A stretch of 64,000 nt of DNA from an uncultured Prevotellaceae bacterium. GTDB taxonomy: Bacteria > Bacteroidota > Bacteroidia > Bacteroidales > Bacteroidaceae. Numbering within the stretch: the stretch's first letter is position 1; the number at the start of each line of letters is the position of its first letter. The notes below the pieces were generated by a model. It was given only the letters and a program-made list of their open reading frames with translations. It had not been told where the DNA came from and did no database searches. This document shows positions 1 through 64,000 of this stretch, piece after piece. The stretch covers positions 1 through 64,000 of the forward strand of contig CAMIYC010000003.1 of the NCBI GenBank assembly GCA_946402905.1, written 5' to 3'. The position numbers were made by a program, and so were the translations under genes.

Positions 1-791
1 ACTATGCCTTCGACCACGGCATCACCCACTTCGACCTGGCCAACAACTACGGCCCGCCCTACGGCACCGCCGAGGAGACCATGGGGCAGCTCATGAAAGA
101 TGACTTCTGCCGCTACCGCGACGAACTCTTCATCAGCACAAAGGCGGGATACGACATGTGGGAGGGACCCTACGGTAACTGGGGATCACGCAAATACCTC
201 ATGGCCAGCCTCGACCAGAGTCTGCGACGCATGAACCTCGACTACGTCGACCTCTTCTACAGCCATCGCTACGACCCCGACACGCCTCTGGAGGAGACCC
301 TGCAGGCACTGGTCGACATCGTGCGCAGCGGCAAGGCCCTCTACGTGGGCATCTCACGCTGGCCTCTGGAGGCGCTCCGCATAGCCGACGAATATCTCCG
401 CAACCGAGATGTGCCACTGCTCATCTACCAGGGCAAACTCAACATGCTCGACCGTGAGCCCATCGACGAGCATATCCTTGACTACTGCGACGAGCACGGC
501 ATCGGGTTCATCTCATTTTCACCCCTCGCACAGGGTCTGCTCACCGACAGATACCTCAACGGCATCCCCGGAGACTCGCGCATGTCGAAAGGAAAATTCC
601 TCAAGGAGTCGATGCTCACGCCCCAGCTGCTGCAACATCTCAACCAGCTCAACGAAGAGGCCATCAAGCACGGGCAGACACTCGCCGAGAGCGCCCTGCG
701 ATGGATCCTCGACCAGAAAGGCGTCACCTCTGTGCTCATAGGGGCCAGCAGCGTGGCACAACTGGAGAAAAACCTGAAATGCGTAGACTAA
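1..791 (+). CDS. Aldo/keto reductase, YghZ-like (5' partial, C-terminus probably shortened)
   Basis: The reading frame is open from base 3, so the start lies outside the window. NADPH-dependent aldo/keto reductases reduce aldehydes such as glyceraldehyde 3-phosphate or methylglyoxal in the cytoplasm. The catalytic tetrad can be placed: Asp and Tyr in HFDLANNYG, Lys in ISTKAGYD and His in YSHRYDPDTP. The GSRKYLMASLDQSLRRM stretch is characteristic of the YghZ/Kv-beta-like branch. The cofactor-binding end is VLIGASSVAQLEKNL. The protein then stops at KCVD, whereas family members normally run roughly 20-30 residues further. The stop at 789-791 abuts a repeat element that starts at 792, which suggests the insertion removed the tail. 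Family confidence is high; the exact substrate is unknown. Confidence 0.88.
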   Translation, partial: YAFDHGITHFDLANNYGPPYGTAEETMGQLMKDDFCRYRDELFISTKAGYDMWEGPYGNWGSRKYLMASLDQSLRRMNLDYVDLFYSHRYDPDTPLEETLQALVDIVRSGKALYVGISRWPLEALRIADEYLRNRDVPLLIYQGKLNMLDREPIDEHILDYCDEHGIGFISFSPLAQGLLTDRYLNGIPGDSRMSKGKFLKESMLTPQLLQHLNQLNEEAIKHGQTLAESALRWILDQKGVTSVLIGASSVAQLEKNLKCVD

Positions 792-846
792 AGGTGTGTT
801 CTATTAATTCTGTTTGATATATAGACATAATTAATAGAACCCACCT
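792..846. repeat. Short MITE-like palindromic element (internally deleted copy)
   Basis: The ends are near-perfect inverted repeats: AGGTGTGTTCTATTAATT at the left and AATTAATAGAACCCACCT at the right. The same left 33 bases and right 23 bases flank a 194-bp element at 53138-53331, so this copy equals the long one with about 139 bp removed at a one-base overlap. It begins on the base after the aldo/keto reductase stop codon. Confidence 0.8.
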
Positions 847-852
847 AAAAAT

Positions 853-887
853 AAAGCGGCCCAGGAACTCTACTCCTGAGCCGCTTT
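853..887 (-). terminator. Rho-independent terminator
   Basis: Arms at 853-866 and 874-887 form a 14-bp stem (one G-U type mismatch position) with a 7-base loop. On the minus strand the stem is followed by TATTTTTA, so it best ends the DUF4254-heptosyltransferase-rubredoxin transcript. It may also stop transcripts coming from the aldo/keto reductase on the plus strand. Confidence 0.75.
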
Positions 888-922
888 GTTTCCTGACTTC
901 AGATATAGACGGTCCAATATCT

Positions 923-1000
923 TTTATCAAGAATTATAGAATTATAGAATTTTTGTCACCCAAGAGGCTGCTTTCAAGGATAATTCTATAATACTTATTA
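923..1000. repeat. Short copy of an AT-rich palindromic element
   Basis: It starts TTTATCAAGAATT, runs through three AGAATTAT octamers, and ends GGATAATTCTATAATACTTA. The same borders, with octamers AAGAATTT, delimit the left and centre of the element at 33630-33860. The stretch 888-1047 holds no convincing gene. Confidence 0.55.
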
Positions 1001-1047
1001 TGACTATTGGCCAACTACAAAGGACAGTCTGCTTCAGATATTCCAGA

Positions 1048-1206
1048 TCAGTCCTCCGGAGTGAAGTCTTCTTTTCCTACACCACAAAGGGGGCACACCC
1101 AGTCTTCGGGCAGGTCTTCAAATGCGGTGCCTGGCTCTATGCCATTGTCCGGATCTCCTACTGCGGGGTCATAGACATACCCGCATGTGTCGCATACATA
1201 CTTCAT
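1048..1206 (-). CDS. Rubredoxin
   Basis: This 52-residue protein reads directly from the reverse strand starting at the ATG complementary to 1204-1206. It contains both iron-binding knuckles, [11 protein letters not shown] near residues 3-13 and [12 protein letters not shown] near residues 37-48, plus the conserved [19 protein letters not shown] middle. Rubredoxins carry one electron on a single Fe(Cys)4 centre and in anaerobes commonly serve peroxide- or oxygen-detoxifying reductases. It lies 31 bp downstream of the heptosyltransferase-like gene on the same strand and before the terminator at 853-887, so it is probably the last gene of that transcript. No partner oxidoreductase is visible nearby. 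Confidence 0.95.
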
Positions 1207-1237
1207 AATGTTTCTGTTTTTATAGTTAGTAAATCGG

Positions 1238-2296
1238 TTATCGGTTTGCGCTCTTGAGCACGTTTTCCACCTTATTTATTATCATCTCCGGCGTGATGCG
1301 GTTCATACAGGCCATATCGCCACGGTAGCACGCCTTGTTGCCGAATACACTACAGGGTCTGCAGGGCAACTGCAGCTGCACCATATTGTCTTCCTGCTGG
1401 TTCCAGCCCATAAACCCGGCATAGGGATGGGTGGCGCCCCATACCCCCACCACCGGCACATCGACGAGCGAGGCCAGGTGCATATTGGCGCTGTCCATAG
1501 ACACCATCACGTCAAGATGGCTCATCAGGACCAGTTCCTCGGTTATATTGTTGAGCACAGAGGAGACATGAGTCACGCGGGGGTAGCGCTCGCTCCACGC
1601 TTTGAAAAACTTCCGCTCATTCATGCCCGCACCGAACAAGAATACGCGGCCATTGGGATGAGTGCCGACCAGACGCTCTATCACCATCTCCATCTTTTCG
1701 GGGGGATACACCTTGCCGGCATGGGCGGCAAAGGGTGCGATGCCTATCCACGTCTGAAACGACTTCTTCTCGTTGAGCATCGATGGCAGCGACCGCAAAG
1801 GACCACCTGAGCCTGGGAAGATGGAGGTGAACTCCAGGCGCACAGGATAGCCAAGGCTTGCCAGCACATCGGCATAATTCTGAAACGACGTGGGCTGCTG
1901 TATCAACCGCTTTTTGCTCTTCGTCACCAGATACCTCTTGCCGGAACGGTGCTTGTCGATATGGGCCACCTTGAAACGGTCGATGGCAAAACGCATGCGC
2001 AGATACTGTGAGCGCAGCACGTCGTGCATGTCGGCCACAGCCGTGAAATGCTTCGCTTTCAGCCGCCTGTAGAGCATGTTCATGCCATGCAGCCCCGTAT
2101 ACTCCTTTTTCAGGTCAGCCTCCATAAATCCCACATTCGGGGCCAGGTTGTCAAAGAGGGGGCGCATCATCTCCCTACTGAGCACCGTGACACGCACATG
2201 TGGATACTGCTGCGACAGCGAATGCACCACAGGCACCAGCATGGCCACATCACCCAATGCCGAAAAACGTATGATCAGTATATGCTCAGTTTTCAT
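1238..2296 (-). CDS. Glycosyltransferase family 9 (heptosyltransferase-like)
   Basis: The 352-residue protein has the two-Rossmann GT-B architecture of LPS heptosyltransferases. The N-terminal [18 protein letters not shown] is the acceptor-domain signature of RfaF/RfaQ-type enzymes, and the C-terminal part contains [20 protein letters not shown] followed by [10 protein letters not shown], the nucleotide-sugar binding region. A cysteine-rich stretch ([15 protein letters not shown]) near the end is typical of the family. Such enzymes add heptose or related sugars to the LPS core on the cytoplasmic face. It follows DUF4254, a partner seen repeatedly in Bacteroidetes, and an 8-bp/12-bp repeat element separates the two. 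The donor sugar cannot be told from the sequence. Confidence 0.9.
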
Positions 2297-2302
2297 TTTT
2301 TA

Positions 2303-2426
2303 GTGACAAGTTGACAAGTTGACAAGTTGACAAGTTGCTTGCTCCACTCTATTCGCGCTCCCCTCCTTCGGAGGGGTTGGGGGAGGTTTTTGGGGAGGTT
2401 TTTGGGGAGGTTTTTGGGGAGGTTTT
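2303..2426. repeat. Composite intercistronic repeat (8-bp array + GC hairpin + 12-bp array)
   Basis: Read on the minus strand, four 12-bp units (AAAACCTCCCCA) lead into a perfect 7-bp stem CCCCTCC/GGAGGGG, then a spacer with GAATAGAGTGGAGCAAGC, then four TTGTCAAC octamers ending six bases before the heptosyltransferase start. The DUF4254 stop codon lies inside the spacer. The same composite occurs at 16965-17104 and 61165-61306. Confidence 0.85.
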
Positions 2427-3023
2427 ATGATACAGCACGGGGTTGGTGCTGGGGTCGTTGTACATCTTCATCTGCCGGTAGGTCTTCATATACTTCAGAC
2501 CGGAGGCGATATCGTCGAGCAGCTGGTCGATGGCCATGCTCAGGTCGCTTTGCTGCTCCAGCAGCACGCTGAGCTTCCTCTGGCATTTCTCCTTGTGGGC
2601 CTCGTCGGCATCGTCGCGCTCCACCTGCTCACGCATGTGGTAGATCTTCAACGCAAGGATCGACAAACGGTCGATGGCCCAAGCCGGGCTCTCCGTGTTG
2701 ATCCTGGCACCAGGCTGCACATTCACATCACTGAACTGATGCAGGAAATGAGAGTCTATCTGCTCCACCAGATCTGTGCGGTCCTGGTTGCTACGGTCGA
2801 TACGCCTCTTCAGCGAGAGAGCCTCTATCGGATCGATATGCGGGTCGCGTATGAGGTCTTCCAGATGCCATTGCACGGTATCTATCCAACATTTCAGATA
2901 AAGTCGGTTTTCCAAAGAGTCCCTGTCGTATGGATTGCGTATCGGCGTGTCCACATTGTCGGTGATATGATAGTCGCTGATCGCCTTATTAAACACATTG
3001 TTATAGATATCCGTGTTTGACAT
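2349..3023 (-). CDS. DUF4254 family protein
   Basis: A 224-residue, charged, mostly helical protein without signal peptide or membrane segment. The start is taken as the ATG complementary to 3021-3023; a TTG six bases upstream is less likely. The region around SLENRLYLKCWIDTVQWHLEDL and RLSILALKIYHMREQVERDD resembles the DUF4254 family, which is found beside heptosyltransferases in Bacteroidetes and has no established function. The last 19-20 residues (KTSP repeats followed by NPSEGGERE) are encoded by the composite repeat at 2303-2426 and probably are not part of the fold. A consensus promoter lies at 3087-3117. It heads the operon with the GT9 enzyme and rubredoxin. Confidence 0.8.
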   Translation of the reverse strand: MSNTDIYNNVFNKAISDYHITDNVDTPIRNPYDRDSLENRLYLKCWIDTVQWHLEDLIRDPHIDPIEALSLKRRIDRSNQDRTDLVEQIDSHFLHQFSDVNVQPGARINTESPAWAIDRLSILALKIYHMREQVERDDADEAHKEKCQRKLSVLLEQQSDLSMAIDQLLDDIASGLKYMKTYRQMKMYNDPSTNPVLYHKTSPKTSPKTSPKTSPNPSEGGERE

Positions 3024-3086
3024 AATCAATGATTTTGGTGGTTGAAACTATACAAAGGCATGGCCCAGGTATTCATACATAGAATG

Positions 3087-3117
3087 CAAATATAAGAAAT
3101 AATCGAAAAAGTACAAA
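3087..3117 (-). promoter_or_regulatory. Bacteroidetes-type promoter for DUF4254 operon
   Basis: On the minus strand TTTG (3117-3114) is followed by 19 bp and TATATTTG (3094-3087), a full match to the TTTG-N19-21-TAnnTTTG form. It leaves a leader of roughly 55-60 nt before the start at 3023. The rest of 3024-3371 is AT-rich, holds an 8-bp GCCTTTTT/AAAAAGGC hairpin near 3127-3144, and no gene. Confidence 0.65.
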
Positions 3118-3205
3118 AAAAATAGCCGCCTTTTTTCAAAAAGGCAAAAAAACTGCACACATGGGGGTGGTTTGTGCAAGGCCAAACGCTTTTTTTTGGA
3201 AAATA

Positions 3206-3237
3206 TTTGCACACTTAAATAAAAATTTGTTCCTTTG
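3206..3237 (+). promoter_or_regulatory. Bacteroidetes-type promoter for acpP
   Basis: TTTG at 3206-3209, a 20-bp spacer and TTCCTTTG at 3230-3237 match the Bacteroidetes consensus with one mismatch. It is divergent from the promoter at 3087-3117 and would give an acpP leader of about 130 nt. Confidence 0.5.
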
Positions 3238-3371
3238 CACCCGAATTTTGAAAGCAACCCTTTTGATTTGGTCTTTGAAAAATATGGGGGTATCACCCAT
3301 TTGGCGACAAGACATTTGAAAGGCGGAATAATATTTTAAGGTAATTATAAACAATTTAAAGAAAAAGTATT

Positions 3372-3608
3372 ATGTCAGAAATTGAGAAGAAAGTCAAGGA
3401 CATTATCGTTGATAAACTGTGTGTCAGTGAAGAGGAAATCAAGCCAGAGGCAAGTTTCACCAACGACCTTGGTGCGGATTCATTGGACACAGTGGAGCTG
3501 ATTATGGAATTTGAGCGCGTGTTCAACGTTTCTATTCCTGATGACAAAGCTGAGAAGATTTCAACCGTAGGCGACGCTATCGCTTACATCGAGGAGAATT
3601 CCAAATAA
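3372..3608 (+). CDS. acpP: Acyl carrier protein
   Basis: A 78-residue acidic protein with the four-helix ACP pattern. The phosphopantetheine attachment Ser is in [15 protein letters not shown] near residue 37. ACP carries growing acyl chains in cytoplasmic fatty-acid synthesis and donates them for lipid A and phospholipid synthesis. Length matches the family exactly. It is followed by fabF and rnc on the same strand, with a long hairpin (3631-3688) between acpP and fabF that could allow acpP to be made in excess. Confidence 0.98.
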
Positions 3609-3630
3609 CCCCACTCGATATTCTTCGATG

Positions 3631-3688
3631 TTTATGGTTTATAGTATGAGGCAGCCTTTTATCTTCTGCCGATGCTATAAACCATAAA
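3631..3688 (+). promoter_or_regulatory. Long intercistronic hairpin between acpP and fabF
   Basis: Arms TTTATGGTTTATAG (3631-3644) and its exact complement at 3675-3688 form a 14-bp stem, and an inner GGCAG/CTGCC stem (3650-3654 with 3666-3670) extends it. There is no T-tract directly after, so it is more likely a processing, stability or partial-termination site than a strong terminator. The promoter-distal gene rnc encodes RNase III, which cleaves such stems. Confidence 0.7.
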
Positions 3689-3742
3689 TTCAATAAGACA
3701 CTCAAGCATTTTTTTACTTTATCATACACTTATTTTTTTGTA

Positions 3743-5005
3743 ATGGAATTAAAACGAGTTGTAGTAACTGGCCTTGGCGCCATTACCCCCGTCGGCAACA
3801 ACCCTGAGGAGACTTGGAAAAACCTGCTCGACGGAGTGAGCGGCGCTGCCGAGATAAAAAGTTTCGATACCACCCTATTCAAGAGTCATTTTGCCTGCGA
3901 GGTGAAGGATTTCAAAGTCACCGACTACCTCGACCGCAAAGAGGCACGCAACATGGACCGCTACACACAGCTGGCCATGGTAGCCGCCATCCAGGCCATC
4001 AACGACAGCGGAATGGACCTGGAGCAAGTAAACAAAAACCGCATCGGAGTCATCTATGGCGTGGGCATCGGAGGTATCAAGACTTTTGAGGAGCAGGTGA
4101 GTTATTATGGCGCACATGCTGCCGACGGACCGAAGTTCAGCCCCTTCTTCATCCCCAAGATGATCGCCGACATCGCCGCCGGTTATATCTCCATCCACTT
4201 CGGATTCCACGGCCCCAACTACACTACCACATCCGCCTGTGCATCCTCAAGCAACGCACTGGCAGATGCCTTCAACCTCATACGGCTGGGCAAGGCCGAT
4301 GCCATCGTCAGCGGTGGAGCCGAATCGGCCATCTGCGCATGCGGCGTGGGAGGATTCAACTCGATGAATGCCCTCTCCACACGCAACGACGACCCGGCAC
4401 GCGCCTCACGCCCCTTCAGCAAAAGCCGCGACGGCTTCGTCATGGGCGAGGGAGCCGGCTGCCTCATCCTTGAGGAGCTGGAGCACGCCAAGGCACGCGG
4501 TGCCAAGATCTATGCTGAGATGGTGGGCGAGGGCGAAAGTGCCGACGCCTATCACATCACAGCCTCGCATCCTGAGGGACTGGGTGCACGCCTGGTGATG
4601 GAGAATGCACTCGCCGACGCCGGGCTGAAACCCGAGGACATCGATTACATCAATGTGCACGGCACTTCCACCCATGTGGGCGACATCTCTGAGGCCAAAG
4701 CCATCAAGGATGTCTTCGGCGATGCTGCCTACAAACTCAACATCAGTTCCACCAAATCGATGACCGGACACCTGCTTGGTGCTGCCGGAGCCGTGGAGGC
4801 CATGGTGGCCGTACTGGCCGTGCAGAACGACATCGTGCCACCTACCATCAACCACGACGAAGACGACCGGGATGAGGAGATCGACTACAATCTAAATTTC
4901 ACATTCAACAAAGCACAAAAGCGCACCGTGCGTGCGGCCATCAGCAACACCTTCGGCTTTGGCGGCCACAACGCTTGCGTGGTATTCAAGAAATATGCTG
5001 AATAA
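3743..5005 (+). CDS. fabF: Beta-ketoacyl-ACP synthase II
   Basis: A 420-residue thiolase-fold condensing enzyme that extends acyl-ACP with malonyl-ACP in fatty-acid elongation. The nucleophile is Cys166 in TTTSACASSSNAL; the two active-site histidines are in VHGTSTHVGD and SMTGHLLGAAGAVEA. The C-terminal glycine-rich FGFGGHNACVVF is typical of KAS II. It starts 134 bp after acpP and overlaps the start of rnc by 11 bp, so fabF and rnc are translationally close. The acpP-fabF order is the usual one in Bacteroidetes. Confidence 0.97.
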   Translation: MELKRVVVTGLGAITPVGNNPEETWKNLLDGVSGAAEIKSFDTTLFKSHFACEVKDFKVTDYLDRKEARNMDRYTQLAMVAAIQAINDSGMDLEQVNKNRIGVIYGVGIGGIKTFEEQVSYYGAHAADGPKFSPFFIPKMIADIAAGYISIHFGFHGPNYTTTSACASSSNALADAFNLIRLGKADAIVSGGAESAICACGVGGFNSMNALSTRNDDPARASRPFSKSRDGFVMGEGAGCLILEELEHAKARGAKIYAEMVGEGESADAYHITASHPEGLGARLVMENALADAGLKPEDIDYINVHGTSTHVGDISEAKAIKDVFGDAAYKLNISSTKSMTGHLLGAAGAVEAMVAVLAVQNDIVPPTINHDEDDRDEEIDYNLNFTFNKAQKRTVRAAISNTFGFGGHNACVVFKKYAE

Positions 5006-6038
5006 CTTTATCGACCGGATAAAGCTCCCTTTCCGTAAGGAGAAGGAGCTTTATTCGTCTTTGTACGAGATACTTGGCTTTTATCCCAAAAACATCAAGT
5101 ATTACAAACAGGCCCTACTCCACAAAAGCATCATGAAACGCGAGAAAGGCAAGCCCATCAACAACGAGAGGCTTGAGTTTCTCGGCGACGCCATCCTCGA
5201 CGCCGTGGTGGGGCATATCGTCTACCGACATTTCGAGGGCAAGCGCGAGGGGTTCCTCACCAACACCCGCAGCAAAATCGTACAGAGAGACACACTCAAC
5301 AAACTCGCACAAGAGCTAGGCATCACCAACCTTATCCTCTCTTCGGGTCACAACTCGTCGCACAACAGCTACCTCGGCGGCAACGCCTTCGAGGCACTTG
5401 TCGGTGCCATCTATCTCGACAAGGGCTACGACGCCTGTATGAGATTCATGGAGAAACGCATCCTCGGACAGCTCATCAACATCGACAAGGTGGCCTATAA
5501 GGAGGTCAACTTCAAGAGCAAACTCATCGAGTGGAGCCAGAAAAACAGGGTCAACATCGACTTCCGGCTCCTGGAGCAGAAAAAAGACGAGGGCGGAAGC
5601 CCCACTTTCAACTACCAGGTGATGATCGAGGGCATCGAGGGCGGCAAGGGCGGAGGCTACTCCAAGAAAGAGAGTCAGCAGACGGCCTCCAAGCTCACCC
5701 TGCAACGACTGCGCCGCGAGCCGCAGTTTATCGACGCCATCTTCGCCGCCAAGGCCAACCGCACCAAGATGGAGGAGGAGCCCGTGGAGAATGTGCCTGA
5801 CACCGAGGCAAAAGATGATTTCATCATCCCCCAGCAATCCAAACCGGAGAAGGCCGACAATACACGCGTGGCACCCAAAGGCAGGCCTGAGCAAGCCATT
5901 GCAAAAGCCGAGAGACCTTCGGTCGTAGAACAAGAAATCGACAACCTCGACCTCGACGATATCACCGCCACACCCAAGGAGGAGTCGCGTGAAAGCATCA
6001 TCGCTGCCGCAGAGGAAGCTGCTTTCGCAGCAGAGTAG
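4995..6038 (+). CDS. rnc: Ribonuclease III with long C-terminal extension
   Basis: RNase III cuts double-stranded RNA in rRNA and mRNA processing. The start at 4995 (MLNNFIDRIKL) lies inside the fabF end; longer upstream reading is fabF overlap. The endonuclease signature NNERLEFLGDAILDAVVG covers residues about 57-73, and the second acidic cluster is GNAFEALVGAIYLDKGYD. A double-stranded RNA-binding domain occupies about residues 178-245 (FKSKLIEWSQ to QTASKLTLQRL). Residues about 250-347 form an acidic, low-complexity tail (rich in Glu, Ala, Pro) not found in typical 225-250 residue RNase III proteins. The tail could bind partners or be disordered; its role is unknown. Confidence 0.93.
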   Translation: MLNNFIDRIKLPFRKEKELYSSLYEILGFYPKNIKYYKQALLHKSIMKREKGKPINNERLEFLGDAILDAVVGHIVYRHFEGKREGFLTNTRSKIVQRDTLNKLAQELGITNLILSSGHNSSHNSYLGGNAFEALVGAIYLDKGYDACMRFMEKRILGQLINIDKVAYKEVNFKSKLIEWSQKNRVNIDFRLLEQKKDEGGSPTFNYQVMIEGIEGGKGGGYSKKESQQTASKLTLQRLRREPQFIDAIFAAKANRTKMEEEPVENVPDTEAKDDFIIPQQSKPEKADNTRVAPKGRPEQAIAKAERPSVVEQEIDNLDLDDITATPKEESRESIIAAAEEAAFAAE

Positions 6039-6068
6039 CCCCATCTGTCTTTTCATCAGCTTGTCCAC

Positions 6069-6130
6069 TCGTCAACTTGTCACTTAAAGAATCAACTCGT
6101 CAACTTGTCAACTCGTCAACTTGTCAACTA
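6069..6130. repeat. 8-bp tandem array (GTCAACTY)
   Basis: About seven degenerate CAACTTGT/CAACTCGT octamers fill the gap after rnc. They are the octamer part of the composite elements at 2303, 16965 and 61165, here without the GC hairpin and 12-bp part. The array runs in the same orientation relative to transcription as in the composites. Confidence 0.8.
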
Positions 6131-6175
6131 AATATTAAAAATAGTAAAATACAACTCAATTAGAAAAGTTTGGCG

Positions 6176-6183
6176 TAATTTTG
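6176..6183 (+). promoter_or_regulatory. Putative -7 element for the GH3-type gene
   Basis: TAATTTTG matches TAnnTTTG and is followed by C. No clear TTTG lies at the expected distance upstream. It places the transcription start about 50 bp before the ATG at 6241 and argues against the in-frame TTG at 6181 as a start codon. Confidence 0.5.
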
Positions 6184-6240
6184 CACCGTTATTGCGGAAT
6201 ACACCCAAAAAGGCATATTGATGCCATTAATAAGACAGTA

Positions 6241-7749
6241 ATGAGTGTTACATATATAGTTGAGAAACTTTTTCACAAAAGGCAGAAAGAACTTGAGCGC
6301 CATCTCAATGAGGGCGGCACCTTGCAGCAAGAGGTGCTGACACGCTTGATAAACTCTGCCAAAAACACAGAATACGGCATCAAACACTTGTTTGGAGCCA
6401 CACACAACTATGAGTCGTTCGCACAAAACGTACCCCTCAACACCTACGAAGAACTTAAGGGCGACATTGAGCGCATGAGACGCGGCGAGCGCGACGTGCT
6501 CTGGCCCGGCACCGTGAGATGGTTTGCCAAGTCGTCGGGAACCACCAACGACAAGAGCAAATTCATACCCGTGAGCGACCAGGGACTGCAGCGCATACAC
6601 TACGCCGGAGGCACTGACACCGTGGCACTCTATCTGCGAAGCCATCCTCATAGTCGCATCTTCGACGGCAAGGCCCTCATTCTGGGCGGAAGCCACGCAC
6701 CCAACTACAACCTCACCAACAGTCTCGTAGGCGACCTGAGCGCAATCCTCATCGAAAACATCAACCCACTGGTCAACCTCATCCGAGTGCCCCAGAAAAA
6801 GACCGCGCTGCTCTCCGACTTCGAGGTCAAGCGTGACCGCATCGCGCAGGAGACCTTCCGCAAAAACGTGACCAGCCTCTCCGGCGTGCCATCATGGATG
6901 CTCTCCGTGCTCACACGCGTGCTCGAGATATCCGGCAAGCAGCACCTCAACGAGGTGTGGCCCGAACTCGAAGTGTTCTTCCACGGTGGCGTAGCCTTCA
7001 CACCTTACCGCCAGCAGTACGAGGAACTCATCCCCTCCTCCACCATGCACTACATGGAGACCTACAATGCCAGCGAAGGATTCTTCGGACAGCAAGACGA
7101 CCTCAACGACCCCGCCATGATGCTCATGCTCGACTACGACATCTTCTATGAGTTCATACCCATGGAGGAGCTGCATCATGAGCATCCCACCGTGGTGCCG
7201 CTCACCGGCGTGGAGATCGGGCAAAACTATGCCATGGTCATCTCCACCTCTTGCGGACTCTGGAGGTACATCATCGGCGACACGGTCACCTTCACCTCCA
7301 AAAACCCCTACAAATTTGTCATCACCGGGCGCACCAAGCACTTCATCAACGCATTCGGCGAGGAGCTCATCGTAGACAATGCCGAGAAAGGACTCGACTA
7401 CGCCTGCAAGCAGACCGGAGCCGAAGTGCTGGAATACACCGCTGCACCCGTATTCATGGACAACCACGCCAAGTGCCGGCACCAGTGGGTCATCGAGTTT
7501 GCCAAAGACCCCGACGACATGGCTCGTTTCGCCGACCTGCTCGACCAGAAGCTGCAAGAGATCAACAGCGACTATGAGGCCAAGCGATACAAGAACGTCA
7601 CACTGCAGCATCTCGAAATCGTCAAGGCACAGCACAACCTCTTCAACACCTGGCTCAAGGCAAAGGGCAAACTGGGCGGACAGCACAAAGTGCCAAGGCT
7701 CTCCAACAGCCGGCGGTATATCGACGAACTGCTCCAGCTCAACCAATAA
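6241..7749 (+). CDS. GH3 auxin-responsive-promoter family (acyl-adenylate) protein
   Basis: A 502-residue cytoplasmic protein of the GH3 family, which belongs to the adenylate-forming (ANL) superfamily and in plants joins acids to amino acids. Visible motifs are the ATP-binding FAKSSGTTNDKSKFIPVS (residues about 97-115), the YMETYNASEGFFGQQ loop near residue 275 and the hinge region YRYI-like GLWRYIIGDTVTF with TGRTKHFINAFGEEL. Bacterial members are common in Bacteroidetes, but their acid and amine substrates are not established. The start at 6241 is chosen because the upstream in-frame TTG overlaps a promoter element. A lipoprotein gene follows after 6 bp, so the two are probably co-transcribed. 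Confidence 0.88.
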   Translation: MSVTYIVEKLFHKRQKELERHLNEGGTLQQEVLTRLINSAKNTEYGIKHLFGATHNYESFAQNVPLNTYEELKGDIERMRRGERDVLWPGTVRWFAKSSGTTNDKSKFIPVSDQGLQRIHYAGGTDTVALYLRSHPHSRIFDGKALILGGSHAPNYNLTNSLVGDLSAILIENINPLVNLIRVPQKKTALLSDFEVKRDRIAQETFRKNVTSLSGVPSWMLSVLTRVLEISGKQHLNEVWPELEVFFHGGVAFTPYRQQYEELIPSSTMHYMETYNASEGFFGQQDDLNDPAMMLMLDYDIFYEFIPMEELHHEHPTVVPLTGVEIGQNYAMVISTSCGLWRYIIGDTVTFTSKNPYKFVITGRTKHFINAFGEELIVDNAEKGLDYACKQTGAEVLEYTAAPVFMDNHAKCRHQWVIEFAKDPDDMARFADLLDQKLQEINSDYEAKRYKNVTLQHLEIVKAQHNLFNTWLKAKGKLGGQHKVPRLSNSRRYIDELLQLNQ

Positions 7750-7755
7750 CGACAG

Positions 7756-9735
7756 ATGACAAGAAATGCGACGATATTCCTACTGACCGTGACCCTGCTC
7801 ACCATCACAGGCTGTGCCAGAATGGGACAGCCCGACGGCGGATGGTATGACGAGACACCGCCTTTTGTCGTCGGAAGCATACCTGCCGACCAGGCCACAG
7901 GGGTCAACGCAAACAGGATCAACATCTTCTTCAACGAATACATCAAGATAGACAATCCCACTGAGAAGGTCGTCGTCTCACCACCACAGCTGGAGGCTCC
8001 CGACATCAGAGGGGCAGGACGTCGCATCCTGGTGCAGCTCAACGACTCGCTGCAGCCCAACACCACCTACACCATCGACTTCTCTGATGCCATCTCCGAC
8101 AACAATGAGGGCAATCCCATGGGCAACTACACCTACTCTTTCTCCACCGGCGGGCACATCGACACTCTCGAAGTATCTGGCCACGTGCTGGAATCGGAAA
8201 ACCTGGAACCCGTCAAGGGTATCCTCGTAGGGCTCTACAGCAACCTCAGCGACACTGCATTCACCACACAACCCATGCTCAGGGTGTCGCGCACCGACAG
8301 CCGAGGGCGATTTGTCATCAAGGGGGTGGCACCGGGCGAATACCGCTGCTATGCGCTGCAAGACGCCGACGGCAACTACACCTTCTCACAGAAAAGCGAG
8401 AAACTCGCTTTCAGCCACGACATCATCATACCATCCTGCAAGCCCGACTTCCGACAGGACACCATCTGGGCCGACTCGCTACATATCGCCGACATCGAGC
8501 GCGTGGGATACACCCACTTCCTGCCCGACGACATCGTGCTCAGGGCCTTCAACGAGACACTGACCGACCGATACCTGGTGAAAAACGAGCGCAAAGAGGC
8601 AGAATGCCTCACCATGATTTTCAGTTACGGGCATGAGGAGCTGCCACAAATAGAAGGGCTTAACTTCGACGCCGGCACCGGACTGATCCTGGAGACCAAT
8701 CAGGCACAAGACACGCTCAACTACTGGATGGCCGACACGGCACTCGTCAATCAAGATACACTGCGGATGGTGGTCACCTTCCACGCCACCGACACCCTCG
8801 GCATGCTCACCCCCCAGACCGACACGCTGGAGGTGCTCTCCAAGAACCCCTACAACAAACGCATGAGAGAACATGCCAAAGAAGTGGAGAAATGGGAGAA
8901 ACAACAAGAGAAGACCAAGAAGAAAGGCAACAGTTACCTCACCGAGATGCCTCCTACGCCACTGAACATCAACATCACCATACCCGCCGACTTACATCCA
9001 GGCAGCGTGATACAGCTCGAGTCGCCCACACCGCTGGCCGTCATCGACACCACCAAGATACACCTCTCCATCAAGAACGACACGCTGTGGCAGGACTGCC
9101 CCTACACACTGGTCGACAAGAACACCGAAGACAGCCTGCACAACAACCAGGCACAGCGAATACTCAGACTCAGGTGCGACAACGGCAACAAGCTGTGGGC
9201 CACCAACACGGAATACCGGCTGGACATCGACTCGGCAGCCTTCACCGACATCTATGGCAAGGCTTCGCTGATGGCTAAGAAACCCATCGTGCTGAAAGGC
9301 GACGATGCCTTCGGCACCATCGCCATGACACTGGCCGATGCCGGCGACGCCACCTACATAGGACAACTGCTCGACGCCTCGGAGAAGGTGGTCAGGCAGG
9401 TCGTCTCTGACAACGGCACACTGCGTTTTCAATATGTCAAGCCAGGAGACTATTATCTGCGCGCCTTCCGCGATGACAACAACAACGGACGGTGGGACAC
9501 CGGCGAATATGCCAAAGACCGCCAGGCCGAGACCGTGTATTACTACCCTGAGAAGATAGAATGCAAGGCCAACTGGCCCGTCGAGAAAAGCTGGAACACC
9601 GCGTCCCTGCCGGGCACACGGCAGAAGCCATCAGCCATCATCAAGCAAAAGCCCGACAAAGAGAAGAAGATAAAAAACCAGAATGTGCAGAGGGCACAAA
9701 AACTCGGCATTCAATACATACCCCAACACTTTTAG
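7756..9735 (+). CDS. Lipoprotein with bacterial Ig-like domain
   Basis: A 659-residue surface-type lipoprotein. The signal peptide ends in the lipobox LTITGC with Cys20 as the lipidation site. Residues about 35-130 (PPFVVGSIPADQATGVNANRI and following, FNEYIKID, TYTIDFSDAISDNNEG) match the Big_5 Ig-like domain. A second module (residues about 135-210) resembles a prealbumin-like fold: GHVLESENLEPVKGILVGLY, then VAPGEYRCYALQDADGNY. A similar segment recurs near the C-terminus (VKPGDYYLRAFRDDNNNGRW). Similar proteins are widespread in Bacteroidetes; the function is unknown. It is 6 bp after the GH3-type gene and the DUF3108 gene begins 13 bp after its stop. Confidence 0.82.
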   Translation: MTRNATIFLLTVTLLTITGCARMGQPDGGWYDETPPFVVGSIPADQATGVNANRINIFFNEYIKIDNPTEKVVVSPPQLEAPDIRGAGRRILVQLNDSLQPNTTYTIDFSDAISDNNEGNPMGNYTYSFSTGGHIDTLEVSGHVLESENLEPVKGILVGLYSNLSDTAFTTQPMLRVSRTDSRGRFVIKGVAPGEYRCYALQDADGNYTFSQKSEKLAFSHDIIIPSCKPDFRQDTIWADSLHIADIERVGYTHFLPDDIVLRAFNETLTDRYLVKNERKEAECLTMIFSYGHEELPQIEGLNFDAGTGLILETNQAQDTLNYWMADTALVNQDTLRMVVTFHATDTLGMLTPQTDTLEVLSKNPYNKRMREHAKEVEKWEKQQEKTKKKGNSYLTEMPPTPLNINITIPADLHPGSVIQLESPTPLAVIDTTKIHLSIKNDTLWQDCPYTLVDKNTEDSLHNNQAQRILRLRCDNGNKLWATNTEYRLDIDSAAFTDIYGKASLMAKKPIVLKGDDAFGTIAMTLADAGDATYIGQLLDASEKVVRQVVSDNGTLRFQYVKPGDYYLRAFRDDNNNGRWDTGEYAKDRQAETVYYYPEKIECKANWPVEKSWNTASLPGTRQKPSAIIKQKPDKEKKIKNQNVQRAQKLGIQYIPQHF

Positions 9736-9748
9736 TCACTCAACGCCT

Positions 9749-10543
9749 ATGCGAACCATAAAACAGTTCATCATACTATGGTCGCTCCTGCTGGCCGCAA
9801 CCGTCACACAGGCACAGTGCCCACTCACCAACACGGCCTTCACCTCGGGCGAGTATCTCTCCTACAACTTATACTATAACTGGAAATTTGTATGGGTGAA
9901 GGTGGGCACCGCCTCGATGTCGACCGTCGCCACCAGATATGAGGGCAAAGAGGCTTTCAGAAGCAGTCTTATCACACGCGGCAACGGCAAGCTCGACAAA
10001 TTCTTCATCATGCGTGACACGCTGCTGGGATACGTCACCCCCACGCTGTCGCCACTTTACTTCCGCAAAGGTGCCGAGGAGGGCGACCGATACACGGTCG
10101 ACGAGGTGTGGTACACCTATCCCGCCGGCAAATGCAAGGTGAAGATGCACCGCCTGAAAAACGACAAGACCCATATCCGCAGCGAGAAAACCAGCGACCA
10201 GTGCGTCTACGACATGCTCAACCTCTTCGCCAGGGCACGCAGCTTCGACCCCTCAGGATGGAAAAAAGGATTCACCCTCAAAATGCCTGTGGCCGACGGC
10301 AACGGCATGACCACTGCCCGACTCAAGTACGAGGGCAAGGAAAGTGTGCAGGGCGACAATGGCGTGAAATACAACTGCCTGAAACTCAGCTATTCGGAGT
10401 GGAGCGACAAGAAAAAGAAATACAGACAATATGCCACCTTCTTCGTCACTGACGACAAAAAGCATGTGCCCGTACGCATCGACATCACACTCAATTTCGG
10501 CAGTGCCAAAGCTTTCGTCTCTTCGATGAAAGGGGTCAGATAA
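9749..10543 (+). CDS. DUF3108 domain exported protein
   Basis: A 264-residue protein with an N-terminal signal peptide (IKQFIILWSLLLAATVTQA). The mature part reads like DUF3108: FTSGEYLSYNLYYNWKFVWVKVGTA, YVTP..SPLYFRKGAEEGDR, and a basic end with FFVTDDKKHVPVRIDI. The fold is thought to be a lipocalin-like beta barrel in the periplasm, but no activity is established. The start at 9749 is preferred over an in-frame start inside the preceding gene because only it gives a signal peptide directly. The following ArnT-like gene starts 15 bp after its stop. Confidence 0.85.
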   Translation: MRTIKQFIILWSLLLAATVTQAQCPLTNTAFTSGEYLSYNLYYNWKFVWVKVGTASMSTVATRYEGKEAFRSSLITRGNGKLDKFFIMRDTLLGYVTPTLSPLYFRKGAEEGDRYTVDEVWYTYPAGKCKVKMHRLKNDKTHIRSEKTSDQCVYDMLNLFARARSFDPSGWKKGFTLKMPVADGNGMTTARLKYEGKESVQGDNGVKYNCLKLSYSEWSDKKKKYRQYATFFVTDDKKHVPVRIDITLNFGSAKAFVSSMKGVR

Positions 10544-10558
10544 CCAACATCTACAGAT

Positions 10559-12397
10559 ATGTCAGTCAGCAAGAAATGCTGGATACTGCTCCTCGCATGT
10601 ATCCTCCTCGTCATTCCCTTCCTGGGCACTTACGACTACAACACCAAAGGAGAACCGCGGGAGTCGCTCGTAGCTCTCAACATGCTCGAGTCGGGCAACT
10701 GGATCCTGCCGCGCAACAGCGTCGGAGAGATGGCCTACAAGCCTCCTTTCTTCCACTGGGCCGTGGCAGCCACTTCGGCCGTGGCCGGCGAGGTGAATGA
10801 GTTCACCTCACGCATGCCTTCGGCCGTGGCTTTCATCCTGCTCACCGTGCTCACCTACCTCTTCTTCACAAGACGGAGCAAGGAGAGCACCGCCTTGCTC
10901 ACGGCTGCCATCGTGTTCACCACATACGAGCTACACCGCCAGGCCTTCAACTGCCGGGTCGACATGCTGCTCACCTTTTTTATCGTGGCGGCTATGTACG
11001 GACTCTATCGCTGGTGGGAGAAAGGGATGAGAAGCCTGCCTCTGACAGCCATCCTCATGATGAGCCTCGGCACCCTCACCAAAGGGCCCATCGGTTCACT
11101 CCTGCCCTGCCTCGTCATGGGGGTGTTTATGGTTTTTCAGAGTTCTCGGAGTACTCAGAGTAATCTGAATTCTCAGAATAATCAGAGTAATCTGAATTCT
11201 CAGAATAATCAGAGTAATCAGAGTAATCAGAGTAATCAGAGTAATCAGAATTCTCAGAGCACCCTCATCAAGAGATTCCTGAAAGCATTCGGCTGGATGG
11301 CTCTCATCGGCACTCTCTCACTCCTCCTGCCCGCCCTCTGGTATTATGCCGCCTGGAGACAGTCGGGCGACGAGTTCATCACGCTGATGATGGAGGAGAA
11401 CGTGGGCCGCATGACCAACACCATGAGCTATCAAGTGCATGAGGGCGCATGGTATATGAACCTGGTGTATGTGGTCTCAGGACTGCTGCCATGGACGTTG
11501 CTGCTGCTGTTCTCGCTCTTCAGCCTGAGCCGCAAAGACCTCAGGTCGCTGCCACACCGACTGTCGCAATGGAGCCCGCTCACACGATATGCCGCCACGG
11601 CAGTGGTGGTCACACTCGTCTTTTTCACCATACCCGATTGCAAACGCAGCGTATACCTCATGCCGCTCTACCCGTTTCTGACCTATCTAATCGCTCGATA
11701 CATCGAGCGTCTGACCGGGAGCAGGCCACGCGCGGTCGAAGTATATGGCAGCGTGCTGTCTGTCTTGGGATTGCTCGTGGCGGTGGTGTTTGTCGCCCTG
11801 CACTTCATCAGCGTGCCCTCCGGTCTGTTCCACGGCAGGAATGCCTACGACAGTGCTGAGATGATCAGCAACCTCTCGGCTGTCAATGGTTTCATCCCCT
11901 GGTTTGCCATGGGGCTGCTGATTGCTGGATGCATCTACTGGTGGCGGCTGAAGAGAAGTGTGCGCTCATGCAATAACCGCCTGTACATGACTGTGGTGCT
12001 CACCCTGGCACTCTATCTGTGCTTCGACGCCACGCTGAAGCCCGCCATACTCAATGCCAAGTCGGTGAAGCATATCGCACGGCAGATAGAGGCCATCGTG
12101 CCCACGGAGCGTGGAAAGCTCTACGAGTATATCGAAGAGGGTGTGCAGGCCAAAGGCGACCCCGTGCATTACTACGAACTCAATTTCTACCTGCACGACC
12201 GCATCGGCAACTTCCATACCCAGCGCCCGGTGCAAGGCTACCTGCTCATCGGCGAAAAAGACGCCAGCCTGCGCCTCCAGGATTTCCGGCAGCAAGGCTA
12301 TCGCATGAAGCACCTGTACGCCTCGGGGCAGGAACCGGTCTCCAAACAGATCCTCCACCTCTATCGCTTCGAAAAAAGTGAAGAAGCACAGAAGTGA
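10559..12397 (+). CDS. ArnT/PMT-like integral membrane glycosyltransferase with in-frame 9-bp repeat insert
   Basis: A 612-residue multi-spanning protein of the ArnT/dolichyl-phosphate-mannose mannosyltransferase superfamily, which transfers a sugar from a polyprenyl-phosphate donor on the periplasmic side. The early periplasmic loop carries the family motif region YNTKGEPRESLVALNMLESG with the acidic and basic residues expected at the active site, followed by YKPPFFHW. About eleven hydrophobic segments are visible. Residues 194-235 are 14 three-residue units (QSN, QNN, LNS types) encoded by a 9-bp tandem array at 11138-11263, in codon phase, inserted between two membrane segments. The lipid A modification role of ArnT is only one possibility; acceptor and donor are unknown. 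Confidence 0.85.
   Translation: MSVSKKCWILLLACILLVIPFLGTYDYNTKGEPRESLVALNMLESGNWILPRNSVGEMAYKPPFFHWAVAATSAVAGEVNEFTSRMPSAVAFILLTVLTYLFFTRRSKESTALLTAAIVFTTYELHRQAFNCRVDMLLTFFIVAAMYGLYRWWEKGMRSLPLTAILMMSLGTLTKGPIGSLLPCLVMGVFMVFQSSRSTQSNLNSQNNQSNLNSQNNQSNQSNQSNQSNQNSQSTLIKRFLKAFGWMALIGTLSLLLPALWYYAAWRQSGDEFITLMMEENVGRMTNTMSYQVHEGAWYMNLVYVVSGLLPWTLLLLFSLFSLSRKDLRSLPHRLSQWSPLTRYAATAVVVTLVFFTIPDCKRSVYLMPLYPFLTYLIARYIERLTGSRPRAVEVYGSVLSVLGLLVAVVFVALHFISVPSGLFHGRNAYDSAEMISNLSAVNGFIPWFAMGLLIAGCIYWWRLKRSVRSCNNRLYMTVVLTLALYLCFDATLKPAILNAKSVKHIARQIEAIVPTERGKLYEYIEEGVQAKGDPVHYYELNFYLHDRIGNFHTQRPVQGYLLIGEKDASLRLQDFRQQGYRMKHLYASGQEPVSKQILHLYRFEKSEEAQK
11138..11263. repeat. In-frame 9-bp tandem array inside the ArnT-like gene
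   Basis: Fourteen 9-bp units (CAGAGTAAT, CAGAATAAT, CTGAATTCT variants) start exactly on codon 194. The same unit type (CAGARTACT) forms the intergenic array at 42775-42828. Four adjacent identical CAGAGTAAT units suggest recent expansion. Confidence 0.92.
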
Positions 12398-12412
12398 AGA
12401 AGCACAGGAGCG

Positions 12413-12435
12413 AACGAGCCGGTATCCGGCTCGTT
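12413..12435 (+). terminator. Hairpin after the ArnT-like gene
   Basis: AACGAGCCGG, loop TAT, CCGGCTCGTT form a perfect 10-bp stem followed by GCTTTGATTT. It lies 16 bp after the stop codon and is the probable end of the 6.2-12.4 kb operon. A 15-bp direct repeat (AGTGAAGAAGCACAG) spans the end of the gene at about 12378-12406. Confidence 0.75.
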
Positions 12436-12512
12436 GCTTTGATTTACAACATTTTGAGGGAATTGAGACAAAGATTCTTAAGCCAACCGTCACGTATTTT
12501 GGAAAATTGATG

Positions 12513-12520
12513 TAATTTTG
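12513..12520 (+). promoter_or_regulatory. Putative -7 element for leuS
   Basis: TAATTTTG matches TAnnTTTG and lies 35 bp before the leuS start codon. The upstream TTTG is not at the standard distance. Confidence 0.45.
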
Positions 12521-12554
12521 TAGCCCAAAGAAAAATACATAAACAATCATAAGA

Positions 12555-15422
12555 ATGGAATACAATTTCAGGGAAATCGAGAAGAAATGGCAGAAAAAAT
12601 GGGTTGAGCAAAAGACCTATCAAGTGAAAGAAGACGAGAGCCGTCAGAAATACTACGTGCTCAACATGTTTCCATATCCATCGGGAGCCGGACTGCACGT
12701 AGGTCACCCGCTGGGATATATCGCTTCCGACATCTATGCGAGATACAAGAGGCAGAAGGGATTCAACGTGCTCAATCCCATGGGATATGACGCATACGGA
12801 CTACCCGCCGAGCAGTATGCCATACAGACCGGACAACATCCCGCCATCACGACAGAAGCCAATATCAAGCGCTACCGTGAGCAGCTCGACAAGATCGGGT
12901 TCTGCTTCGACTGGGACCGCGAGGTGCGCACCTGCGAGCCCGGATACTACCACTGGACACAGTGGGCCTTCCAGAAAATGTTTGACTCGTTCTACTGCAA
13001 CCAATGCCAGAAGGCCATGCCGATAGAAAAACTCGTGGAGCGGTTCCAGACCAAGGGCTCGCTCGGCGACGACGGCAATCCCATCGACGTGGCATGCAGC
13101 GAGGAACTCACCTTCACCGCCGACGAGTGGAACAGCTGGGACGAGAAGCGCCAGCAGGAGGTGCTGATGAACTACCGCATCGCCTATCTCGGCGAGACCA
13201 TGGTCAACTGGTGTGCCGGACTGGGCACCGTACTGGCCAACGACGAGGTGGTCGACGGCGTGAGCGTGCGCGGCGGATTCCCCGTGGTGCAGAAGAAGAT
13301 GCGCCAGTGGTGCCTCCGTGTCTCGGCCTACGCACAGCGGCTGCTCGACGGGCTCGACACCATCCAGTGGACCGACTCGCTCAAGGAGACACAGCGCAAC
13401 TGGATAGGCCGCTCTGAGGGCACGGAGATGCAATTCCACGTCAAAGACAGCGACATCGAGTTCACCATCTTCACCACACGCGCTGACACCATCTTTGGCG
13501 TCACGTTCATGGTGCTCGCACCGGAAAGCGAACTGGTGGGACAGCTCACCACTCCAGAGCAGAAGGCCGAGGTAGACGAATACCTGGCCTATGTGAAAAA
13601 ACGCACCGAGCGTGAGCGACAGATGGACCACCGCGTCACCGGTGTGTTCTCCGGCTCATACGCCATCAACCCGCTCACAGGCCAGGCCATACCTGTATGG
13701 ATAGCAGAATATGTGCTCGCAGGATACGGTACCGGAGCCATCATGGCCGTGCCGGCACACGACAGCCGCGACTACGCCTTCGCCAAGCACTTCGACCTGC
13801 CCATCATCCCGCTCATCGAGGGAGCCGACATCTCAGAAGAGAGCTTCGACGCCAAAGAGGGCATCGTGATGAACAGCTCCAACGGCGAGTTCTCGCTCAA
13901 CGGGCTCACCGTCAAAGAAGCCATACAGAAAACCAAGGAATACGTCACCGAGCATCATCTGGGCCGCGTGAAGGTCAACTACCGTCTGCGCGACGCCATC
14001 TTCTCACGCCAGCGCTACTGGGGCGAGCCCTTCCCTGTATACTACAAGGACGACATGCCCTATATGATCCCGGAAGAGTGCCTGCCGCTGCAGCTGCCAG
14101 AGGTGAGCCAGTACAAGCCTACCGAGGATGGCCGTCCGCCACTCGGACACGCCACCCGCTGGGCATGGGACACCAAGACCAACAGCATCGTAGACAAGAG
14201 CCTCATCGACCACGACACCATCTTCCCGCTCGAGCTCAACACCATGCCTGGGTTCGCCGGTTCGAGCGCCTACTACCTGCGCTACATGGATCCGCACAAT
14301 GACCATGCTCTCGTAGACAGCAAGATAGACGAATACTGGCAGAACGTAGACCTCTACGTGGGCGGTACGGAGCACGCCACCGGTCACCTTATCTATAGCC
14401 GTTTCTGGAACAAGTTCCTCCACGACTATGGCTACAGCTGCAAGGAAGAGCCTTTCCAGAAGCTCATCAACCAGGGTATGATACAAGGCCGCAGCAACTT
14501 TGTATACCGCGACAATGTGGCCAGCCAGCAGAAAGGCCATCCGGTATTTGTCAGCCTCGGACTGAAAGACCAATACGACGATGTCACGCCCATACACGTC
14601 GATGTCAACATCGTATCCAACGACATCCTCGACATCGAGGCATTCAAGGCATGGCGCCCGGAATACAACGACGCGGAGATGGTGCTCGAAGACGGCAAGT
14701 ACGTCTGCGGATGGGCTATCGAGAAAATGTCAAAGTCGATGTTCAACGTCGTCAACCCCGACATGATTGTCGAGAAATACGGCGCCGACACCCTGCGCCT
14801 CTACGAGATGTTCCTCGGACCGGTGGAGCAGAGCAAGCCATGGGACACCAACGGCATAGACGGCTGCCACCGCTTCCTGAAGAAATTCTGGGCTCTCTAT
14901 TTCGGAGCCGGCAAGAACAACAGCGACACGCTGCAGCCACTCGACGGCGAGGCCACTCCCGACATGCTCAAGAGCGTGCACCGGCTCATCAAGAAAGTGT
15001 CGCAAGACATTGAGGCATTCTCCTACAACACGTCGATCTCAGCATTCATGATCTGCGTCAACGAACTCTCACAGATGAAATGCCGCAACCGCGAGTTGCT
15101 CAAGACACTGGTGGCACTCATCGCACCCTTTGCGCCACACATCGCAGAGGAGCTGTGGGAGGCACTCGGAGAGCAAGGCTCTGTGTGCGACGCCGCTTGG
15201 CCCGCCTACGACGAGAAATACCTCGTGGAGAGCCAGATGCAGCTCACCGTCTCGTTCAACGGCAAGGCCCGCTATCAGATACAGTTCCCCGCCGACGCCG
15301 ACAACGCCACCATCGAGCAGACCGTGCTCGCCGATGAGCGTTCGGCCAGATATATCGGCGACAAGCAGGTGATGAAAGTGATCATCGTGCCCAAGCGCAT
15401 CATTAACGTAGTCATCAAGTAA
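12555..15422 (+). CDS. leuS: Leucyl-tRNA synthetase
   Basis: A 955-residue class I synthetase that charges tRNA-Leu. The HIGH motif appears as [16 protein letters not shown] near residues 39-54 and the KMSKS loop as [15 protein letters not shown] near residues 723-728. The CP1 editing domain lies between, with the threonine-rich [16 protein letters not shown] and the universal Asp site in [12 protein letters not shown]. Length is slightly above the usual 860-880 because of extra segments in the middle, as is common in Bacteroidetes. Its stop overlaps the start of the YitT gene by one base. Confidence 0.98.
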
Positions 15423-16375
15423 TGGCAGAACAAATCAAGACACATCTATACAACGAAGCCAAGGATTATTTCTATATAACCCTTGGCCTTTTAATCTATA
15501 CCATCGGGTGGACCTTCTTCCTCCTGCCCTACGAGATCGTCACAGGTGGCGTGACGGGTATCTCGGCCATCATCTTCTACGCCACCAACGGCGCGGGGCA
15601 CGGCATACCCATCATGTATTCCTACTTCACCATCAATGCGCTGCTCCTCATACTGGCACTGAAAATCCTGGGATGGAAATTCCTCATGAAAACCATCTAC
15701 GCCATCGTCATGCTCTCGCTCATGCTGGGCGTGGCACAGGACATCGTCACCAACGACGACGGCTCGATGACACGCCTGCTCGGCGACCAGGACTTCATGT
15801 CGCTCATCATAGGATGCTGCTTCTCCGGCACCTCGCTGGCCATCGTCTTCCTGCACAACGGGAGCACGGGCGGCACAGACATCGTGGCGGCGGTGGTCAA
15901 CAAATACCGCAACATGTCGCTTGGCACAGTGCTCATCATCGTCGACCTCTTCATCATCGGCAGCAGTTTCCCCGTCTTCATCCTGGCACGTGACTTCACC
16001 GTCATACAGGCCACCTACAAGATCGTGTTCGGACTCTGCACCATGGTCATCGAGAATTTCATGCTCGACTATGTCATGAACTCACGTCGAGAGTCGGTGC
16101 AATTCTTCATCTTCTCCAAGAAATACCAGGAGATCGCCAATGCCATCGGAACAGAGATGCAGCATGGCGTGACCATCCTCGACGGACATGGATGGTATAC
16201 GGGACAGGAGGTGAAGGTGCTCTGCATACTCGCACGCAAGAGGGAGAGCGTCAGCATGTTCAGGCTCATCAAGTCGATCGACCCCAACGCCTTCGTCAGC
16301 CAGAGCAGCGTCATCGGTGTCTACGGCGAGGGCTTCGACGAAATGAAAGTGAAAATCAAAAACAACAAAAAATGA
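15422..16375 (+). CDS. YitT family membrane protein (DUF161 + DUF2179)
   Basis: A 317-residue inner membrane protein. The first 210 residues hold about five to six hydrophobic segments with family markers such as [20 protein letters not shown] followed by TGGVTGIS, and [18 protein letters not shown]. The final 80 residues form a soluble DUF2179 domain ([19 protein letters not shown]). Function is not established, though transport roles have been proposed. It overlaps leuS by one base and rdgB by four bases (ATGA), so the three are likely one transcript. Confidence 0.9.
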
Positions 16376-17016
16376 AAATCGTATTCGCTACCAACAACGC
16401 ACACAAACTCTCCGAGATACGCCAGATACTCGGCACAAGCGTCGAGATACTCTCACTGGCTGACATCGGATGCCATGACGACATACCCGAGACAGCCGAC
16501 ACCCTCGAGGGCAACGCCTTGCAGAAGGCTGAGTATATCTACAACCACTATCACATCAGCTGCTTCGCCGACGACACCGGGCTCGAGGTCGACGCACTCG
16601 GCGGTGCCCCGGGAGTATTCTCAGCACGATACGCCGGAGGCGAAGGGCACGACAGCCAGGCCAATATGCGGAAATTACTCCACGAATTAGGAGAAAATAA
16701 CAATCGAAAGGCAAGATTCCGCACCGTCATTGCGTTATTGTTAGTAAAGGAGGGCGACGAAACAGAGGAAACGCTCGTACGCCGGCAGTTTGAGGGCATC
16801 GCACCCGGCTCTATCATCCGCGAGCAGCGCGGCACAGCCGGATTCGGCTACGACCCCATCTTCCTGCCTGACGGATACGATAAGACGTTCGCCGAATTGG
16901 GAAATGACATCAAAAACCAGATATCCCACCGCGCCCAAGCCGTGCAAAAGCTGGCAGAGTATTTAACCTCCCCAAAAACCTCCCCCAGCCCCTCCAAAGG
17001 AGGGGAGACCGAATAG
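16372..17016 (+). CDS. rdgB: dITP/XTP pyrophosphatase
   Basis: A 214-residue Ham1/RdgB-type nucleoside triphosphate pyrophosphatase that removes non-canonical purine nucleotides such as dITP and XTP. The start ATG at 16372 overlaps the YitT stop. Family motifs are [16 protein letters not shown] at residues 4-19, [20 protein letters not shown] with the metal-binding Asp residues near residues 64-82, and [23 protein letters not shown] near residues 150-172. The normal domain ends near AEYL; the last 18 residues ([16 protein letters not shown]) come from the composite repeat that starts at 16965. The same tail type is appended to DUF4254. Confidence 0.95.
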
Positions 17017-17104
17017 AGTGGAGCAAGCAACTCGTCAACTCGTCAACTTGTCAACTCGTCAACTCGTCAACTTGTCAACTTGTCAACTCGTCAACTTGTC
17101 ACTT
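16965..17104. repeat. Composite intercistronic repeat (12-bp array + GC hairpin + 8-bp array)
   Basis: Two CCTCCCCAAAAA-type units are followed by a perfect CCCCTCC-AAA-GGAGGGG hairpin, the spacer ACCGAATAGAGTGGAGCAAG with the rdgB stop inside, then about nine GTCAACTY octamers ending a few bases before the PorZ-like start at 17111. Architecture and orientation relative to transcription match 2303-2426 and 61165-61306. Confidence 0.88.
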
Positions 17105-17110
17105 AAAAAA

Positions 17111-19396
17111 ATGAGAAAAATCATCCTCTCCACACTGCTGCTCATCATCGGAGCCATCCACGCCCTGGCTGCCCCCATCGGCTCATGGTGCGTCTTCCCG
17201 GCCTATAGCGACATCACAGAGATTGAGCCAGCCGGCAAAATGGTCTATGTACTGAGCAGCAAAGGGCTTTTCTCATACAACACACAAGACCAGAGCATCG
17301 ACACCTACGACAAGATCAACGCACTCAGCGATGTCAACATACAACACATCGCCTACTGCAAGGCGGCCCGACGGCTGGTAATCGTCTACGAAGACCAAAA
17401 CATCGACTTGCTCGACGACCAAGGGGGCGTGGTCAACATCTCCGACTACTACAACAAATCGATGACCGCCGACAAGACCGTCAACGAATTGAAAATCATC
17501 GGTTCCGACGCTTATCTCTCCACCAACTTCGGCGTGCTGCGCGTCAACGTCGCCGATGCGGAGATCAGCGCCACCTACAACCTGGGAAGGAAAGTCTATT
17601 CCGCGGCCATCGCCGACCGTCAGCTATACGCTGCCACCTCGGAGGGCATCCTCAGAGGCGACATGAGCGTCAACCTGCTCGACAAAGGCAACTGGACGCT
17701 CGACTCCCCACTCATCATCGACCATCTATTCCTGCTCAAAGGCAGCCTCATGGCTCTCAACAACGGAGCCATCTACCTGAAAGAGGGAGACCAGTGGACC
17801 AAACGCTATGACCGGCATTATCATTTCTGCCAGCTCAGCGGCGAAAAACTCATCGTAGGACAATACCGCAACGTGTGGATACTCGACTCTCCGAAAGACC
17901 TGAAAACCATCCCGCACGACAGCTACGACGTGAAAGCATTCGTCTACGACCCCGACAACGACTGCTACTGGAGCCATGACGAGAACATGCGGCTCTGCTC
18001 GCTGCAGCTCGACGGCAACGACATCGTGCCGATACTCACCAATATCGCGCCCGACGGACCAAAATACAACTACTTCGGATTCATGCGCTATGCCAACAAC
18101 CAGCTCTACAGCTGCGGAGGTGGATGGGACTCTTTCGCCGTACTCACACGCAAGGCCACCGTACAGACGTATCGCGACGGCGAGTGGACCATATACCAAG
18201 ACGACTTCGCCGACCAGTTGGAATGCCGCTTGGAAGACATGCTATGCCTCGACTACGACCCGGCCAACCCGCAACACGTATTCGTGGGCGCACGAAACGG
18301 ACTCTATGAATATCTCGACGGAAAATTTGAAAAATACTACGGACCCAAAAACAGCCTGCTGGAATACGCCCTCGACGACGAGTCGCCCAACTACGTCCTC
18401 ACCACGGGCGTGAAATACGACCGGGCCGGCAACCTGTGGTGCCTCAACAGCCAGGCTAAGACGGCATCGATACTGCAGATCGCCCCCGACGGCACATGTA
18501 CCTCACATCACACACAAGTGCTCATGGACGACAACAACCGCAGCCTGGGCAACCTGAAATGCCTCATCCTCGACAGCCGCGGATACCTGTGGTTTGTCAA
18601 CAACCACTGGGCCCTGCCCTCCTTCTATTGCTACGACCCGGCCACTGACGCCATCAACTACTACCAGACCTTTGTCAACGAAGACGGCACCACGCTCAAA
18701 GTGACCGGCGTGAGATGTGTGGCCGAAGACAGAGACGGCAATATATGGGTAGGCACCAATATCGGACCGCTGATGCTGCCCGCCGCAAGCCTCAGCGAGG
18801 GTTCCAATGCCGTACTCACACAGGTGAAGGTGCCGCGCAACGACGGCACCAACTATGCCGACTACCTGCTCAGCGGTGTCGACGTCACTTGCATGGCCGT
18901 CGACGGAGCCGGGCGCAAGTGGTTTGGCACCAACGGCAACGGCATCTACCTCATCAGCGAGGACAACATGACCCAGGTGCAGCACTTCCTGCCCTCCAAC
19001 AGCGGTCTGCTCTCCAACAACATCGAGTCGATCACCATCAACGACACCACCGGCGAGGTGTATATCGGCACCGACAATGGCCTATGCTCCTATATGAGCG
19101 ACGCCAGTGCCACCAACGACAGCATGACCAAGGACAATGTATATGCCTATCCCAACCCCGTGCAGCCCGACTATACCGGCCTGATCACCGTCACCGGCCT
19201 CTCCTTTGACGCCGACGTGAAGATTGTCACCACAAGCGGCACACTGGTCAATGAGGGCAGAAGCAACGGAGGGTCGTACACCTGGGACGGATGCGACCTC
19301 AATGGGCGGCGCGTGGCATCAGGGGTATATATGGTCGAGACCGCCACCTCAGAAGGCAAGAAAGGCACCGTCTGCAAGATAGCCGTCGTCAGATAG
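17111..19396 (+). CDS. PorZ-like beta-propeller protein of the type IX secretion system
   Basis: A 761-residue exported protein. The start at 17111 gives a clear signal peptide (RKIILSTLLLIIGAIHALA); the longer reading from 17018 is just translated octamer repeats. Residues 24-330 resemble the first PorZ propeller (GSWCVFPAYSDITEIEPAGK, GLFSYNTQDQSI, DNGLCSY-type blades), and later blades resemble two-component regulator propellers (DRDGNIWVGTNIGPL, DGAGRKWFGTNGNGIYL). The last 80 residues (AYPNPVQPDYTGLITVTG to GVYMVE) are a C-terminal sorting-type domain. In Porphyromonas PorZ sits on the surface and helps attach A-LPS to cargo. Which of the paralogous propeller families it belongs to needs an alignment. 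Confidence 0.78.
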   Translation: MRKIILSTLLLIIGAIHALAAPIGSWCVFPAYSDITEIEPAGKMVYVLSSKGLFSYNTQDQSIDTYDKINALSDVNIQHIAYCKAARRLVIVYEDQNIDLLDDQGGVVNISDYYNKSMTADKTVNELKIIGSDAYLSTNFGVLRVNVADAEISATYNLGRKVYSAAIADRQLYAATSEGILRGDMSVNLLDKGNWTLDSPLIIDHLFLLKGSLMALNNGAIYLKEGDQWTKRYDRHYHFCQLSGEKLIVGQYRNVWILDSPKDLKTIPHDSYDVKAFVYDPDNDCYWSHDENMRLCSLQLDGNDIVPILTNIAPDGPKYNYFGFMRYANNQLYSCGGGWDSFAVLTRKATVQTYRDGEWTIYQDDFADQLECRLEDMLCLDYDPANPQHVFVGARNGLYEYLDGKFEKYYGPKNSLLEYALDDESPNYVLTTGVKYDRAGNLWCLNSQAKTASILQIAPDGTCTSHHTQVLMDDNNRSLGNLKCLILDSRGYLWFVNNHWALPSFYCYDPATDAINYYQTFVNEDGTTLKVTGVRCVAEDRDGNIWVGTNIGPLMLPAASLSEGSNAVLTQVKVPRNDGTNYADYLLSGVDVTCMAVDGAGRKWFGTNGNGIYLISEDNMTQVQHFLPSNSGLLSNNIESITINDTTGEVYIGTDNGLCSYMSDASATNDSMTKDNVYAYPNPVQPDYTGLITVTGLSFDADVKIVTTSGTLVNEGRSNGGSYTWDGCDLNGRRVASGVYMVETATSEGKKGTVCKIAVVR

Positions 19397-20039
19397 CTCC
19401 CACCAGCACATCCCATACCGCCACGATGTGGCACACCGAACCAGCAAGCACGAAAAAATGAAAGACGCTGTGCATATAGCGTCGCTTATTCATACTATAA
19501 AACACCGCTCCCGTAATATAGCATACGCCTTCTGCGATGAGCCATATCACGGCAGCGGTGCTCACATGATGGAGCAGAGGCCCGAAAGCCACCAGCACGC
19601 TGAGCCCCATCGCCACGAAACACAAAGTCTCAAGGTTGCTATGCTCCTTCAGCCTCACGAAACTGGTCACGGTGCCGGCGATGGCGCAAGCCCACACAAA
19701 GATGAAGAGCCCCCATCCCCACCATCCGTCCTCACGCAGGGCAACCAGCGTTATGGGCGAGTAGGAGCCCGCGATATGCCAGTAGATGGCGGCATGGTCC
19801 CACCGGCGCATACGCTCCTTCCACTTGCTGCGGCGCGGCAGGGCATGATAGACGGTCGACGAGATGTACGACCCCATCATGCCCACCAGATAGAGCACCA
19901 CGCCCAGGCGGGCCCAGCCGTAGCCCTCACCCGCACACATCACCAGAAACAGCACACCCATCACCACCCCCAGCAAGATGCCGGCAGCGTGCGACCAGGT
20001 GTTCACCTGCTCCTCTCTCTTCGTGTATCGGATGCTCAT
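19389..20039 (-). CDS. trhA: Hemolysin III / TrhA family membrane protein
   Basis: A 216-residue protein with seven hydrophobic segments of the Hly-III (PAQR-related) family. Typical residues are present: YTKREEQVNTWSHAAGILLG at the start, SSTVYHALP with the conserved Ser and His, RRWDHAAIYWHIAGSYSP with Asp and His, and HSVFHFFVLAGSVCH at the end. These His and Asp residues form the putative metal site. The biochemical function in bacteria is unsettled (membrane energetics in E. coli TrhA). It overlaps the 3' end of the PorZ-like gene by 8 bp in convergent orientation and follows rnr after a 9-bp tandem array. Confidence 0.92.
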   Translation of the reverse strand: MSIRYTKREEQVNTWSHAAGILLGVVMGVLFLVMCAGEGYGWARLGVVLYLVGMMGSYISSTVYHALPRRSKWKERMRRWDHAAIYWHIAGSYSPITLVALREDGWWGWGLFIFVWACAIAGTVTSFVRLKEHSNLETLCFVAMGLSVLVAFGPLLHHVSTAAVIWLIAEGVCYITGAVFYSMNKRRYMHSVFHFFVLAGSVCHIVAVWDVLVGAI

Positions 20040-20060
20040 GGACTTTTTGTTTTCATGGGG

Positions 20061-20105
20061 CCGGATTTTACGGGGATTCCGGGCTTTCCGGATTTTCCGG
20101 GCTAT
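20061..20105. repeat. 9-bp tandem array between rnr and trhA
   Basis: Five 9-bp units read CCGGATTTT, ACGGGGATT, CCGGGCTTT, CCGGATTTT, CCGGGCTAT. The rnr stop codon (20102-20104, complement) lies within the last unit, so the array starts in the coding end and fills the gap before trhA. Confidence 0.75.
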
Positions 20106-22294
20106 GCCAGCGTGAAGTCGAGTTGCCGCTTCTCTATATTGGCGCGGGCCACCTTGATGGTGATGGGGTCGCCCAGCTGGAATTTGTGATGATGCCTCCG
20201 GCCCACCAGACAGTAGTTGCGCTCGTCGAAGTCGTAGTAGTCGTCGTCAAGGTCACGCATCGGCACCATACCCTCGCAGTGGTTCTCGTCAATCTCGCAG
20301 TAGATGCCATACGACTGTATGCCGCTGATATGCGCCTCGTAGACATTGCCCACCTTGTCGGCCATAAACTCTACCATCTTGTACTTGATGGAGTCACGCT
20401 CGGCATTGGCTGCTGTCTGCTCCATGTCGCTGGAGTGCTCACACAGCTCCTCATAATGGTCTTTATTGGCACTGCGCCCGCCCGCCTGATATCGGGTGAG
20501 CAGACGGTGTACCATCGTGTCGGGATAGCGGCGGATAGGACTGGTGAAATGGGTGTAATAGTCGAAGGCCAGGCCATAGTGGCCGATGTTGTGCACACTG
20601 TATTTAGCCTTCATCATCGCACGCAGGGCCACGGTCTGGATGAGATTTTGCTCACGGCGCCCGTTGCAGTCGGCCATCAGCGTGTTCAGGCTCTTCGAGA
20701 TGGCTCCCTTGGTGCCGGCGGTCTTCAGCTTATAGCCAAACTTCACCACAAACTCGCGCAGGTTCTCCAGCTTGGTGGGATCGGGGGCGTCGTGGATACG
20801 GTAAGGCAGGGTCTTCGCCTTCTGTCCTTTCTTCACCTTCCCGATGCTCTCGGCCACCGTGCGGTTGGCCAGCAGCATAAATTCCTCAATGAGTTTGTTG
20901 GCGTCTTTCGACACCTTGAAGTAGCAGCGCACGGGCTTGCCGGTCTCGTCGATGTCGAAATGCAGCTCCTCACGCTCAAACTTCACCGCACCATTTTTGA
21001 AACGGGCCTCGCGCAGGCATTTGGCCAGCCTGTCGAGCGTGATCAGCTCATCGGCCAGCTCGCCCTGATAGCCACCCTTGGGGGCGGGAGGTGCCGGGGT
21101 GCCCGTGCCGTCTTTCACGCCGTTGGCCTCCAGTATCTGCTGCACCTCCTCGTAGGCAAAACGGCGGTTGCTGCGGATCACGGTGTGCACAAGCCGCCAG
21201 TTTTTGATGTCGGCCTTGTCGTCCATCTCAAAGATCACGCTGTAGCACAACTTGTCCTCGTCGGGGCGCAAGGAGCAGATATAGTTGCACAGACGCTCCG
21301 GGAGCATGGGGATGGTGCGGTCTACGAGATAGACACTCGTGGCACGCTTCTGGGCCTCCTTGTCGATGATGGAGTTTTCCTTCACATAGTGCGACACGTC
21401 GGCAATGTGCACGCCCACCTCCCAAAGTTTGTTGTCCAGACGGCGGATAGAAAGGGCATCGTCGAAGTCCTTGGCATCCTTGGGGTCGATGGTGAAGGTG
21501 CAGACATCCCTGAAGTCTTCACGCTCGGCCAGATCCTGTGGCGTGATCTCAGCCGGGATCCGCTCGGCAGCTTCCTCCACGGCCTTCGGATATTTATAGG
21601 GCAGGCCATACTGGGCCAGGATAGCGTGCATCTCCACGGTGTTGTCGCCCGTCTTTCCCAGCACGTCGATCACCTCGCCGATGAGGCTCTTCGACTCCCT
21701 GCTGGGCCACTGGGTGATGCGCACCACGGCCTTGTCGCCCGTTGTGCCTCCCTTGAGTTTCTTCTTGGGCACCATGATATCATGCACGAACAGGTTGCTC
21801 TCCGTCTGCAAGAAGGCATAGTCGCGCTCCACCTGCAGTTTGCCCACAAAGGTGTCGCGTGCATGCGAGAGGATGTCGGTCACGATGGCCTCCTTGATAT
21901 GATGGGCGCGGCGAGCGTTGAACGACACACGCACACGGTCGCCATCGAGAGCAAACATCGAGTTGCGTTCTGCCACAAAAACGGGTTTGCCGCCATCGTC
22001 GGGTATAAAACTGTTCTTGCCGTTGGGCTTCCGCCTGAACACGCCCTCCTGCACCTGACCCTTCAGGTTCAGGCGGTAAGACGTCTCCGACACCTTGCTC
22101 AGGAAGTCATCCCATGCCAACTCTTCCATCACGTCGATGGCCAGCATCTTCAGTGGATGGGTGTCAAGATGCAGTGACTTGAAGATCTGCTTGAAACTAA
22201 ACGTAGCCTCTGGCTGCGTCTGAAAAAAACTCACAAGCACGTCTGTCATTTGGCGTTTGTTCATCCGTTTGCCGCCTTTTTTTCCTTTTCCCAT
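20102..22294 (-). CDS. rnr: Ribonuclease R
   Basis: A 730-residue 3'-5' exoribonuclease of the RNB family that degrades structured RNA. An N-terminal winged-helix region (MTDVLVSFFQTQPEATFSFK) is followed by cold-shock domains, the RNB catalytic block with FTIDPKDAKDFDDALSIRRL (metal-binding aspartates), DRTIPMLPERLCNYICSL, and a C-terminal S1 domain (KVGNVYEAHISGIQSYGIYC). Length is typical. A divergent promoter zone with the epimerase gene lies at 22333-22368; on the minus strand TTAATTTG (22344-22337) is a plausible -7 box. trhA follows in the same direction. Confidence 0.96.
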   Translation of the reverse strand: MGKGKKGGKRMNKRQMTDVLVSFFQTQPEATFSFKQIFKSLHLDTHPLKMLAIDVMEELAWDDFLSKVSETSYRLNLKGQVQEGVFRRKPNGKNSFIPDDGGKPVFVAERNSMFALDGDRVRVSFNARRAHHIKEAIVTDILSHARDTFVGKLQVERDYAFLQTESNLFVHDIMVPKKKLKGGTTGDKAVVRITQWPSRESKSLIGEVIDVLGKTGDNTVEMHAILAQYGLPYKYPKAVEEAAERIPAEITPQDLAEREDFRDVCTFTIDPKDAKDFDDALSIRRLDNKLWEVGVHIADVSHYVKENSIIDKEAQKRATSVYLVDRTIPMLPERLCNYICSLRPDEDKLCYSVIFEMDDKADIKNWRLVHTVIRSNRRFAYEEVQQILEANGVKDGTGTPAPPAPKGGYQGELADELITLDRLAKCLREARFKNGAVKFEREELHFDIDETGKPVRCYFKVSKDANKLIEEFMLLANRTVAESIGKVKKGQKAKTLPYRIHDAPDPTKLENLREFVVKFGYKLKTAGTKGAISKSLNTLMADCNGRREQNLIQTVALRAMMKAKYSVHNIGHYGLAFDYYTHFTSPIRRYPDTMVHRLLTRYQAGGRSANKDHYEELCEHSSDMEQTAANAERDSIKYKMVEFMADKVGNVYEAHISGIQSYGIYCEIDENHCEGMVPMRDLDDDYYDFDERNYCLVGRRHHHKFQLGDPITIKVARANIEKRQLDFTLA

Positions 22295-22332
22295 AGTATA
22301 TATATTTAGATTTCGCTACTTTTACGGTGTTG

Positions 22333-22364
22333 TTTGCAAATTAACAAAATAATTGCTAACTTTG
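22333..22364 (+). promoter_or_regulatory. Consensus promoter for the epimerase-PAP2 unit
   Basis: TTTG at 22333-22336, a 20-bp spacer and TAACTTTG at 22357-22364 match the Bacteroidetes promoter exactly. It overlaps the putative minus-strand rnr promoter (TTAATTTG at 22344-22337), so the two units share promoter DNA. Confidence 0.75.
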
Positions 22365-22414
22365 CAAGCAAATCAGTGTAAAAATTTCGAGACATTTCCA
22401 CACAGCAGGTTATC

Positions 22415-23422
22415 ATGGAGAAGATCTTAGTGACAGGGGCCAGCGGCTTCATCGGCAGCTTCATCGTCGAGGAGGCGATACGCAGGGGCATGGAGGTATG
22501 GGCCGCCATGCGAAGCACCAGCAGCAAGGCTTTCTTACAGGATGAGCGCATACACTTTATCCAACTTGACCTGTCGGACGAGGAAAGGCTCACAGCCCAG
22601 CTGCAGCAACATGCTTTCGACTATGTGGTACATGCAGCCGGAGTGACCAAATGCCTGCACAAAGACGACTTCTACAGGGTCAACACCCTCGGCACGCAAC
22701 ATCTCGTCAATGCCATCCTGGCCAGCCACATGCCATTGAGGCGGTTCGTATACCTCAGTTCGCTGAGCGTCTACGGTCCCATCCGTGAGCGACAGCCCTA
22801 TCAGGAGATACGCGAGAGCGACACACCTCGGCCCAACACCGCCTATGGTAAAAGCAAACTGGCCGCCGAGCAATATCTCGACAGCCTCGCCGCCCAGGGC
22901 CACAACCTGCCCTACGTCATCCTGCGGCCCACAGGGGTGTATGGCCCTCGTGAGCGCGACTATTTCATGATGGCGAAGAGCATCAGCCAGCATGTCGACT
23001 TCTCTGTAGGATACCGCCGTCAAGACATCACCTTCGTCTACGTCAGCGATGTGGTGCAGGCAGTATTCCTCGCCCTCGCCCACGGCAAGACCGGCAGCAA
23101 ATACTTCCTCAGCGACGGCGAGGTGTATCAGTCGAGGGCCTTCAGCGACTACCTGCGACATGAGCTGGGCGACCAATGGCTGTTGCGCATCAAAGCACCC
23201 ATCTGGCTGCTGCGCGTCGTCACCTTCTGCGGCGAATACTGGGGGCGACTCACAGGCAAGGTGACGGCACTCAACAACGACAAGTATCACATCATGCGGC
23301 AGCGCAACTGGCGATGCGACATCTCGCCCGCCATCAACCTCCTGGGCTATCGTCCGGAAGTGACACTCGAGGAGGGAGTGCGCCGCACCGTGGCATGGTA
23401 TAAGGCCAACCAATGGATATGA
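22415..23422 (+). CDS. NAD-dependent epimerase/dehydratase (candidate 3-ketoceramide reductase)
   Basis: A 335-residue extended short-chain dehydrogenase. The nucleotide-binding glycine motif is TGASGFIGSF at residues 7-16, and the catalytic YxxxK is YGKSKLAAE with an upstream Ser in YLSSLSVYG. The C-terminal region (DKYHIMRQRNWRCDISPAI) is typical of a Bacteroidetes subgroup annotated only as epimerase. Because it overlaps a PAP2 gene and lies beside inositol-phosphate synthase, a role in sphingolipid synthesis (reduction of 3-ketoceramide, as for CerR in Caulobacter) is worth testing. That is inference from context; sugar-nucleotide epimerase or dehydratase activity is the default alternative. 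Confidence 0.85.
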   Translation: MEKILVTGASGFIGSFIVEEAIRRGMEVWAAMRSTSSKAFLQDERIHFIQLDLSDEERLTAQLQQHAFDYVVHAAGVTKCLHKDDFYRVNTLGTQHLVNAILASHMPLRRFVYLSSLSVYGPIRERQPYQEIRESDTPRPNTAYGKSKLAAEQYLDSLAAQGHNLPYVILRPTGVYGPRERDYFMMAKSISQHVDFSVGYRRQDITFVYVSDVVQAVFLALAHGKTGSKYFLSDGEVYQSRAFSDYLRHELGDQWLLRIKAPIWLLRVVTFCGEYWGRLTGKVTALNNDKYHIMRQRNWRCDISPAINLLGYRPEVTLEEGVRRTVAWYKANQWI

Positions 23423-24381
23423 TAAAAGAATTCTTCACTTTCGAAAAAAAACCAACACGCGGTCTGCTGCCATACGAGTGGATTGTCATCGCATACCTCA
23501 CGGCCACCATGGCGATGGTGCTCTTCATGTATACACGGCTGCCCAACGCCGACAGTATGGTGTGGGGGCGCCTCCGTATCCTCGCCATCACACTGGCACT
23601 CTGGGGCGTATACCGCATGCTGCCCTGCAAAGCCATCAAGGCCGTGCGCGCCATCGTGCAGATGGCACTGCTCAGTTGGTGGTATCCCGACATCTTCGAG
23701 CTCAACCGCCTCTTCCCCAATCTCGACCATCTTTTCGCATCATGGGAGCAGGCACTCTTCGGCTGTCAGCCGGCGCTGCTCTTCGCGCAGGTATGCAGCA
23801 GCAAAGTGTTCAGCGAACTGATGTGCCTGGGCTATACCTGCTATTATCCGATGATGACAGTCGTGGCGGTTTTCTACATGCTCTTCCGCAACCAGGATTT
23901 CGACCGCGTCGTCTACATCATCCTCGGCACGTTTTTCATCCACTACGTCATCTTTATCTTGCTGCCCGTCACAGGGCCGCAGTATTATTATCCCGCCGTC
24001 GGTATGGAAGACATCGCCAAAGGGGTCTTCCCCAACCTGCACGACTATTTCAACCTGCACCAGGAGCGCATGGACTGCCCAGGATACAGCCAGGGATTCT
24101 TCTACGCCATGGTCGACTCGGCACACGACGCCGGGGAGCGCCCCGTGGCGGCATTCCCCAGCAGCCATGTCAGCGTATGCCTCGTGTGCATGATCCTGGC
24201 ATGGAAGAGCCGCTGCCTCACACTTTTCTACACGCTGCTCCCCTTCGCCGTCCTGCTCTTCTTCTCCACCGTCTACATCTGCGCCCACTACGCCATCGAT
24301 GCCCTGGCCGGCCTCGTCAGCGGCCTGCTCTGCTATCTCGTGCTGAGCATGTCCATGCCCGCTGCCAAGCGAAGGAGATAA
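23413..24381 (+). CDS. PAP2 family membrane protein (candidate inositol phosphorylceramide synthase)
   Basis: A 322-residue protein with about six hydrophobic segments. PAP2 motifs 2 and 3 are seen as AAFPSSHVSVC near residue 247 and CAHYAIDALAGLVSG near residue 291, giving the catalytic His, His and Asp. Motif 1 (KxxxxxxRP) of classical phosphatases is not evident, as in the AUR1/IPC-synthase branch. The long N-terminal membrane part (YEWIVIAYLTATMAMVLF) also fits that branch. It overlaps the epimerase gene by 10 bp and converges on inositol-3-phosphate synthase. The enzyme may transfer a phospho-head-group between lipids; a plain lipid phosphatase is the alternative. Confidence 0.82.
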   Translation: MDMIKEFFTFEKKPTRGLLPYEWIVIAYLTATMAMVLFMYTRLPNADSMVWGRLRILAITLALWGVYRMLPCKAIKAVRAIVQMALLSWWYPDIFELNRLFPNLDHLFASWEQALFGCQPALLFAQVCSSKVFSELMCLGYTCYYPMMTVVAVFYMLFRNQDFDRVVYIILGTFFIHYVIFILLPVTGPQYYYPAVGMEDIAKGVFPNLHDYFNLHQERMDCPGYSQGFFYAMVDSAHDAGERPVAAFPSSHVSVCLVCMILAWKSRCLTLFYTLLPFAVLLFFSTVYICAHYAIDALAGLVSGLLCYLVLSMSMPAAKRRR

Positions 24382-24403
24382 TTGATCATCCATTATTTTA
24401 TAC

Positions 24404-24450
24404 CACAACCTGCATTTGGATGTTACAAACAGCTCCAAATGCAGGTTGTG
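24404..24450. terminator. Strong bidirectional hairpin between convergent genes
   Basis: Arms at 24404-24420 and 24434-24450 pair perfectly over 17 bp with a 13-base loop. AT-rich flanks but no long T-tract. Its position, 22 bp after the PAP2 stop and 50 bp after the inositol-phosphate synthase stop, fits a shared terminator. Confidence 0.65.
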
Positions 24451-24500
24451 TATAATGTGCTCAGGCGCTCATTCGGCAGTGCCGAGGCTCTTCAGTCTCC

Positions 24501-25808
24501 TCAGTCCATCTCCTCGTCGGGCTCATAGCCACCCATCTCGCGGATGGCGTTCTTGAGCATGGTGTGCTGGCGGTAGAGGTGGTTGACGGCCTCCTCGCCC
24601 TGTGTGTAGTCGTGCATCGGACTCTTCAGGAAGAAACTCAGGAAGCGCTGTATGCCGTAGCGGCCGGCACGGGCGGCCAGGTCGATGAGCAGACAGAGGT
24701 CGAGACACACCGGTGCGGCCAGGATGGAGTCGCGGCAGAGGAAATTGATCTTGATCTGCATGGGATAACCCATCCATCCGAAGACATCGATGTTGTCCCA
24801 GCTCTCCTTGTTGTCATTGCGAGGGGGATAATAGTTGATACGCACTTTATGATAATAGTCGTTGTAAAGGTCGGGCTGCTCATCGGCCTTGAGGATGGTC
24901 TCCAGCGTCGAGAGTTTCGACACCTCCTTAGTGCGGAAATTGGCAGGCTCGTCGAGCACCAGGCCGTCGCGGTTGCCCAGGATATTGGTCGAGAACCATC
25001 CGTTCAACCCCAGACAACGTGTGCTGATGATCGGGGCGAAGCCCGATTTCACCAGCGTCTGTCCAGTCTTGAAGTCCTTGCCGGCGATGGGCACGCGGGT
25101 CTGCTCCGACATCTCCCACATGGCGGGGATATCCACGGTAGTGTTGGGGGCACCCATCACGAAGGGAGCTCCCTCGGCCAGGGCGGCATAAGCATAGCAC
25201 ATCGAGGGGGCGATATGCTGGCGGTCGTCGGCCTTCATGGCGGCCTCCAGGGCACTGAGTGTCGAGTGCACCTCTTCATCCACCGGCACATAGATCTCCG
25301 TAGAGGCGGCCCACAGCACCACCACCCGGTCGCACTGCTTCTCCGACTTAAACCTACGGATGTCTTCCCGCAGCTGCTCTACCATATCCCAGCGGGTCTG
25401 GCAGTCTTTTACATGGTCGCCGTCGAGGCGCTTGGCGAAATTCTTGTCAAAGGCGGCCGTCATCGGCACGATCTGCTCCAGTTCGTCACGCACAGGGTCG
25501 ATATCTTCTTTTTTAAGTACCTCGGCATAGACAGCTGCCTGATAGGCATTCTGGGGATAGACGTCCCAGCATCCGAAGACGATGTCGTCGAGACGTGCCA
25601 TCGGAACAATATCGGCATACTTCAGATATCTCTTGTCAGGGCCCTTACCCACGCGTATCTTGTCATACTGCGTCATTGAGCCGATAGGTCGGGCAAGACC
25701 TTTGCGCGACATCAGCACTCCTGCCATGAAGGTAGTGGCCACGGCACCGTTGCCGACGACCAGGATACCGAGTCGCCCCGATGCAGGCTTTACAATTTCA
25801 TTTTTCAT
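24501..25808 (-). CDS. Inositol-3-phosphate synthase
   Basis: A 435-residue enzyme that converts glucose 6-phosphate to myo-inositol 3-phosphate with bound NAD. The NAD-binding start is LGILVVGNGAVATTFMAG, and the catalytic region contains GHDFKTGQT-like AGKDFKTGQTLVKSGFAPII and NGWFSTNILGNRDGLVL. The Lys-rich PLYNDYYHKVRINYYPPRND segment also fits. Members in Bacteroidetes supply inositol for phosphatidylinositol and inositol sphingolipids. It is downstream of the sulfhydrylase gene on the same strand, separated by GC-rich tandem hairpins at 25854-25928, and faces the PAP2 gene. Confidence 0.93.
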   Translation of the reverse strand: MKNEIVKPASGRLGILVVGNGAVATTFMAGVLMSRKGLARPIGSMTQYDKIRVGKGPDKRYLKYADIVPMARLDDIVFGCWDVYPQNAYQAAVYAEVLKKEDIDPVRDELEQIVPMTAAFDKNFAKRLDGDHVKDCQTRWDMVEQLREDIRRFKSEKQCDRVVVLWAASTEIYVPVDEEVHSTLSALEAAMKADDRQHIAPSMCYAYAALAEGAPFVMGAPNTTVDIPAMWEMSEQTRVPIAGKDFKTGQTLVKSGFAPIISTRCLGLNGWFSTNILGNRDGLVLDEPANFRTKEVSKLSTLETILKADEQPDLYNDYYHKVRINYYPPRNDNKESWDNIDVFGWMGYPMQIKINFLCRDSILAAPVCLDLCLLIDLAARAGRYGIQRFLSFFLKSPMHDYTQGEEAVNHLYRQHTMLKNAIREMGGYEPDEEMD

Positions 25809-25853
25809 TTTTCTTGTATTTAACAGTTATATCATATCATTCAACTTAAACCA

Positions 25854-25928
25854 CATCCCCTCCCCTTCGGGAGGGACAGAGAGGGATTCAAATCCCCTCC
25901 CCTTTGGGGAGGGATAGGGAGGGGTTTA
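25854..25928. repeat. Two tandem GC-rich hairpin repeats
   Basis: Two copies of a roughly 35-bp unit of the type ATCCCCTCCCCTTYGGGAGG followed by GAYAGRGAGGG. Each folds on itself (CCCTCCC/GGGAGGG). The array overlaps the sulfhydrylase stop (25926-25928) and fills the gap before inositol-phosphate synthase, again between genes of one direction. The GC hairpin resembles the middle part of the composite repeats. Confidence 0.75.
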
Positions 25929-27209
25929 AATACGCTCCAAAGCCTGGCGGATGTCGTCGATGATGTCGTCGGCATCCTCTATGCCTACGGAGAGACGGAT
26001 CAGGTCGGGTGCCACGCCGGCCTCACGCAACTGCTCGTCGGAGAGCTGGCGATGGGTGTGGCTGGCGGGATGGAGCACACAAGTGCGCGCATCGGCCACA
26101 TGGGTCACGATATTGATCATCTCAAGAGCGTCCATAAACTGGATGGCTGTCTCGCGTGTGCCCTTCAGGCCGAAGGCGATCACGCCGCAGGAGCCCTGTG
26201 GCAGGTATTTCTGCCCGAGGGCATAGTGGGGGTCGTCTTTCAGTCCGCTGTAGTGCACCCATGCCACGCGTGGGTCGTCGTGCAGAAACTCTGCCACCCG
26301 CTGCGCATTGGCGCAATGCTGGCGCATCCTCAAGTGCAGGGTCTGCAGCCCCATGTTCAGGAGGAACGAGTTCTGGGGGGCGGGGATACTGCCCAGGTCG
26401 CGCATCAGCTGCGCCACGAGCTTGGTGGTGTAGCCCATCTTGCCGAAAGCCTTCACGTAGGTGAGTCCGTGATAGGAATCGTCGGGGGTGGTCAGGCCGG
26501 GGTATTTGTCGGCATGTGCCATCCAGTCAAACTGTCCGCTGTCTACCACGGCTCCGCCCACCTGGGTGGCCAGCCCGTCCATGTATTTGGTGGTGGAATG
26601 GGTCACGATATCGGCACCCCATTCAAAGGGACGGCAGTTGACCGGTGTAGCAAAGGTGTTGTCCACGATCAGGGGCACTCCGTTGCGGTGGGCGATGCGG
26701 GCAAACCGCTCGATGTCGAGCACGGCACATCCTGGATTGGAGATGGTCTCGCCGAAAAGCACCTTGGTGTTGGGGCGGAATGCCTGCTGGATCTCCTCGT
26801 CGCTGGCTTCGGGCGATACAAAGGTGCAGTCGATGCCGAGTTTCCTGAGTGTCACGCCGAAAAGGTTGAACGTGCCGCCATAGATCTCGTTGGATGCCAC
26901 GATATGGTCGCCGGCCTCGCAGATATTGAAGATAGCATAGAAATTGGCAGCCTGACCGCTGGAGGTGAGCACACAGCCCACGCCCCCCTCCAGAGCAGCG
27001 ATCTTAGCGGCCACAGCGTCGTTGGTGGGGTTTTGCAGACGGGTGTAGAAATAGCCCTCCTTCTTGAGGTCGAAGAGCTGAGCCATCTCGTCAGAGTCGT
27101 CATATTTGAAGGTAGTACTCTGGATAATCGGCAACTCTATCGGCTCGCCATTTTTAGCATGATATCCTGCATGCACACAAAGTGAGGATATCTTAAGATT
27201 TTTTTTCAT
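25926..27209 (-). CDS. metY: O-acetylhomoserine sulfhydrylase (aminocarboxypropyltransferase)
   Basis: A 427-residue PLP enzyme of the Cys/Met metabolism family. It makes homocysteine from O-acetylhomoserine and sulfide. Motifs include FYTRLQNPTNDAVAAKIAALE near residue 52, SSGQAANFYAIFNICEAGDH near residue 88, and the PLP-binding lysine in DIVTHSTTKYMDGLATQVGG near residue 205. The length of about 430 and the LIVDNTFATPVNCRPFEWGAD segment distinguish it from shorter cystathionine gamma-synthases. On the minus strand upstream, TTACTTTGC near 27267-27275 is a weak promoter candidate. Cysteine synthase activity cannot be excluded. Confidence 0.94.
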   Translation of the reverse strand: MKKNLKISSLCVHAGYHAKNGEPIELPIIQSTTFKYDDSDEMAQLFDLKKEGYFYTRLQNPTNDAVAAKIAALEGGVGCVLTSSGQAANFYAIFNICEAGDHIVASNEIYGGTFNLFGVTLRKLGIDCTFVSPEASDEEIQQAFRPNTKVLFGETISNPGCAVLDIERFARIAHRNGVPLIVDNTFATPVNCRPFEWGADIVTHSTTKYMDGLATQVGGAVVDSGQFDWMAHADKYPGLTTPDDSYHGLTYVKAFGKMGYTTKLVAQLMRDLGSIPAPQNSFLLNMGLQTLHLRMRQHCANAQRVAEFLHDDPRVAWVHYSGLKDDPHYALGQKYLPQGSCGVIAFGLKGTRETAIQFMDALEMINIVTHVADARTCVLHPASHTHRQLSDEQLREAGVAPDLIRLSVGIEDADDIIDDIRQALERI

Positions 27210-27409
27210 GTCAGTCGTTTTTCTGTGTTAAATTGACACAAAAGTGCCTTTTTTGATAATAGTTTGCAAAGTAAGCCATTTTTTTCGAGATACACAAAAA
27301 TTCACGACACCATCTTCTCACTACGGCATAAAATGTAATATTTAAGACACCAATTCTAAAAACCCTTCATCTATTTGATTTATTTTCCACTTCTTTGCTT
27401 TTTATTTCG

Positions 27410-27417
27410 TAACTTTG
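27410..27417 (+). promoter_or_regulatory. Putative -7 element for miaB
   Basis: TAACTTTG followed by C is an exact TAnnTTTG match 70 bp before the miaB start. The gap 27210-27486 is otherwise AT-rich and holds no gene. Confidence 0.55.
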
Positions 27418-27486
27418 CAGCGGCGCTTAAGAGCGCGGGCGAGGAAGCCCACCCTCGCTTGTCGACAAGAACAACAACTACGAGAA

Positions 27487-28806
27487 ATGAAGAAACTCTA
27501 TATCGAGACCTATGGATGCCAGATGAATGTGGCCGACAGCGAGGTGGTGGCCTCTGTCATGCAAATGGCTGGCTATGAGCCATGCGAGACCGTAGAGGAG
27601 GCCGATGCCGTATTCCTCAACACCTGCTCTGTGCGTGAAAACGCAGAAAACAAGATCTACCGGCGGCTCGAAGCCCTGCACGCAGAGACACGCAAGGGGC
27701 GACGACTCATCCTCGGAGTGCTGGGCTGTATGGCAGAGCGTGTGAGAGACGACCTCATAGAGCAACATCATGCCGACCTGGTGGCCGGCCCCGACTCCTA
27801 CCTCAACCTGCCCGACCTCATCGCACAAGCCGAGCTTGGCAACAAAGCCATCGACACCAACCTTTCCACCACGGAGACCTATCGCGACATCGTGCCCAGA
27901 CGCATCGCCGGCAACCGCATCAGCGGATTTGTGAGCATCATGCGTGGATGCAACAATTTCTGCCACTACTGCATCGTGCCCTACACCCGCGGGCGTGAGC
28001 GCTCACGCGACGTGGAGAGCATCCTGCGCGAGGTGGCCGACCTCCAGGAGAAAGGCTACAAGGAGGTGACGCTGCTCGGACAGAATGTCAACTCCTACCA
28101 TTTCACCGCCGACGGACGAGACGTGGGATTCCCACAACTACTCCGCACCGTTGCTGAGGCTGTGCCCGACATGCGCATCCGCTTCACCACCTCACACCCC
28201 AAGGACATGAGCGACGAGACGCTCCACGTCATCGCCGACACACCCAACGTGTGCCGTCATATCCACCTGCCCGTGCAGAGTGGCAGCGACCGCATCCTGC
28301 GGCTCATGAACCGCAAATACACACGTGAGTGGTATCTCGGCCGCGTAGAGGCCATCCGCCGCATCATACCCGACTGCGGACTCTCCACCGACATCTTCGT
28401 GGGATATCACAGCGAGACCGAGGAAGACCACCAACTCTCCCTGTCACTCATGCGCGAGGTGGGCTACGACTCGGCCTTTATGTTCAAATACAGCGAGCGG
28501 CCCGGCACCTATGCCTCGAAGCATCTCCCCGACGACGTGCCCGAGGAGGTGAAGATACGGCGGCTCAACGAACTGATACAGCTTCAGACCGAGCTATCGG
28601 CCGTCGCCAACCGCCGCGACGAGGGCAAGACTTTCGATGTGCTCGTCGAAGGCTACAGCAAGCGCTCACGCTCTCAGCTCATGGGCCGCACCGAGCAAAA
28701 CAAGGCTGTGGTATTCGACCGTGGACACTACCACATCGGCGATACCGTCAGGGTGGAGATCACATCCTCCACCAGTGCCACCCTCCTGGGGAAACCCATA
28801 GAATAA
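27487..28806 (+). CDS. miaB: tRNA-2-methylthio-N6-dimethylallyladenosine synthase
   Basis: A 439-residue radical-SAM methylthiotransferase acting on i6A37 of tRNAs that read codons starting with U. The start at 27487 gives the standard N-terminus KKLYIETYGCQMNVADSE. The auxiliary cluster cysteines are in YGCQMN, LNTCSVRENAE and LGCMAERV; the radical-SAM motif is GCNNFCHYCIVPYTRGRERS with Cys at about 155, 159 and 162. A C-terminal TRAM domain (TFDVLVEGYSKRSRSQLMGR) is present. The ABC transporter gene starts 14 bp after its stop. Confidence 0.97.
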   Translation: MKKLYIETYGCQMNVADSEVVASVMQMAGYEPCETVEEADAVFLNTCSVRENAENKIYRRLEALHAETRKGRRLILGVLGCMAERVRDDLIEQHHADLVAGPDSYLNLPDLIAQAELGNKAIDTNLSTTETYRDIVPRRIAGNRISGFVSIMRGCNNFCHYCIVPYTRGRERSRDVESILREVADLQEKGYKEVTLLGQNVNSYHFTADGRDVGFPQLLRTVAEAVPDMRIRFTTSHPKDMSDETLHVIADTPNVCRHIHLPVQSGSDRILRLMNRKYTREWYLGRVEAIRRIIPDCGLSTDIFVGYHSETEEDHQLSLSLMREVGYDSAFMFKYSERPGTYASKHLPDDVPEEVKIRRLNELIQLQTELSAVANRRDEGKTFDVLVEGYSKRSRSQLMGRTEQNKAVVFDRGHYHIGDTVRVEITSSTSATLLGKPIE

Positions 28807-28820
28807 ATACCAGCAAAAAG

Positions 28821-30650
28821 ATGCGCCAATTCCTGCAAATACTACGGCGGTTCATACCACCCTACAAGAAATATCTTGTGCTTTCCGTACTGTTCAATAT
28901 CCTCTCCGTGATATTGAACATCTTCTCTTTCGCGGCGCTCATCCCCATCCTGCAGATCATTTTCAAGACCGATGACGCCAAGACAGCCACCACGCTGATG
29001 GCATGGGACTGGAGCCACGCCCAGGAGGTGCTGATGAACAACATGAACTACTATGTCAATGGCATGATAGCCGATATCGGGCCCACTACCACGCTGCTGA
29101 TCATCGGGCTCTTCCTGGCGCTGATGACCGCACTCAAGACTGGGGCCTACTTCCTATCCTCGGCCACCATCGTGCCCATACGCACCGGCGTGGTGAGAGA
29201 CATCCGCAACCAGCTCTACCAGAAAATCACTTCACAGTCACTCGGATTCTTCTCTGAGGAGCGCAAGGGCGACATCATAGCGCGCATGAGCGGCGACGTG
29301 CAGGAAATCGAAAACTCCATCATGTCGAGCCTCGAGATGATCTTCAAGAATCCCATCCTCATCATCGGCTATTTCGCCATGCTCATGTTCATCTCCTGGC
29401 AGCTCACCGCCTTCACCCTCGTCATCGTGCCCGTCATGGGATGGCTGATGGGGTTCGTCGGGCGCAAACTCAAGAAGAAGAGCATCAAGGCACAGGCCCT
29501 CTGGAGCGACACCATGAGCCAGGTGGAGGAGACGCTGGGCGGGCTGCGCATCATCAAGGCTTTCAACGCCGAAGAGAAGATGAACCGCCGCTTCGACGCC
29601 GTCAACACAGCCTACCGCAACGACATCATGCGTGTCAACATCCGGCAGTCGATGGCACACCCCATGAGCGAGTTTCTCGGCACCGTGATGATTGTCATCG
29701 TACTGTGGTTCGGAGGTGTGCTCGTGCTCAACAACCACACACTCTCAGGCCCCATCTTCATCTACTACATGGTGATGCTCTACAGCATCATCAACCCGCT
29801 CAAGGATTTCTCCAAGGCCGGATACAACATCCCCAAGGGACTGGCCTCCATGGAGCGCGTCGACAAGATACTTCTCTCCGAGGTAGACATCCAGGAGCCG
29901 GAGCATCCCAGGCATATCGACACCTTCAGCCACAGCATCGAGTTCCGTCATGTCTCATTCAGATACGGACAGCAGTGGGTGCTGCGCGACATCAACCTCA
30001 CCATCCGCAAAGGACAGACCATCGCCCTCGTCGGACAGAGCGGCAGCGGCAAGTCTACACTCGTCGACCTCATACCACGCTACTACGACGTACAGGAGGG
30101 CGAGGTGCTCATCGACGGTATCAACGTGCGCGACCTGGGCATCCACGACCTGCGCTCGCTCATCGGAAATGTCAACCAGGAGTCGATCCTCTTCAACGAT
30201 ACCTTCTTCAACAACATTTCCTTCGGTGTGCCCAATGCCACTCCGGCACAGGTGGAGGAGGCAGCGCGCATCGCCAATGCCCACGACTTCATCATGGCCT
30301 CCGAGCAGGGCTACGACACCTGTATCGGCGACCGCGGCGGACGGCTCTCCGGCGGACAACGGCAGCGGGTGAGCATCGCGCGCGCCATACTCAAAAACCC
30401 GCCCATACTCATCCTCGACGAGGCCACCTCGGCCCTCGACACCGAGAGCGAGCGACTGGTACAGGAGGCCCTGGAACACCTGATGAAGACACGCACCACC
30501 GTGGCCATCGCCCACCGGCTCTCCACCATCCGCAACGCCGACGAGATCTGCGTGCTGCATGAGGGGCGCATCGTGGAGCGCGGCACGCACGACCAGCTGA
30601 TCAGCGCCGACGGCTACTACCGTAAACTTCACGACATGCAGGCCTCATGA
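28821..30650 (+). CDS. ABC transporter, fused permease and ATPase (MsbA-like lipid exporter)
   Basis: A 609-residue half-transporter. Residues 1-330 contain six membrane helices of the type-I exporter fold (YLVLSVLFNILSVILNIFSF and following). The ATPase domain has Walker A GQSGSGKST near residue 405, the signature LSGGQRQRVSIARAIL, Walker B PILILDEATSALD and the switch His in VAIAHRLSTIRNADEI. MsbA-type proteins flip lipid A or related lipids across the inner membrane. The following two genes, an LpxL-like acyltransferase (4-bp overlap) and a KdkA-like kinase, support an LPS role. Other exported substrates are possible. Confidence 0.9.
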   Translation: MRQFLQILRRFIPPYKKYLVLSVLFNILSVILNIFSFAALIPILQIIFKTDDAKTATTLMAWDWSHAQEVLMNNMNYYVNGMIADIGPTTTLLIIGLFLALMTALKTGAYFLSSATIVPIRTGVVRDIRNQLYQKITSQSLGFFSEERKGDIIARMSGDVQEIENSIMSSLEMIFKNPILIIGYFAMLMFISWQLTAFTLVIVPVMGWLMGFVGRKLKKKSIKAQALWSDTMSQVEETLGGLRIIKAFNAEEKMNRRFDAVNTAYRNDIMRVNIRQSMAHPMSEFLGTVMIVIVLWFGGVLVLNNHTLSGPIFIYYMVMLYSIINPLKDFSKAGYNIPKGLASMERVDKILLSEVDIQEPEHPRHIDTFSHSIEFRHVSFRYGQQWVLRDINLTIRKGQTIALVGQSGSGKSTLVDLIPRYYDVQEGEVLIDGINVRDLGIHDLRSLIGNVNQESILFNDTFFNNISFGVPNATPAQVEEAARIANAHDFIMASEQGYDTCIGDRGGRLSGGQRQRVSIARAILKNPPILILDEATSALDTESERLVQEALEHLMKTRTTVAIAHRLSTIRNADEICVLHEGRIVERGTHDQLISADGYYRKLHDMQAS

Positions 30651-31579
30651 GAATCCTATACCCCATCGTTCACGCTACCTTCTATGCACTCTCGCTGCTG
30701 CCCTTCGGCGTGCTTTACTTGCTCTCCGACTGCCTCTACCTGGTGGTATACTACCTTATCAGATACCGCCGGCGAGTGGTGAGGACCAATCTCGCCACCT
30801 CTTTCCCGGAGATGACCACCGACGAGCGGCAACGCATCGAGCAGGGATTCTACCACTTCCTCTGCGACTACCTCTTCGAGACACTCAAGCTGCTCTCCAT
30901 CACGCCAGAGCAGATGCTCAGCCACATAGAGTTCCGCAACCTGGAGGAGGTGGAGCGGTGCTTCGACGAGGGACAGCACTGCGCCGCCATCCTCGGCCAC
31001 TACTGCAACTGGGAATATCTCTCCACCACCGGCCTGGGATTTACGAGACACCACGAGGCAGTGACGGGCCTGATCTATCACCCCCTGTACAACAAGATCT
31101 TCGACCGCCTCTTCATCGACCTCAGACAGCATCTCGGGGGCACCTGCATCCCCAAGCAAGACATCCTGCGCCATCTGCTCACCTACAGACGCGAGCAGCG
31201 CATGACACTCTTCGGCTATATCTCCGACCAGGCGCCCAAATGGGAGAACATCCACCTCTGGCTGCCCTTCCTGCACCACGACACGCCGGTCTTCACCAAC
31301 GGCGAGAAGATCATGCGCAAGATCAACAACGCGGTCTTCTACGTCGACATGGAGCGACCGCGACGCGGCCACTACATCGTGACGTTCAGACTGATGACAC
31401 GCACGCCCGGCGAACTGGAGGAGCATGCCATCACACGCCGTTTCTTCCAACTGCTCGAACAGACCATCCGCCGCGACCCGAGATACTACCTGTGGAGTCA
31501 CGACCGGTGGAAACGCACACACGAGGAGTTCGACCGCAGATTCACCGTCGTCGACGGCAAAGTCATCCACAAGAAATAG
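30647..31579 (+). CDS. Lipid A biosynthesis acyltransferase, LpxL/HtrB family
   Basis: A 310-residue membrane-anchored acyltransferase of the HtrB family. An N-terminal hydrophobic helix (YALSLLPFGVLYLLSDCLYL) is followed by the catalytic HxxxxE motif as GHYCNWEYLS near residue 117. The segment FTNGEKIMRKINNAVFYVDM also matches the family. Such enzymes add secondary acyl chains to lipid A from acyl-ACP at the inner membrane. The start overlaps the ABC transporter stop by four bases. Bacteroidetes often have only one or two such proteins, so its exact acylation position is open. Confidence 0.9.
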   Translation: MRILYPIVHATFYALSLLPFGVLYLLSDCLYLVVYYLIRYRRRVVRTNLATSFPEMTTDERQRIEQGFYHFLCDYLFETLKLLSITPEQMLSHIEFRNLEEVERCFDEGQHCAAILGHYCNWEYLSTTGLGFTRHHEAVTGLIYHPLYNKIFDRLFIDLRQHLGGTCIPKQDILRHLLTYRREQRMTLFGYISDQAPKWENIHLWLPFLHHDTPVFTNGEKIMRKINNAVFYVDMERPRRGHYIVTFRLMTRTPGELEEHAITRRFFQLLEQTIRRDPRYYLWSHDRWKRTHEEFDRRFTVVDGKVIHKK

Positions 31580-31581
31580 CC

Positions 31582-32328
31582 ATGCATATCATCAACGACC
31601 GATACCAAGCACATAAAGATTTCCTCGAGCGTATCCCTGAGATCTTGGAGAGCCAGGGCGAGATGATCAAAGACGGGCGCAACCTGGTGAAGCGGCTCGT
31701 CATGCCCGACGGCACGGCCATCAACGTCAAGCGCTACCATGCTCCCCACTGGCTCAACATCCCCATATATTCTTTCGGACTCTCCAAGCCCAAAGGACAA
31801 CGGGCCTATGAATATGCCGCCATCCTCCGTAGCAAGGGCATCGACACCCCGGAGCCCATCGCCTATTTTGAGGAGCGTCGCGCTCACCTGCTCGGACTGT
31901 CTTATTTCATCAGTCTCCAGTGCCCGTACCCTCATGAGTTTTACGAACTGGGCGACGCGCCCGCAGCTTTCTACCAACCACTCACACTGCCGTTCGCACA
32001 GTTCGTAGCCCACATGCACAGCCAGGGCATACTGCACCTCGATTTCTCCCCTGGCAACATCCTCTGGGAGCAGACCGAGAGTGGATATCATTTCTCCGTC
32101 GTCGACATCAACCGCATGTATTTCGGCCCCGTCGACATCAAACGCGGCTGTGCCAACTTCGCCCGTCTATGGGGACCGAAGCAGTTTATCATCGACACGG
32201 TGAGCCAATATGCCCGCCTGCGTCATTTCGACCCCGACGAGGCCTTGCGCATCGCGCTCGACAACCGTGCCGCCTTCTGGCGTCGCTACAGGCGGCGCCA
32301 CCCCGTAAGATTCAATTTGGAGCTTTAG
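31582..32328 (+). CDS. Kinase of the KdkA/InaA (lipopolysaccharide kinase) family
   Basis: A 248-residue small protein-kinase-like enzyme. The start at 31582 is 2 bp after the acyltransferase stop; the longer open frame upstream is a shadow. Kinase-like landmarks are the Lys in INVKRYHAPHW, Glu in AYEYAAILRSKG, the catalytic loop HLDFSPGNILWE near residue 151, and the metal-binding Asp in FSVVDINRMYFG near residue 173. KdkA and related enzymes phosphorylate Kdo or other inner-core sugars. With the neighbouring ABC and LpxL-like genes it forms a coherent LPS unit. The stop TAG opens a 9-bp tandem array (32326-32361). Confidence 0.85.
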   Translation: MHIINDRYQAHKDFLERIPEILESQGEMIKDGRNLVKRLVMPDGTAINVKRYHAPHWLNIPIYSFGLSKPKGQRAYEYAAILRSKGIDTPEPIAYFEERRAHLLGLSYFISLQCPYPHEFYELGDAPAAFYQPLTLPFAQFVAHMHSQGILHLDFSPGNILWEQTESGYHFSVVDINRMYFGPVDIKRGCANFARLWGPKQFIIDTVSQYARLRHFDPDEALRIALDNRAAFWRRYRRRHPVRFNLEL

Positions 32329-32361
32329 TATCTCTAGTATCACTAGAAAGACTAGAAAGAC
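32326..32361. repeat. 9-bp tandem array starting on a stop codon
   Basis: Four 9-bp units: TAGTATCTC, TAGTATCAC, TAGAAAGAC, TAGAAAGAC. The first three bases are the stop codon of the kinase gene, so the array is in phase with it. The next gene starts at 32384. Confidence 0.8.
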
Positions 32362-32383
32362 TCCCCCCACAAAACCAAAAATA

Positions 32384-33082
32384 ATGACCACAGATAATAT
32401 CCGGCTCATTGCCTTCGATGCCGACGACACCCTCTGGGACTGCCAGTCGCACTTCGAGGCCGTAGAGCGTCAGTACTGCGAGATACTCGCCCCATGGGGC
32501 GATGCCGCCACTGTCTCGGCCCGCCTCTTCGAGGTGGAGACCCGCAACATGCCTCAACTGGGGTATGGCAGCAAAGCCTTCACCCTCTCGCTGGTGGAAA
32601 ACGCCGTAGAGATGAGCCGCGGAGGCATCAGCGCCACACAACTGCTGCAGATACAGCGCCTCGGGCGCAGCCTGCTCAACATCCCCGCCACGCCGCTGCC
32701 GGGCGTGGAGAGCACCCTGCGCACCATCCGCGCCATGGCGCGATACAAGATGGTGGTCTTCACCAAGGGCGAAATCCTCGACCAGGAAAACAAGCTCATC
32801 CGCTCAGGACTGTGGGACTATTTCGACCGCGTCGAGGTGGTCTCCGACAAGACACCGCGACAGTATCGCGAACTATGTTGCACCTTCGGCATCGGAATCG
32901 ACCAGCTGCTCATGGTGGGCAACAGCTTCAAAAGCGACATCGCCCCGGTGCTACAGCTCGGCGGATATGCCGCTCACATCCCTTTCGAAGTACAGTGGGC
33001 GCACGAAAAAACGGAGGAGTACGATCATCCGCATCTCCTCCGTCTTTCTCATATATCTCAACTCATTGATTACATGAATTGA
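32384..33082 (+). CDS. HAD family hydrolase
   Basis: A 232-residue haloacid-dehalogenase phosphatase. Motif I is AFDADDTLWDCQ near residues 10-20 with both aspartates, motif II is MVVFTKGEILDQ, motif III Lys lies in VSDKTPRQY, and motif IV is MVGNSFKSDIAPV. The cap is of the helical C1 type. Substrate is unknown; small phosphorylated metabolites are typical. It sits at the end of the miaB-LPS unit, separated from the kinase gene by a 9-bp array, and is followed by an 11-bp repeat array. Confidence 0.88.
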   Translation: MTTDNIRLIAFDADDTLWDCQSHFEAVERQYCEILAPWGDAATVSARLFEVETRNMPQLGYGSKAFTLSLVENAVEMSRGGISATQLLQIQRLGRSLLNIPATPLPGVESTLRTIRAMARYKMVVFTKGEILDQENKLIRSGLWDYFDRVEVVSDKTPRQYRELCCTFGIGIDQLLMVGNSFKSDIAPVLQLGGYAAHIPFEVQWAHEKTEEYDHPHLLRLSHISQLIDYMN

Positions 33083-33086
33083 GTCT

Positions 33087-33155
33087 TTCACGTGAATTAG
33101 TCGTGAATTGCTCGTGGTTTTTTCACGTGAATTAGCCGTGAATTATTCGTGAATT
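33087..33155. repeat. 11-bp repeat array, left arm
   Basis: Degenerate 11-bp units of the type GTGAATTAGTC/GTGAATTATTC with two copies of the palindrome TTCACGTGAA (33087-33096, 33122-33131). They run in the opposite direction to the array at 33876-34006, so the two arrays bracket the GxxExxY gene as inverted repeats. Confidence 0.75.
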
Positions 33156-33169
33156 TTATTTGAATACTT

Positions 33170-33595
33170 TCACAAGACACGATTCATGTCTTTATCCAGT
33201 AAGACACACTCATTAGTTTCCTCAAAAAAACCGTAGCGCTCACCTTGCAGACTTGGTTGACCGAAGTTGATGAGCAGTCCTACGGGCTTCTTCGTAAGTC
33301 GTAGATAATTAAACAGCTGGGCACGGTGTGCTGGTACAATCTCACTGGTAGATTTCAGCTCGACAATGACATCATTTACAACTATGTCCACCTGAAAATG
33401 TTTCTCCAGTTTATAATGCTTATAGAAGCAAGGCAAATATTTCTCTCTTTCGTTTTCAATCCCTTTATCAAGCAGTTCCAGGTGCAGTGCCTCATTATAT
33501 AGAGACTCTGTCAACCCCCAGTTGAGTTCACTATGAACTTCCATGGCAGCCCCTATAATCTGATACACCACATCCTTATTTTTTTTAGGATTCAT
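33170..33595 (-). CDS. GxxExxY family protein (PD-(D/E)xK nuclease-like)
   Basis: A protein of about 141 residues of the GxxExxY family. The name motif is GLTESLYNEALHLEL. The nuclease-like core is HFQVDIVVNDVIVELKSTSEI, with the Asp, Glu and Lys pattern of PD-(D/E)xK enzymes. Such genes are scattered in Bacteroidetes genomes, often as isolated single genes; their role is unknown. The ATG complementary to 33593-33595 is chosen over the GTG just upstream. The gene is AT-rich compared with its neighbours and lies between inverted repeat arrays, which suggests it moved as a cassette. Confidence 0.85.
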   Translation of the reverse strand: MNPKKNKDVVYQIIGAAMEVHSELNWGLTESLYNEALHLELLDKGIENEREKYLPCFYKHYKLEKHFQVDIVVNDVIVELKSTSEIVPAHRAQLFNYLRLTKKPVGLLINFGQPSLQGERYGFFEETNECVLLDKDMNRVL

Positions 33596-33629
33596 CACGT
33601 TAAGAAATAAAAACTGATATTAATACCTA

Positions 33630-33860
33630 AACTTTCCCACCTTATTTTATCAAGAATTTAAGAATTAAAGAATTTTCATTCATACAGGAATTTATAGGAA
33701 TTTGAGAAGAAATGGCAAGCCATTTCATTTTCTCCGCAAGTGGGATTCCCGTCGCTTGCGACGGATAATTCTCGATAATACTTTTATTGATTATAAATTC
33801 TTAAATTCTTAAATTCTTGATAAACAATTTGTTATAATCGCTCTAAGGGTGGGAAACTTC
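33630..33860. repeat. Imperfect 230-bp inverted repeat upstream of the GxxExxY gene
   Basis: A perfect 21-bp pair (33647-33667 with 33805-33825, TTTATCAAGAATTTAAGAAT and its complement) is nested inside an outer pair ACTTTCCCACCTT (33632-33644) and AAGGGTGGGAAACTT (33846-33860). The centre holds GAAATGGC-AA-GCCATTTC (33710-33727) and a CGCAAG/CTTGCG hairpin. Octamers AAGAATTT recur in each arm. A short relative lies at 923-1000. Confidence 0.8.
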
Positions 33861-33875
33861 AGTTAATACACTCAA

Positions 33876-34006
33876 ATAATTCAAGAACAATTCACGAATA
33901 ATTCAAGAACAATTCAAGAACAATTCACGAATAATTCACGTGAAAAACTCATTACCAGTCAATCCACGAACAATTCACGTGAAAAAAACCGGTCAATTCA
34001 CGTGAA
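33876..34006. repeat. 11-bp repeat array, right arm
   Basis: Units of the type AATTCAAGAAC and AATTCACGAAT, followed by three TTCACGTGAA palindromes (33935-33944, 33974-33983, 33997-34006). The array runs into the last codons and stop of the Omp28-like gene (33993-33995). Confidence 0.85.
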
Positions 34007-34790
34007 GAGCCTTCTTCGTCACCTGCAGTACACCATTGTTGTTATACACGAAGGCCACCACCGCCATGTTTTCCGGCACCCACTCATCACTCTCCAGGGT
34101 GTAGTCAAACTCCACCACCTTCTGCTCGCCCTCGGCGATGCTGAAGTCGGTGCCCCACGTGCCGTTGACAGCCGTGCGGAACACATGGTTGTGCGTATAC
34201 TCGAGGTTGCGGGAGCCGTCGGGCATATACTGGAATGCCACGATGCCGTCTTCGATCAGCCACAGCTGCAGTTTGCCCGTGCTGTTGCCGTCCACGCCCA
34301 TGGCCGCCACGGTGAAGTGAGCCTTCCGGGTGGCAGCGTCGTATGTCGAGGTGAGGTCGAGTGATACGGGTGCCACCTTAGAGAGTTCATCCCTCACGAT
34401 CGTGGCCCACGACGTGTAGTCGCTGGTGCCCCGGCGGTCGATCACCCCCTTGGGCTGCGACTCCACCTTCCAATAGTCGAAATACTCGTTGCCTGTCTCG
34501 GTGTAGAGCGCATAGGGCGTGCCCCTGGTCGACTTGGCGAAGGGTCCGGAGTGGATGCCCACGCCGATGACGGTGTCGCCGTAGAGGGCCTGCAGCTTTT
34601 CGATCTCCAGCGTGGCGTTGGGGCAGTTGACGCAACGCTGTCCGGTGAAGTCTTCTATCAGCACGTTGCGTCCCACGGCAGCGGGTTTCACATAGGTATA
34701 GCGGTCGGCCTCGTCTACCTCGTCGCACGACGACAGCACGCCCACGGCGCACAGCAGCAGGGCCGGTAATATAGTCTTGAAGTTCATCAT
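33993..34790 (-). CDS. Omp28-related outer membrane lipoprotein
   Basis: A 265-residue lipoprotein with signal peptide and lipobox LSSCDEV. After the anchor, VLIEDFTGQRCVNCPNATLEIEKLQ is the typical Omp28 start, a thioredoxin-like fold with a CVNC motif. Omp28 proteins are surface antigens in oral Bacteroidetes, and their activity is unknown. The last codons (HVN and stop) coincide with a TTCACGTGAA repeat. It is the third gene after a TlpA-like thioredoxin and DUF6029, with a 12-bp gap, so the three probably act together in the envelope, possibly in redox folding. Confidence 0.88.
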   Translation of the reverse strand: MMNFKTILPALLLCAVGVLSSCDEVDEADRYTYVKPAAVGRNVLIEDFTGQRCVNCPNATLEIEKLQALYGDTVIGVGIHSGPFAKSTRGTPYALYTETGNEYFDYWKVESQPKGVIDRRGTSDYTSWATIVRDELSKVAPVSLDLTSTYDAATRKAHFTVAAMGVDGNSTGKLQLWLIEDGIVAFQYMPDGSRNLEYTHNHVFRTAVNGTWGTDFSIAEGEQKVVEFDYTLESDEWVPENMAVVAFVYNNNGVLQVTKKALHVN

Positions 34791-34801
34791 ACCTCTCTCC
34801 G

Positions 34802-36448
34802 TTAGAAATTATAGTTATACGACATGGTGAAGCCCCGGCTTGCCGGCACGTAGCGGCAGACGCCGCCCGAGCAGTTGTAGCCAGCGCGTGTGCGGCCGTA
34901 TCCCACCTGCAGGCGGTGTGCACCGGCGTTGAAGGTGATCAGTCCCTGATAGTAGTGTACGTCGGTCTCGCCACAGTTGTACATATCCGACACGGTGAAC
35001 ATGAAATGCGGCAGCACAGAGAGCTCCAGCAGCCCGTACACCCAGTCGCCCTCGTCGTCCTTGGTAGACAGGTACTGGGCTTCGCCACGCAGGGTCAGCT
35101 TGTTGTTGATGCGGTATTTGGCGTCGGCCACGAAGATGTCGGAGTGGATCATGCCTCCCTCGCCCTCTACGATGGTCTTGTTGTAAAACTGATTCATGTA
35201 CATCAGGTTGAGCTTGAAGTCGCGCGACAGCTTCTTCTCGATCTGCACGTTCAGGTCCTGGTAATACATGCGGTCGCCCCACTTCCAGAAGTCGGAGGTG
35301 TAGCCGTCGGTGCCGGCGTCGGTGCCGAGAGGCATGTCGACCGTCTGATGGTCGATGGCGTGCACGTGCGAGTAGTTGAGTTTCACGCTGGTGCCGTATT
35401 TTCCGCCGAGCAGGGTCTTCTTCTTAAACGTATAGCCCAGCTCTGCCTGGTAGGCCCACTCGCCGTCAGGGCGTGTGGCGTAGGGATAGAGGGCGGCCAG
35501 TGCATAGGTATGGTCCATGGTGAACGCCGGCAGGTGGTTGAGGAACGACGAGGTGCCGTTCATCGACCTGCGGCTGCGAAACGACATGTTGTCGCTGCGC
35601 TTGGCCTGCACCAGTGCGCTCATGCCGCGCTTGGAATAGGAGGCCGAGAGCATGGCCACGTTACCTTTGCGGTAGATATAGCCGTTGTCGAAAGAGGGGT
35701 CCTGAGTCTTCTGGGCATACTCTGCCAGCAGGCCGAAGTTGCCCTGCTGCAGGTGTGCCCTCACGTCGAAGGCGTTGACATTCTCGGGCATGTTGAGCTT
35801 GTGGGTGGCATCAGCGTATATGTCTTCCGTGCGCTCATGCTTGTTCACCACCGAGGCGCCAAGGGTCAGGTAGGTGCCGTGGTCTTGCATGGCCTGCGAC
35901 CAGTCGGAGATGCTCAATTCGATATCGCCGCCCGATACCAGGGCGTCGTTGTAGCTCCAGTAGCGCCGCTGGTATCCCGACAGTGCTTTCAGTCGCACGC
36001 CCTTGACGGGTTTGGCCACCACACGTGCGCCCAGGAGCGAGTTGTCGATACCCAGGCTGCGCTCCTCGTAGGTGCGCAGGATGAATCCGCTGCCAAACTG
36101 CTCATAGAAGTTGCCCAGGGTTATCTCCAGTTGGTCGATGTGCATCTTGGCGTAGATATTGGCCAGGCCCCAGCCCTTGAAGTCGTTCTCATAACCGGGC
36201 AGGGGGAAACGCATGAATTCCACGCGGGCTCCCACGTCTACGCATTTGCTCATCATGTGCAGGTCGGCATAGGTGTTGGTCAGCCCCCACTCGTCCGACT
36301 TGGCGGCTCCAATCTTCTCATCCTCCTGTGGCAGCAGCACATCACTCTGGATGCTCCCCGTGAAGGTGACCTTGTTGTCATCCTGGGCAGGGACCGCCGT
36401 CGACGCCGAGAGGAGGGCGATGATAAAAAGACTCTTGCGTATCATCAT
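34802..36448 (-). CDS. DUF6029 family outer membrane beta-barrel protein
   Basis: A 548-residue exported protein with signal peptide (MIRKSLFIIALLSASTAVPA) and alternating aromatic-rich strands ending in MSYNYNF, a typical outer membrane barrel terminus. The N-terminal part (FTGSIQSDVLLPQEDEKIG, GNFYEQFGSGFILRTYEERS) matches DUF6029, found next to TlpA-like and Omp28 genes in Bacteroidetes. Function is unknown; a porin-like or extracytoplasmic redox partner role is only contextual. It overlaps the TlpA-like gene by four bases. Confidence 0.82.
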   Translation of the reverse strand: MMIRKSLFIIALLSASTAVPAQDDNKVTFTGSIQSDVLLPQEDEKIGAAKSDEWGLTNTYADLHMMSKCVDVGARVEFMRFPLPGYENDFKGWGLANIYAKMHIDQLEITLGNFYEQFGSGFILRTYEERSLGIDNSLLGARVVAKPVKGVRLKALSGYQRRYWSYNDALVSGGDIELSISDWSQAMQDHGTYLTLGASVVNKHERTEDIYADATHKLNMPENVNAFDVRAHLQQGNFGLLAEYAQKTQDPSFDNGYIYRKGNVAMLSASYSKRGMSALVQAKRSDNMSFRSRRSMNGTSSFLNHLPAFTMDHTYALAALYPYATRPDGEWAYQAELGYTFKKKTLLGGKYGTSVKLNYSHVHAIDHQTVDMPLGTDAGTDGYTSDFWKWGDRMYYQDLNVQIEKKLSRDFKLNLMYMNQFYNKTIVEGEGGMIHSDIFVADAKYRINNKLTLRGEAQYLSTKDDEGDWVYGLLELSVLPHFMFTVSDMYNCGETDVHYYQGLITFNAGAHRLQVGYGRTRAGYNCSGGVCRYVPASRGFTMSYNYNF

Positions 36449-36933
36449 TTCACCAGTTCTCGCACTTTCTCAATCAGTTCTTCCTCTGCGCCCTCGGTAT
36501 AGCCGTTGTGCTTATACACGATGTTGCCCTTGCCGTCGACGATCAGCACGTATGGGATCATCTGTATGCCCAGTGCGCGCTTCAGGTCGCTATTGGGATC
36601 GAGCAACACCTCATAGGGCCATCCGTGGTTGTCTACCAGTGGCTTCACCTTGTTGATGTTCTGGGCCTGGTCGATGGATACGGCGATGAGTTTCACGCCG
36701 GTCTCCTCCACCCACTCGTCATACACCTCGCTGATGGCGGTCAGCTCGCGGTTGCAGGGCTTGCACCAGGTGGCGAAGAAGTCGATGATGATCGGCTTGC
36801 CGTTGTTGCTCAGGGTGTCGGTGCGGATGGTCTTGCCGTCCATGGTCTTAAGGGTCACTGCCGGCAGCTGTGCGCTGGCGGTGGTCACGATGCCCAGCAG
36901 GGCAACGATGATTGCAAACAATGATTTTTTCAT
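36445..36933 (-). CDS. TlpA-like thioredoxin family protein
   Basis: A 162-residue periplasmic thioredoxin-fold protein. The start complementary to 36931-36933 gives a signal peptide (KKSLFAIIVALLGIVTTASA). The active site is DFFATWCKPCNRELTAI near residue 59, and the cis-Pro loop is IQMIPYVLIVDGKG. TlpA/ResA-type proteins reduce periplasmic disulfides. It heads the operon with DUF6029 and Omp28, and a TACCTTTG -7 box lies at 36984-36977. Confidence 0.92.
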   Translation of the reverse strand: MKKSLFAIIVALLGIVTTASAQLPAVTLKTMDGKTIRTDTLSNNGKPIIIDFFATWCKPCNRELTAISEVYDEWVEETGVKLIAVSIDQAQNINKVKPLVDNHGWPYEVLLDPNSDLKRALGIQMIPYVLIVDGKGNIVYKHNGYTEGAEEELIEKVRELVK

Positions 36934-36976
36934 ATACGTATTTATCTTAGGTTTCGATATTTCTGCTGCTTCGCAG

Positions 36977-36984
36977 CAAAGGTA
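36977..36984 (-). promoter_or_regulatory. Putative -7 element for the TlpA-DUF6029-Omp28 operon
   Basis: On the minus strand TACCTTTG followed by C lies 44 bp before the start. The 575-bp gap 36934-37508 between divergent units otherwise shows no gene; a second -7 box for the plus strand is at 37352-37359. Confidence 0.5.
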
Positions 36985-37351
36985 ATATGAAAAATCTACA
37001 GAACCACATAAAAATCTCATTTTTTACATATTTTTGTGATTTTCGTGCATTTTGGGCTTTTTTGCATACGAATTGATTCTTTCCTCTTCATTTCATCAAC
37101 CACTCCTATTGCGCAATGACGAAACCAGGCAAAGTGTCATCTCCTCATTGACAAACTCCTGATTTGTATCATGCGAACAGATAAAATCATAACTGAAAAT
37201 CAGCCACTTTAAGGCGAAACTTTGCCAATTATCCCCATTTCGTTCAATTTTTTCCTTTTCTCGATGTTACATGAATTTTGTATTTTGTATCGCACATGCA
37301 AACTGCCAAATTTATGAAACACAAGAAGATGTAAGAAATTGTTACGCGGCA

Positions 37352-37359
37352 TAACTTTG
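37352..37359 (+). promoter_or_regulatory. Putative -7 element for the 942-residue secreted protein
   Basis: TAACTTTG followed by C is an exact -7 match. It implies a leader of about 140 nt before the ATG at 37509. No standard TTTG lies 19-21 bp upstream, so activity may need another factor. Confidence 0.5.
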
Positions 37360-37508
37360 CAGCCGGAATTATTTTCATGCCACAATCAAATGGGCGATAT
37401 TTTCCAGCATCCTCGCCGAAATCAAGCACGCCCTGATTCCCATCGGGCAGGAACCGACTACAGAAAAAAATCTATCAAAAAATATAAACTAATAAATTAA
37501 CTCAAAAA

Positions 37509-40337
37509 ATGAAAAGACTATTTACATTTTTGATTTTGCTAATGGCACTCACGGGGAGTGTCTGGGGAGTTAGCTATACATGGTTCCCCGAATCAACCCA
37601 TTCAATGACAGGGTCCGGCAATGGCCCCCATGAATTTACTCAGAAAATATGGTGGCACGATGATGGTGCCGGTCAACACGGGGCATTACCTGACGATTGG
37701 GCTTATAGGGATTTTGATTTCTATTCCACTGTCATATCAGGTGACCTGAATGTCACTTTCCTTGGCTCACATAATGAGAATGGCACATATTTAGGTGGAC
37801 TAAAAGTACAATTCACTGGCACAAAAGGAACCATAGAGATTACTGCCGTCAACGAAGGAAAGCATGATGGCAACAGATATGAGTGTAAATATATCCTATA
37901 TTATAACAGCTACAACAAAAAGTGGGATTTCAATTCTAAATACTTAGAATTGCAGGAAACCAATGAGCATTGGAATGGCCCCACCAACTTAATAAACAGA
38001 GATGGTTCTTCAGAGACAAGACAGTATTACCCGTATAAATATACCGTCGATAGTGGCACAGACGCGACTTATTTCTTTAAAAACATACCCGAAGGCCTGA
38101 AGTTCCAGGCAGACAATGAGAAATTTGGCTGTAATGACCCACATGATGGCGATGGCACCGAGCGGTATAACCGTTATGTCGCTTTTGGACAAGGTAGTTC
38201 AATTACCATACCGGCATCCGAACTGCAAAAATGTGAGAATCCTCGTATCCGCATTAAAATGACCCGCGCGGGGGATGCGCGTCACCTGACCATTCAAAAC
38301 GGAAAAGACGCTTTAGGGCAAAACATCACAAGTGATTATGTCATCGGCGGCAGTCAATGGAGAGACTACAATACCTATAAAGATAACAACTACCGGGGCG
38401 AATACCATTTCAGCGTTCAGGATAAGAATCAAGATTTCAAAATTACCACTACCTCTGGAGACTGGCTCCTGCTTCTCTATGTGGAATTATACGATTCAAA
38501 GGATTTGATCACAGAGAACTCCATACTGGGCGACACCTATCAGCTGTTGAATAACGGCCAATACGACAACGCCAACTATGGACAGGAAGGTGCGAAAGGA
38601 ACTTATTATCTTCACTATTATGGCATGGGAGAGCGGGCTTCACTTGACTATTCTACTATCACCACCACTGGCACCGTCACATACGATGAGAATCGGTTTA
38701 AGAGCATCGACGCCTTCAATACCGTATATCAATCAAAGGTTGGTGAATTTGGAACTTTCCGTATGCGGCTGAATTGCTATTCGTATAACAACAGCGACAA
38801 TGAACATTATTGCACCGATTACGCTTATCGCACCCAGTCTGTCGGATACCTGCAATACAAACATTATCCTTATACATGGGATTTCACAGATGTAAAAACC
38901 TATTCTTCTGATGGAATGGCGACAGAAGACGGCTACAAGAACAACACCAATCTCTTCAAGGACCAGTCGGATTTCACAAGAAACCAATGGGAGAGCATAT
39001 CCGACGGCATAGGGCATCGCCTGGCAGTCGACGCGGGCCACAATGTGCTCTTCTGCGGTGGCAGTCAATTGTGGTATGGCAATACCATCATCCCAGAGAC
39101 AGCGGGGCTGGGATTCACGCCCGTCAATTATGACGCAGCCTACAATGATGCCATGACATTCACATCTGAGGGGCTTTCTATAGCCCAGGATATCCGCAGC
39201 TGGTGGCTTTGGAGAATCACTGTACCACAGGTCTCCAGTCAAGATGTCATATATGTAAGGGCACACAGACTGCCACAGCAAAATGTGCCCAATCCTCTTT
39301 ATAACAAACCCAATTATCCTGGTCAGCCAGAAAGAATAGACATACCCTTCTACAATGCAGGTTACTATTATGGCGATGCCAATAATGAGACTTCCTCTTC
39401 CGCTTTTGCCACAGAAGGGAATGTGCCGAAAATGTATAATGTCGTAGGTGATGATTCTGGCGATGTCATCTATGTCATCCCAGGTAATTCTACCACCTCA
39501 AATGTCACCCTCTTCTTCTCAGGTGTCACCATCAAGAAAATCGCTGTGTCTGAAGACCCCAAACGTGTCAATAAATACGGTTGGGCCACAGAGAGCCGCA
39601 ATCGCGTGATCGACCCCGAACTCACTGCTTATATGACGGGATATCCTTTCGAGGCTTATGTGGTGACAGGAGCTAACACTGCAGAAAAGACAGTGACGCT
39701 GGAGCGCGTGAACCTCCAAAACAAAGTGATGAAAAAGGCTTATATCGACGAGCCCCAAAACAGGAATGGCGATGACGAAAAAGAGGCTTATATCATACAT
39801 AACACTAATAACAAAGAGGTGAAAATCATCAATGACGGCTTCCATCTGTTTGTGCCCGACATGCACGACTACTTGAAAGGAAATGAAGGAAATGGCAATA
39901 AAAAGAGCACTAAGGATATGTCGGGAAGTCTTTTGCTCACTAAACTTAACCCCGGAACTGTGCAGCAGACCGCAAACGGCAAAACCAACTACGTACTGAC
40001 CTATCAGGTGACTGACGATGCCGACAATAATAATCAGAATGTCGGTGTGGATGAGTATGACAAAGGCTATGTAGGCTTCTTCAAAGTGCGAAACAATGGT
40101 GTCACCAGCCCTGGAAACCAAGGCTACCTGCCCGTCAATACGAATGCCAGTGTTGATAAGTTCAGACTCGTATTCGTCGATGAGGAGGAGACAAGCGGTA
40201 TCACGACTCCGCAAACAGCAACTATCCTTTCTGCTCAGCAGAATGTATATTACAACCTCAACGGCCAGAGACTGAATGGAACCCCGTCTCAAGCGGGCAT
40301 CTATATCGTCAACGGGAAGAAAGTGTTCATCAAATAA
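37509..40337 (+). CDS. Large secreted protein with C-terminal sorting-like end, function unknown
   Basis: A 942-residue protein with a signal peptide (KRLFTFLILLMALTGSVWG). The body is rich in Asn, Asp, Tyr and Gly and has repeated short beta-like motifs (YYNSYNKKWDFNSKY, FYNAGYYYGDANNETSSS). The last 40 residues (NVYYNLNGQRLNGTPSQAGI to the Lys-rich end) resemble the short terminal domains that end many Prevotella surface proteins and act with the type IX system or as cell-surface anchors. The gene is visibly AT-richer than its neighbours. I do not recognise a catalytic domain. A 65-residue acidic protein follows after 25 bp. Confidence 0.7.
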   Translation: MKRLFTFLILLMALTGSVWGVSYTWFPESTHSMTGSGNGPHEFTQKIWWHDDGAGQHGALPDDWAYRDFDFYSTVISGDLNVTFLGSHNENGTYLGGLKVQFTGTKGTIEITAVNEGKHDGNRYECKYILYYNSYNKKWDFNSKYLELQETNEHWNGPTNLINRDGSSETRQYYPYKYTVDSGTDATYFFKNIPEGLKFQADNEKFGCNDPHDGDGTERYNRYVAFGQGSSITIPASELQKCENPRIRIKMTRAGDARHLTIQNGKDALGQNITSDYVIGGSQWRDYNTYKDNNYRGEYHFSVQDKNQDFKITTTSGDWLLLLYVELYDSKDLITENSILGDTYQLLNNGQYDNANYGQEGAKGTYYLHYYGMGERASLDYSTITTTGTVTYDENRFKSIDAFNTVYQSKVGEFGTFRMRLNCYSYNNSDNEHYCTDYAYRTQSVGYLQYKHYPYTWDFTDVKTYSSDGMATEDGYKNNTNLFKDQSDFTRNQWESISDGIGHRLAVDAGHNVLFCGGSQLWYGNTIIPETAGLGFTPVNYDAAYNDAMTFTSEGLSIAQDIRSWWLWRITVPQVSSQDVIYVRAHRLPQQNVPNPLYNKPNYPGQPERIDIPFYNAGYYYGDANNETSSSAFATEGNVPKMYNVVGDDSGDVIYVIPGNSTTSNVTLFFSGVTIKKIAVSEDPKRVNKYGWATESRNRVIDPELTAYMTGYPFEAYVVTGANTAEKTVTLERVNLQNKVMKKAYIDEPQNRNGDDEKEAYIIHNTNNKEVKIINDGFHLFVPDMHDYLKGNEGNGNKKSTKDMSGSLLLTKLNPGTVQQTANGKTNYVLTYQVTDDADNNNQNVGVDEYDKGYVGFFKVRNNGVTSPGNQGYLPVNTNASVDKFRLVFVDEEETSGITTPQTATILSAQQNVYYNLNGQRLNGTPSQAGIYIVNGKKVFIK

Positions 40338-40362
40338 TACGAACTAAATAAAGCAAAAAGAC

Positions 40363-40560
40363 ATGAAAAAACTATATATTCAACCGATCACAGAATGCGT
40401 AAACGTACGTCTGAAAGGATCCGTTCTTGATGACACTTTGCCCATGGGCAACGCATCTGAATACGCCACTACCATGTGGGGCAATGAAAACAACGCATGG
40501 GACGACGAAGATGACAATGCCGCTTTCGCCCCGAGCACCAACAACCTCTGGGATGAGTGA
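40363..40560 (+). CDS. Small acidic protein co-encoded with the 942-residue surface protein
   Basis: A 65-residue protein with no signal peptide. The N-terminus (KKLYIQPITECVNVRLKGSV) resembles a recurring Prevotella family of short proteins that start MKK-Y-I-P-E. The C-terminal half is strongly acidic and Asn/Trp-rich (WGNENNAWDDEDDNAAF). The spacing to the preceding gene suggests one transcript, and a terminator at 40662-40694 follows. Function is unknown; possible roles are a chaperone, a surface adaptor or a secreted peptide precursor. Confidence 0.65.
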   Translation: MKKLYIQPITECVNVRLKGSVLDDTLPMGNASEYATTMWGNENNAWDDEDDNAAFAPSTNNLWDE

Positions 40561-40661
40561 AAAATATGAAAGATGACACGATGGATAGATAATCATCTTC
40601 CAACCACTCATCCACTCAAAAACATAGAAAAACATAAACATTATTCATTATTCCCTTCTGG

Positions 40662-40694
40662 AATCCCCATGACTGTGAAGCCATGGGGATTTTT
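40662..40694 (+). terminator. Rho-independent terminator after the small acidic gene
   Basis: AATCCCCATG (40662-40671) pairs perfectly with CATGGGGATT (40682-40691), 10-bp stem and 10-base loop, followed by TTTC. Confidence 0.85.
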
Positions 40695-40737
40695 CGTGCC
40701 GAGAAAGCAAGGATGCAGCACATGCGCCACCGAAAAA

Positions 40738-40775
40738 CGGGCGGAAACCACTCCGAAAGAGTCGGTTTCCGCCCG
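40738..40775 (-). terminator. Rho-independent terminator of the GH operon
   Basis: CGGGCGGAAACC (40738-40749) pairs with GGTTTCCGCCCG (40764-40775), a perfect 12-bp stem with a 14-base loop. On the minus strand it is followed by TTTTTCGG, ending the transcript that finishes with the GH51 gene. Confidence 0.85.
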
Positions 40776-40801
40776 AAATATAAAAGTCGTTTGATGTTCT
40801 C

Positions 40802-42733
40802 TTAGAAGCTCACCACCATGAAGGCGCGTGCCGGCACCTCCGTATTGAGCACATTGCCATCAGCCTGGATGGAGGTGGTGACCGGAGCAATCTGCTCAGG
40901 ACGTCCCACCAGGTTCTGACTGCCCATGTCACCCTTGAGCAGGATACACTTGCCGGCGCCCAGTGCTTTCACACCCTTGAAGGTGACACTCACCTTCTGA
41001 GGCTGGTCGGCAGAGTTGACCAACTTCACGATGCATTTCTTGGCATCCTTGTCGTAGACGGCGCTGGCATAAAGACCGCCGGCACCCGTGACGGGCTTGC
41101 CGTCCTCGGTCAGCTTCAGCACGTTGGTGCCCTTGTTGGTGCCATAGAGCATCTGCACATACCAGTTGGCAGAGCGCGCACTCTTCAGGTTGTCAAACCA
41201 GATGAGGTCGGGTTTCCACTGCCAGCCCTCAACATGAGCGAAGAGCGGGGCATACGTGGCCTGCCACACGATGTCGGCATTGCGCTCCAGGCCGGTCATG
41301 AAGGCAGCCTCGGAGAGTGCAGCCTCCCAGTTGTTGTACTCACCCTTGCCGTGGGCGGCATACTCACCGGCGAAGACCTTCGGCCCCTTGCGGTCGTAAT
41401 TGTCGTAGCGGGCCGCATTGTCAAAGAACCACTGCGGTGGTTTGTAGTAGTGCTCGTCGACGAGATCCACCTTCAGGCGTTTCATCTCCTGCCAGCCATA
41501 GTCGAAGTCCTTGCCGTCGGCAGAGGGTCCGCTCGTGCCGCACACCTTGATGTTGGGATACTTGGCGCGGATGGCCTTGACAAACTTCTCCAGGCGCGGG
41601 GGATACAGCTCACCCCACTGCTCGTTGCCCACACCGATCTGCTTGAGGTTGAAAGGCTGCGGATGACCCATATCAGCACGCAGCTTGCCCCACTTCGTGG
41701 TCACGTCGCCATTGGCAAACTCGATCAGGTCGAGGGCATCGTCGATATAAGGCTGCAGGTCGTCGACAGCCACATGGGCGTCTTCGGTACGGTTTTGGAA
41801 CTGGCATGCCAGACCACAGCTCACCACTGGCAGGGGCTCGGCACCAATCTCCTCGGAGAGGATGAAGAACTCATAGAATCCCAGTCCGTAGGTCTGGAAA
41901 TAGTTGGGATACATACGATGGGCGAAGGTGTAGTTCCAGCGGTTCTCGTTGAGCGGGCGGTTCTCCACCTGTCCTACGGAGTTTTTCCACTGATAGCGGG
42001 TCTCCAGGTCGGTTCCCTCGACGATACATCCGCCCGGGAAACGGAAGATGCCGGGATGCAGGTCGGCCAGGTCTTTCACCAGGTCGGCACGCAGGCCGTG
42101 CCAGTTGTCGGAGGGGAAGAGCGACACATGGTCGAGGTCCACACCCTCGGCGGTCTCGAGGAAGATGCGCATCAGACCCTTCTGTTCGGTCACGCTCGGT
42201 GTGACCGAGGCGGTGTATTTTTTCCAGTCGCGGCTGTCGATGGTGATACGCTCGCGACCCACAATCGTATTGCGAGAGTCGACCAGTTCCACGCGGATGC
42301 GGGCGGGCTTGCTGCCAGCATCGTGCAGACGGGCGTAGACGGAGAAGTCGTAGCGCAGGCCCTTCTTAAGACCCATGCCGAAGAAGCCACGGTTTTCCAG
42401 GCCGGTACGCTTCTCGATGTGTCCGGAGTCGCCCAGCACCACATAGTGGGGGTTGCGGTCGAAGGCAGGGCGCACCTGGCTCACCTGCACATTGCCAAAC
42501 ATATTCCACCCCATCAGGCGGTCGGGAAACTCAAACGAGCGGTTCTCTACCATCTCGGCATACAGACCGCCGTCGGCGCCGAAGTTAATGTCCTCGAAGA
42601 AGATTCCATACATAGTAGGTTGAATCACTGCGCCAGGCTTCTTAGCCTGAACAACTAGCTGTCGCTGGGCACTGGCCGTCAGCCCGAAGGCCGAGGCCAT
42701 TACCAGCAAGAATAGAACTTGTAATTTTCTCAT
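40802..42733 (-). CDS. Alpha-L-arabinofuranosidase, glycoside hydrolase family 51
   Basis: A 643-residue exported enzyme (signal peptide MRKLQVLFLLVMASAFGL and onward to SAQ). GH51 releases arabinose from arabinan or arabinoxylan. An N-terminal carbohydrate-binding-like region (residues about 30-190, DSRDWKKYTASVTPSV) precedes the TIM barrel. The acid/base Glu is in KQIGVGNEQWGELYP near residue 370 and the nucleophile Glu in KVFAGEYAAHGKG near residue 455. The C-terminal beta domain ends VPARAFMVVSF. It is the last gene of a minus-strand carbohydrate operon and is preceded by a 9-bp array at 42775-42828. Confidence 0.93.
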   Translation of the reverse strand: MRKLQVLFLLVMASAFGLTASAQRQLVVQAKKPGAVIQPTMYGIFFEDINFGADGGLYAEMVENRSFEFPDRLMGWNMFGNVQVSQVRPAFDRNPHYVVLGDSGHIEKRTGLENRGFFGMGLKKGLRYDFSVYARLHDAGSKPARIRVELVDSRNTIVGRERITIDSRDWKKYTASVTPSVTEQKGLMRIFLETAEGVDLDHVSLFPSDNWHGLRADLVKDLADLHPGIFRFPGGCIVEGTDLETRYQWKNSVGQVENRPLNENRWNYTFAHRMYPNYFQTYGLGFYEFFILSEEIGAEPLPVVSCGLACQFQNRTEDAHVAVDDLQPYIDDALDLIEFANGDVTTKWGKLRADMGHPQPFNLKQIGVGNEQWGELYPPRLEKFVKAIRAKYPNIKVCGTSGPSADGKDFDYGWQEMKRLKVDLVDEHYYKPPQWFFDNAARYDNYDRKGPKVFAGEYAAHGKGEYNNWEAALSEAAFMTGLERNADIVWQATYAPLFAHVEGWQWKPDLIWFDNLKSARSANWYVQMLYGTNKGTNVLKLTEDGKPVTGAGGLYASAVYDKDAKKCIVKLVNSADQPQKVSVTFKGVKALGAGKCILLKGDMGSQNLVGRPEQIAPVTTSIQADGNVLNTEVPARAFMVVSF

Positions 42734-42774
42734 AATTGGTTATGGTTGATAATAAAAAGATGTCTGTAACTTTT

Positions 42775-45971
<3,197 letters not shown>

Positions 45972-45990
45972 TCAAGAGCCATCTGGAGAT

Positions 45991-46017
45991 ACTAGTCCTA
46001 CTATATCTACTATAGAG
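45991..46017. repeat. 9-bp tandem array between GH105 and GH2 genes
   Basis: Three units: ACTAGTCCT, ACTATATCT, ACTATAGAG, ending four bases before the GH105 stop codon. A single TTGACAAG octamer precedes it at about 45952-45961. Confidence 0.6.
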
Positions 46018-46021
46018 CCTG

Positions 46022-47206
46022 TCAATGCTCTATCGCCCTCACATACTCACAGGCGGCGAGCAGGAAAGCCCCCACGCCGAAGTTGGCCTCGCTGTTGGCG
46101 TCGACCACCTGCCCGGGGATGGCTTTCTCGCCGATAGGCTGCACATAGCCTACCTTGCCGCTGGGCTGCAGGGCGGTCTTGGTGAGATAACGCCAGGCGC
46201 GCCGGATGACGGGCTTGAACTCCTTACGGGGCAGATAGCCGTTGTTCACGCCCCACAGCATGCCATAGGTGAAGAAGGCGGTGCCACTGGTCTCCGGGCC
46301 GGGGGCTTGCTGCGGATCCATCATCGAGCGGGTCCAGTAGCCCTCTTTCTGCTGCAGTCCGGCCACGGCACGGGCCAGGCGCACATATTTGTCGACGAAA
46401 AACTGATGATGCTTATACTCACGGGGCATGTCCTGCAGCACCTTGGCCAGGCCGGCAAGCACCCATCCGTCGCCACGGGCCCAAAAGTCTTTCTTGCCCG
46501 CCTCAGTCTTGTGTTTGGGATAGACATATTTGCCGTCGCGGAAGTAGAGCCCGGTCTCCGTGTCGAGCATGATGCTGTCGCAATAGCACAGGTTCTCATA
46601 GAGCTTGTCGAGGTAGCGCTCGTCGCCGGTCAGGCGATACATCTTCGTCATCACCGGCATCACCATATACAGGGCATCAGCCCACCACCAATAGTCGTGA
46701 GCCGCCGAGTAGGCCTCATATTCCATCACCTCCTTGGCGCGGCGGATGCGCTTGGCAGGGTCGCCGTGCGGCGGCACACGTTTCATACCTTTGGGGGCTG
46801 GCACATACTTGCCCATCGCCACCCAGTAAAGGTCGATGTAAGTCTGAAAACAGATCTGCCAGTCGCCGAAGAGCACATGCTGCTGACTCTCACCATAGTT
46901 TTTGTACAACCACTTGGAGGGGTCGGGCTCAGTGGCACCCATCCATTGATTGTGCTCGGCCCAACGCAGCGAATAGTCGAGATAGCGCGGCTCACCGGTC
47001 AGGAAATAGGCCTCCATATTGCCGGTATGATAGGCGGCATTGTCCCAGAACGAGCGCACCTCGGCGGGATGATTGCTCTGCCAGTAGGTGTTCACCTGGT
47101 CGATCAGGGCGATCACTTTGCGGGCTTTCTTCGTGTGCGTGTCTGCGGTCAGCGGCATCAGCACCGACAGCAGCAACAGAGATATCAGTATTTTTTTCAT
47201 CTTCAT
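46022..47206 (-). CDS. Glycoside hydrolase family 105 (unsaturated rhamnogalacturonyl hydrolase)
   Basis: A 394-residue enzyme with signal peptide (KKILISLLLLSVLMPLTA). GH105 removes unsaturated uronic acid from products of rhamnogalacturonan lyases. An (alpha/alpha)6 barrel is indicated by YHTGNMEAYFLTGEPRYLDY, HDYWWWADALYMVMPVMTKM with the catalytic Asp, DFWARGDGWVLAGLAKVLQD and ETSGTAFFTYGMLWGVNNGY. The WARGDGW motif is a family hallmark. It lies between DUF2264 and GH2 genes in one operon. Confidence 0.93.
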   Translation of the reverse strand: MKMKKILISLLLLSVLMPLTADTHTKKARKVIALIDQVNTYWQSNHPAEVRSFWDNAAYHTGNMEAYFLTGEPRYLDYSLRWAEHNQWMGATEPDPSKWLYKNYGESQQHVLFGDWQICFQTYIDLYWVAMGKYVPAPKGMKRVPPHGDPAKRIRRAKEVMEYEAYSAAHDYWWWADALYMVMPVMTKMYRLTGDERYLDKLYENLCYCDSIMLDTETGLYFRDGKYVYPKHKTEAGKKDFWARGDGWVLAGLAKVLQDMPREYKHHQFFVDKYVRLARAVAGLQQKEGYWTRSMMDPQQAPGPETSGTAFFTYGMLWGVNNGYLPRKEFKPVIRRAWRYLTKTALQPSGKVGYVQPIGEKAIPGQVVDANSEANFGVGAFLLAACEYVRAIEH

Positions 47207-47245
47207 CCAATTTCTATTCCATATTCTCTATTCTTCACTTCACCG

Positions 47246-48517
47246 TCACCACTTATCCTTGGTGATGATCTCGTCGGCCCAGCGATGATCCTTGGGGAAG
47301 GGCTGGGCACCCCACGCTTTCACCTGTGTCCAGGGCTGCGGCGCATCAGTCCAGAAAGGATGGTCGGCAGGCAGGCCCAGAGGCATGAATGAGAGCGAGG
47401 TCATATAAAGACTGCCGTTGTTGGTATACCAGTCGGCCGTCTCGGGCTGACTGCCGCAGAAGCCGATGGTGAGATAGCCGCCGGCATTGAAGTTGTCGTG
47501 GATGTCAAACATGCGGTGCATCACCTTGGTCAGCGCGGCACGCACCTGGCCATTGCTCAGCTCGGCGGGCAGGGTCTGATACCACGCCATCAGCGCCAGC
47601 GGCTGCATCGCGGCCATGCGGTAGGGGGTGCTGCGGCCGATCACGGGGAAGGTGCCCTCGGGCGAGATAAACCGCTCTAAGATGACTGCGAACTTCTGTG
47701 CGCGGCGCAACTCACGGTCATAGTATTTCTTATAGTCGAGACGGGTGTTGGCCTTGGCGTCGACCATCGCCTGAAGGGTCTCCAGGTACATCGGGTGGAA
47801 CACATAGCTGGTGTAATAGTCGAAGGCAAACACGGGGCCGTCGGCATACCAGCCGTCGCCCACATACCACTCCTCGGTCTTGCGGCAGGCTGTATTGACC
47901 CGAAACTCATCGTAGGGCGCACCGCTCTTGGCCAGAAAACTCTCAATGGTGGAGGAAAACAAAAACCAGTTGGTATAGGGGGGATCGACACGGCGAAGGC
48001 CCGTGAACTCCTTGACATAACGCTGCTTGGTCACCTCGTCGAGGGGCTTCCACAGCTGGTCGTAAGCCCGCAGAAAACTCTCTGCGATATAGGCGGCGTC
48101 GACCAGGGCCTGACCGGCACCGTCCCACAACAGATAGTCGGGCGACTGAGGGTCGACAGCATTCTTATACGAGGCCAGCGCCCACTCGCGCAACTGGCGG
48201 CGCTGAAGGCCCTCGGCGGTGTCGTCGTCGGGCAGGGCCAGCCAGGGGGCGATGCCGGCCATCAAGCGGCCGAAGGTCTCCATGTAAACCACCTTGCGGT
48301 TGCGATTGTCAAAACTGGGGCTGAACTCAGTCTGCATGTTCTTCTGCAGTTCGCCCTTGGCCATATTTTCCAGCACTGGACGCGCCATCTTATAAGCCAG
48401 TTGGGCCCAGTATTGACGATCGGTTTGGGGGGCTGTCTTGTTTTTTTTCGCATCTGTCAGCTGACAAGTCATCAGCATCAGAAACAGTAGCATCGTCTTC
48501 GCAAAATAGTTTGTCAT
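47246..48517 (-). CDS. DUF2264 family protein
   Basis: A 423-residue exported protein. The start complementary to 48515-48517 gives a signal peptide (TNYFAKTMLLFLMLMTCQLT); the longer frame upstream is not supported. The body (YWAQLAYKMARPVLENMAKG, YMETFGRLMAGIAPWLALPD, LWDGAGQALVDAAYIAESFL) matches DUF2264, an alpha-barrel family that is usually next to pectin or other polysaccharide genes. Catalysis is not established; the fold suggests a polysaccharide lyase or hydrolase. A TAAATTTG -7 box (48582-48575) and a duplicated 38-bp motif lie upstream. It opens the DUF2264-GH105-GH2-GH51 operon. Confidence 0.88.
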   Translation of the reverse strand: MTNYFAKTMLLFLMLMTCQLTDAKKNKTAPQTDRQYWAQLAYKMARPVLENMAKGELQKNMQTEFSPSFDNRNRKVVYMETFGRLMAGIAPWLALPDDDTAEGLQRRQLREWALASYKNAVDPQSPDYLLWDGAGQALVDAAYIAESFLRAYDQLWKPLDEVTKQRYVKEFTGLRRVDPPYTNWFLFSSTIESFLAKSGAPYDEFRVNTACRKTEEWYVGDGWYADGPVFAFDYYTSYVFHPMYLETLQAMVDAKANTRLDYKKYYDRELRRAQKFAVILERFISPEGTFPVIGRSTPYRMAAMQPLALMAWYQTLPAELSNGQVRAALTKVMHRMFDIHDNFNAGGYLTIGFCGSQPETADWYTNNGSLYMTSLSFMPLGLPADHPFWTDAPQPWTQVKAWGAQPFPKDHRWADEIITKDKW

Positions 48518-48574
48518 GATAGGTTTAGGATTGACTGATTCGAAGTAAAATAATGCGTTTTTCCACTTTCCCTG

Positions 48575-48582
48575 CAAATTTA
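48575..48582 (-). promoter_or_regulatory. Putative -7 element for the DUF2264-GH operon
   Basis: On the minus strand TAAATTTG followed by C. It overlaps the proximal copy of the 38-bp direct repeat at 48576-48613, with a leader of about 50 nt to the start codon. Confidence 0.5.
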
Positions 48583-48786
48583 GTGCAAAATTTCGAGTAA
48601 GAGAAGGAAATACAAAGAAATTTGTATTTCTGAACGGGAGAAATTTATCTAAAATGAGCGAAATACACGATTTTGTCCTTAAGCGGACAAAATCTTCAGA
48701 ATCCATTCATTTTTATTTCCGAATTGCAGCCTAAATTCAATTTTTATTAAATTTAGTGCAAAATTTCGAGTAAGAGAAGGAAATAC
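48576..48786. repeat. Direct repeat of a 38-bp promoter motif
   Basis: Identical copies at 48576-48613 and 48749-48786, beginning AAATTTAGTGCAAAATTTCG and continuing AGTAAGAGAAGGAAATAC. Period 173 bp. It is related in sequence and position to the 37-bp pair at 55220-55331 upstream of the heparinase-like gene. The 373-bp gap 48518-48890 contains no gene. Confidence 0.9.
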
Positions 48787-48799
48787 CCCTCGAAAACGT

Positions 48800-48807
48800 T
48801 ACCTTTG
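48800..48807 (+). promoter_or_regulatory. Putative -7 element for the esterase-like gene
   Basis: TACCTTTG followed by C is an exact -7 match 83 bp before the start at 48891. Confidence 0.5.
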
Positions 48808-48890
48808 CACCAGGCCGGAAGTCACTTACCGACCACATCCAGGGCCCACATATCAATTCACCAACTATAAATCCGTCAACAAACAGACCA

Positions 48891-49886
48891 ATGGAAAACA
48901 AATACGTCAAGCAATTCCCCGACCTCATGACAGGCAAGACCGTCATGTACGTGCACGGCTTCGGATCGTCGGCACAGTCGGGCACCGTGCGGCGGCTGCG
49001 CGAGGTGCTCTGCCAGGCCAACGTCATCGCCGAGGACATGCCGCTCCACCCACAAGAGGCCATCGACCTGCTGCACCACCTCTGTCAGGAGCACCACCCC
49101 GATCTCATCATCGGCACCTCGATGGGCGGCATGTATACCGAGATGCTCTACGGCTACGACCGCATCGTGATCAACCCTGCCTTCGAGATCGGCGACACCA
49201 TGGTGGCTCATGGCATGACCGGCTTGCAGACTTTCCAGAATCCGCGCAAGGACGGGGTGCAACAGTTTATTGTCAACAAGGCGATGGTCAAGGAATATAA
49301 GGAGATCTCCTCGCACTGCTTCAGCGGTGTCGACGAGGAGGAGCGCAAACGCGTGTGGGGACTCTTCGGCGATGAAGACAAGACCGTAGACACTTACGAC
49401 CTCTTCCTCAGCCACTACCCCACCGCCATCCATTTCCACGGCGAGCACCGCATGGACGACCGCTCGTATATGCACGCCGTGATGCCCGTGATACGATGGA
49501 TCGACGACCTTCAGAACGGACGAGAGCGCACCGTCGTCTTCATCACGCTCGACAGCGTGTGCGACACCTGGCGCAAACCGCGTAGCAGCGCACAGAAAGC
49601 TTTCCGACACCTGATCGAGACCTACAACGTCTATTTCGTGGCACCGGCCACACACGCAGTCCCCATCCAGATGACAGAAGACATGGACTGGCTCCAGCAA
49701 TACTTCGACGCTCCGGTCTACAACCACGTCGTCTTCACCAACTCACCACAACTGCTCATCGGCGACTATCTCGTCAGCACGCAGCCCTGCGACGCCTTCA
49801 TGGGCACCTCACTGCAGCTCGGCAGCGACACTTTCAAAACATGGGAGGAAATCATCACTTACTTCGACCGCCTCAACGGGCAGTGA
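48891..49886 (+). CDS. YqiA/YcfP-like esterase fused to a degenerate 5'-nucleotidase-like domain
   Basis: A 331-residue cytoplasmic protein with two parts. Residues 1-200 are an alpha/beta hydrolase of the YqiA/YcfP type: VMYVHGFGSSAQSGTVRRLR as oxyanion region and LIIGTSMGGMYTEM with the nucleophile Ser. Residues 210-331 resemble the deoxyribonucleotidase (NT5C) HAD family: YNVYFVAPATHAVPIQMTED, WLQQYFDAPVYNHVVFTNSP, LLIGDYLVSTQP. The HAD nucleophile motif DxDGV is replaced by TLDSVCDTW, so the second domain is probably inactive or altered. Substrates are unknown. It overlaps aat by 14 bp in convergent orientation. Confidence 0.78.
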   Translation: MENKYVKQFPDLMTGKTVMYVHGFGSSAQSGTVRRLREVLCQANVIAEDMPLHPQEAIDLLHHLCQEHHPDLIIGTSMGGMYTEMLYGYDRIVINPAFEIGDTMVAHGMTGLQTFQNPRKDGVQQFIVNKAMVKEYKEISSHCFSGVDEEERKRVWGLFGDEDKTVDTYDLFLSHYPTAIHFHGEHRMDDRSYMHAVMPVIRWIDDLQNGRERTVVFITLDSVCDTWRKPRSSAQKAFRHLIETYNVYFVAPATHAVPIQMTEDMDWLQQYFDAPVYNHVVFTNSPQLLIGDYLVSTQPCDAFMGTSLQLGSDTFKTWEEIITYFDRLNGQ

Positions 49887-50526
49887 CTCCTGGGTGAAGG
49901 ATGCTCATATACTCGTCGTAGCTGATATAACGTCCACCCATCGACTTGAGATGCGGCGTCTCAAACTGGCAGTCAATCAGCACCCCGCCGTGGGCCTGCA
50001 TCTGACGGGCCAGCGCGATCAGCGCCACCTTGCTCGCACTGGGCGCCAGCGAAAACATGCTCTCGCCAAAAAAGCAACGCCCATTGGTCACCCCATACAG
50101 GCCGCCCACCAGACGGTCGCCCTCCCACACCTCCACACTGGCGGCATAGCCCCGGCGGTGCAGTTCGGTATATGCCTTGATCATGTCCTCGCCCAGCCAG
50201 GCCCCGTGCTCATGTTCACGCAACTGGCCGCAAAGACCGATCACCTGCTCAAAAGCCCTGTTGATGCTCCACGCATAGCGCCCTTTGTTGAGCAGTGTGC
50301 GCATCGAATGGGACACATGGATCTCATCGGGAAAGATGACAAAACGGTCTAAAGGACAATACCACCTGATCTCGCCCTCACGGAAGGCATACCAGGGGAA
50401 AATTCCGTTGCTATAGGCCAGCAACAACCGCTCGACAGACAGGTCGCCGCCGATGCAGAGCAGTCCGTCGTCCTCGCCCAGACGGGGGTCAGGAAAAACA
50501 AGATCGTCTATCAGCCTGAATATCAT
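49873..50526 (-). CDS. aat: Leucyl/phenylalanyl-tRNA-protein transferase
   Basis: A 217-residue GNAT-related enzyme that adds Leu or Phe from tRNA to proteins beginning with Lys or Arg, creating N-degrons. Signature YSNGIFPWYAFREGEIRWYCP lies near residues 33-52, followed by WGEFRVPKS-like FVIFPDEIHVSHSMRTLL, LGEDMIKAYTELHRRGYAAS with VEVWEGDRLVGGLYG, and the FFGESMFS loop. Length is typical. Its start overlaps the clpA stop by four bases, so it is translated in the same operon as clpS and clpA, the pathway that destroys its products. Confidence 0.96.
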   Translation of the reverse strand: MIFRLIDDLVFPDPRLGEDDGLLCIGGDLSVERLLLAYSNGIFPWYAFREGEIRWYCPLDRFVIFPDEIHVSHSMRTLLNKGRYAWSINRAFEQVIGLCGQLREHEHGAWLGEDMIKAYTELHRRGYAASVEVWEGDRLVGGLYGVTNGRCFFGESMFSLAPSASKVALIALARQMQAHGGVLIDCQFETPHLKSMGGRYISYDEYMSILHPGVTAR

Positions 50527-52805
50527 AACAGCTCTTTTTCTGAAATACTCACTATCCGGAGGGCTTCGGTGGCTCCGGATTGTCTGGGTTGTCCGGTGGC
50601 TACGGGTTGTCCGGACATCCCGATGGTCACATGGCCGCCGTCTTTCAGACGGCCGAAGAGAATCTCGCGCATCAACAGCGGCTTGAGCTCCCGGCTGATG
50701 ACGCGGTCGATCTCGCGGGCACCATACTCACGGGTGAAGCCACGCTCCAGCAGCCACTCACGAGCCGCCTCGTCGAGCGTCATTGTCACACGGCGGGCAT
50801 GGAGCTTCGACTCCAGCTCGCGCAACTTCTTGTCGAGGATCATACCGGCCATCCTGCGGTCCATATCATTAAACACCACTGTAGCCGACAGGCGGTTGAT
50901 AAACTCGGGCTTGAAAGTCTTCTTCACCTGACGCAGCATCGCCTCACCAGCCGACACACGCCCGGAAAAACCGATAGATGCCTGAGAGGCATACTGGGCA
51001 CCGGCATTGGAGGTCATGATGAGCACCACGTTGCGAAAGTCGGCCTTGCGGCCTTTGTTGTCGGTCAGACGGGCGTAGTCCATCACCTGAAGCAGAATGT
51101 TGTAGATATCGCTGTGGGCCTTCTCTATCTCGTCGAGCAACAACACGCAGTTGGGGGTCTTGCGGATAGCGTCGGTCAGCAGACCGCCGTCTTCATAGCC
51201 CACATAGCCGGCCGGGGAGCCGATAAGCTTGGCCACAGTGTGTTTCTCGGTATACTCGCTCATGTCGAAACGCACCAGCTGGATGCCCATCTCACGCGCC
51301 AGCACACGGGCCACCTCGGTCTTGCCCACACCCGTCGGCCCCACAAAGAGCAGCGAGGCCAAGGGCTTGTCGTCGTCGAGCAGACCGGCCTTGGACATCT
51401 GCACCGCCTCGACCACCTGACGTACCGCCTCGTCCTGGCCATAAATGCCCGACAGCACACGCCCGGAGAGGGTCTCAAGCGAGGCGGTGTCGTCGTCGCG
51501 CATCGCCAGCGCGTCAACTTTGCACACCTTTGACAGGATCTCTGCCACCAGCTCTTTGCCCACCACACGTGTGCCCGACTCGTCGGGGTGGATCTCACGG
51601 TAGACACCCGCCTCGTCGATGAGGTCGATGGCCTTGTCGGGCAGGAAACGGTCGCTCATAAAACGGGCACTGGCCTCGACGGCATAGGCGATCACACCAT
51701 CGGCATAATGCACATGGTGAAACTCCTCATAGCGCGGGAGCAGACCCTCAATGATGCGGATGGTCTCGGCGACGGAAGGCTCGGCGATGTCAATCTGCTG
51801 AAAACGCCGCACGATGCCCTTGCTACGGGAGAAATAGCGGTTGTACTCTTCGTAGGTGGTGCTGCCGATGAAGCGCACCTCGCCACCCTCCAGATAGGGC
51901 TTGAGCATATTGGAGGCGTCCATCGAACCGTCGCCCGTGCGGCCGGCTCCCACCAGGTTGTGTATCTCGTCGATATACACGATGCCATTGCCCTCCTTGC
52001 GGATGCCGTCCATGATAGACTGCAGGCGCTTCTCGAAGTCACCACGAAACTGAGTACCGGCAATCAGCGTGCCCAGGTCGAGCTGGTAGATATGACAGCC
52101 CGACAGACGCTCCGGCACACGGCCCTCGACGATGCGAGAGGCCAGGCCATAGACCAGCGCGGTCTTGCCCACGCCCGACTCACCCACATGCAACGGATTG
52201 TTCTTGTCACGGCGACAGAGCACCTGGATGGTGCGCTCCAGTTCTGCTTCACGGCCGATCAGGGGGTTGTGCTGAGAGACCTGGTCATTGAGGCAGGTCA
52301 CCAACATGCGCCAGGGCACGCTCTCATGAGACTCTTCGTCCTCTTCCTCTGGAGCGAGCTCCAGGTCGTACTCGCTGATCACACTACTCATAAAATCGTC
52401 GGCGTCGTCGCCCAGGTAGCTCTTCAGCATATAGGTGGCCTGACAGTCGTCCAACTGCATCAGACCATACACTAGATGGGGCACATCCAGCTTGCGGGCA
52501 CTCGACAACTGCACCTGCTGGTAGGCCACCTGCAAGAGTTGGTTCATCTGCACCGAAGGCTCCGGACTATACGTCACATCCTGGGGCACCTGCTCCACCT
52601 CATTCCTCAGATAAGCGTCCAGACGCTGCTGCAGGGGCTTCAAATCCAGAAGAAGACCGATAAACACCTGATGTATAGGCTCGGTGCCCAGTATGGCATA
52701 CAGCAAATGCTCGGGCATGATAAACTGGTGACGGAAAACTTGGCATAGCTTCACCGTGCTGTCAAACACGTCATTGGCTTCTATCGTATTCTCTATCTTT
52801 GGCAT
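50523..52805 (-). CDS. clpA: ATP-dependent Clp protease ATP-binding subunit ClpA
   Basis: A 760-residue AAA+ unfoldase. The N-domain (residues about 1-140) binds ClpS. AAA1 has Walker [15 protein letters not shown] and AAA2 has [16 protein letters not shown] with Walker [17 protein letters not shown]. The ClpP-docking tripeptide appears as IGF in [10 protein letters not shown]. It has no ClpB-type middle coil. The C-terminal 33 residues include seven three-residue units ([15 protein letters not shown] types) from a 9-bp array at 50555-50617; this tail is absent from usual ClpA. Partners are ClpP, ClpS and, functionally, Aat. Confidence 0.95.
50555..50617. repeat. In-frame 9-bp tandem array at the clpA 3' end
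   Basis: Seven degenerate 9-bp units with a TCCGGNNNG theme, in codon phase on the minus strand. They encode the three-residue periodic tail of ClpA just before the final [14 protein letters not shown]. Confidence 0.7.
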
Positions 52806-52827
52806 AACTTACTTGATCTCCTCTATA

Positions 52828-53130
52828 TTAGTCTTCCTCATACGTCAGACGCAGGGGGAAACCCTCCTCACGCGCCATCTGAGTGGCACGCTTCACTTTC
52901 GACACGGCGATGTCGTAGGAGTATATCCCCACCACGGCCTTGTCGCTGTGATGCACCTGCAACATGAGCGCCTCGGCCTCGGCCTCGCTCTTGAAAAACA
53001 CACGGACCAGCACTTTCACCACAAAATCCATCGTGGTGAAATCGTCGTTATGGATATATACTTTGTAGCGGCGGGGCTCCTTCAGCCCTGTGCGCTGCCG
53101 CTCTTTCACAGATGATTGTTCCTGAGGCAT
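52828..53130 (-). CDS. clpS: ATP-dependent Clp protease adaptor ClpS
   Basis: A 100-residue adaptor that binds N-terminal Leu, Phe, Trp or Tyr and delivers substrates to ClpA. The recognition pocket appears as YKVYIHNDDFTTMDFVVKVL, with the Asn-Asp-Asp and Met residues, and the conserved His is in LQVHHSDKAVVG. The unstructured N-terminal extension is short. It starts 8 bp from a MITE-like element (53138-53331) that fills the whole space up to the neighbouring gene, so the operon promoter must lie in or beyond that element. Confidence 0.96.
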   Translation of the reverse strand: MPQEQSSVKERQRTGLKEPRRYKVYIHNDDFTTMDFVVKVLVRVFFKSEAEAEALMLQVHHSDKAVVGIYSYDIAVSKVKRATQMAREEGFPLRLTYEED

Positions 53131-53137
53131 AGTCTAT

Positions 53138-53331
53138 AGGTGTGTTCTATTAATTCTGTTTGATATATAGGCATTATTCTGCTCAATCTGTTTCGGTCGC
53201 TTTTTGTTTTTATTCGGTGCATAGTGTCAAGTCTCATCGGTCGTATAGCCCGCTATACTCCCTCTTCAACTTACACTCTGCACTCGACTAAAAATCAAAA
53301 AACGCCTCGACATAATTAATAGAACCCACCT
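53138..53331. repeat. Full-length MITE-like palindromic element
   Basis: 194 bp with terminal inverted repeats of 18 bp (one or two mismatches). The interior has no plausible coding frame. A 55-bp internally deleted copy lies at 792-846. It occupies the gap between the heparinase-like stop (53349) and the clpS start (53130). Confidence 0.85.
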
Positions 53332-53348
53332 ATATTCATTCACTATTG

Positions 53349-55205
53349 TCATTCTTCTATCTTAAAATTCACTTTCCCTTTCAGGGCTGCCGACTTCACC
53401 GTGAGCACAATGCGGTACATCTCGTCGCCCCACACGCGCCGGAGCAGCGGGTCGAGCAGCGCACTGATATCCTCCACATCGGCCGACAACTCTGAGCCGT
53501 CGTAACGCAGACGGTGGCCGCCCAGGGTGATGACTCCCGGCTTGCCCGCCACGGGCCTGACAGGAGTGAGCAGCATCAGGCGTGAAGGCGTCTGAAAAGC
53601 AGACAACTCATAGTCTTCGGTGACACTGACCGCCGACTTGCCTGCCTGCACCGTGCGACGCCATGACCGCACACCGGCCTCAGGGGGATAAGCCCCGGCT
53701 ATGTCGAGACAGAGCCGGCCGGGCTGATGGGACACCACCCGTGAGGCGTATTGCTTGCCGTCTTTCTGGTCGAAGCCGTTCACCTGGGGCAGGTTGTGAT
53801 AGCCCGACTGCATCGTCCAGATCGAATAGCGGCCTGAAGAGAAGGTCTGAGAGGTGTACTCACCCACCCCGACATCGATGAGCAATGGCTCGCTGTCGGC
53901 ATAAACCACCAGCGATCCCACATCGTTGTGGTTGTGGTTCTCGCCGTTGTTGCCGCCCTTCACTGCCACAAACAGACGGCCGCGGCGGGCTGCCATGATC
54001 TGGAGATCGGGCAGCCACACGTCACGCAACAGGGGCTCACGGGGCTGTTCGAGAGCAAACTCGCTCACATGTCTGAGAAAAAACAGCTCGCGTCCCAGGG
54101 TGGGGAAATTGCCGCTCTTGTCGTAGAGCGCAGCGGGATCGGTGAGGATGCCCTTGCGCTGACCCAGATAGGCGGCAAACTCACGCATCACAGGGTCATT
54201 GAGATACAGGCCGAAGGGATAGACCACGTTCACCTGCTGCAGCGTCTTGTTATCGTGAGAGTCGGCGAAGTTGACGCAGTAGTCATGGCCGATATAGGTC
54301 TTGTACACATAACTGCCCATGGCACGCAACTTGGCATCGCCGCTCCAGTCGAAGCGACCGCCGGTGGCAAGGCGCAGCAGGCTGAGCTCTTCGTAGAGGG
54401 AGGCGGCGGCGCGGTCCCAGTAGCCCGGACCCTCGTCACAGCCGCCGTCGGCGTGGTAGGCATCCATAAAGGCGTGCATCGCAGCCACAATCTGCCGCAC
54501 AGCATCCATCTGGCGCTCGCGGTCGGTCTCGCACAGCAGCACGCAAGCCAGCCAGTTGCTGCAGATCCAGGGATTCCAGTTCATACCGGCGGTCTTCCAC
54601 CAGTAGTTGCCACGGAGGGCAGGATCGAGGATGCGGCGGCGTATCTCGCTGTCCACGGTGCGCGTCAGGTCGGGACTGAAGGCATCGAGCTGCGTACGCA
54701 GCATATAGTTGGTCCATACGATAAGGCTGGCGGTCTCGGCATTGAACAGGTCTACATTCTGATCGCCACGCATCGGTATCTTCTTGCCGTAATGTGCGGG
54801 CAATCCCCACCAGGTCTCCTCGCAGAAACTGCCCAGGCCATTGACGATATCGGGCAGGAAACGACCCTTGCACTCGATGATCTCTGCCATCACAAGGGCA
54901 GCCAACTGTCGGCGCTTCTCAAAACACAGTGCTTCGTAGTTCACGCGGTTGCCATTGGTCTTAAACTCAGCAAACACGCTGAACGGCAACACCTGCCAGG
55001 GCTTGCCAAGGTATCGCTCACCATATTTCATATAACTGGCGCGCATGGGCTCGGGGATGGAGTCGCGCCAGAACGGATCCTCCGCACGAGGCAGGGGTGC
55101 AAACTGTCCCGGCTGGACTAATCCAGACAGCCACTCATCGTCTGACGCCCAACTCTGGCACCAGCAGCAAACCATCATCAAACATATTATCAATCGTAGC
55201 TTCAT
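53349..55205 (-). CDS. Heparinase II/III family protein
   Basis: A 618-residue exported protein (signal peptide KLRLIICLMMVCCWCQSWA). The first half is an alpha-barrel (NGLGSFCEETWWGLPAHYGK, GMNWNPWICSNWLACVLLC, DGGCDEGPGYWDRAAASLYE), and the second half has the heparinase II/III beta-sandwich start, KGGNNGENHNHNDVGSLVVYADSEPLLID (shown in parts: NGENHNHNDVGSLVVY). These are the conserved His and Asn positions of uronate-polysaccharide lyases. Substrate is not clear; acidic polysaccharides of plants, algae or host are all possible. A -7 box TAACTTTG (55226-55219) leaves a very short leader. It may be regulated with the DUF2264 operon because both have the duplicated promoter motif. Confidence 0.88.
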   Translation of the reverse strand: MKLRLIICLMMVCCWCQSWASDDEWLSGLVQPGQFAPLPRAEDPFWRDSIPEPMRASYMKYGERYLGKPWQVLPFSVFAEFKTNGNRVNYEALCFEKRRQLAALVMAEIIECKGRFLPDIVNGLGSFCEETWWGLPAHYGKKIPMRGDQNVDLFNAETASLIVWTNYMLRTQLDAFSPDLTRTVDSEIRRRILDPALRGNYWWKTAGMNWNPWICSNWLACVLLCETDRERQMDAVRQIVAAMHAFMDAYHADGGCDEGPGYWDRAAASLYEELSLLRLATGGRFDWSGDAKLRAMGSYVYKTYIGHDYCVNFADSHDNKTLQQVNVVYPFGLYLNDPVMREFAAYLGQRKGILTDPAALYDKSGNFPTLGRELFFLRHVSEFALEQPREPLLRDVWLPDLQIMAARRGRLFVAVKGGNNGENHNHNDVGSLVVYADSEPLLIDVGVGEYTSQTFSSGRYSIWTMQSGYHNLPQVNGFDQKDGKQYASRVVSHQPGRLCLDIAGAYPPEAGVRSWRRTVQAGKSAVSVTEDYELSAFQTPSRLMLLTPVRPVAGKPGVITLGGHRLRYDGSELSADVEDISALLDPLLRRVWGDEMYRIVLTVKSAALKGKVNFKIEE

Positions 55206-55218
55206 CCTCTTTTTTTTG

Positions 55219-55226
55219 CAAAGTTA
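55219..55226 (-). promoter_or_regulatory. Putative -7 element for the heparinase-like gene
   Basis: On the minus strand TAACTTTG followed by C, with about 8-14 nt from the expected transcription start to the start codon. It overlaps the proximal copy of the 37-bp repeat (55220-55256). Confidence 0.55.
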
Positions 55227-55331
55227 ATGCAAATCGAGCGGAGAACGAAAAGAATTCATTCTTTTCTTATCCCGAGATGAAGCTTAACTTATCTAAAGTT
55301 AATGCAAATCGAGCGGAGAACGAAAAGAATT
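55220..55331. repeat. Direct repeat of a 37-bp promoter motif
   Basis: Identical copies at 55220-55256 and 55295-55331, starting AAAGTTAATGCAAATCGAGC and continuing GGAGAACGAAAAGAATT. Period 75 bp. The core ATGCAAAtCGAG-AGAA-GAAA pattern aligns with the repeat pair at 48576-48786. Confidence 0.9.
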
Positions 55332-55387
55332 TATGAGTGGGGGGTCAATTTGTTTCTTACACATCCACACTCCATTTGCAGTGGTAA

Positions 55388-55519
55388 TCAACTCCCCCTC
55401 TAAGTTAGAGGTTGCTCTCCCCCGGGAAACGGGGGAGTTGGAGGGGGTGTCAGGGGGAGTGTGTCTCAGCCAGCGGTTCCCCCTCTAAGTTAGAGGGGGT
55501 CAGGGGGAGTGTGTGCTCC
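55388..55519. repeat. GC-rich hairpin cluster
   Basis: Two copies of a CCCCCTCTAAGTTAGAGG hairpin unit (about 55394-55411 and 55480-55499), a CTCCCCCGGGAAACGGGGGAG hairpin between them, and a shared tail GTCAGGGGGAGTGTGTG twice. Similar in style to the hairpins at 25854-25928. No gene is seen here. Confidence 0.75.
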
Positions 55520-55535
55520 TTGACAAAAAAGGCAC

Positions 55536-55598
55536 AAAAAAAAGGACTCCGCCGAGTCCCTACCTTGTTAACCTTAAATCTAATACTATGAAAAACAC
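55536..55598 (-). ncRNA. Putative small RNA with own promoter and terminator
   Basis: On the minus strand a -7 box TATCTTTG (55610-55603) followed by C is succeeded by about 55-60 nt and a terminator hairpin GGACTC-GGCG-GAGTCC (55559-55544) with eight U residues (55543-55536). There is no open frame of useful length. The unit is separated by 330 bp and repeat hairpins from the heparinase-like start, so it is unlikely to be just its leader. The exact 5' end is estimated from the -7 box. Confidence 0.6.
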
Positions 55599-55875
55599 AT
55601 TGCAAAGATAAAAGTTTTTCAAAATATAAGCAACACTTTTCAACAATTATTATAAAAAACCTTTGTTTTCTTGATTTATATCAATTTTTCCCCATTTTAC
55701 ACTGCAAAATATTAATTTGAAACTATCCTAAACACTAAAAACAAAAAATCATAACCACCAACTACCCCACACCTCCACCCTACCAATGCCAAAATCTTCA
55801 AATCTTTTCACGGCACATCCTTCCTTCAGGATGCAATTTCTTTCATCCGCAGACCCGAAAACCGAAAATTATGCC

Positions 55876-55883
55876 TAACTTTG
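55876..55883 (+). promoter_or_regulatory. Putative -7 element for the FGE-like gene
   Basis: TAACTTTG followed by C lies 40 bp before the ATG at 55923. It overlaps the in-frame TTG at 55881 and so argues for the downstream start. 55620-55870 is AT-rich and empty. Confidence 0.55.
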
Positions 55884-55922
55884 CAACCAATTCCGAGCAA
55901 TGAAGAAAATCATCCATTCGAA

Positions 55923-56759
55923 ATGAACAAACCAAAACCAAGAACCATCCTCTTTTACCTGCTATTCTGCCTGTTCATGACCATCACCACAAACTCACGG
56001 GCTCAGGAACCCATGGGACGAATGATGGACGAACCATACATCAGTGACACCAGCACAGCACCCACCATCAATGACGGCACCATAGAAACCATCACCGTCA
56101 ACGGTGTGTCGTTCAACATGATCAGAGTCAATGGAGGCTCATTCACCATGGGAGGTACCGAAGAACAAGGAACTGACGCCGAAATCGACGAAATTCCGGC
56201 ACACGTCACTACCGTGGACAACTTCCTCATCGGAGAAACGGAGGTGACACAAGAACTTTGGGAAGCCGTCATGGGCAGCAATACCTCACAATATAAAGGA
56301 CCGCAACTGCCCGTGGAAAGCATGAGATACGTAGACTGCGAACTCTTCTTCTTCAAACTCAACTTCCTCACAAGACGTCACTTCCGCCTACCCACAGAGG
56401 CGGAATGGGAGTTCGCCGCAAGAGGGGGAAACAAAGCTACGCCCACCAAATACGCCGGCAGCGACGACTATGACGCCGTGGCATGGTATTGCAACAACAG
56501 TGGCAACAGACCACACGAGGTGAAAACCAAAGCACCCAACGAACTGGGAATCTACGACATGAGCGGAAATGTCGATGAATGGTGCGCCGACACTTGGGAC
56601 AGCTATGACCCGGAGCGCAAAGGAAATGCCAACCCCGCATTCAAAGTCAGGCGCGGAGGAGGATTCCTCGACTTCGCCAAGCACCTCCGCGTATCTGACC
56701 GCAGGGGATGCTCCGAGCAAATGTGGCACAACGATATAGGACTGCGCCTCGCAGAATAA
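55923..56759 (+). CDS. Exported formylglycine-generating-enzyme-like protein
   Basis: A 278-residue protein with signal peptide or membrane anchor (ILFYLLFCLFMTITTNSRAQ). The FGE/SUMF1 C-type-lectin-like fold is shown by MIRVNGGSFTMGGTEEQGTD, IGETEVTQELWEAVMGSN, FRLPTEAEWEFAARGG, NELGIYDMSGNVDEWCADTW and VRRGGGF. True FGEs have two catalytic cysteines in a C-terminal RYCxAAR-like motif; here that part reads LRVSDRRGCSEQM, so sulfatase activation is doubtful. Many Bacteroidetes relatives are of unknown function. It converges on the transposase gene and ends 8 bp before a REP sequence. Confidence 0.87.
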   Translation: MNKPKPRTILFYLLFCLFMTITTNSRAQEPMGRMMDEPYISDTSTAPTINDGTIETITVNGVSFNMIRVNGGSFTMGGTEEQGTDAEIDEIPAHVTTVDNFLIGETEVTQELWEAVMGSNTSQYKGPQLPVESMRYVDCELFFFKLNFLTRRHFRLPTEAEWEFAARGGNKATPTKYAGSDDYDAVAWYCNNSGNRPHEVKTKAPNELGIYDMSGNVDEWCADTWDSYDPERKGNANPAFKVRRGGGFLDFAKHLRVSDRRGCSEQMWHNDIGLRLAE

Positions 56760-56767
56760 AAATGCCA

Positions 56768-56794
56768 GGAATCAGAGGGACAGGTTTTTGATTC
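56768..56794. repeat. REP-like inverted repeat, left
   Basis: 27 bp starting GGAATCAGAGGGACAGG and ending TTTTTGATTC; it is the exact reverse complement of 57671-57697. It also folds alone (GAATCA/TGATTC stem), the usual form of a REP bound by its transposase. Confidence 0.88.
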
Positions 56795-56810
56795 TTAGCA
56801 TAAAAAGCAA

Positions 56811-57608
56811 CTATCCTTTCTTGTCAAGTTTGTAGATTTGTGTGTATGAAAGACCTGTGACTCGTGACATTTGTCGTGGTCCGGCACCAAGTTCCGACAT
56901 CACTTCCCAAGCAATTTCTTTCCGCCTTTCTTTTGAGAATAACTGGAAATCTGCCATGCCTCTTATTCCGCACTTTATCATAATCATTTGCCGAACTGTT
57001 TCATCGGCTATAATCTTACGCCCATCCAATTCCATGCAAACAATGTCATCTGGTAAAGGCATATTCACCCAGGCTGTGAGCTCGTCAAATCCGAATCTGT
57101 TGATGGCGGCTTGAATATGGCATACCGATACTGCAGATTGGCCAAGATAATCGTTTCTCCAACTGCTATACTCATATTCCTCCGCTTTCGATACAAGACC
57201 TGCCTTTACAGGATTCTGATGGATATAACGGAAGAGTGTCATATAATACTCGGGGCTGTTGCATGGCTCGCTCTTGAACCGGTCCTGAAACAAATGGCCG
57301 ATTCGTCCATACTTCTTATTATAGAAAAGAGCATAGCTCGCTGCTATTGACTTCACCACCTCTCCCAAATCCCACTCCTTCTCACATAACAAAAGATGTA
57401 TATGGTTCGGCATCAAACAGTAAGCATGGATATGGGAAGTACATATCCGAGAAGAATGGTCATCGGCAAATCTTGTTTGAACAGTTGACAATATTTTTAT
57501 GAAGGCCCAATAGTCATCCGGTTCTTCAAAAATGTCTTGACGGTTTATACCACGTAACATCACGTGATAAATTCCCGTTTCGCTTCGTTCTCTTCCTTTC
57601 CTTGGCAT
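56811..57608 (-). CDS. REP-associated tyrosine transposase (RAYT, Y1 family)
   Basis: A 265-residue HUH endonuclease of the Y1/IS200-like branch. The metal-binding HUH motif is LMPNHIHLLLCEKE, and the catalytic Tyr is in SPEYYMTLFRYIHQNPVKAG (one of two Tyr). The start (RERSETGIYHVMLRGINRQD) is the family hallmark. A C-terminal helix-turn-helix (EVMSELGAGPRQMSRVTGLS) is present. RAYTs cut single-stranded REP hairpins and are thought to spread REPs rather than themselves. Here 27-bp inverted REP copies flank it at 56768 and 57671. The gene appears intact. Confidence 0.92.
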   Translation of the reverse strand: MPRKGRERSETGIYHVMLRGINRQDIFEEPDDYWAFIKILSTVQTRFADDHSSRICTSHIHAYCLMPNHIHLLLCEKEWDLGEVVKSIAASYALFYNKKYGRIGHLFQDRFKSEPCNSPEYYMTLFRYIHQNPVKAGLVSKAEEYEYSSWRNDYLGQSAVSVCHIQAAINRFGFDELTAWVNMPLPDDIVCMELDGRKIIADETVRQMIMIKCGIRGMADFQLFSKERRKEIAWEVMSELGAGPRQMSRVTGLSYTQIYKLDKKG

Positions 57609-57670
57609 AGCAAAATTCCGCCTTTAGCTTTTTTACAAAAAACGTGATAAGGCGCTATTTATTGCAAAAG

Positions 57671-57697
57671 GAATCAAAAACCTGTCCCTCTGATTCC
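57671..57697. repeat. REP-like inverted repeat, right
   Basis: GAATCAAAAACCTGTCCCTC followed by TGATTCC, the exact complement of 56768-56794. It provides the final codons and stop (57674-57676) of the truncated lipoprotein gene. Confidence 0.88.
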
Positions 57698-58006
57698 AAC
57701 CTGATCTTCACAGAACAGATATAGCTGCTCATTGAGAAATGACATCACCGAGTCTTTCAGTATAATAGGACCAGAAAGAGGAATGTCTATAGAAAATTTT
57801 TCTTTACCGAAAGGTGAGTTACCGACTTCCATCTGTTGGCGTTCTACTATCAACAATTGAGAAGAAGGCTCCTCTTTTATACTATTGCCGCATGCTGCCA
57901 TGGCGAAGATAGCCAGTAAGATTATGGTATAGGCGAAGTGAAAGAGTCTTCTCAGCACAGTAATTAATAGTATTCCAACGCGAATTGTTATGTAGTTGGC
58001 TCTCAT
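57674..58006 (-). pseudogene. Truncated lipoprotein gene (DUF3298-like start) cut by the REP element
   Basis: A 110-residue remnant with signal peptide and lipobox-like IFAMAACGNSIKEEPS. The mature part (FSIDIPLSGPIILKDSVMSF) looks like the opening of a DUF3298/RsiV-like extracytoplasmic domain, which normally continues for over 100 residues. The frame ends VGIRGTGF, encoded by the right REP. The missing 3' part is not on the other side of the transposase element, where the FGE-like gene ends instead, so sequence was lost or rearranged. It lies 11 bp after the DKNYY gene. Confidence 0.7.
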
Positions 58007-58017
58007 AAAATTATGTT

Positions 58018-59193
58018 TTATTGTATTCTTCCATATTTGTCTCTCAAATATTGCTGTAAATCATTTGAGTTTTCACCCTCATATATGCGGTTCTTGTCGA
58101 AGACCGTCCACGAGTCACAATCTTCAAAACCCACTTTTTCAAATGTTGCAGGGTCTGCGCCAGGTATGATAGAGTCTTCATAAAACACATGATATTTGTC
58201 TTTGCCGTACCAGAAATCTGTTCCTCTTGATTCTTTTTTCCCAAGATAGAATTCGTAAAGGTACACTGGTTGAATTGATGAAACATCAGCTTCTTTCACT
58301 AATCTATCATAATACCAAACATGGTCTTTGTCCACATACCAAAATTTACTGTCTTCTAACTGCTTGAATGTATGCGGGTCTGCACCTTCCAATACTTCAA
58401 GTTTATCAGTGTAAACATTCAAGCCGTCGGTTCGAAAATCTCCTATTATTGACAATTGTTTATAATTCTTTATCTTTGTGGCTTTCCACTCATAGTAAGC
58501 TCGATTTTTGTCCTGCCCCACACGAATAAAAACTTCCTTAAACGTTTCTGGGTCTGCCCCCTCTACAATATGGTCTTTATAATACACGCGATATTTGTCG
58601 GCGGCATAATCCCCTTCTCTTGAAATAAAAGGAGTATGATCTTTTATTGGATGAAAACTTTCATAGTCTGCAAGTGGAACAGGAGGATATCCCATATAAT
58701 ATGCATTGTATTTGTCTTTCGCCCATTGCGAATCCTCATCATCGTCATCCCCTATAACGACAAATGTTTTCTTATCTGCCACATGTATGGCTTTTCCATT
58801 CCAGTAAAAGTCTTTTTTATCTTCTGTCAGCCAACCACTATGCACCTTGAATGACTTAGGGTCAATATTTGGAATTATTGAATCAAAATGAAATGCATGG
58901 CTGGCATCGACAGCATAATTTTTACCTAAATATTTGAACGATTTTCCATCTGCTCCCTTGATTTTGTTTCCCTCCAAGAAAGCATAATGAGTATCTCGGC
59001 CATATCCATCACCCAAATCCTCAAAAGTTGCTGGGTCGGCATCTAAAACCGTGACTTTATGCCCACTGGCTTCATTCAACTCGTGAAAAGTCACTTGCTT
59101 ACCGTCATTCTTGTAACCAACGCAGGAAACCAACACCATACAAATGAGGCTTATCGCCACCGTCAAATAAAGTAAACGACTTATCTTTATCAT
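58018..59193 (-). CDS. DKNYY domain lipoprotein
   Basis: A 391-residue lipoprotein (lipobox MVLVSCVGY) built of repeats of about 40 residues with a DKNxxYY theme: KDFYWNGKAIHVADKKTF, KYRVYYKDHIVEGADPETFK, KNRAYYEWKATKIKNYKQ, KDHVWYYDRLVKEADVSS, KYHVFYEDSIIPGADPATF. This is the DKNYY family, of unknown function, found in Bacteroidetes and other bacteria. It is AT-rich compared with the core genes and forms an operon with the truncated gene downstream. Confidence 0.9.
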   Translation of the reverse strand: MIKISRLLYLTVAISLICMVLVSCVGYKNDGKQVTFHELNEASGHKVTVLDADPATFEDLGDGYGRDTHYAFLEGNKIKGADGKSFKYLGKNYAVDASHAFHFDSIIPNIDPKSFKVHSGWLTEDKKDFYWNGKAIHVADKKTFVVIGDDDDEDSQWAKDKYNAYYMGYPPVPLADYESFHPIKDHTPFISREGDYAADKYRVYYKDHIVEGADPETFKEVFIRVGQDKNRAYYEWKATKIKNYKQLSIIGDFRTDGLNVYTDKLEVLEGADPHTFKQLEDSKFWYVDKDHVWYYDRLVKEADVSSIQPVYLYEFYLGKKESRGTDFWYGKDKYHVFYEDSIIPGADPATFEKVGFEDCDSWTVFDKNRIYEGENSNDLQQYLRDKYGRIQ

Positions 59194-59346
59194 ACGTTTT
59201 TCTTATTAAAATATGTTTACCTGCAAAAATAGGAAATATAATGGAACCATCCCTTCTTTTTTGGTATTATTTAACGCAATACCCCTTTTTTCTTGTCAGG
59301 ACTTGTGGAGCAAATGTGGAGCAAATTAGCACCCTATACAAAAGTA

Positions 59347-59389
59347 AAAATCTCGCAAGTTGCTTGTTTTCAGCTTCTTGCGAGATTTT
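59347..59389 (-). terminator. Rho-independent terminator of tRNA-Leu
   Basis: AAAATCTCGCAAG (59347-59359) and its exact complement at 59377-59389 form a 13-bp stem; on the minus strand it is followed by TTTACTTTTG. It lies 17 bp after the tRNA 3' end. Confidence 0.85.
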
Positions 59390-59405
59390 AAATGATTTTT
59401 AAAAG

Positions 59406-59487
59406 TACCCAGAGCCGGGGTCGAACCGGCACGGGTTGCCCCACTGGTGTTTGAGACCAGCGCGTCTACCGATTCCGCCATCTGGGC
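59406..59487 (-). tRNA. tRNA-Leu(CAA)
   Basis: The reverse strand folds into a class II tRNA of 82 nt: acceptor GCCCAGA/TCTGGGT, D-arm with GGTAGACG, anticodon stem CTGGT/ACCAG with loop CTCAAAC giving anticodon CAA, a variable arm TGGGGCAACCCG, and T-arm CCGGTTCGACCCCGG. The 3' CCA is not encoded, as is usual in Bacteroidetes. It reads UUG codons. Confidence 0.95.
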
Positions 59488-59613
59488 TTTTTTCGGTGCA
59501 AAGATACACATATTTTCCGAACTGACAAATTTTTACATGAAAAAACACTAAATTCTTGCTTTTCACGTTAGTATAATGTATACAAGCATGCTTATTTTAA
59601 ATCTGTAGAGACT

Positions 59614-60711
59614 ATGTCGACAAACAACCATCATTTCTGTGTAATTCTCGCCGGAGGAAGAGGCAAAAGACTGTGGCCATGCAGCAGGGTGGGCTATCCC
59701 AAGCAGTTCATCGACTTCTTCGGCACTGGAAGGACACAACTCCAGCAGACCTTCGACAGGTTTGCAAAAATCATACCCACCGAGAATATCTTCGTCACTA
59801 TCAACGACGAGTTCGCACCCATAGCCAAAGAGCAACTCCCCGAACTGCCGGACGACCATTTCCTGGGCGAGCCGGTCAACCGCAACACAGCACCCAGCGT
59901 CACCTGGGCCTGCTACCATATCCTTGGCATCTGCCCCGAAGCCAACATCATCATCACGCCGTCTGACCAGACCGTCATCAACGACAGCGTCTTCCATCAC
60001 GATGTCAAGGAAGCCCTCGATTTCGTCGACGGACATGACGGCATCATCGCCATGGGTGTGCGCCCCTCAAGACCCGAGCCAGGATACGGCTACATACAGA
60101 TGGGCGACCATTGTCCCTGCGGTGAGGACAACCTCTTCACGGTCAAGTCGTTTCTGGAGAAACCGGAGCGCGACTTCGCCCGCATGCTCATGGACAGCGG
60201 CGAGTTTCTGTGGAACACCGGCATCTTCGTCTCACACGTCAGACACATGATCAATCATTTTAAAAAGGTCATGTCGCCTGTATTCCGCCAGATTGAGGCC
60301 GACGGCAAGGCCGGCACCCTCGATGATGAGACCAAGGCCGTGTGGGAGTATTTCCCGCTCTTCCCCAACCTATCCATCGACTACGGCATCCTCGAGAATG
60401 CAGAAAACGTCAATGTCATGCTCTGCGGATTCGGATGGGCCGACATGGGCACGTGGCACTCCATCTACGAGGCTGAGCAGAAATGCGACGGCGACAACGT
60501 AGTGCTCGACAGCGACGTCATCATGGAAGACTGCAAGGGCAATATCATCAAACTGCCAAAAGGCCGGCTGGGTGTCTTCAACGGCCTTGAGGGATTCATC
60601 ATTGCCGAGAAAGACAATGTGCTGATGATATGCCCCAAGGGCGACTCATCAGCACAAGTACGTAAATTTGTCAATGAAGTGCAGATGAAACTCGGCGAAG
60701 AGTTCATCTGA
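59614..60711 (+). CDS. manC: Mannose-1-phosphate guanylyltransferase
   Basis: A 365-residue nucleotidyltransferase making GDP-mannose from GTP and mannose 1-phosphate. The signature is VILAGGRGKRLWPCSRVGYPKQF at residues about 10-30 (shown in part: AGGRGKRLWP), with the sugar-binding VKSFLEKPE near residue 175 and NTGIFVSHV. The bifunctional type has an extra isomerase domain that is absent here. GDP-mannose feeds capsule, LPS and glycoprotein glycans. It stands alone next to tRNA-Leu; no glycan cluster is adjacent. Confidence 0.95.
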   Translation: MSTNNHHFCVILAGGRGKRLWPCSRVGYPKQFIDFFGTGRTQLQQTFDRFAKIIPTENIFVTINDEFAPIAKEQLPELPDDHFLGEPVNRNTAPSVTWACYHILGICPEANIIITPSDQTVINDSVFHHDVKEALDFVDGHDGIIAMGVRPSRPEPGYGYIQMGDHCPCGEDNLFTVKSFLEKPERDFARMLMDSGEFLWNTGIFVSHVRHMINHFKKVMSPVFRQIEADGKAGTLDDETKAVWEYFPLFPNLSIDYGILENAENVNVMLCGFGWADMGTWHSIYEAEQKCDGDNVVLDSDVIMEDCKGNIIKLPKGRLGVFNGLEGFIIAEKDNVLMICPKGDSSAQVRKFVNEVQMKLGEEFI

Positions 60712-60737
60712 GAGCGGACCCGTTTCTCACCAGGGCA

Positions 60738-61136
60738 TCACAAGCTCTGGAATTCAGCGTAGATCTTCGAGGCGATAGCCTTCATCTCCTCATCCTCCAA
60801 TTTCAGTTTCGGATTGGAGAAAAGCATGTCCTTCTCACTCTGCATAGGGATGAGATGGATATGCGCATGAGGTACTTCCAGGCCGAGCACGGCCTGACCC
60901 ACCTTCACACAGGGGAAAGCCCGCTTGATGGCGATGGCCACTTTCTTGGCAAACACCTGAAATGCGGCAATCTCCTCATCGTCCATGTCAAAAATGTAGT
61001 CCACCTCCCGACGTGGGATGACCAGCGTGTGGCCTTTCACCATCGGGTTGATATCAAGGAAAGCGTAAAAGCGATCGCTCTCCGCACATTTGTAGCTGGG
61101 TATCTCGCCAGCGGCGATTTTTGAGAATATACTCAT
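60738..61136 (-). CDS. HIT family hydrolase
   Basis: A 132-residue histidine-triad nucleotide-binding protein. The triad is VPHAHIHLIPM near residue 100, and the N-terminal region is FSKIAAGEIPSYKCAE with the DINPMVKGHTLVIP stretch. Such enzymes hydrolyse nucleoside phosphoramidates. The start complementary to 61134-61136 is chosen because the longer upstream frame only translates octamer repeats. It follows greA, with the composite repeat 61165-61306 between. Confidence 0.95.
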   Translation of the reverse strand: MSIFSKIAAGEIPSYKCAESDRFYAFLDINPMVKGHTLVIPRREVDYIFDMDDEEIAAFQVFAKKVAIAIKRAFPCVKVGQAVLGLEVPHAHIHLIPMQSEKDMLFSNPKLKLEDEEMKAIASKIYAEFQSL

Positions 61137-61164
61137 ATTATTTAGTTGATAAGTTGATACTTCT

Positions 61165-61306
61165 AAGTGACAAGTTGACAAGTTGACGAGTTGACAAGTT
61201 GCTTGTTCCACTCTATTCGGTCTCCCCTCCTTCGGAGGGGCTGGGGGAGGTTATTCCTTCGGAGGGGCTGGGGGAGGTCTTTGGGGGAGGTCTTTGGGGG
61301 AGGTCG
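61165..61306. repeat. Composite intercistronic repeat (12-bp type + GC hairpins + 8-bp array)
   Basis: Read on the minus strand: GACCTCCCCCAAA units next to the greA stop, two CCCCTCC-GAA-GGAGGGG-type hairpins, the ACCGAATAGAGTGGAACAAG spacer, then four to five TTGTCAAC-type octamers leading towards the HIT start. Same design and orientation as 2303-2426 and 16965-17104. Confidence 0.88.
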
Positions 61307-61771
61307 CTAAATAGATATTTTATCGATACGCAGTTTGATGGTGCCGCGGGGTATCTGTATCTCCACGATGTCGCCCACACGCTTGTTGAGCAGCCCCTGT
61401 GCGATGGGGGTCTTGATAGAGATCTTGCCCTCACGCAGGTTGGCCTCATTCTCGCTCACAATCGTATAGCTCATCTTCGCCTTGTTCACCATATTGGTCA
61501 TTTCCACTTTTGAGAGGATCTGCACAGCGTCGGTGCTCAGGCGAGACACGTCCACGATCTTGGCCTCAGAGATGGCCAGCTTCAGACGGTTGATCTTGTC
61601 CTCCAGATGCCCCTGGGCCTCCTTGGCAGCGTCATACTCCGAGTTCTCACTCAAATCACCCTTATCGCGGGCTTCCGCTATGGCGGCCGATGCCTTGGGC
61701 CGCTCCACAGACTCCAAATGTTGGAGTTCGGCTATCAGTTTGTCATAGCCTTCTTGAGACATGTAAGTCAT
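61307..61771 (-). CDS. greA: Transcription elongation factor GreA
   Basis: A 154-residue factor that rescues backtracked RNA polymerase by stimulating transcript cleavage. The coiled-coil N-domain has the acidic tip ARDKGDLSENSEYDAAKEAQ near residues 34-53 and the C-domain has TPIAQGLLNKRVGDIVEIQI. The -7 box TACCTTTG lies at 61981-61974, so the leader is about 195 nt and contains three hairpins. The HIT gene is downstream in the same direction. Confidence 0.97.
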   Translation of the reverse strand: MTYMSQEGYDKLIAELQHLESVERPKASAAIAEARDKGDLSENSEYDAAKEAQGHLEDKINRLKLAISEAKIVDVSRLSTDAVQILSKVEMTNMVNKAKMSYTIVSENEANLREGKISIKTPIAQGLLNKRVGDIVEIQIPRGTIKLRIDKISI

Positions 61772-61830
61772 GATCTTATGATTTTTTGTTTTTTAAAGTT
61801 AATCTAACAGATGATGCAAAAAATGATGAA

Positions 61831-61943
61831 TCCCGACAATTTCGCTCGTCGGAATTCAGACTTCCATTCTTTCACGTTGTTGATGACAGCCAGGATTTTA
61901 GCCGTAAGCGAAAACGGCTCAACTGGAACTAATTCCAGTTGAG
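61831..61943 (-). promoter_or_regulatory. Structured 5' leader of greA
   Basis: In transcription order: a perfect 11-bp hairpin (61943-61933 with 61928-61918, tetraloop), a GCCGT/ACGGC hairpin (61918-61901) next to it, and a looser GTCGGAA-type stem (61854-61831). No T-tract or known riboswitch core is recognised. Confidence 0.55.
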
Positions 61944-61973
61944 TCTCACTGTCTGTCTTGTTATTAGACTTTG

Positions 61974-61981
61974 CAAAGGTA
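61974..61981 (-). promoter_or_regulatory. Putative -7 element for greA
   Basis: On the minus strand TACCTTTG followed by C. The start is about 200 bp downstream, leaving the long structured leader. Confidence 0.55.
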
Positions 61982-62049
61982 GATTATTTTTTCGATTCCG
62001 ACAATCTTTTTTGAAAAAAAATTAAACTTTGAATCCAAATCATCCACCT

Positions 62050-64000
62050 TCACAGTCTCACCACGGCCTCATCGCCGGTATAGTCGATCGTACGCGACGT
62101 GCCGTCGGGCAGCACCACGACAAACTGGCGCAACCTGAGCATGCCGGGATAGCTGCCGCGCCGGGCGCTGATCGTCAGCTGGCGCGCAGCGTCATCCCAT
62201 GTCATCGTAATCTCTGAACAGACGCCTCGCTCGTAGTTGTAGTTGTCGCCCTCATCCTCATACAGAGTAAAACTGCCGTCGGCACCGGGATAGACACGCA
62301 GTTCCAGTTCACGCCAGTCACGCTCGCCCACATACTGCATCTCTGGACCCAGAGGCAGGATGCTGCCAGCGCGCACAAACATCGGCACACGGTCGAGCGT
62401 AGTCGTCAGCGTCACCGACTGTCCGCCCTTCAGACGCTCTCCTGTCCAGAAGTCATACCAGTCGGTACCCTTGGGCAGATATTTCACCGCCGTCTTCGGG
62501 ACGGTGAAGTCGACCGCCGGGCCGTCGCCAGCGGCGTGGGCTTCTTTCTTGTCCCAGCCCGTCATAGCGTCCTCACGTATCACCTGCTCCTGCGTATACT
62601 GTGCCTCCACGATCGGTGCGGCCAGTATGCTCCGGCCGAACATCAGCTCGTCGGTCATGTCCCACACGCGCTTGTCGGCGGCGAAGTCAGCAAACAACGG
62701 GCGCATATAGCTCCCGTCATGGCTGGTCACCTGCCAGGCCGTGCTGTATAGATAGGGCAGCAGACGGTAGCGCAGGCGGATGGCGCGCTCGATGGCGTCG
62801 TAGACAGGCTCGCCCTTCTGCCCGAACTGCCAGATCTCACGGGGAGCATCGGCACCGTGGCTTCGGAACACGGGGCAGAACAGCGCATACTGCATCCAGC
62901 GTACATACAATTCCTGAAACTGAGGGTTGCGCGGAGCCGAACCACCGCCACGGGTGTTGTACGAGCCACAGAAGAAGCCGCCGATGTCGGTATTGAAATT
63001 GGGATTGCCCGTCAGCGTATAACTCAGGCCGGCGGGTATCTGCTTGCGCAGCATGTCCCACGACGAGGCCACGTCGCCGCTCCACATGTTGGAGCCGTAG
63101 TGCTGCTGGCCGGCGAAGGCCGAGCGTGTCATGATAAACACGCGCTTCTCCTCAGAAGTCTTGCGCTGGGCTTCAAACACACCACGCACCGTCTCCAGGG
63201 GGAAGGCATTGCGAAGCGACCGCCACGTGCCGCCGTCACCGGCCTTATGGTCGTAGTCGCTCTCCTTGGGGTTGAAGAAGTCGGGGTCGGTGGAGTCCAT
63301 CCACCAGGCATCGGTACCCTTGTCAAAGAGGGGCTTCAGGTTCTGCCAGTAGATGTCACGGGCCTCGCGCGAGAAAGCGTCATACACGCGCACGCCCGAC
63401 GGATAGTCCATACGCGGGGGCCAGAACGTCAGACCGCTCTGAGGCCACGTCTCGAAGTCGAAGAGCAGGCCTTTCTCGTCCAGCTGACGGTAGGCTTTGG
63501 TCTTGGGGCCGAAACTGGCCCAGATCGAGATCATGAAGTGGGCGTGCTGCTGATGCACCTGCTCAATCATCCGCCCGCCGTCGGCATATTCCTCGGTCAG
63601 GAAGTCCATAGCGTTCCATAGATAGTTGGAGCCCCAATACTGCCAGTCCTGGACGATGCCGTCGAGCGGCACTTGCAACTCGCGGTATTTCCTCACCACG
63701 CCGAGCAGCTCTGCAGAACTCTTGTAGCGCTCCTTGCACTGCCAGTAGCCATACGTCCACAACGGAAACATGGGTACGTCGCCAGTCAGGTGGCGCATCT
63801 GGGCAATCACGCCGTCGGCGCTGCCGCCATACATCAAGTAATAGTCGACACAATGCCCCACCTCCGACGACAGCGACATCCCCGACACGGCATCGTCGTC
63901 AAACTGCGTGCGAGAGTAATTGTCCCAGAAGAGCCCCCAGCCCTTGATGCTCTGCAGCACGTTCTGATAGTCTTCCAGATTTGACTGCTCCATCAGCTGG
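62050..64000 (-). CDS. Glycoside hydrolase family 31, alpha-xylosidase-like (5' partial)
   Basis: The frame is open to the window edge, so the N-terminal part is missing; about 650 residues are visible. GH31 enzymes remove alpha-linked glucose or xylose. The catalytic barrel is complete: MFPLWTYGYWQCKERYKSSA, the nucleophile Asp in DAWWMDSTDPDFFNPKE, the acid/base region MWSGDVASSWDMLRKQI, and NTDIGGFFCGSYNTRGGGS. The WWMDSTDPDF motif with later VKYLPKGTDWYDFWTGERLK and a DUF5110-type C-terminus fits the alpha-xylosidase group that acts on xyloglucan. The greA promoter follows its stop. Confidence 0.92.
   Translation of the reverse strand, partial: QLMEQSNLEDYQNVLQSIKGWGLFWDNYSRTQFDDDAVSGMSLSSEVGHCVDYYLMYGGSADGVIAQMRHLTGDVPMFPLWTYGYWQCKERYKSSAELLGVVRKYRELQVPLDGIVQDWQYWGSNYLWNAMDFLTEEYADGGRMIEQVHQQHAHFMISIWASFGPKTKAYRQLDEKGLLFDFETWPQSGLTFWPPRMDYPSGVRVYDAFSREARDIYWQNLKPLFDKGTDAWWMDSTDPDFFNPKESDYDHKAGDGGTWRSLRNAFPLETVRGVFEAQRKTSEEKRVFIMTRSAFAGQQHYGSNMWSGDVASSWDMLRKQIPAGLSYTLTGNPNFNTDIGGFFCGSYNTRGGGSAPRNPQFQELYVRWMQYALFCPVFRSHGADAPREIWQFGQKGEPVYDAIERAIRLRYRLLPYLYSTAWQVTSHDGSYMRPLFADFAADKRVWDMTDELMFGRSILAAPIVEAQYTQEQVIREDAMTGWDKKEAHAAGDGPAVDFTVPKTAVKYLPKGTDWYDFWTGERLKGGQSVTLTTTLDRVPMFVRAGSILPLGPEMQYVGERDWRELELRVYPGADGSFTLYEDEGDNYNYERGVCSEITMTWDDAARQLTISARRGSYPGMLRLRQFVVVLPDGTSRTIDYTGDEAVVRL

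Follow-up and report, generated by a model that had tools for sequence, protein, structure and literature searches.

Cyanobacterial STRR heptamers are dispersed, short, intergenic tandem arrays with lineage-specific units, and the octamer arrays described here are similar to them but have a different unit and a different host. Direct repeats of the heptamer TAACTGA are described from Beggiatoaceae, some Cyanobacteria and five Bacteroidetes, and in the accessible portions of that report 147 of 170 sets in BOGUAY, with two to six copies, lie toward a start codon (MacGregor, 2015; PMC4679880). The corresponding portions of a second report assign a strand rule to GGGNATC heptamers in Xanthomonas and Nostoc, by which, irrespective of ORF direction, the first 50 bp past a stop codon carry the G strand in sense and the last 50 bp ahead of a start codon carry it in antisense, and describe these repeats as under-represented between divergent ORFs (Rehm, 2015; PMC4692102). 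The BrickBuilt MITE of Porphyromonas gingivalis, which carries a minisatellite, is likewise an intergenic tandem-repeat element in Bacteroidales; as far as the available text describes it, it differs from the arrays reported here in its 23-nt units, its leader and tail inverted-repeat ends, its distance of 49-591 nt from genes and its promoter activity (PMC4596501). As for the host phylum, the accessible account is that Bacteroidetes have no Shine-Dalgarno sites and that initiation is favored by A-rich, unstructured start regions (PMC6847099). The first-pass annotation knew of no description of an element like those below, which was too strong a statement given that TAACTGA arrays before starts (PMC4679880) and GGGNATC arrays with the same strand rule (PMC4692102) appear in the accessible parts of published reports.

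The window, by which we mean the whole 64,000-nucleotide stretch of DNA analyzed, contains three composite elements, at 2303-2426 (minus strand), 16965-17104 (plus strand) and 61165-61306 (minus strand), that share a common order of parts and a common orientation relative to their flanking genes. Their parts, together with one octamer array that has no hairpin, are as follows.

2380..2426, minus strand: composite 1, 12-bp C-rich units (ACCTCCCCAAAA), stop-side; the upstream ORF (DUF4254 protein) reads through
2360..2376, minus strand: composite 1, CCCCTCC/GGAGGGG hairpin
2338..2354, minus strand: composite 1, spacer GAATAGAGTGGAGCAAG; the TAG within it is the upstream ORF stop codon
2303..2337, minus strand: composite 1, octamer array of 4 units, then TAAAAA and the ATG at 2296 (glycosyltransferase family 9 gene)
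16965..16988, plus strand: composite 2, C-rich units; the upstream Ham1-family ORF reads through
16989..17005, plus strand: composite 2, CCCCTCC/GGAGGGG hairpin
17011..17027, plus strand: composite 2, spacer GAATAGAGTGGAGCAAG; the TAG at 17014-17016 is the upstream ORF stop codon
17028..17104, plus strand: composite 2, octamer array of about 9 units
17105..17110, plus strand: composite 2, A-run abutting the ATG at 17111 (PorZ-type gene)
61241..61306, minus strand: composite 3, C-rich units and a partial second hairpin, 3' of the greA stop codon
61224..61240, minus strand: composite 3, CCCCTCC/GGAGGGG hairpin
61202..61218, minus strand: composite 3, spacer GAATAGAGTGGAACAAG
61144..61201, minus strand: composite 3, octamer array, a break and a further short run, preceding the ATG at 61136 (HIT-domain gene)
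6056..6129, plus strand: octamer array with no hairpin; an RNase III gene lies on one side and on the other a GH3-family gene whose called start is 114 nt away

Every part is present beyond what shuffled sequence yields: six matches to the C-rich units (shuffle mean 0.01), three to the hairpin CCCCTCCNNNGGAGGGG, all of them exact (shuffle mean 0.33 at up to two mismatches), 23 to the octamers (shuffle mean 0.27) and, for the spacer GAATAGAGTGGARCAAG, three sites with at most one mismatch, or four matches at up to three mismatches (shuffle mean 0.10). The order of C-rich units, hairpin, spacer and octamers that the first-pass annotation had described is thereby confirmed. The A-rich run before the ATG in two elements is CACTTAAAAAA-ATG at 17111 and CACTAAAAA-ATG at 2296. 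In composite 3 the ATG at 61136 is preceded by more octamers and CAACTAAATAAT. The elements had also been placed between the stop codon of one gene and the start of the next. Their location in gaps stands, but in 2303-2426 and 16965-17104 the upstream ORF crosses the C-rich units and the hairpin and stops inside the element, at the TAG of GAATAG. Read in frame, the C-rich repeats at 16965-17016 and 2349-2426 form T/S/P-rich, repeat-encoded C-terminal tails of the upstream proteins; the Ham1-family protein has such a tail because its ORF runs across the C-rich part to this TAG. The orthologous gap in a congener (locus L160; protein identity 62.5% upstream and 50% downstream) holds a two-armed octamer array, with an antisense and a sense arm, and there the stop codon of the Ham1 gene is supplied by the antisense arm.

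A scan of the window against Rfam 15 at the gathering score returned no match over the elements and two matches elsewhere, a tRNA and an sRNA of the Bacteroidetes family FopS (RF04319) at 55533-55598 on the minus strand (72 bits against a gathering score of 56). Another hairpin repeat, of CCCCTCC/GGGAGG type, occurs as two tandem 38-bp copies at 25855-25938, and further tandem arrays with periods of 9, 11, 18, 22 and 27 lie at 11137-11259, 33091-33155, 33875-33940 and 42777-42825, the last of these flanked by two minus-strand genes.

Each composite is where two independent dispersed families meet, a C-rich hairpin repeat and CAACTYGT octamer arrays; the composites are not one element. The genome to which the window belongs (G000; 3.66 Mb in 117 contigs) contains 24 exact sites of the hairpin core (27 with one mismatch allowed) and 175 exact matches on both strands to an octamer 18-mer, the backward control giving none, so that the octamer array family is far larger than the composite. 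The exact junction with the GAATAGAGTGG spacer is found in four places in this genome, three in the window and the fourth at G000:C64, and a looser junction without the GAATAG spacer occurs on contig C2 (locus L076). A single composite element, as originally proposed, is ruled out because the hairpin and octamer parts also occur apart.

The 24 exact hairpin sites comprise 17 sense and one antisense in tandem gaps, two in convergent gaps, two near a contig edge behind a sense gene and two inside ORFs. Among copies behind a sense gene, 19 of 21 lie within 70 nt of the gene end (in four the hairpin is inside the called ORF), which makes the C-rich hairpin a stop-side component in this genome; an octamer array follows it at five of the 24 sites. 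Its palindrome is similar in size to REP and the GTAG- and CGTC-tagged palindromes, described in the accessible text as dispersed extragenic hairpins (PMC3733652); unlike these, the octamer family is a tandem array and not a tagged palindrome. At four loci of this genome (L083, L087, L088 and L089) a repeated GTAGGGACGCGRCGTGCCGCGT-like palindrome, REP-like by eye and diverged in the L087 copy, stands beside octamer arrays.

For the octamer family we examined 45 arrays of this genome, the window included; the genome holds at least that many, later contigs having been reached through one unit variant. Genes were called with a small caller trained on the window, which misplaces some starts (for example at L092, at L119 and for the gene starting at 2296), and distances to starts were corrected by allowing in-frame ATGs. 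The arrays comprise 32 in tandem gaps in sense, four in tandem gaps in antisense, five in convergent gaps and four without a called neighbor, and none of the 45 was placed in a divergent gap. In tandem gaps the excess of sense over antisense is highly significant (binomial p = 1.9e-6). Sense arrays begin a median of 46 nt after the stop codon and end a median of 9 nt before the start codon, 29 of 32 ending within 25 nt of it (25 of 32 by raw gene calls), and 24 of the 32 are closer to the start than to the stop (p = 0.003). The suggestion in the first-pass annotation of a bias tied to transcription and translation is borne out by these placements. Array-led starts are moreover rich in A at each position from -8 to -3 (74-93% in 27 starts, against 26-53% in 43 array-free tandem starts at the same loci). 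TAACTGA sets are alike in being short tandem arrays that lie forward and directly before starts, and also, in the accessible text, in having presumably essential genes among those downstream and a variable orientation in other species; the unit here is unlike theirs in being the octamer CAACTYGT and not a heptamer, and the portions of that report available describe no A-run junction (PMC4679880).

These placements bear on two explanations. The main rival to the one that we favor is that the arrays are functionless repeats that arise and grow by polymerase slippage in gaps, selection just clearing promoters and the structure-prone strand before starts. We think this a substantial possibility, though one that we would on balance bet against. 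Slippage alone does not explain why sense arrays lie against the start, nor why an A-run ends them. A second possibility is that the array is a multivalent binding site for an RNA- or DNA-binding protein that jointly controls the downstream genes. A near-constant repeat unit in dozens of leaders fits such a role, and RNA-binding candidates have been proposed for TAACTGA arrays in the accessible part of that study (PMC4679880). When ten array-led genes were scanned against NCBIfam, however, no common theme emerged and several housekeeping functions appeared; the six above the curated cut-off were DnaJ, release factor 2, triose-phosphate isomerase, methionyl-tRNA formyltransferase, class II fructose-bisphosphate aldolase and ObgE. 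Since, in addition, polarity stays while units differ between genomes, we consider a shared binding protein very unlikely.

Of 60 genomes searched, 10 contain the octamer 18-mer (this one included). All 10 belong to the 36 genomes from the genus of the present one; the other 24, from other families of the order, have no match. Named records that contain a 21-mer of this sequence include, among the matches listed, Prevotella, Bacteroides caecigallinarum, Phocaeicola, Mediterranea, a Dysgonamonadaceae MAG, a soil Bacteroidetes MAG and others. Cultured species with arrays include Prevotella pectinovora P4-76 (L244) and Bacteroides caecigallinarum (L212, L219 and L220). Two IMG/VR stretches matched the array search, and viral spread of the arrays was rejected. 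We assembled 175 arrays from outside this genome, 43 from genomes and 132 from named or viral records, after dropping five duplicates and with two viral-contig loci retained in the named set. Tandem gaps hold 53 of these in sense and 43 in antisense, 19 lie in convergent and 11 in divergent gaps, 11 are inside ORFs and the rest have no neighbor; the gene caller performed poorly for two genomes (G085 and G010), which contribute many unplaced arrays, and one genome (G069) alone has seven sense and 12 antisense arrays. Fixed orientation as a general rule is ruled out by these relatives. The earlier claim that the elements always have one orientation thus holds for the three composites, becomes a strong bias (32 to four) in this genome and breaks down in other genomes; the random orientation or convergent placement that had been named as evidence against it is partly what we see.

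What holds across genomes is that position depends on strand, with sense arrays at start codons and antisense arrays at stop codons. Outside this genome, a start codon lies no more than 25 nt away for 30 of 53 sense arrays but only three of 43 antisense ones (Fisher p = 2.5e-7). The upstream stop is that close for 40 of the 43 antisense arrays, in part for a mechanical reason, since the antisense arm has a TGA in each of its frames. With the same qualification, antisense arms against the stop are also something that slippage alone does not explain. The octamer arrays follow the strand and position rule of GGGNATC, the G strand being sense after stops and antisense before starts; unlike GGGNATC, for which the accessible text describes G-tracts, quadruplexes and a preference for four units, CAACTYGT has no G-tract, and neither of its strands has two adjacent G (PMC4692102). 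The antisense arms seen here have a parallel in one Bacteroidetes genome, where a reversed TAACTGA set follows immediately on a stop codon (PMC4679880, accessible portion).

We surveyed gaps of 20-400 bp with both neighbors called. Among 102 tandem gaps with arrays, 56 have the sense arm only, 26 the antisense arm only and 20 have both, and all 20 two-armed gaps run from the stop through antisense arm, core and sense arm to the start. The full form can be written stop-GTTGACRAG...-core-...CAACTYGTCAACT-AAAAA-ATG, of which this genome mostly has the start-side arm alone. In the portions available to us, the TAACTGA report gives no two-armed stop-to-start order (PMC4679880), and the GGGNATC report mentions inverted repeats and gives no order rule (PMC4692102). 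In the literature searched (few subscription papers among it) we found no description of this octamer family of Bacteroidales, of its A-ended junction with the start or of its two-arm order; arrays before starts and the strand rule were already known.

The inverted arms raise the possibility of a mobile element, the two-armed form being a small inverted-repeat unit that, once inserted between genes, goes on to lose one of its arms. The recurring ends TTTTTAGTTGAC / GTCAACTAAAAA of the arms at some loci, the patchy copy number across the 60 genomes and the strong folding of two-armed gaps described below are in keeping with mobility. Terminal inverted repeats of the MITE type, however, are not found on every copy: a partner arm lies to the left of the array in one of 45 cases in this genome, nine of 43 in other genomes and 35 of 132 in named and viral records, and to the right in none, none and one, respectively. 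We measured the gap between greA and the HIT-domain gene, the site of composite 3, in 19 of 29 relatives, leaving out nine that lie on the other strand (a 411-nt value for L177 is an artifact of an other-strand match). It varies in length (5-226 nt) and in filler, contains a CAACTYGT array in none of the 19 and tends to look filled rather than cleanly empty, in several with a different short repeat that extends up to the ATG. On this evidence we regard a mobile element as improbable. The presence of other short repeats in this gap in several congeners instead favors slippage, as do units that differ from genome to genome and the occurrence of one arm, the other or both in orthologous gaps. Such orthologous array-bearing gaps number three pairs between this genome and others (33 gaps against 76) and six among the others, one of which (L224/L242) is nearly identical downstream (99.7%). 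Inheritance of array-bearing gaps was not adopted, as these pairs are not clearly above chance on the rough assumption of about a thousand conserved adjacent pairs.

Repeats of other units were examined in the same genus. Four units of any YAAC-initial 8-mer or 7-mer occur in 72 and 68 of 100 genomes, respectively, with genome-specific units; the backward control pattern is frequent too, which weakens YAAC as a unique core. The 63 YAAC arrays sampled (up to one locus per genome for each of two patterns) include 15 sense and 14 antisense in tandem gaps, so there is no global orientation across units. Eleven of the 63 lie within a called ORF in sense (L344-L346, L352, L354-L356, L358, L360, L364 and L365) and would thus be translated. 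Among periodic 7/8-bp segments of any unit in tandem gaps, G exceeds C in the stop-side half by 54 to 28 and C exceeds G in the start-side half by 69 to 11, and with the octamer family removed the corresponding counts are 27 to 10 and 20 to 8 (Fisher p = 5e-4). Two-armed arrays of other units are antisense-sense in 12 cases and sense-antisense in two (p = 0.013); as two genomes supply most of the 12, the arm order of other units is not absolute and the cases are not independent.

To relate these strand preferences to the message we turned to predicted folding. For 27 start-adjacent arrays of this genome the sense strand folds at -0.055 kcal per nt and the antisense strand at -0.248. Reversing the array takes the unpaired fraction of the start region from 0.68 (native) to 0.52, a drop seen in 24 of 27 (p = 8e-6), and the 43 array-free starts stand at 0.55, below the native array-led ones (p = 8e-5). 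The sense strand is thus predicted to be nearly unstructured, and a reversed array would be expected to cover the start. Neither in silico deletion (0.69, p = 0.39) nor shuffling (0.65, p = 0.11) of the 27 arrays changed start openness significantly, which also speaks for slippage; the folds therefore show that the right strand does no harm, and not that it helps. For other units (43 segments), the start-side mRNA strand has less structure than its opposite in 21 of the 25 untied cases. At the stop, the mRNA strand is not more structured than its opposite, either for other units (22 of 39) or for the octamer family (34 of 68), so that a structured strand at the stop is unsupported as a rule; the other units show just a bias of G over C there (45 to 18 of 66).

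The last possibility is a translational-coupling switch, in which the arms pair and hide the start until a ribosome at the upstream stop opens the stem, a mechanism close to the coupling that the first-pass annotation had suggested. We folded 18 two-armed gaps of 40-330 bp, with duplicates and long sequences dropped, and they do fold strongly (mean z -6.4). Yet their starts are already open (0.64; one-armed sense gaps, 0.68; p = 0.39), and overall the start opened no further when 15 or 30 nt past the stop were covered (p = 0.87 and 0.55); in two of the 18, L265 and one gap of L234, the start clearly opens once the bases after the stop are covered. A start that is open and unaffected by such covering argues against a coupling switch, a stop-side arm is present in only one of 45 cases in this genome, and we find the switch scarcely credible.

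The explanation that we favor, at slightly less than even confidence, is that the array serves as an unstructured, A-ended mRNA leader, predicted to keep the start codon accessible to ribosomes that do without Shine-Dalgarno pairing, the composite being its junction with a stop-side hairpin repeat. By analogy with what the accessible text says of initiation in this phylum (PMC6847099), the A-run may give a context that favors it. Selection on start sites is the best-supported mechanism, and we infer that the strand that keeps the mRNA open is retained before the start. Arrays would grow by slippage and would spread or arise repeatedly; start-site selection would then remove the wrong strand before start codons and keep the right one. 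At the stop, an arm or hairpin would terminate or protect the message of the upstream gene, and the predicted open leader would let ribosomes begin without Shine-Dalgarno pairing. A broader proposal is that the gaps between Bacteroidales genes carry a two-slot module, filled in each genome by its own set of interchangeable 7-8-bp arrays. In the stop slot, a G-bearing arm or hairpin would close the upstream message; in the start slot, a C/A-rich, A-ended arm would take the place of Shine-Dalgarno pairing as a landing leader for ribosomes. Xanthomonas and cyanobacteria would have reached the same strand grammar independently. In this general form we think the proposal rather unlikely.

In Bacteroidetes, a phylum without Shine-Dalgarno sites (PMC6847099), it is an open question what marks start sites beyond a few adenines. 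A family that puts a nearly unstructured, A-ended leader ahead of dozens of genes, under a strand rule shared by unrelated repeat units, would lend itself to learning how leader openness sets initiation. It would also bring under one rule several "orphan" heptamer repeats described separately in cyanobacteria, Xanthomonas and Beggiatoaceae.
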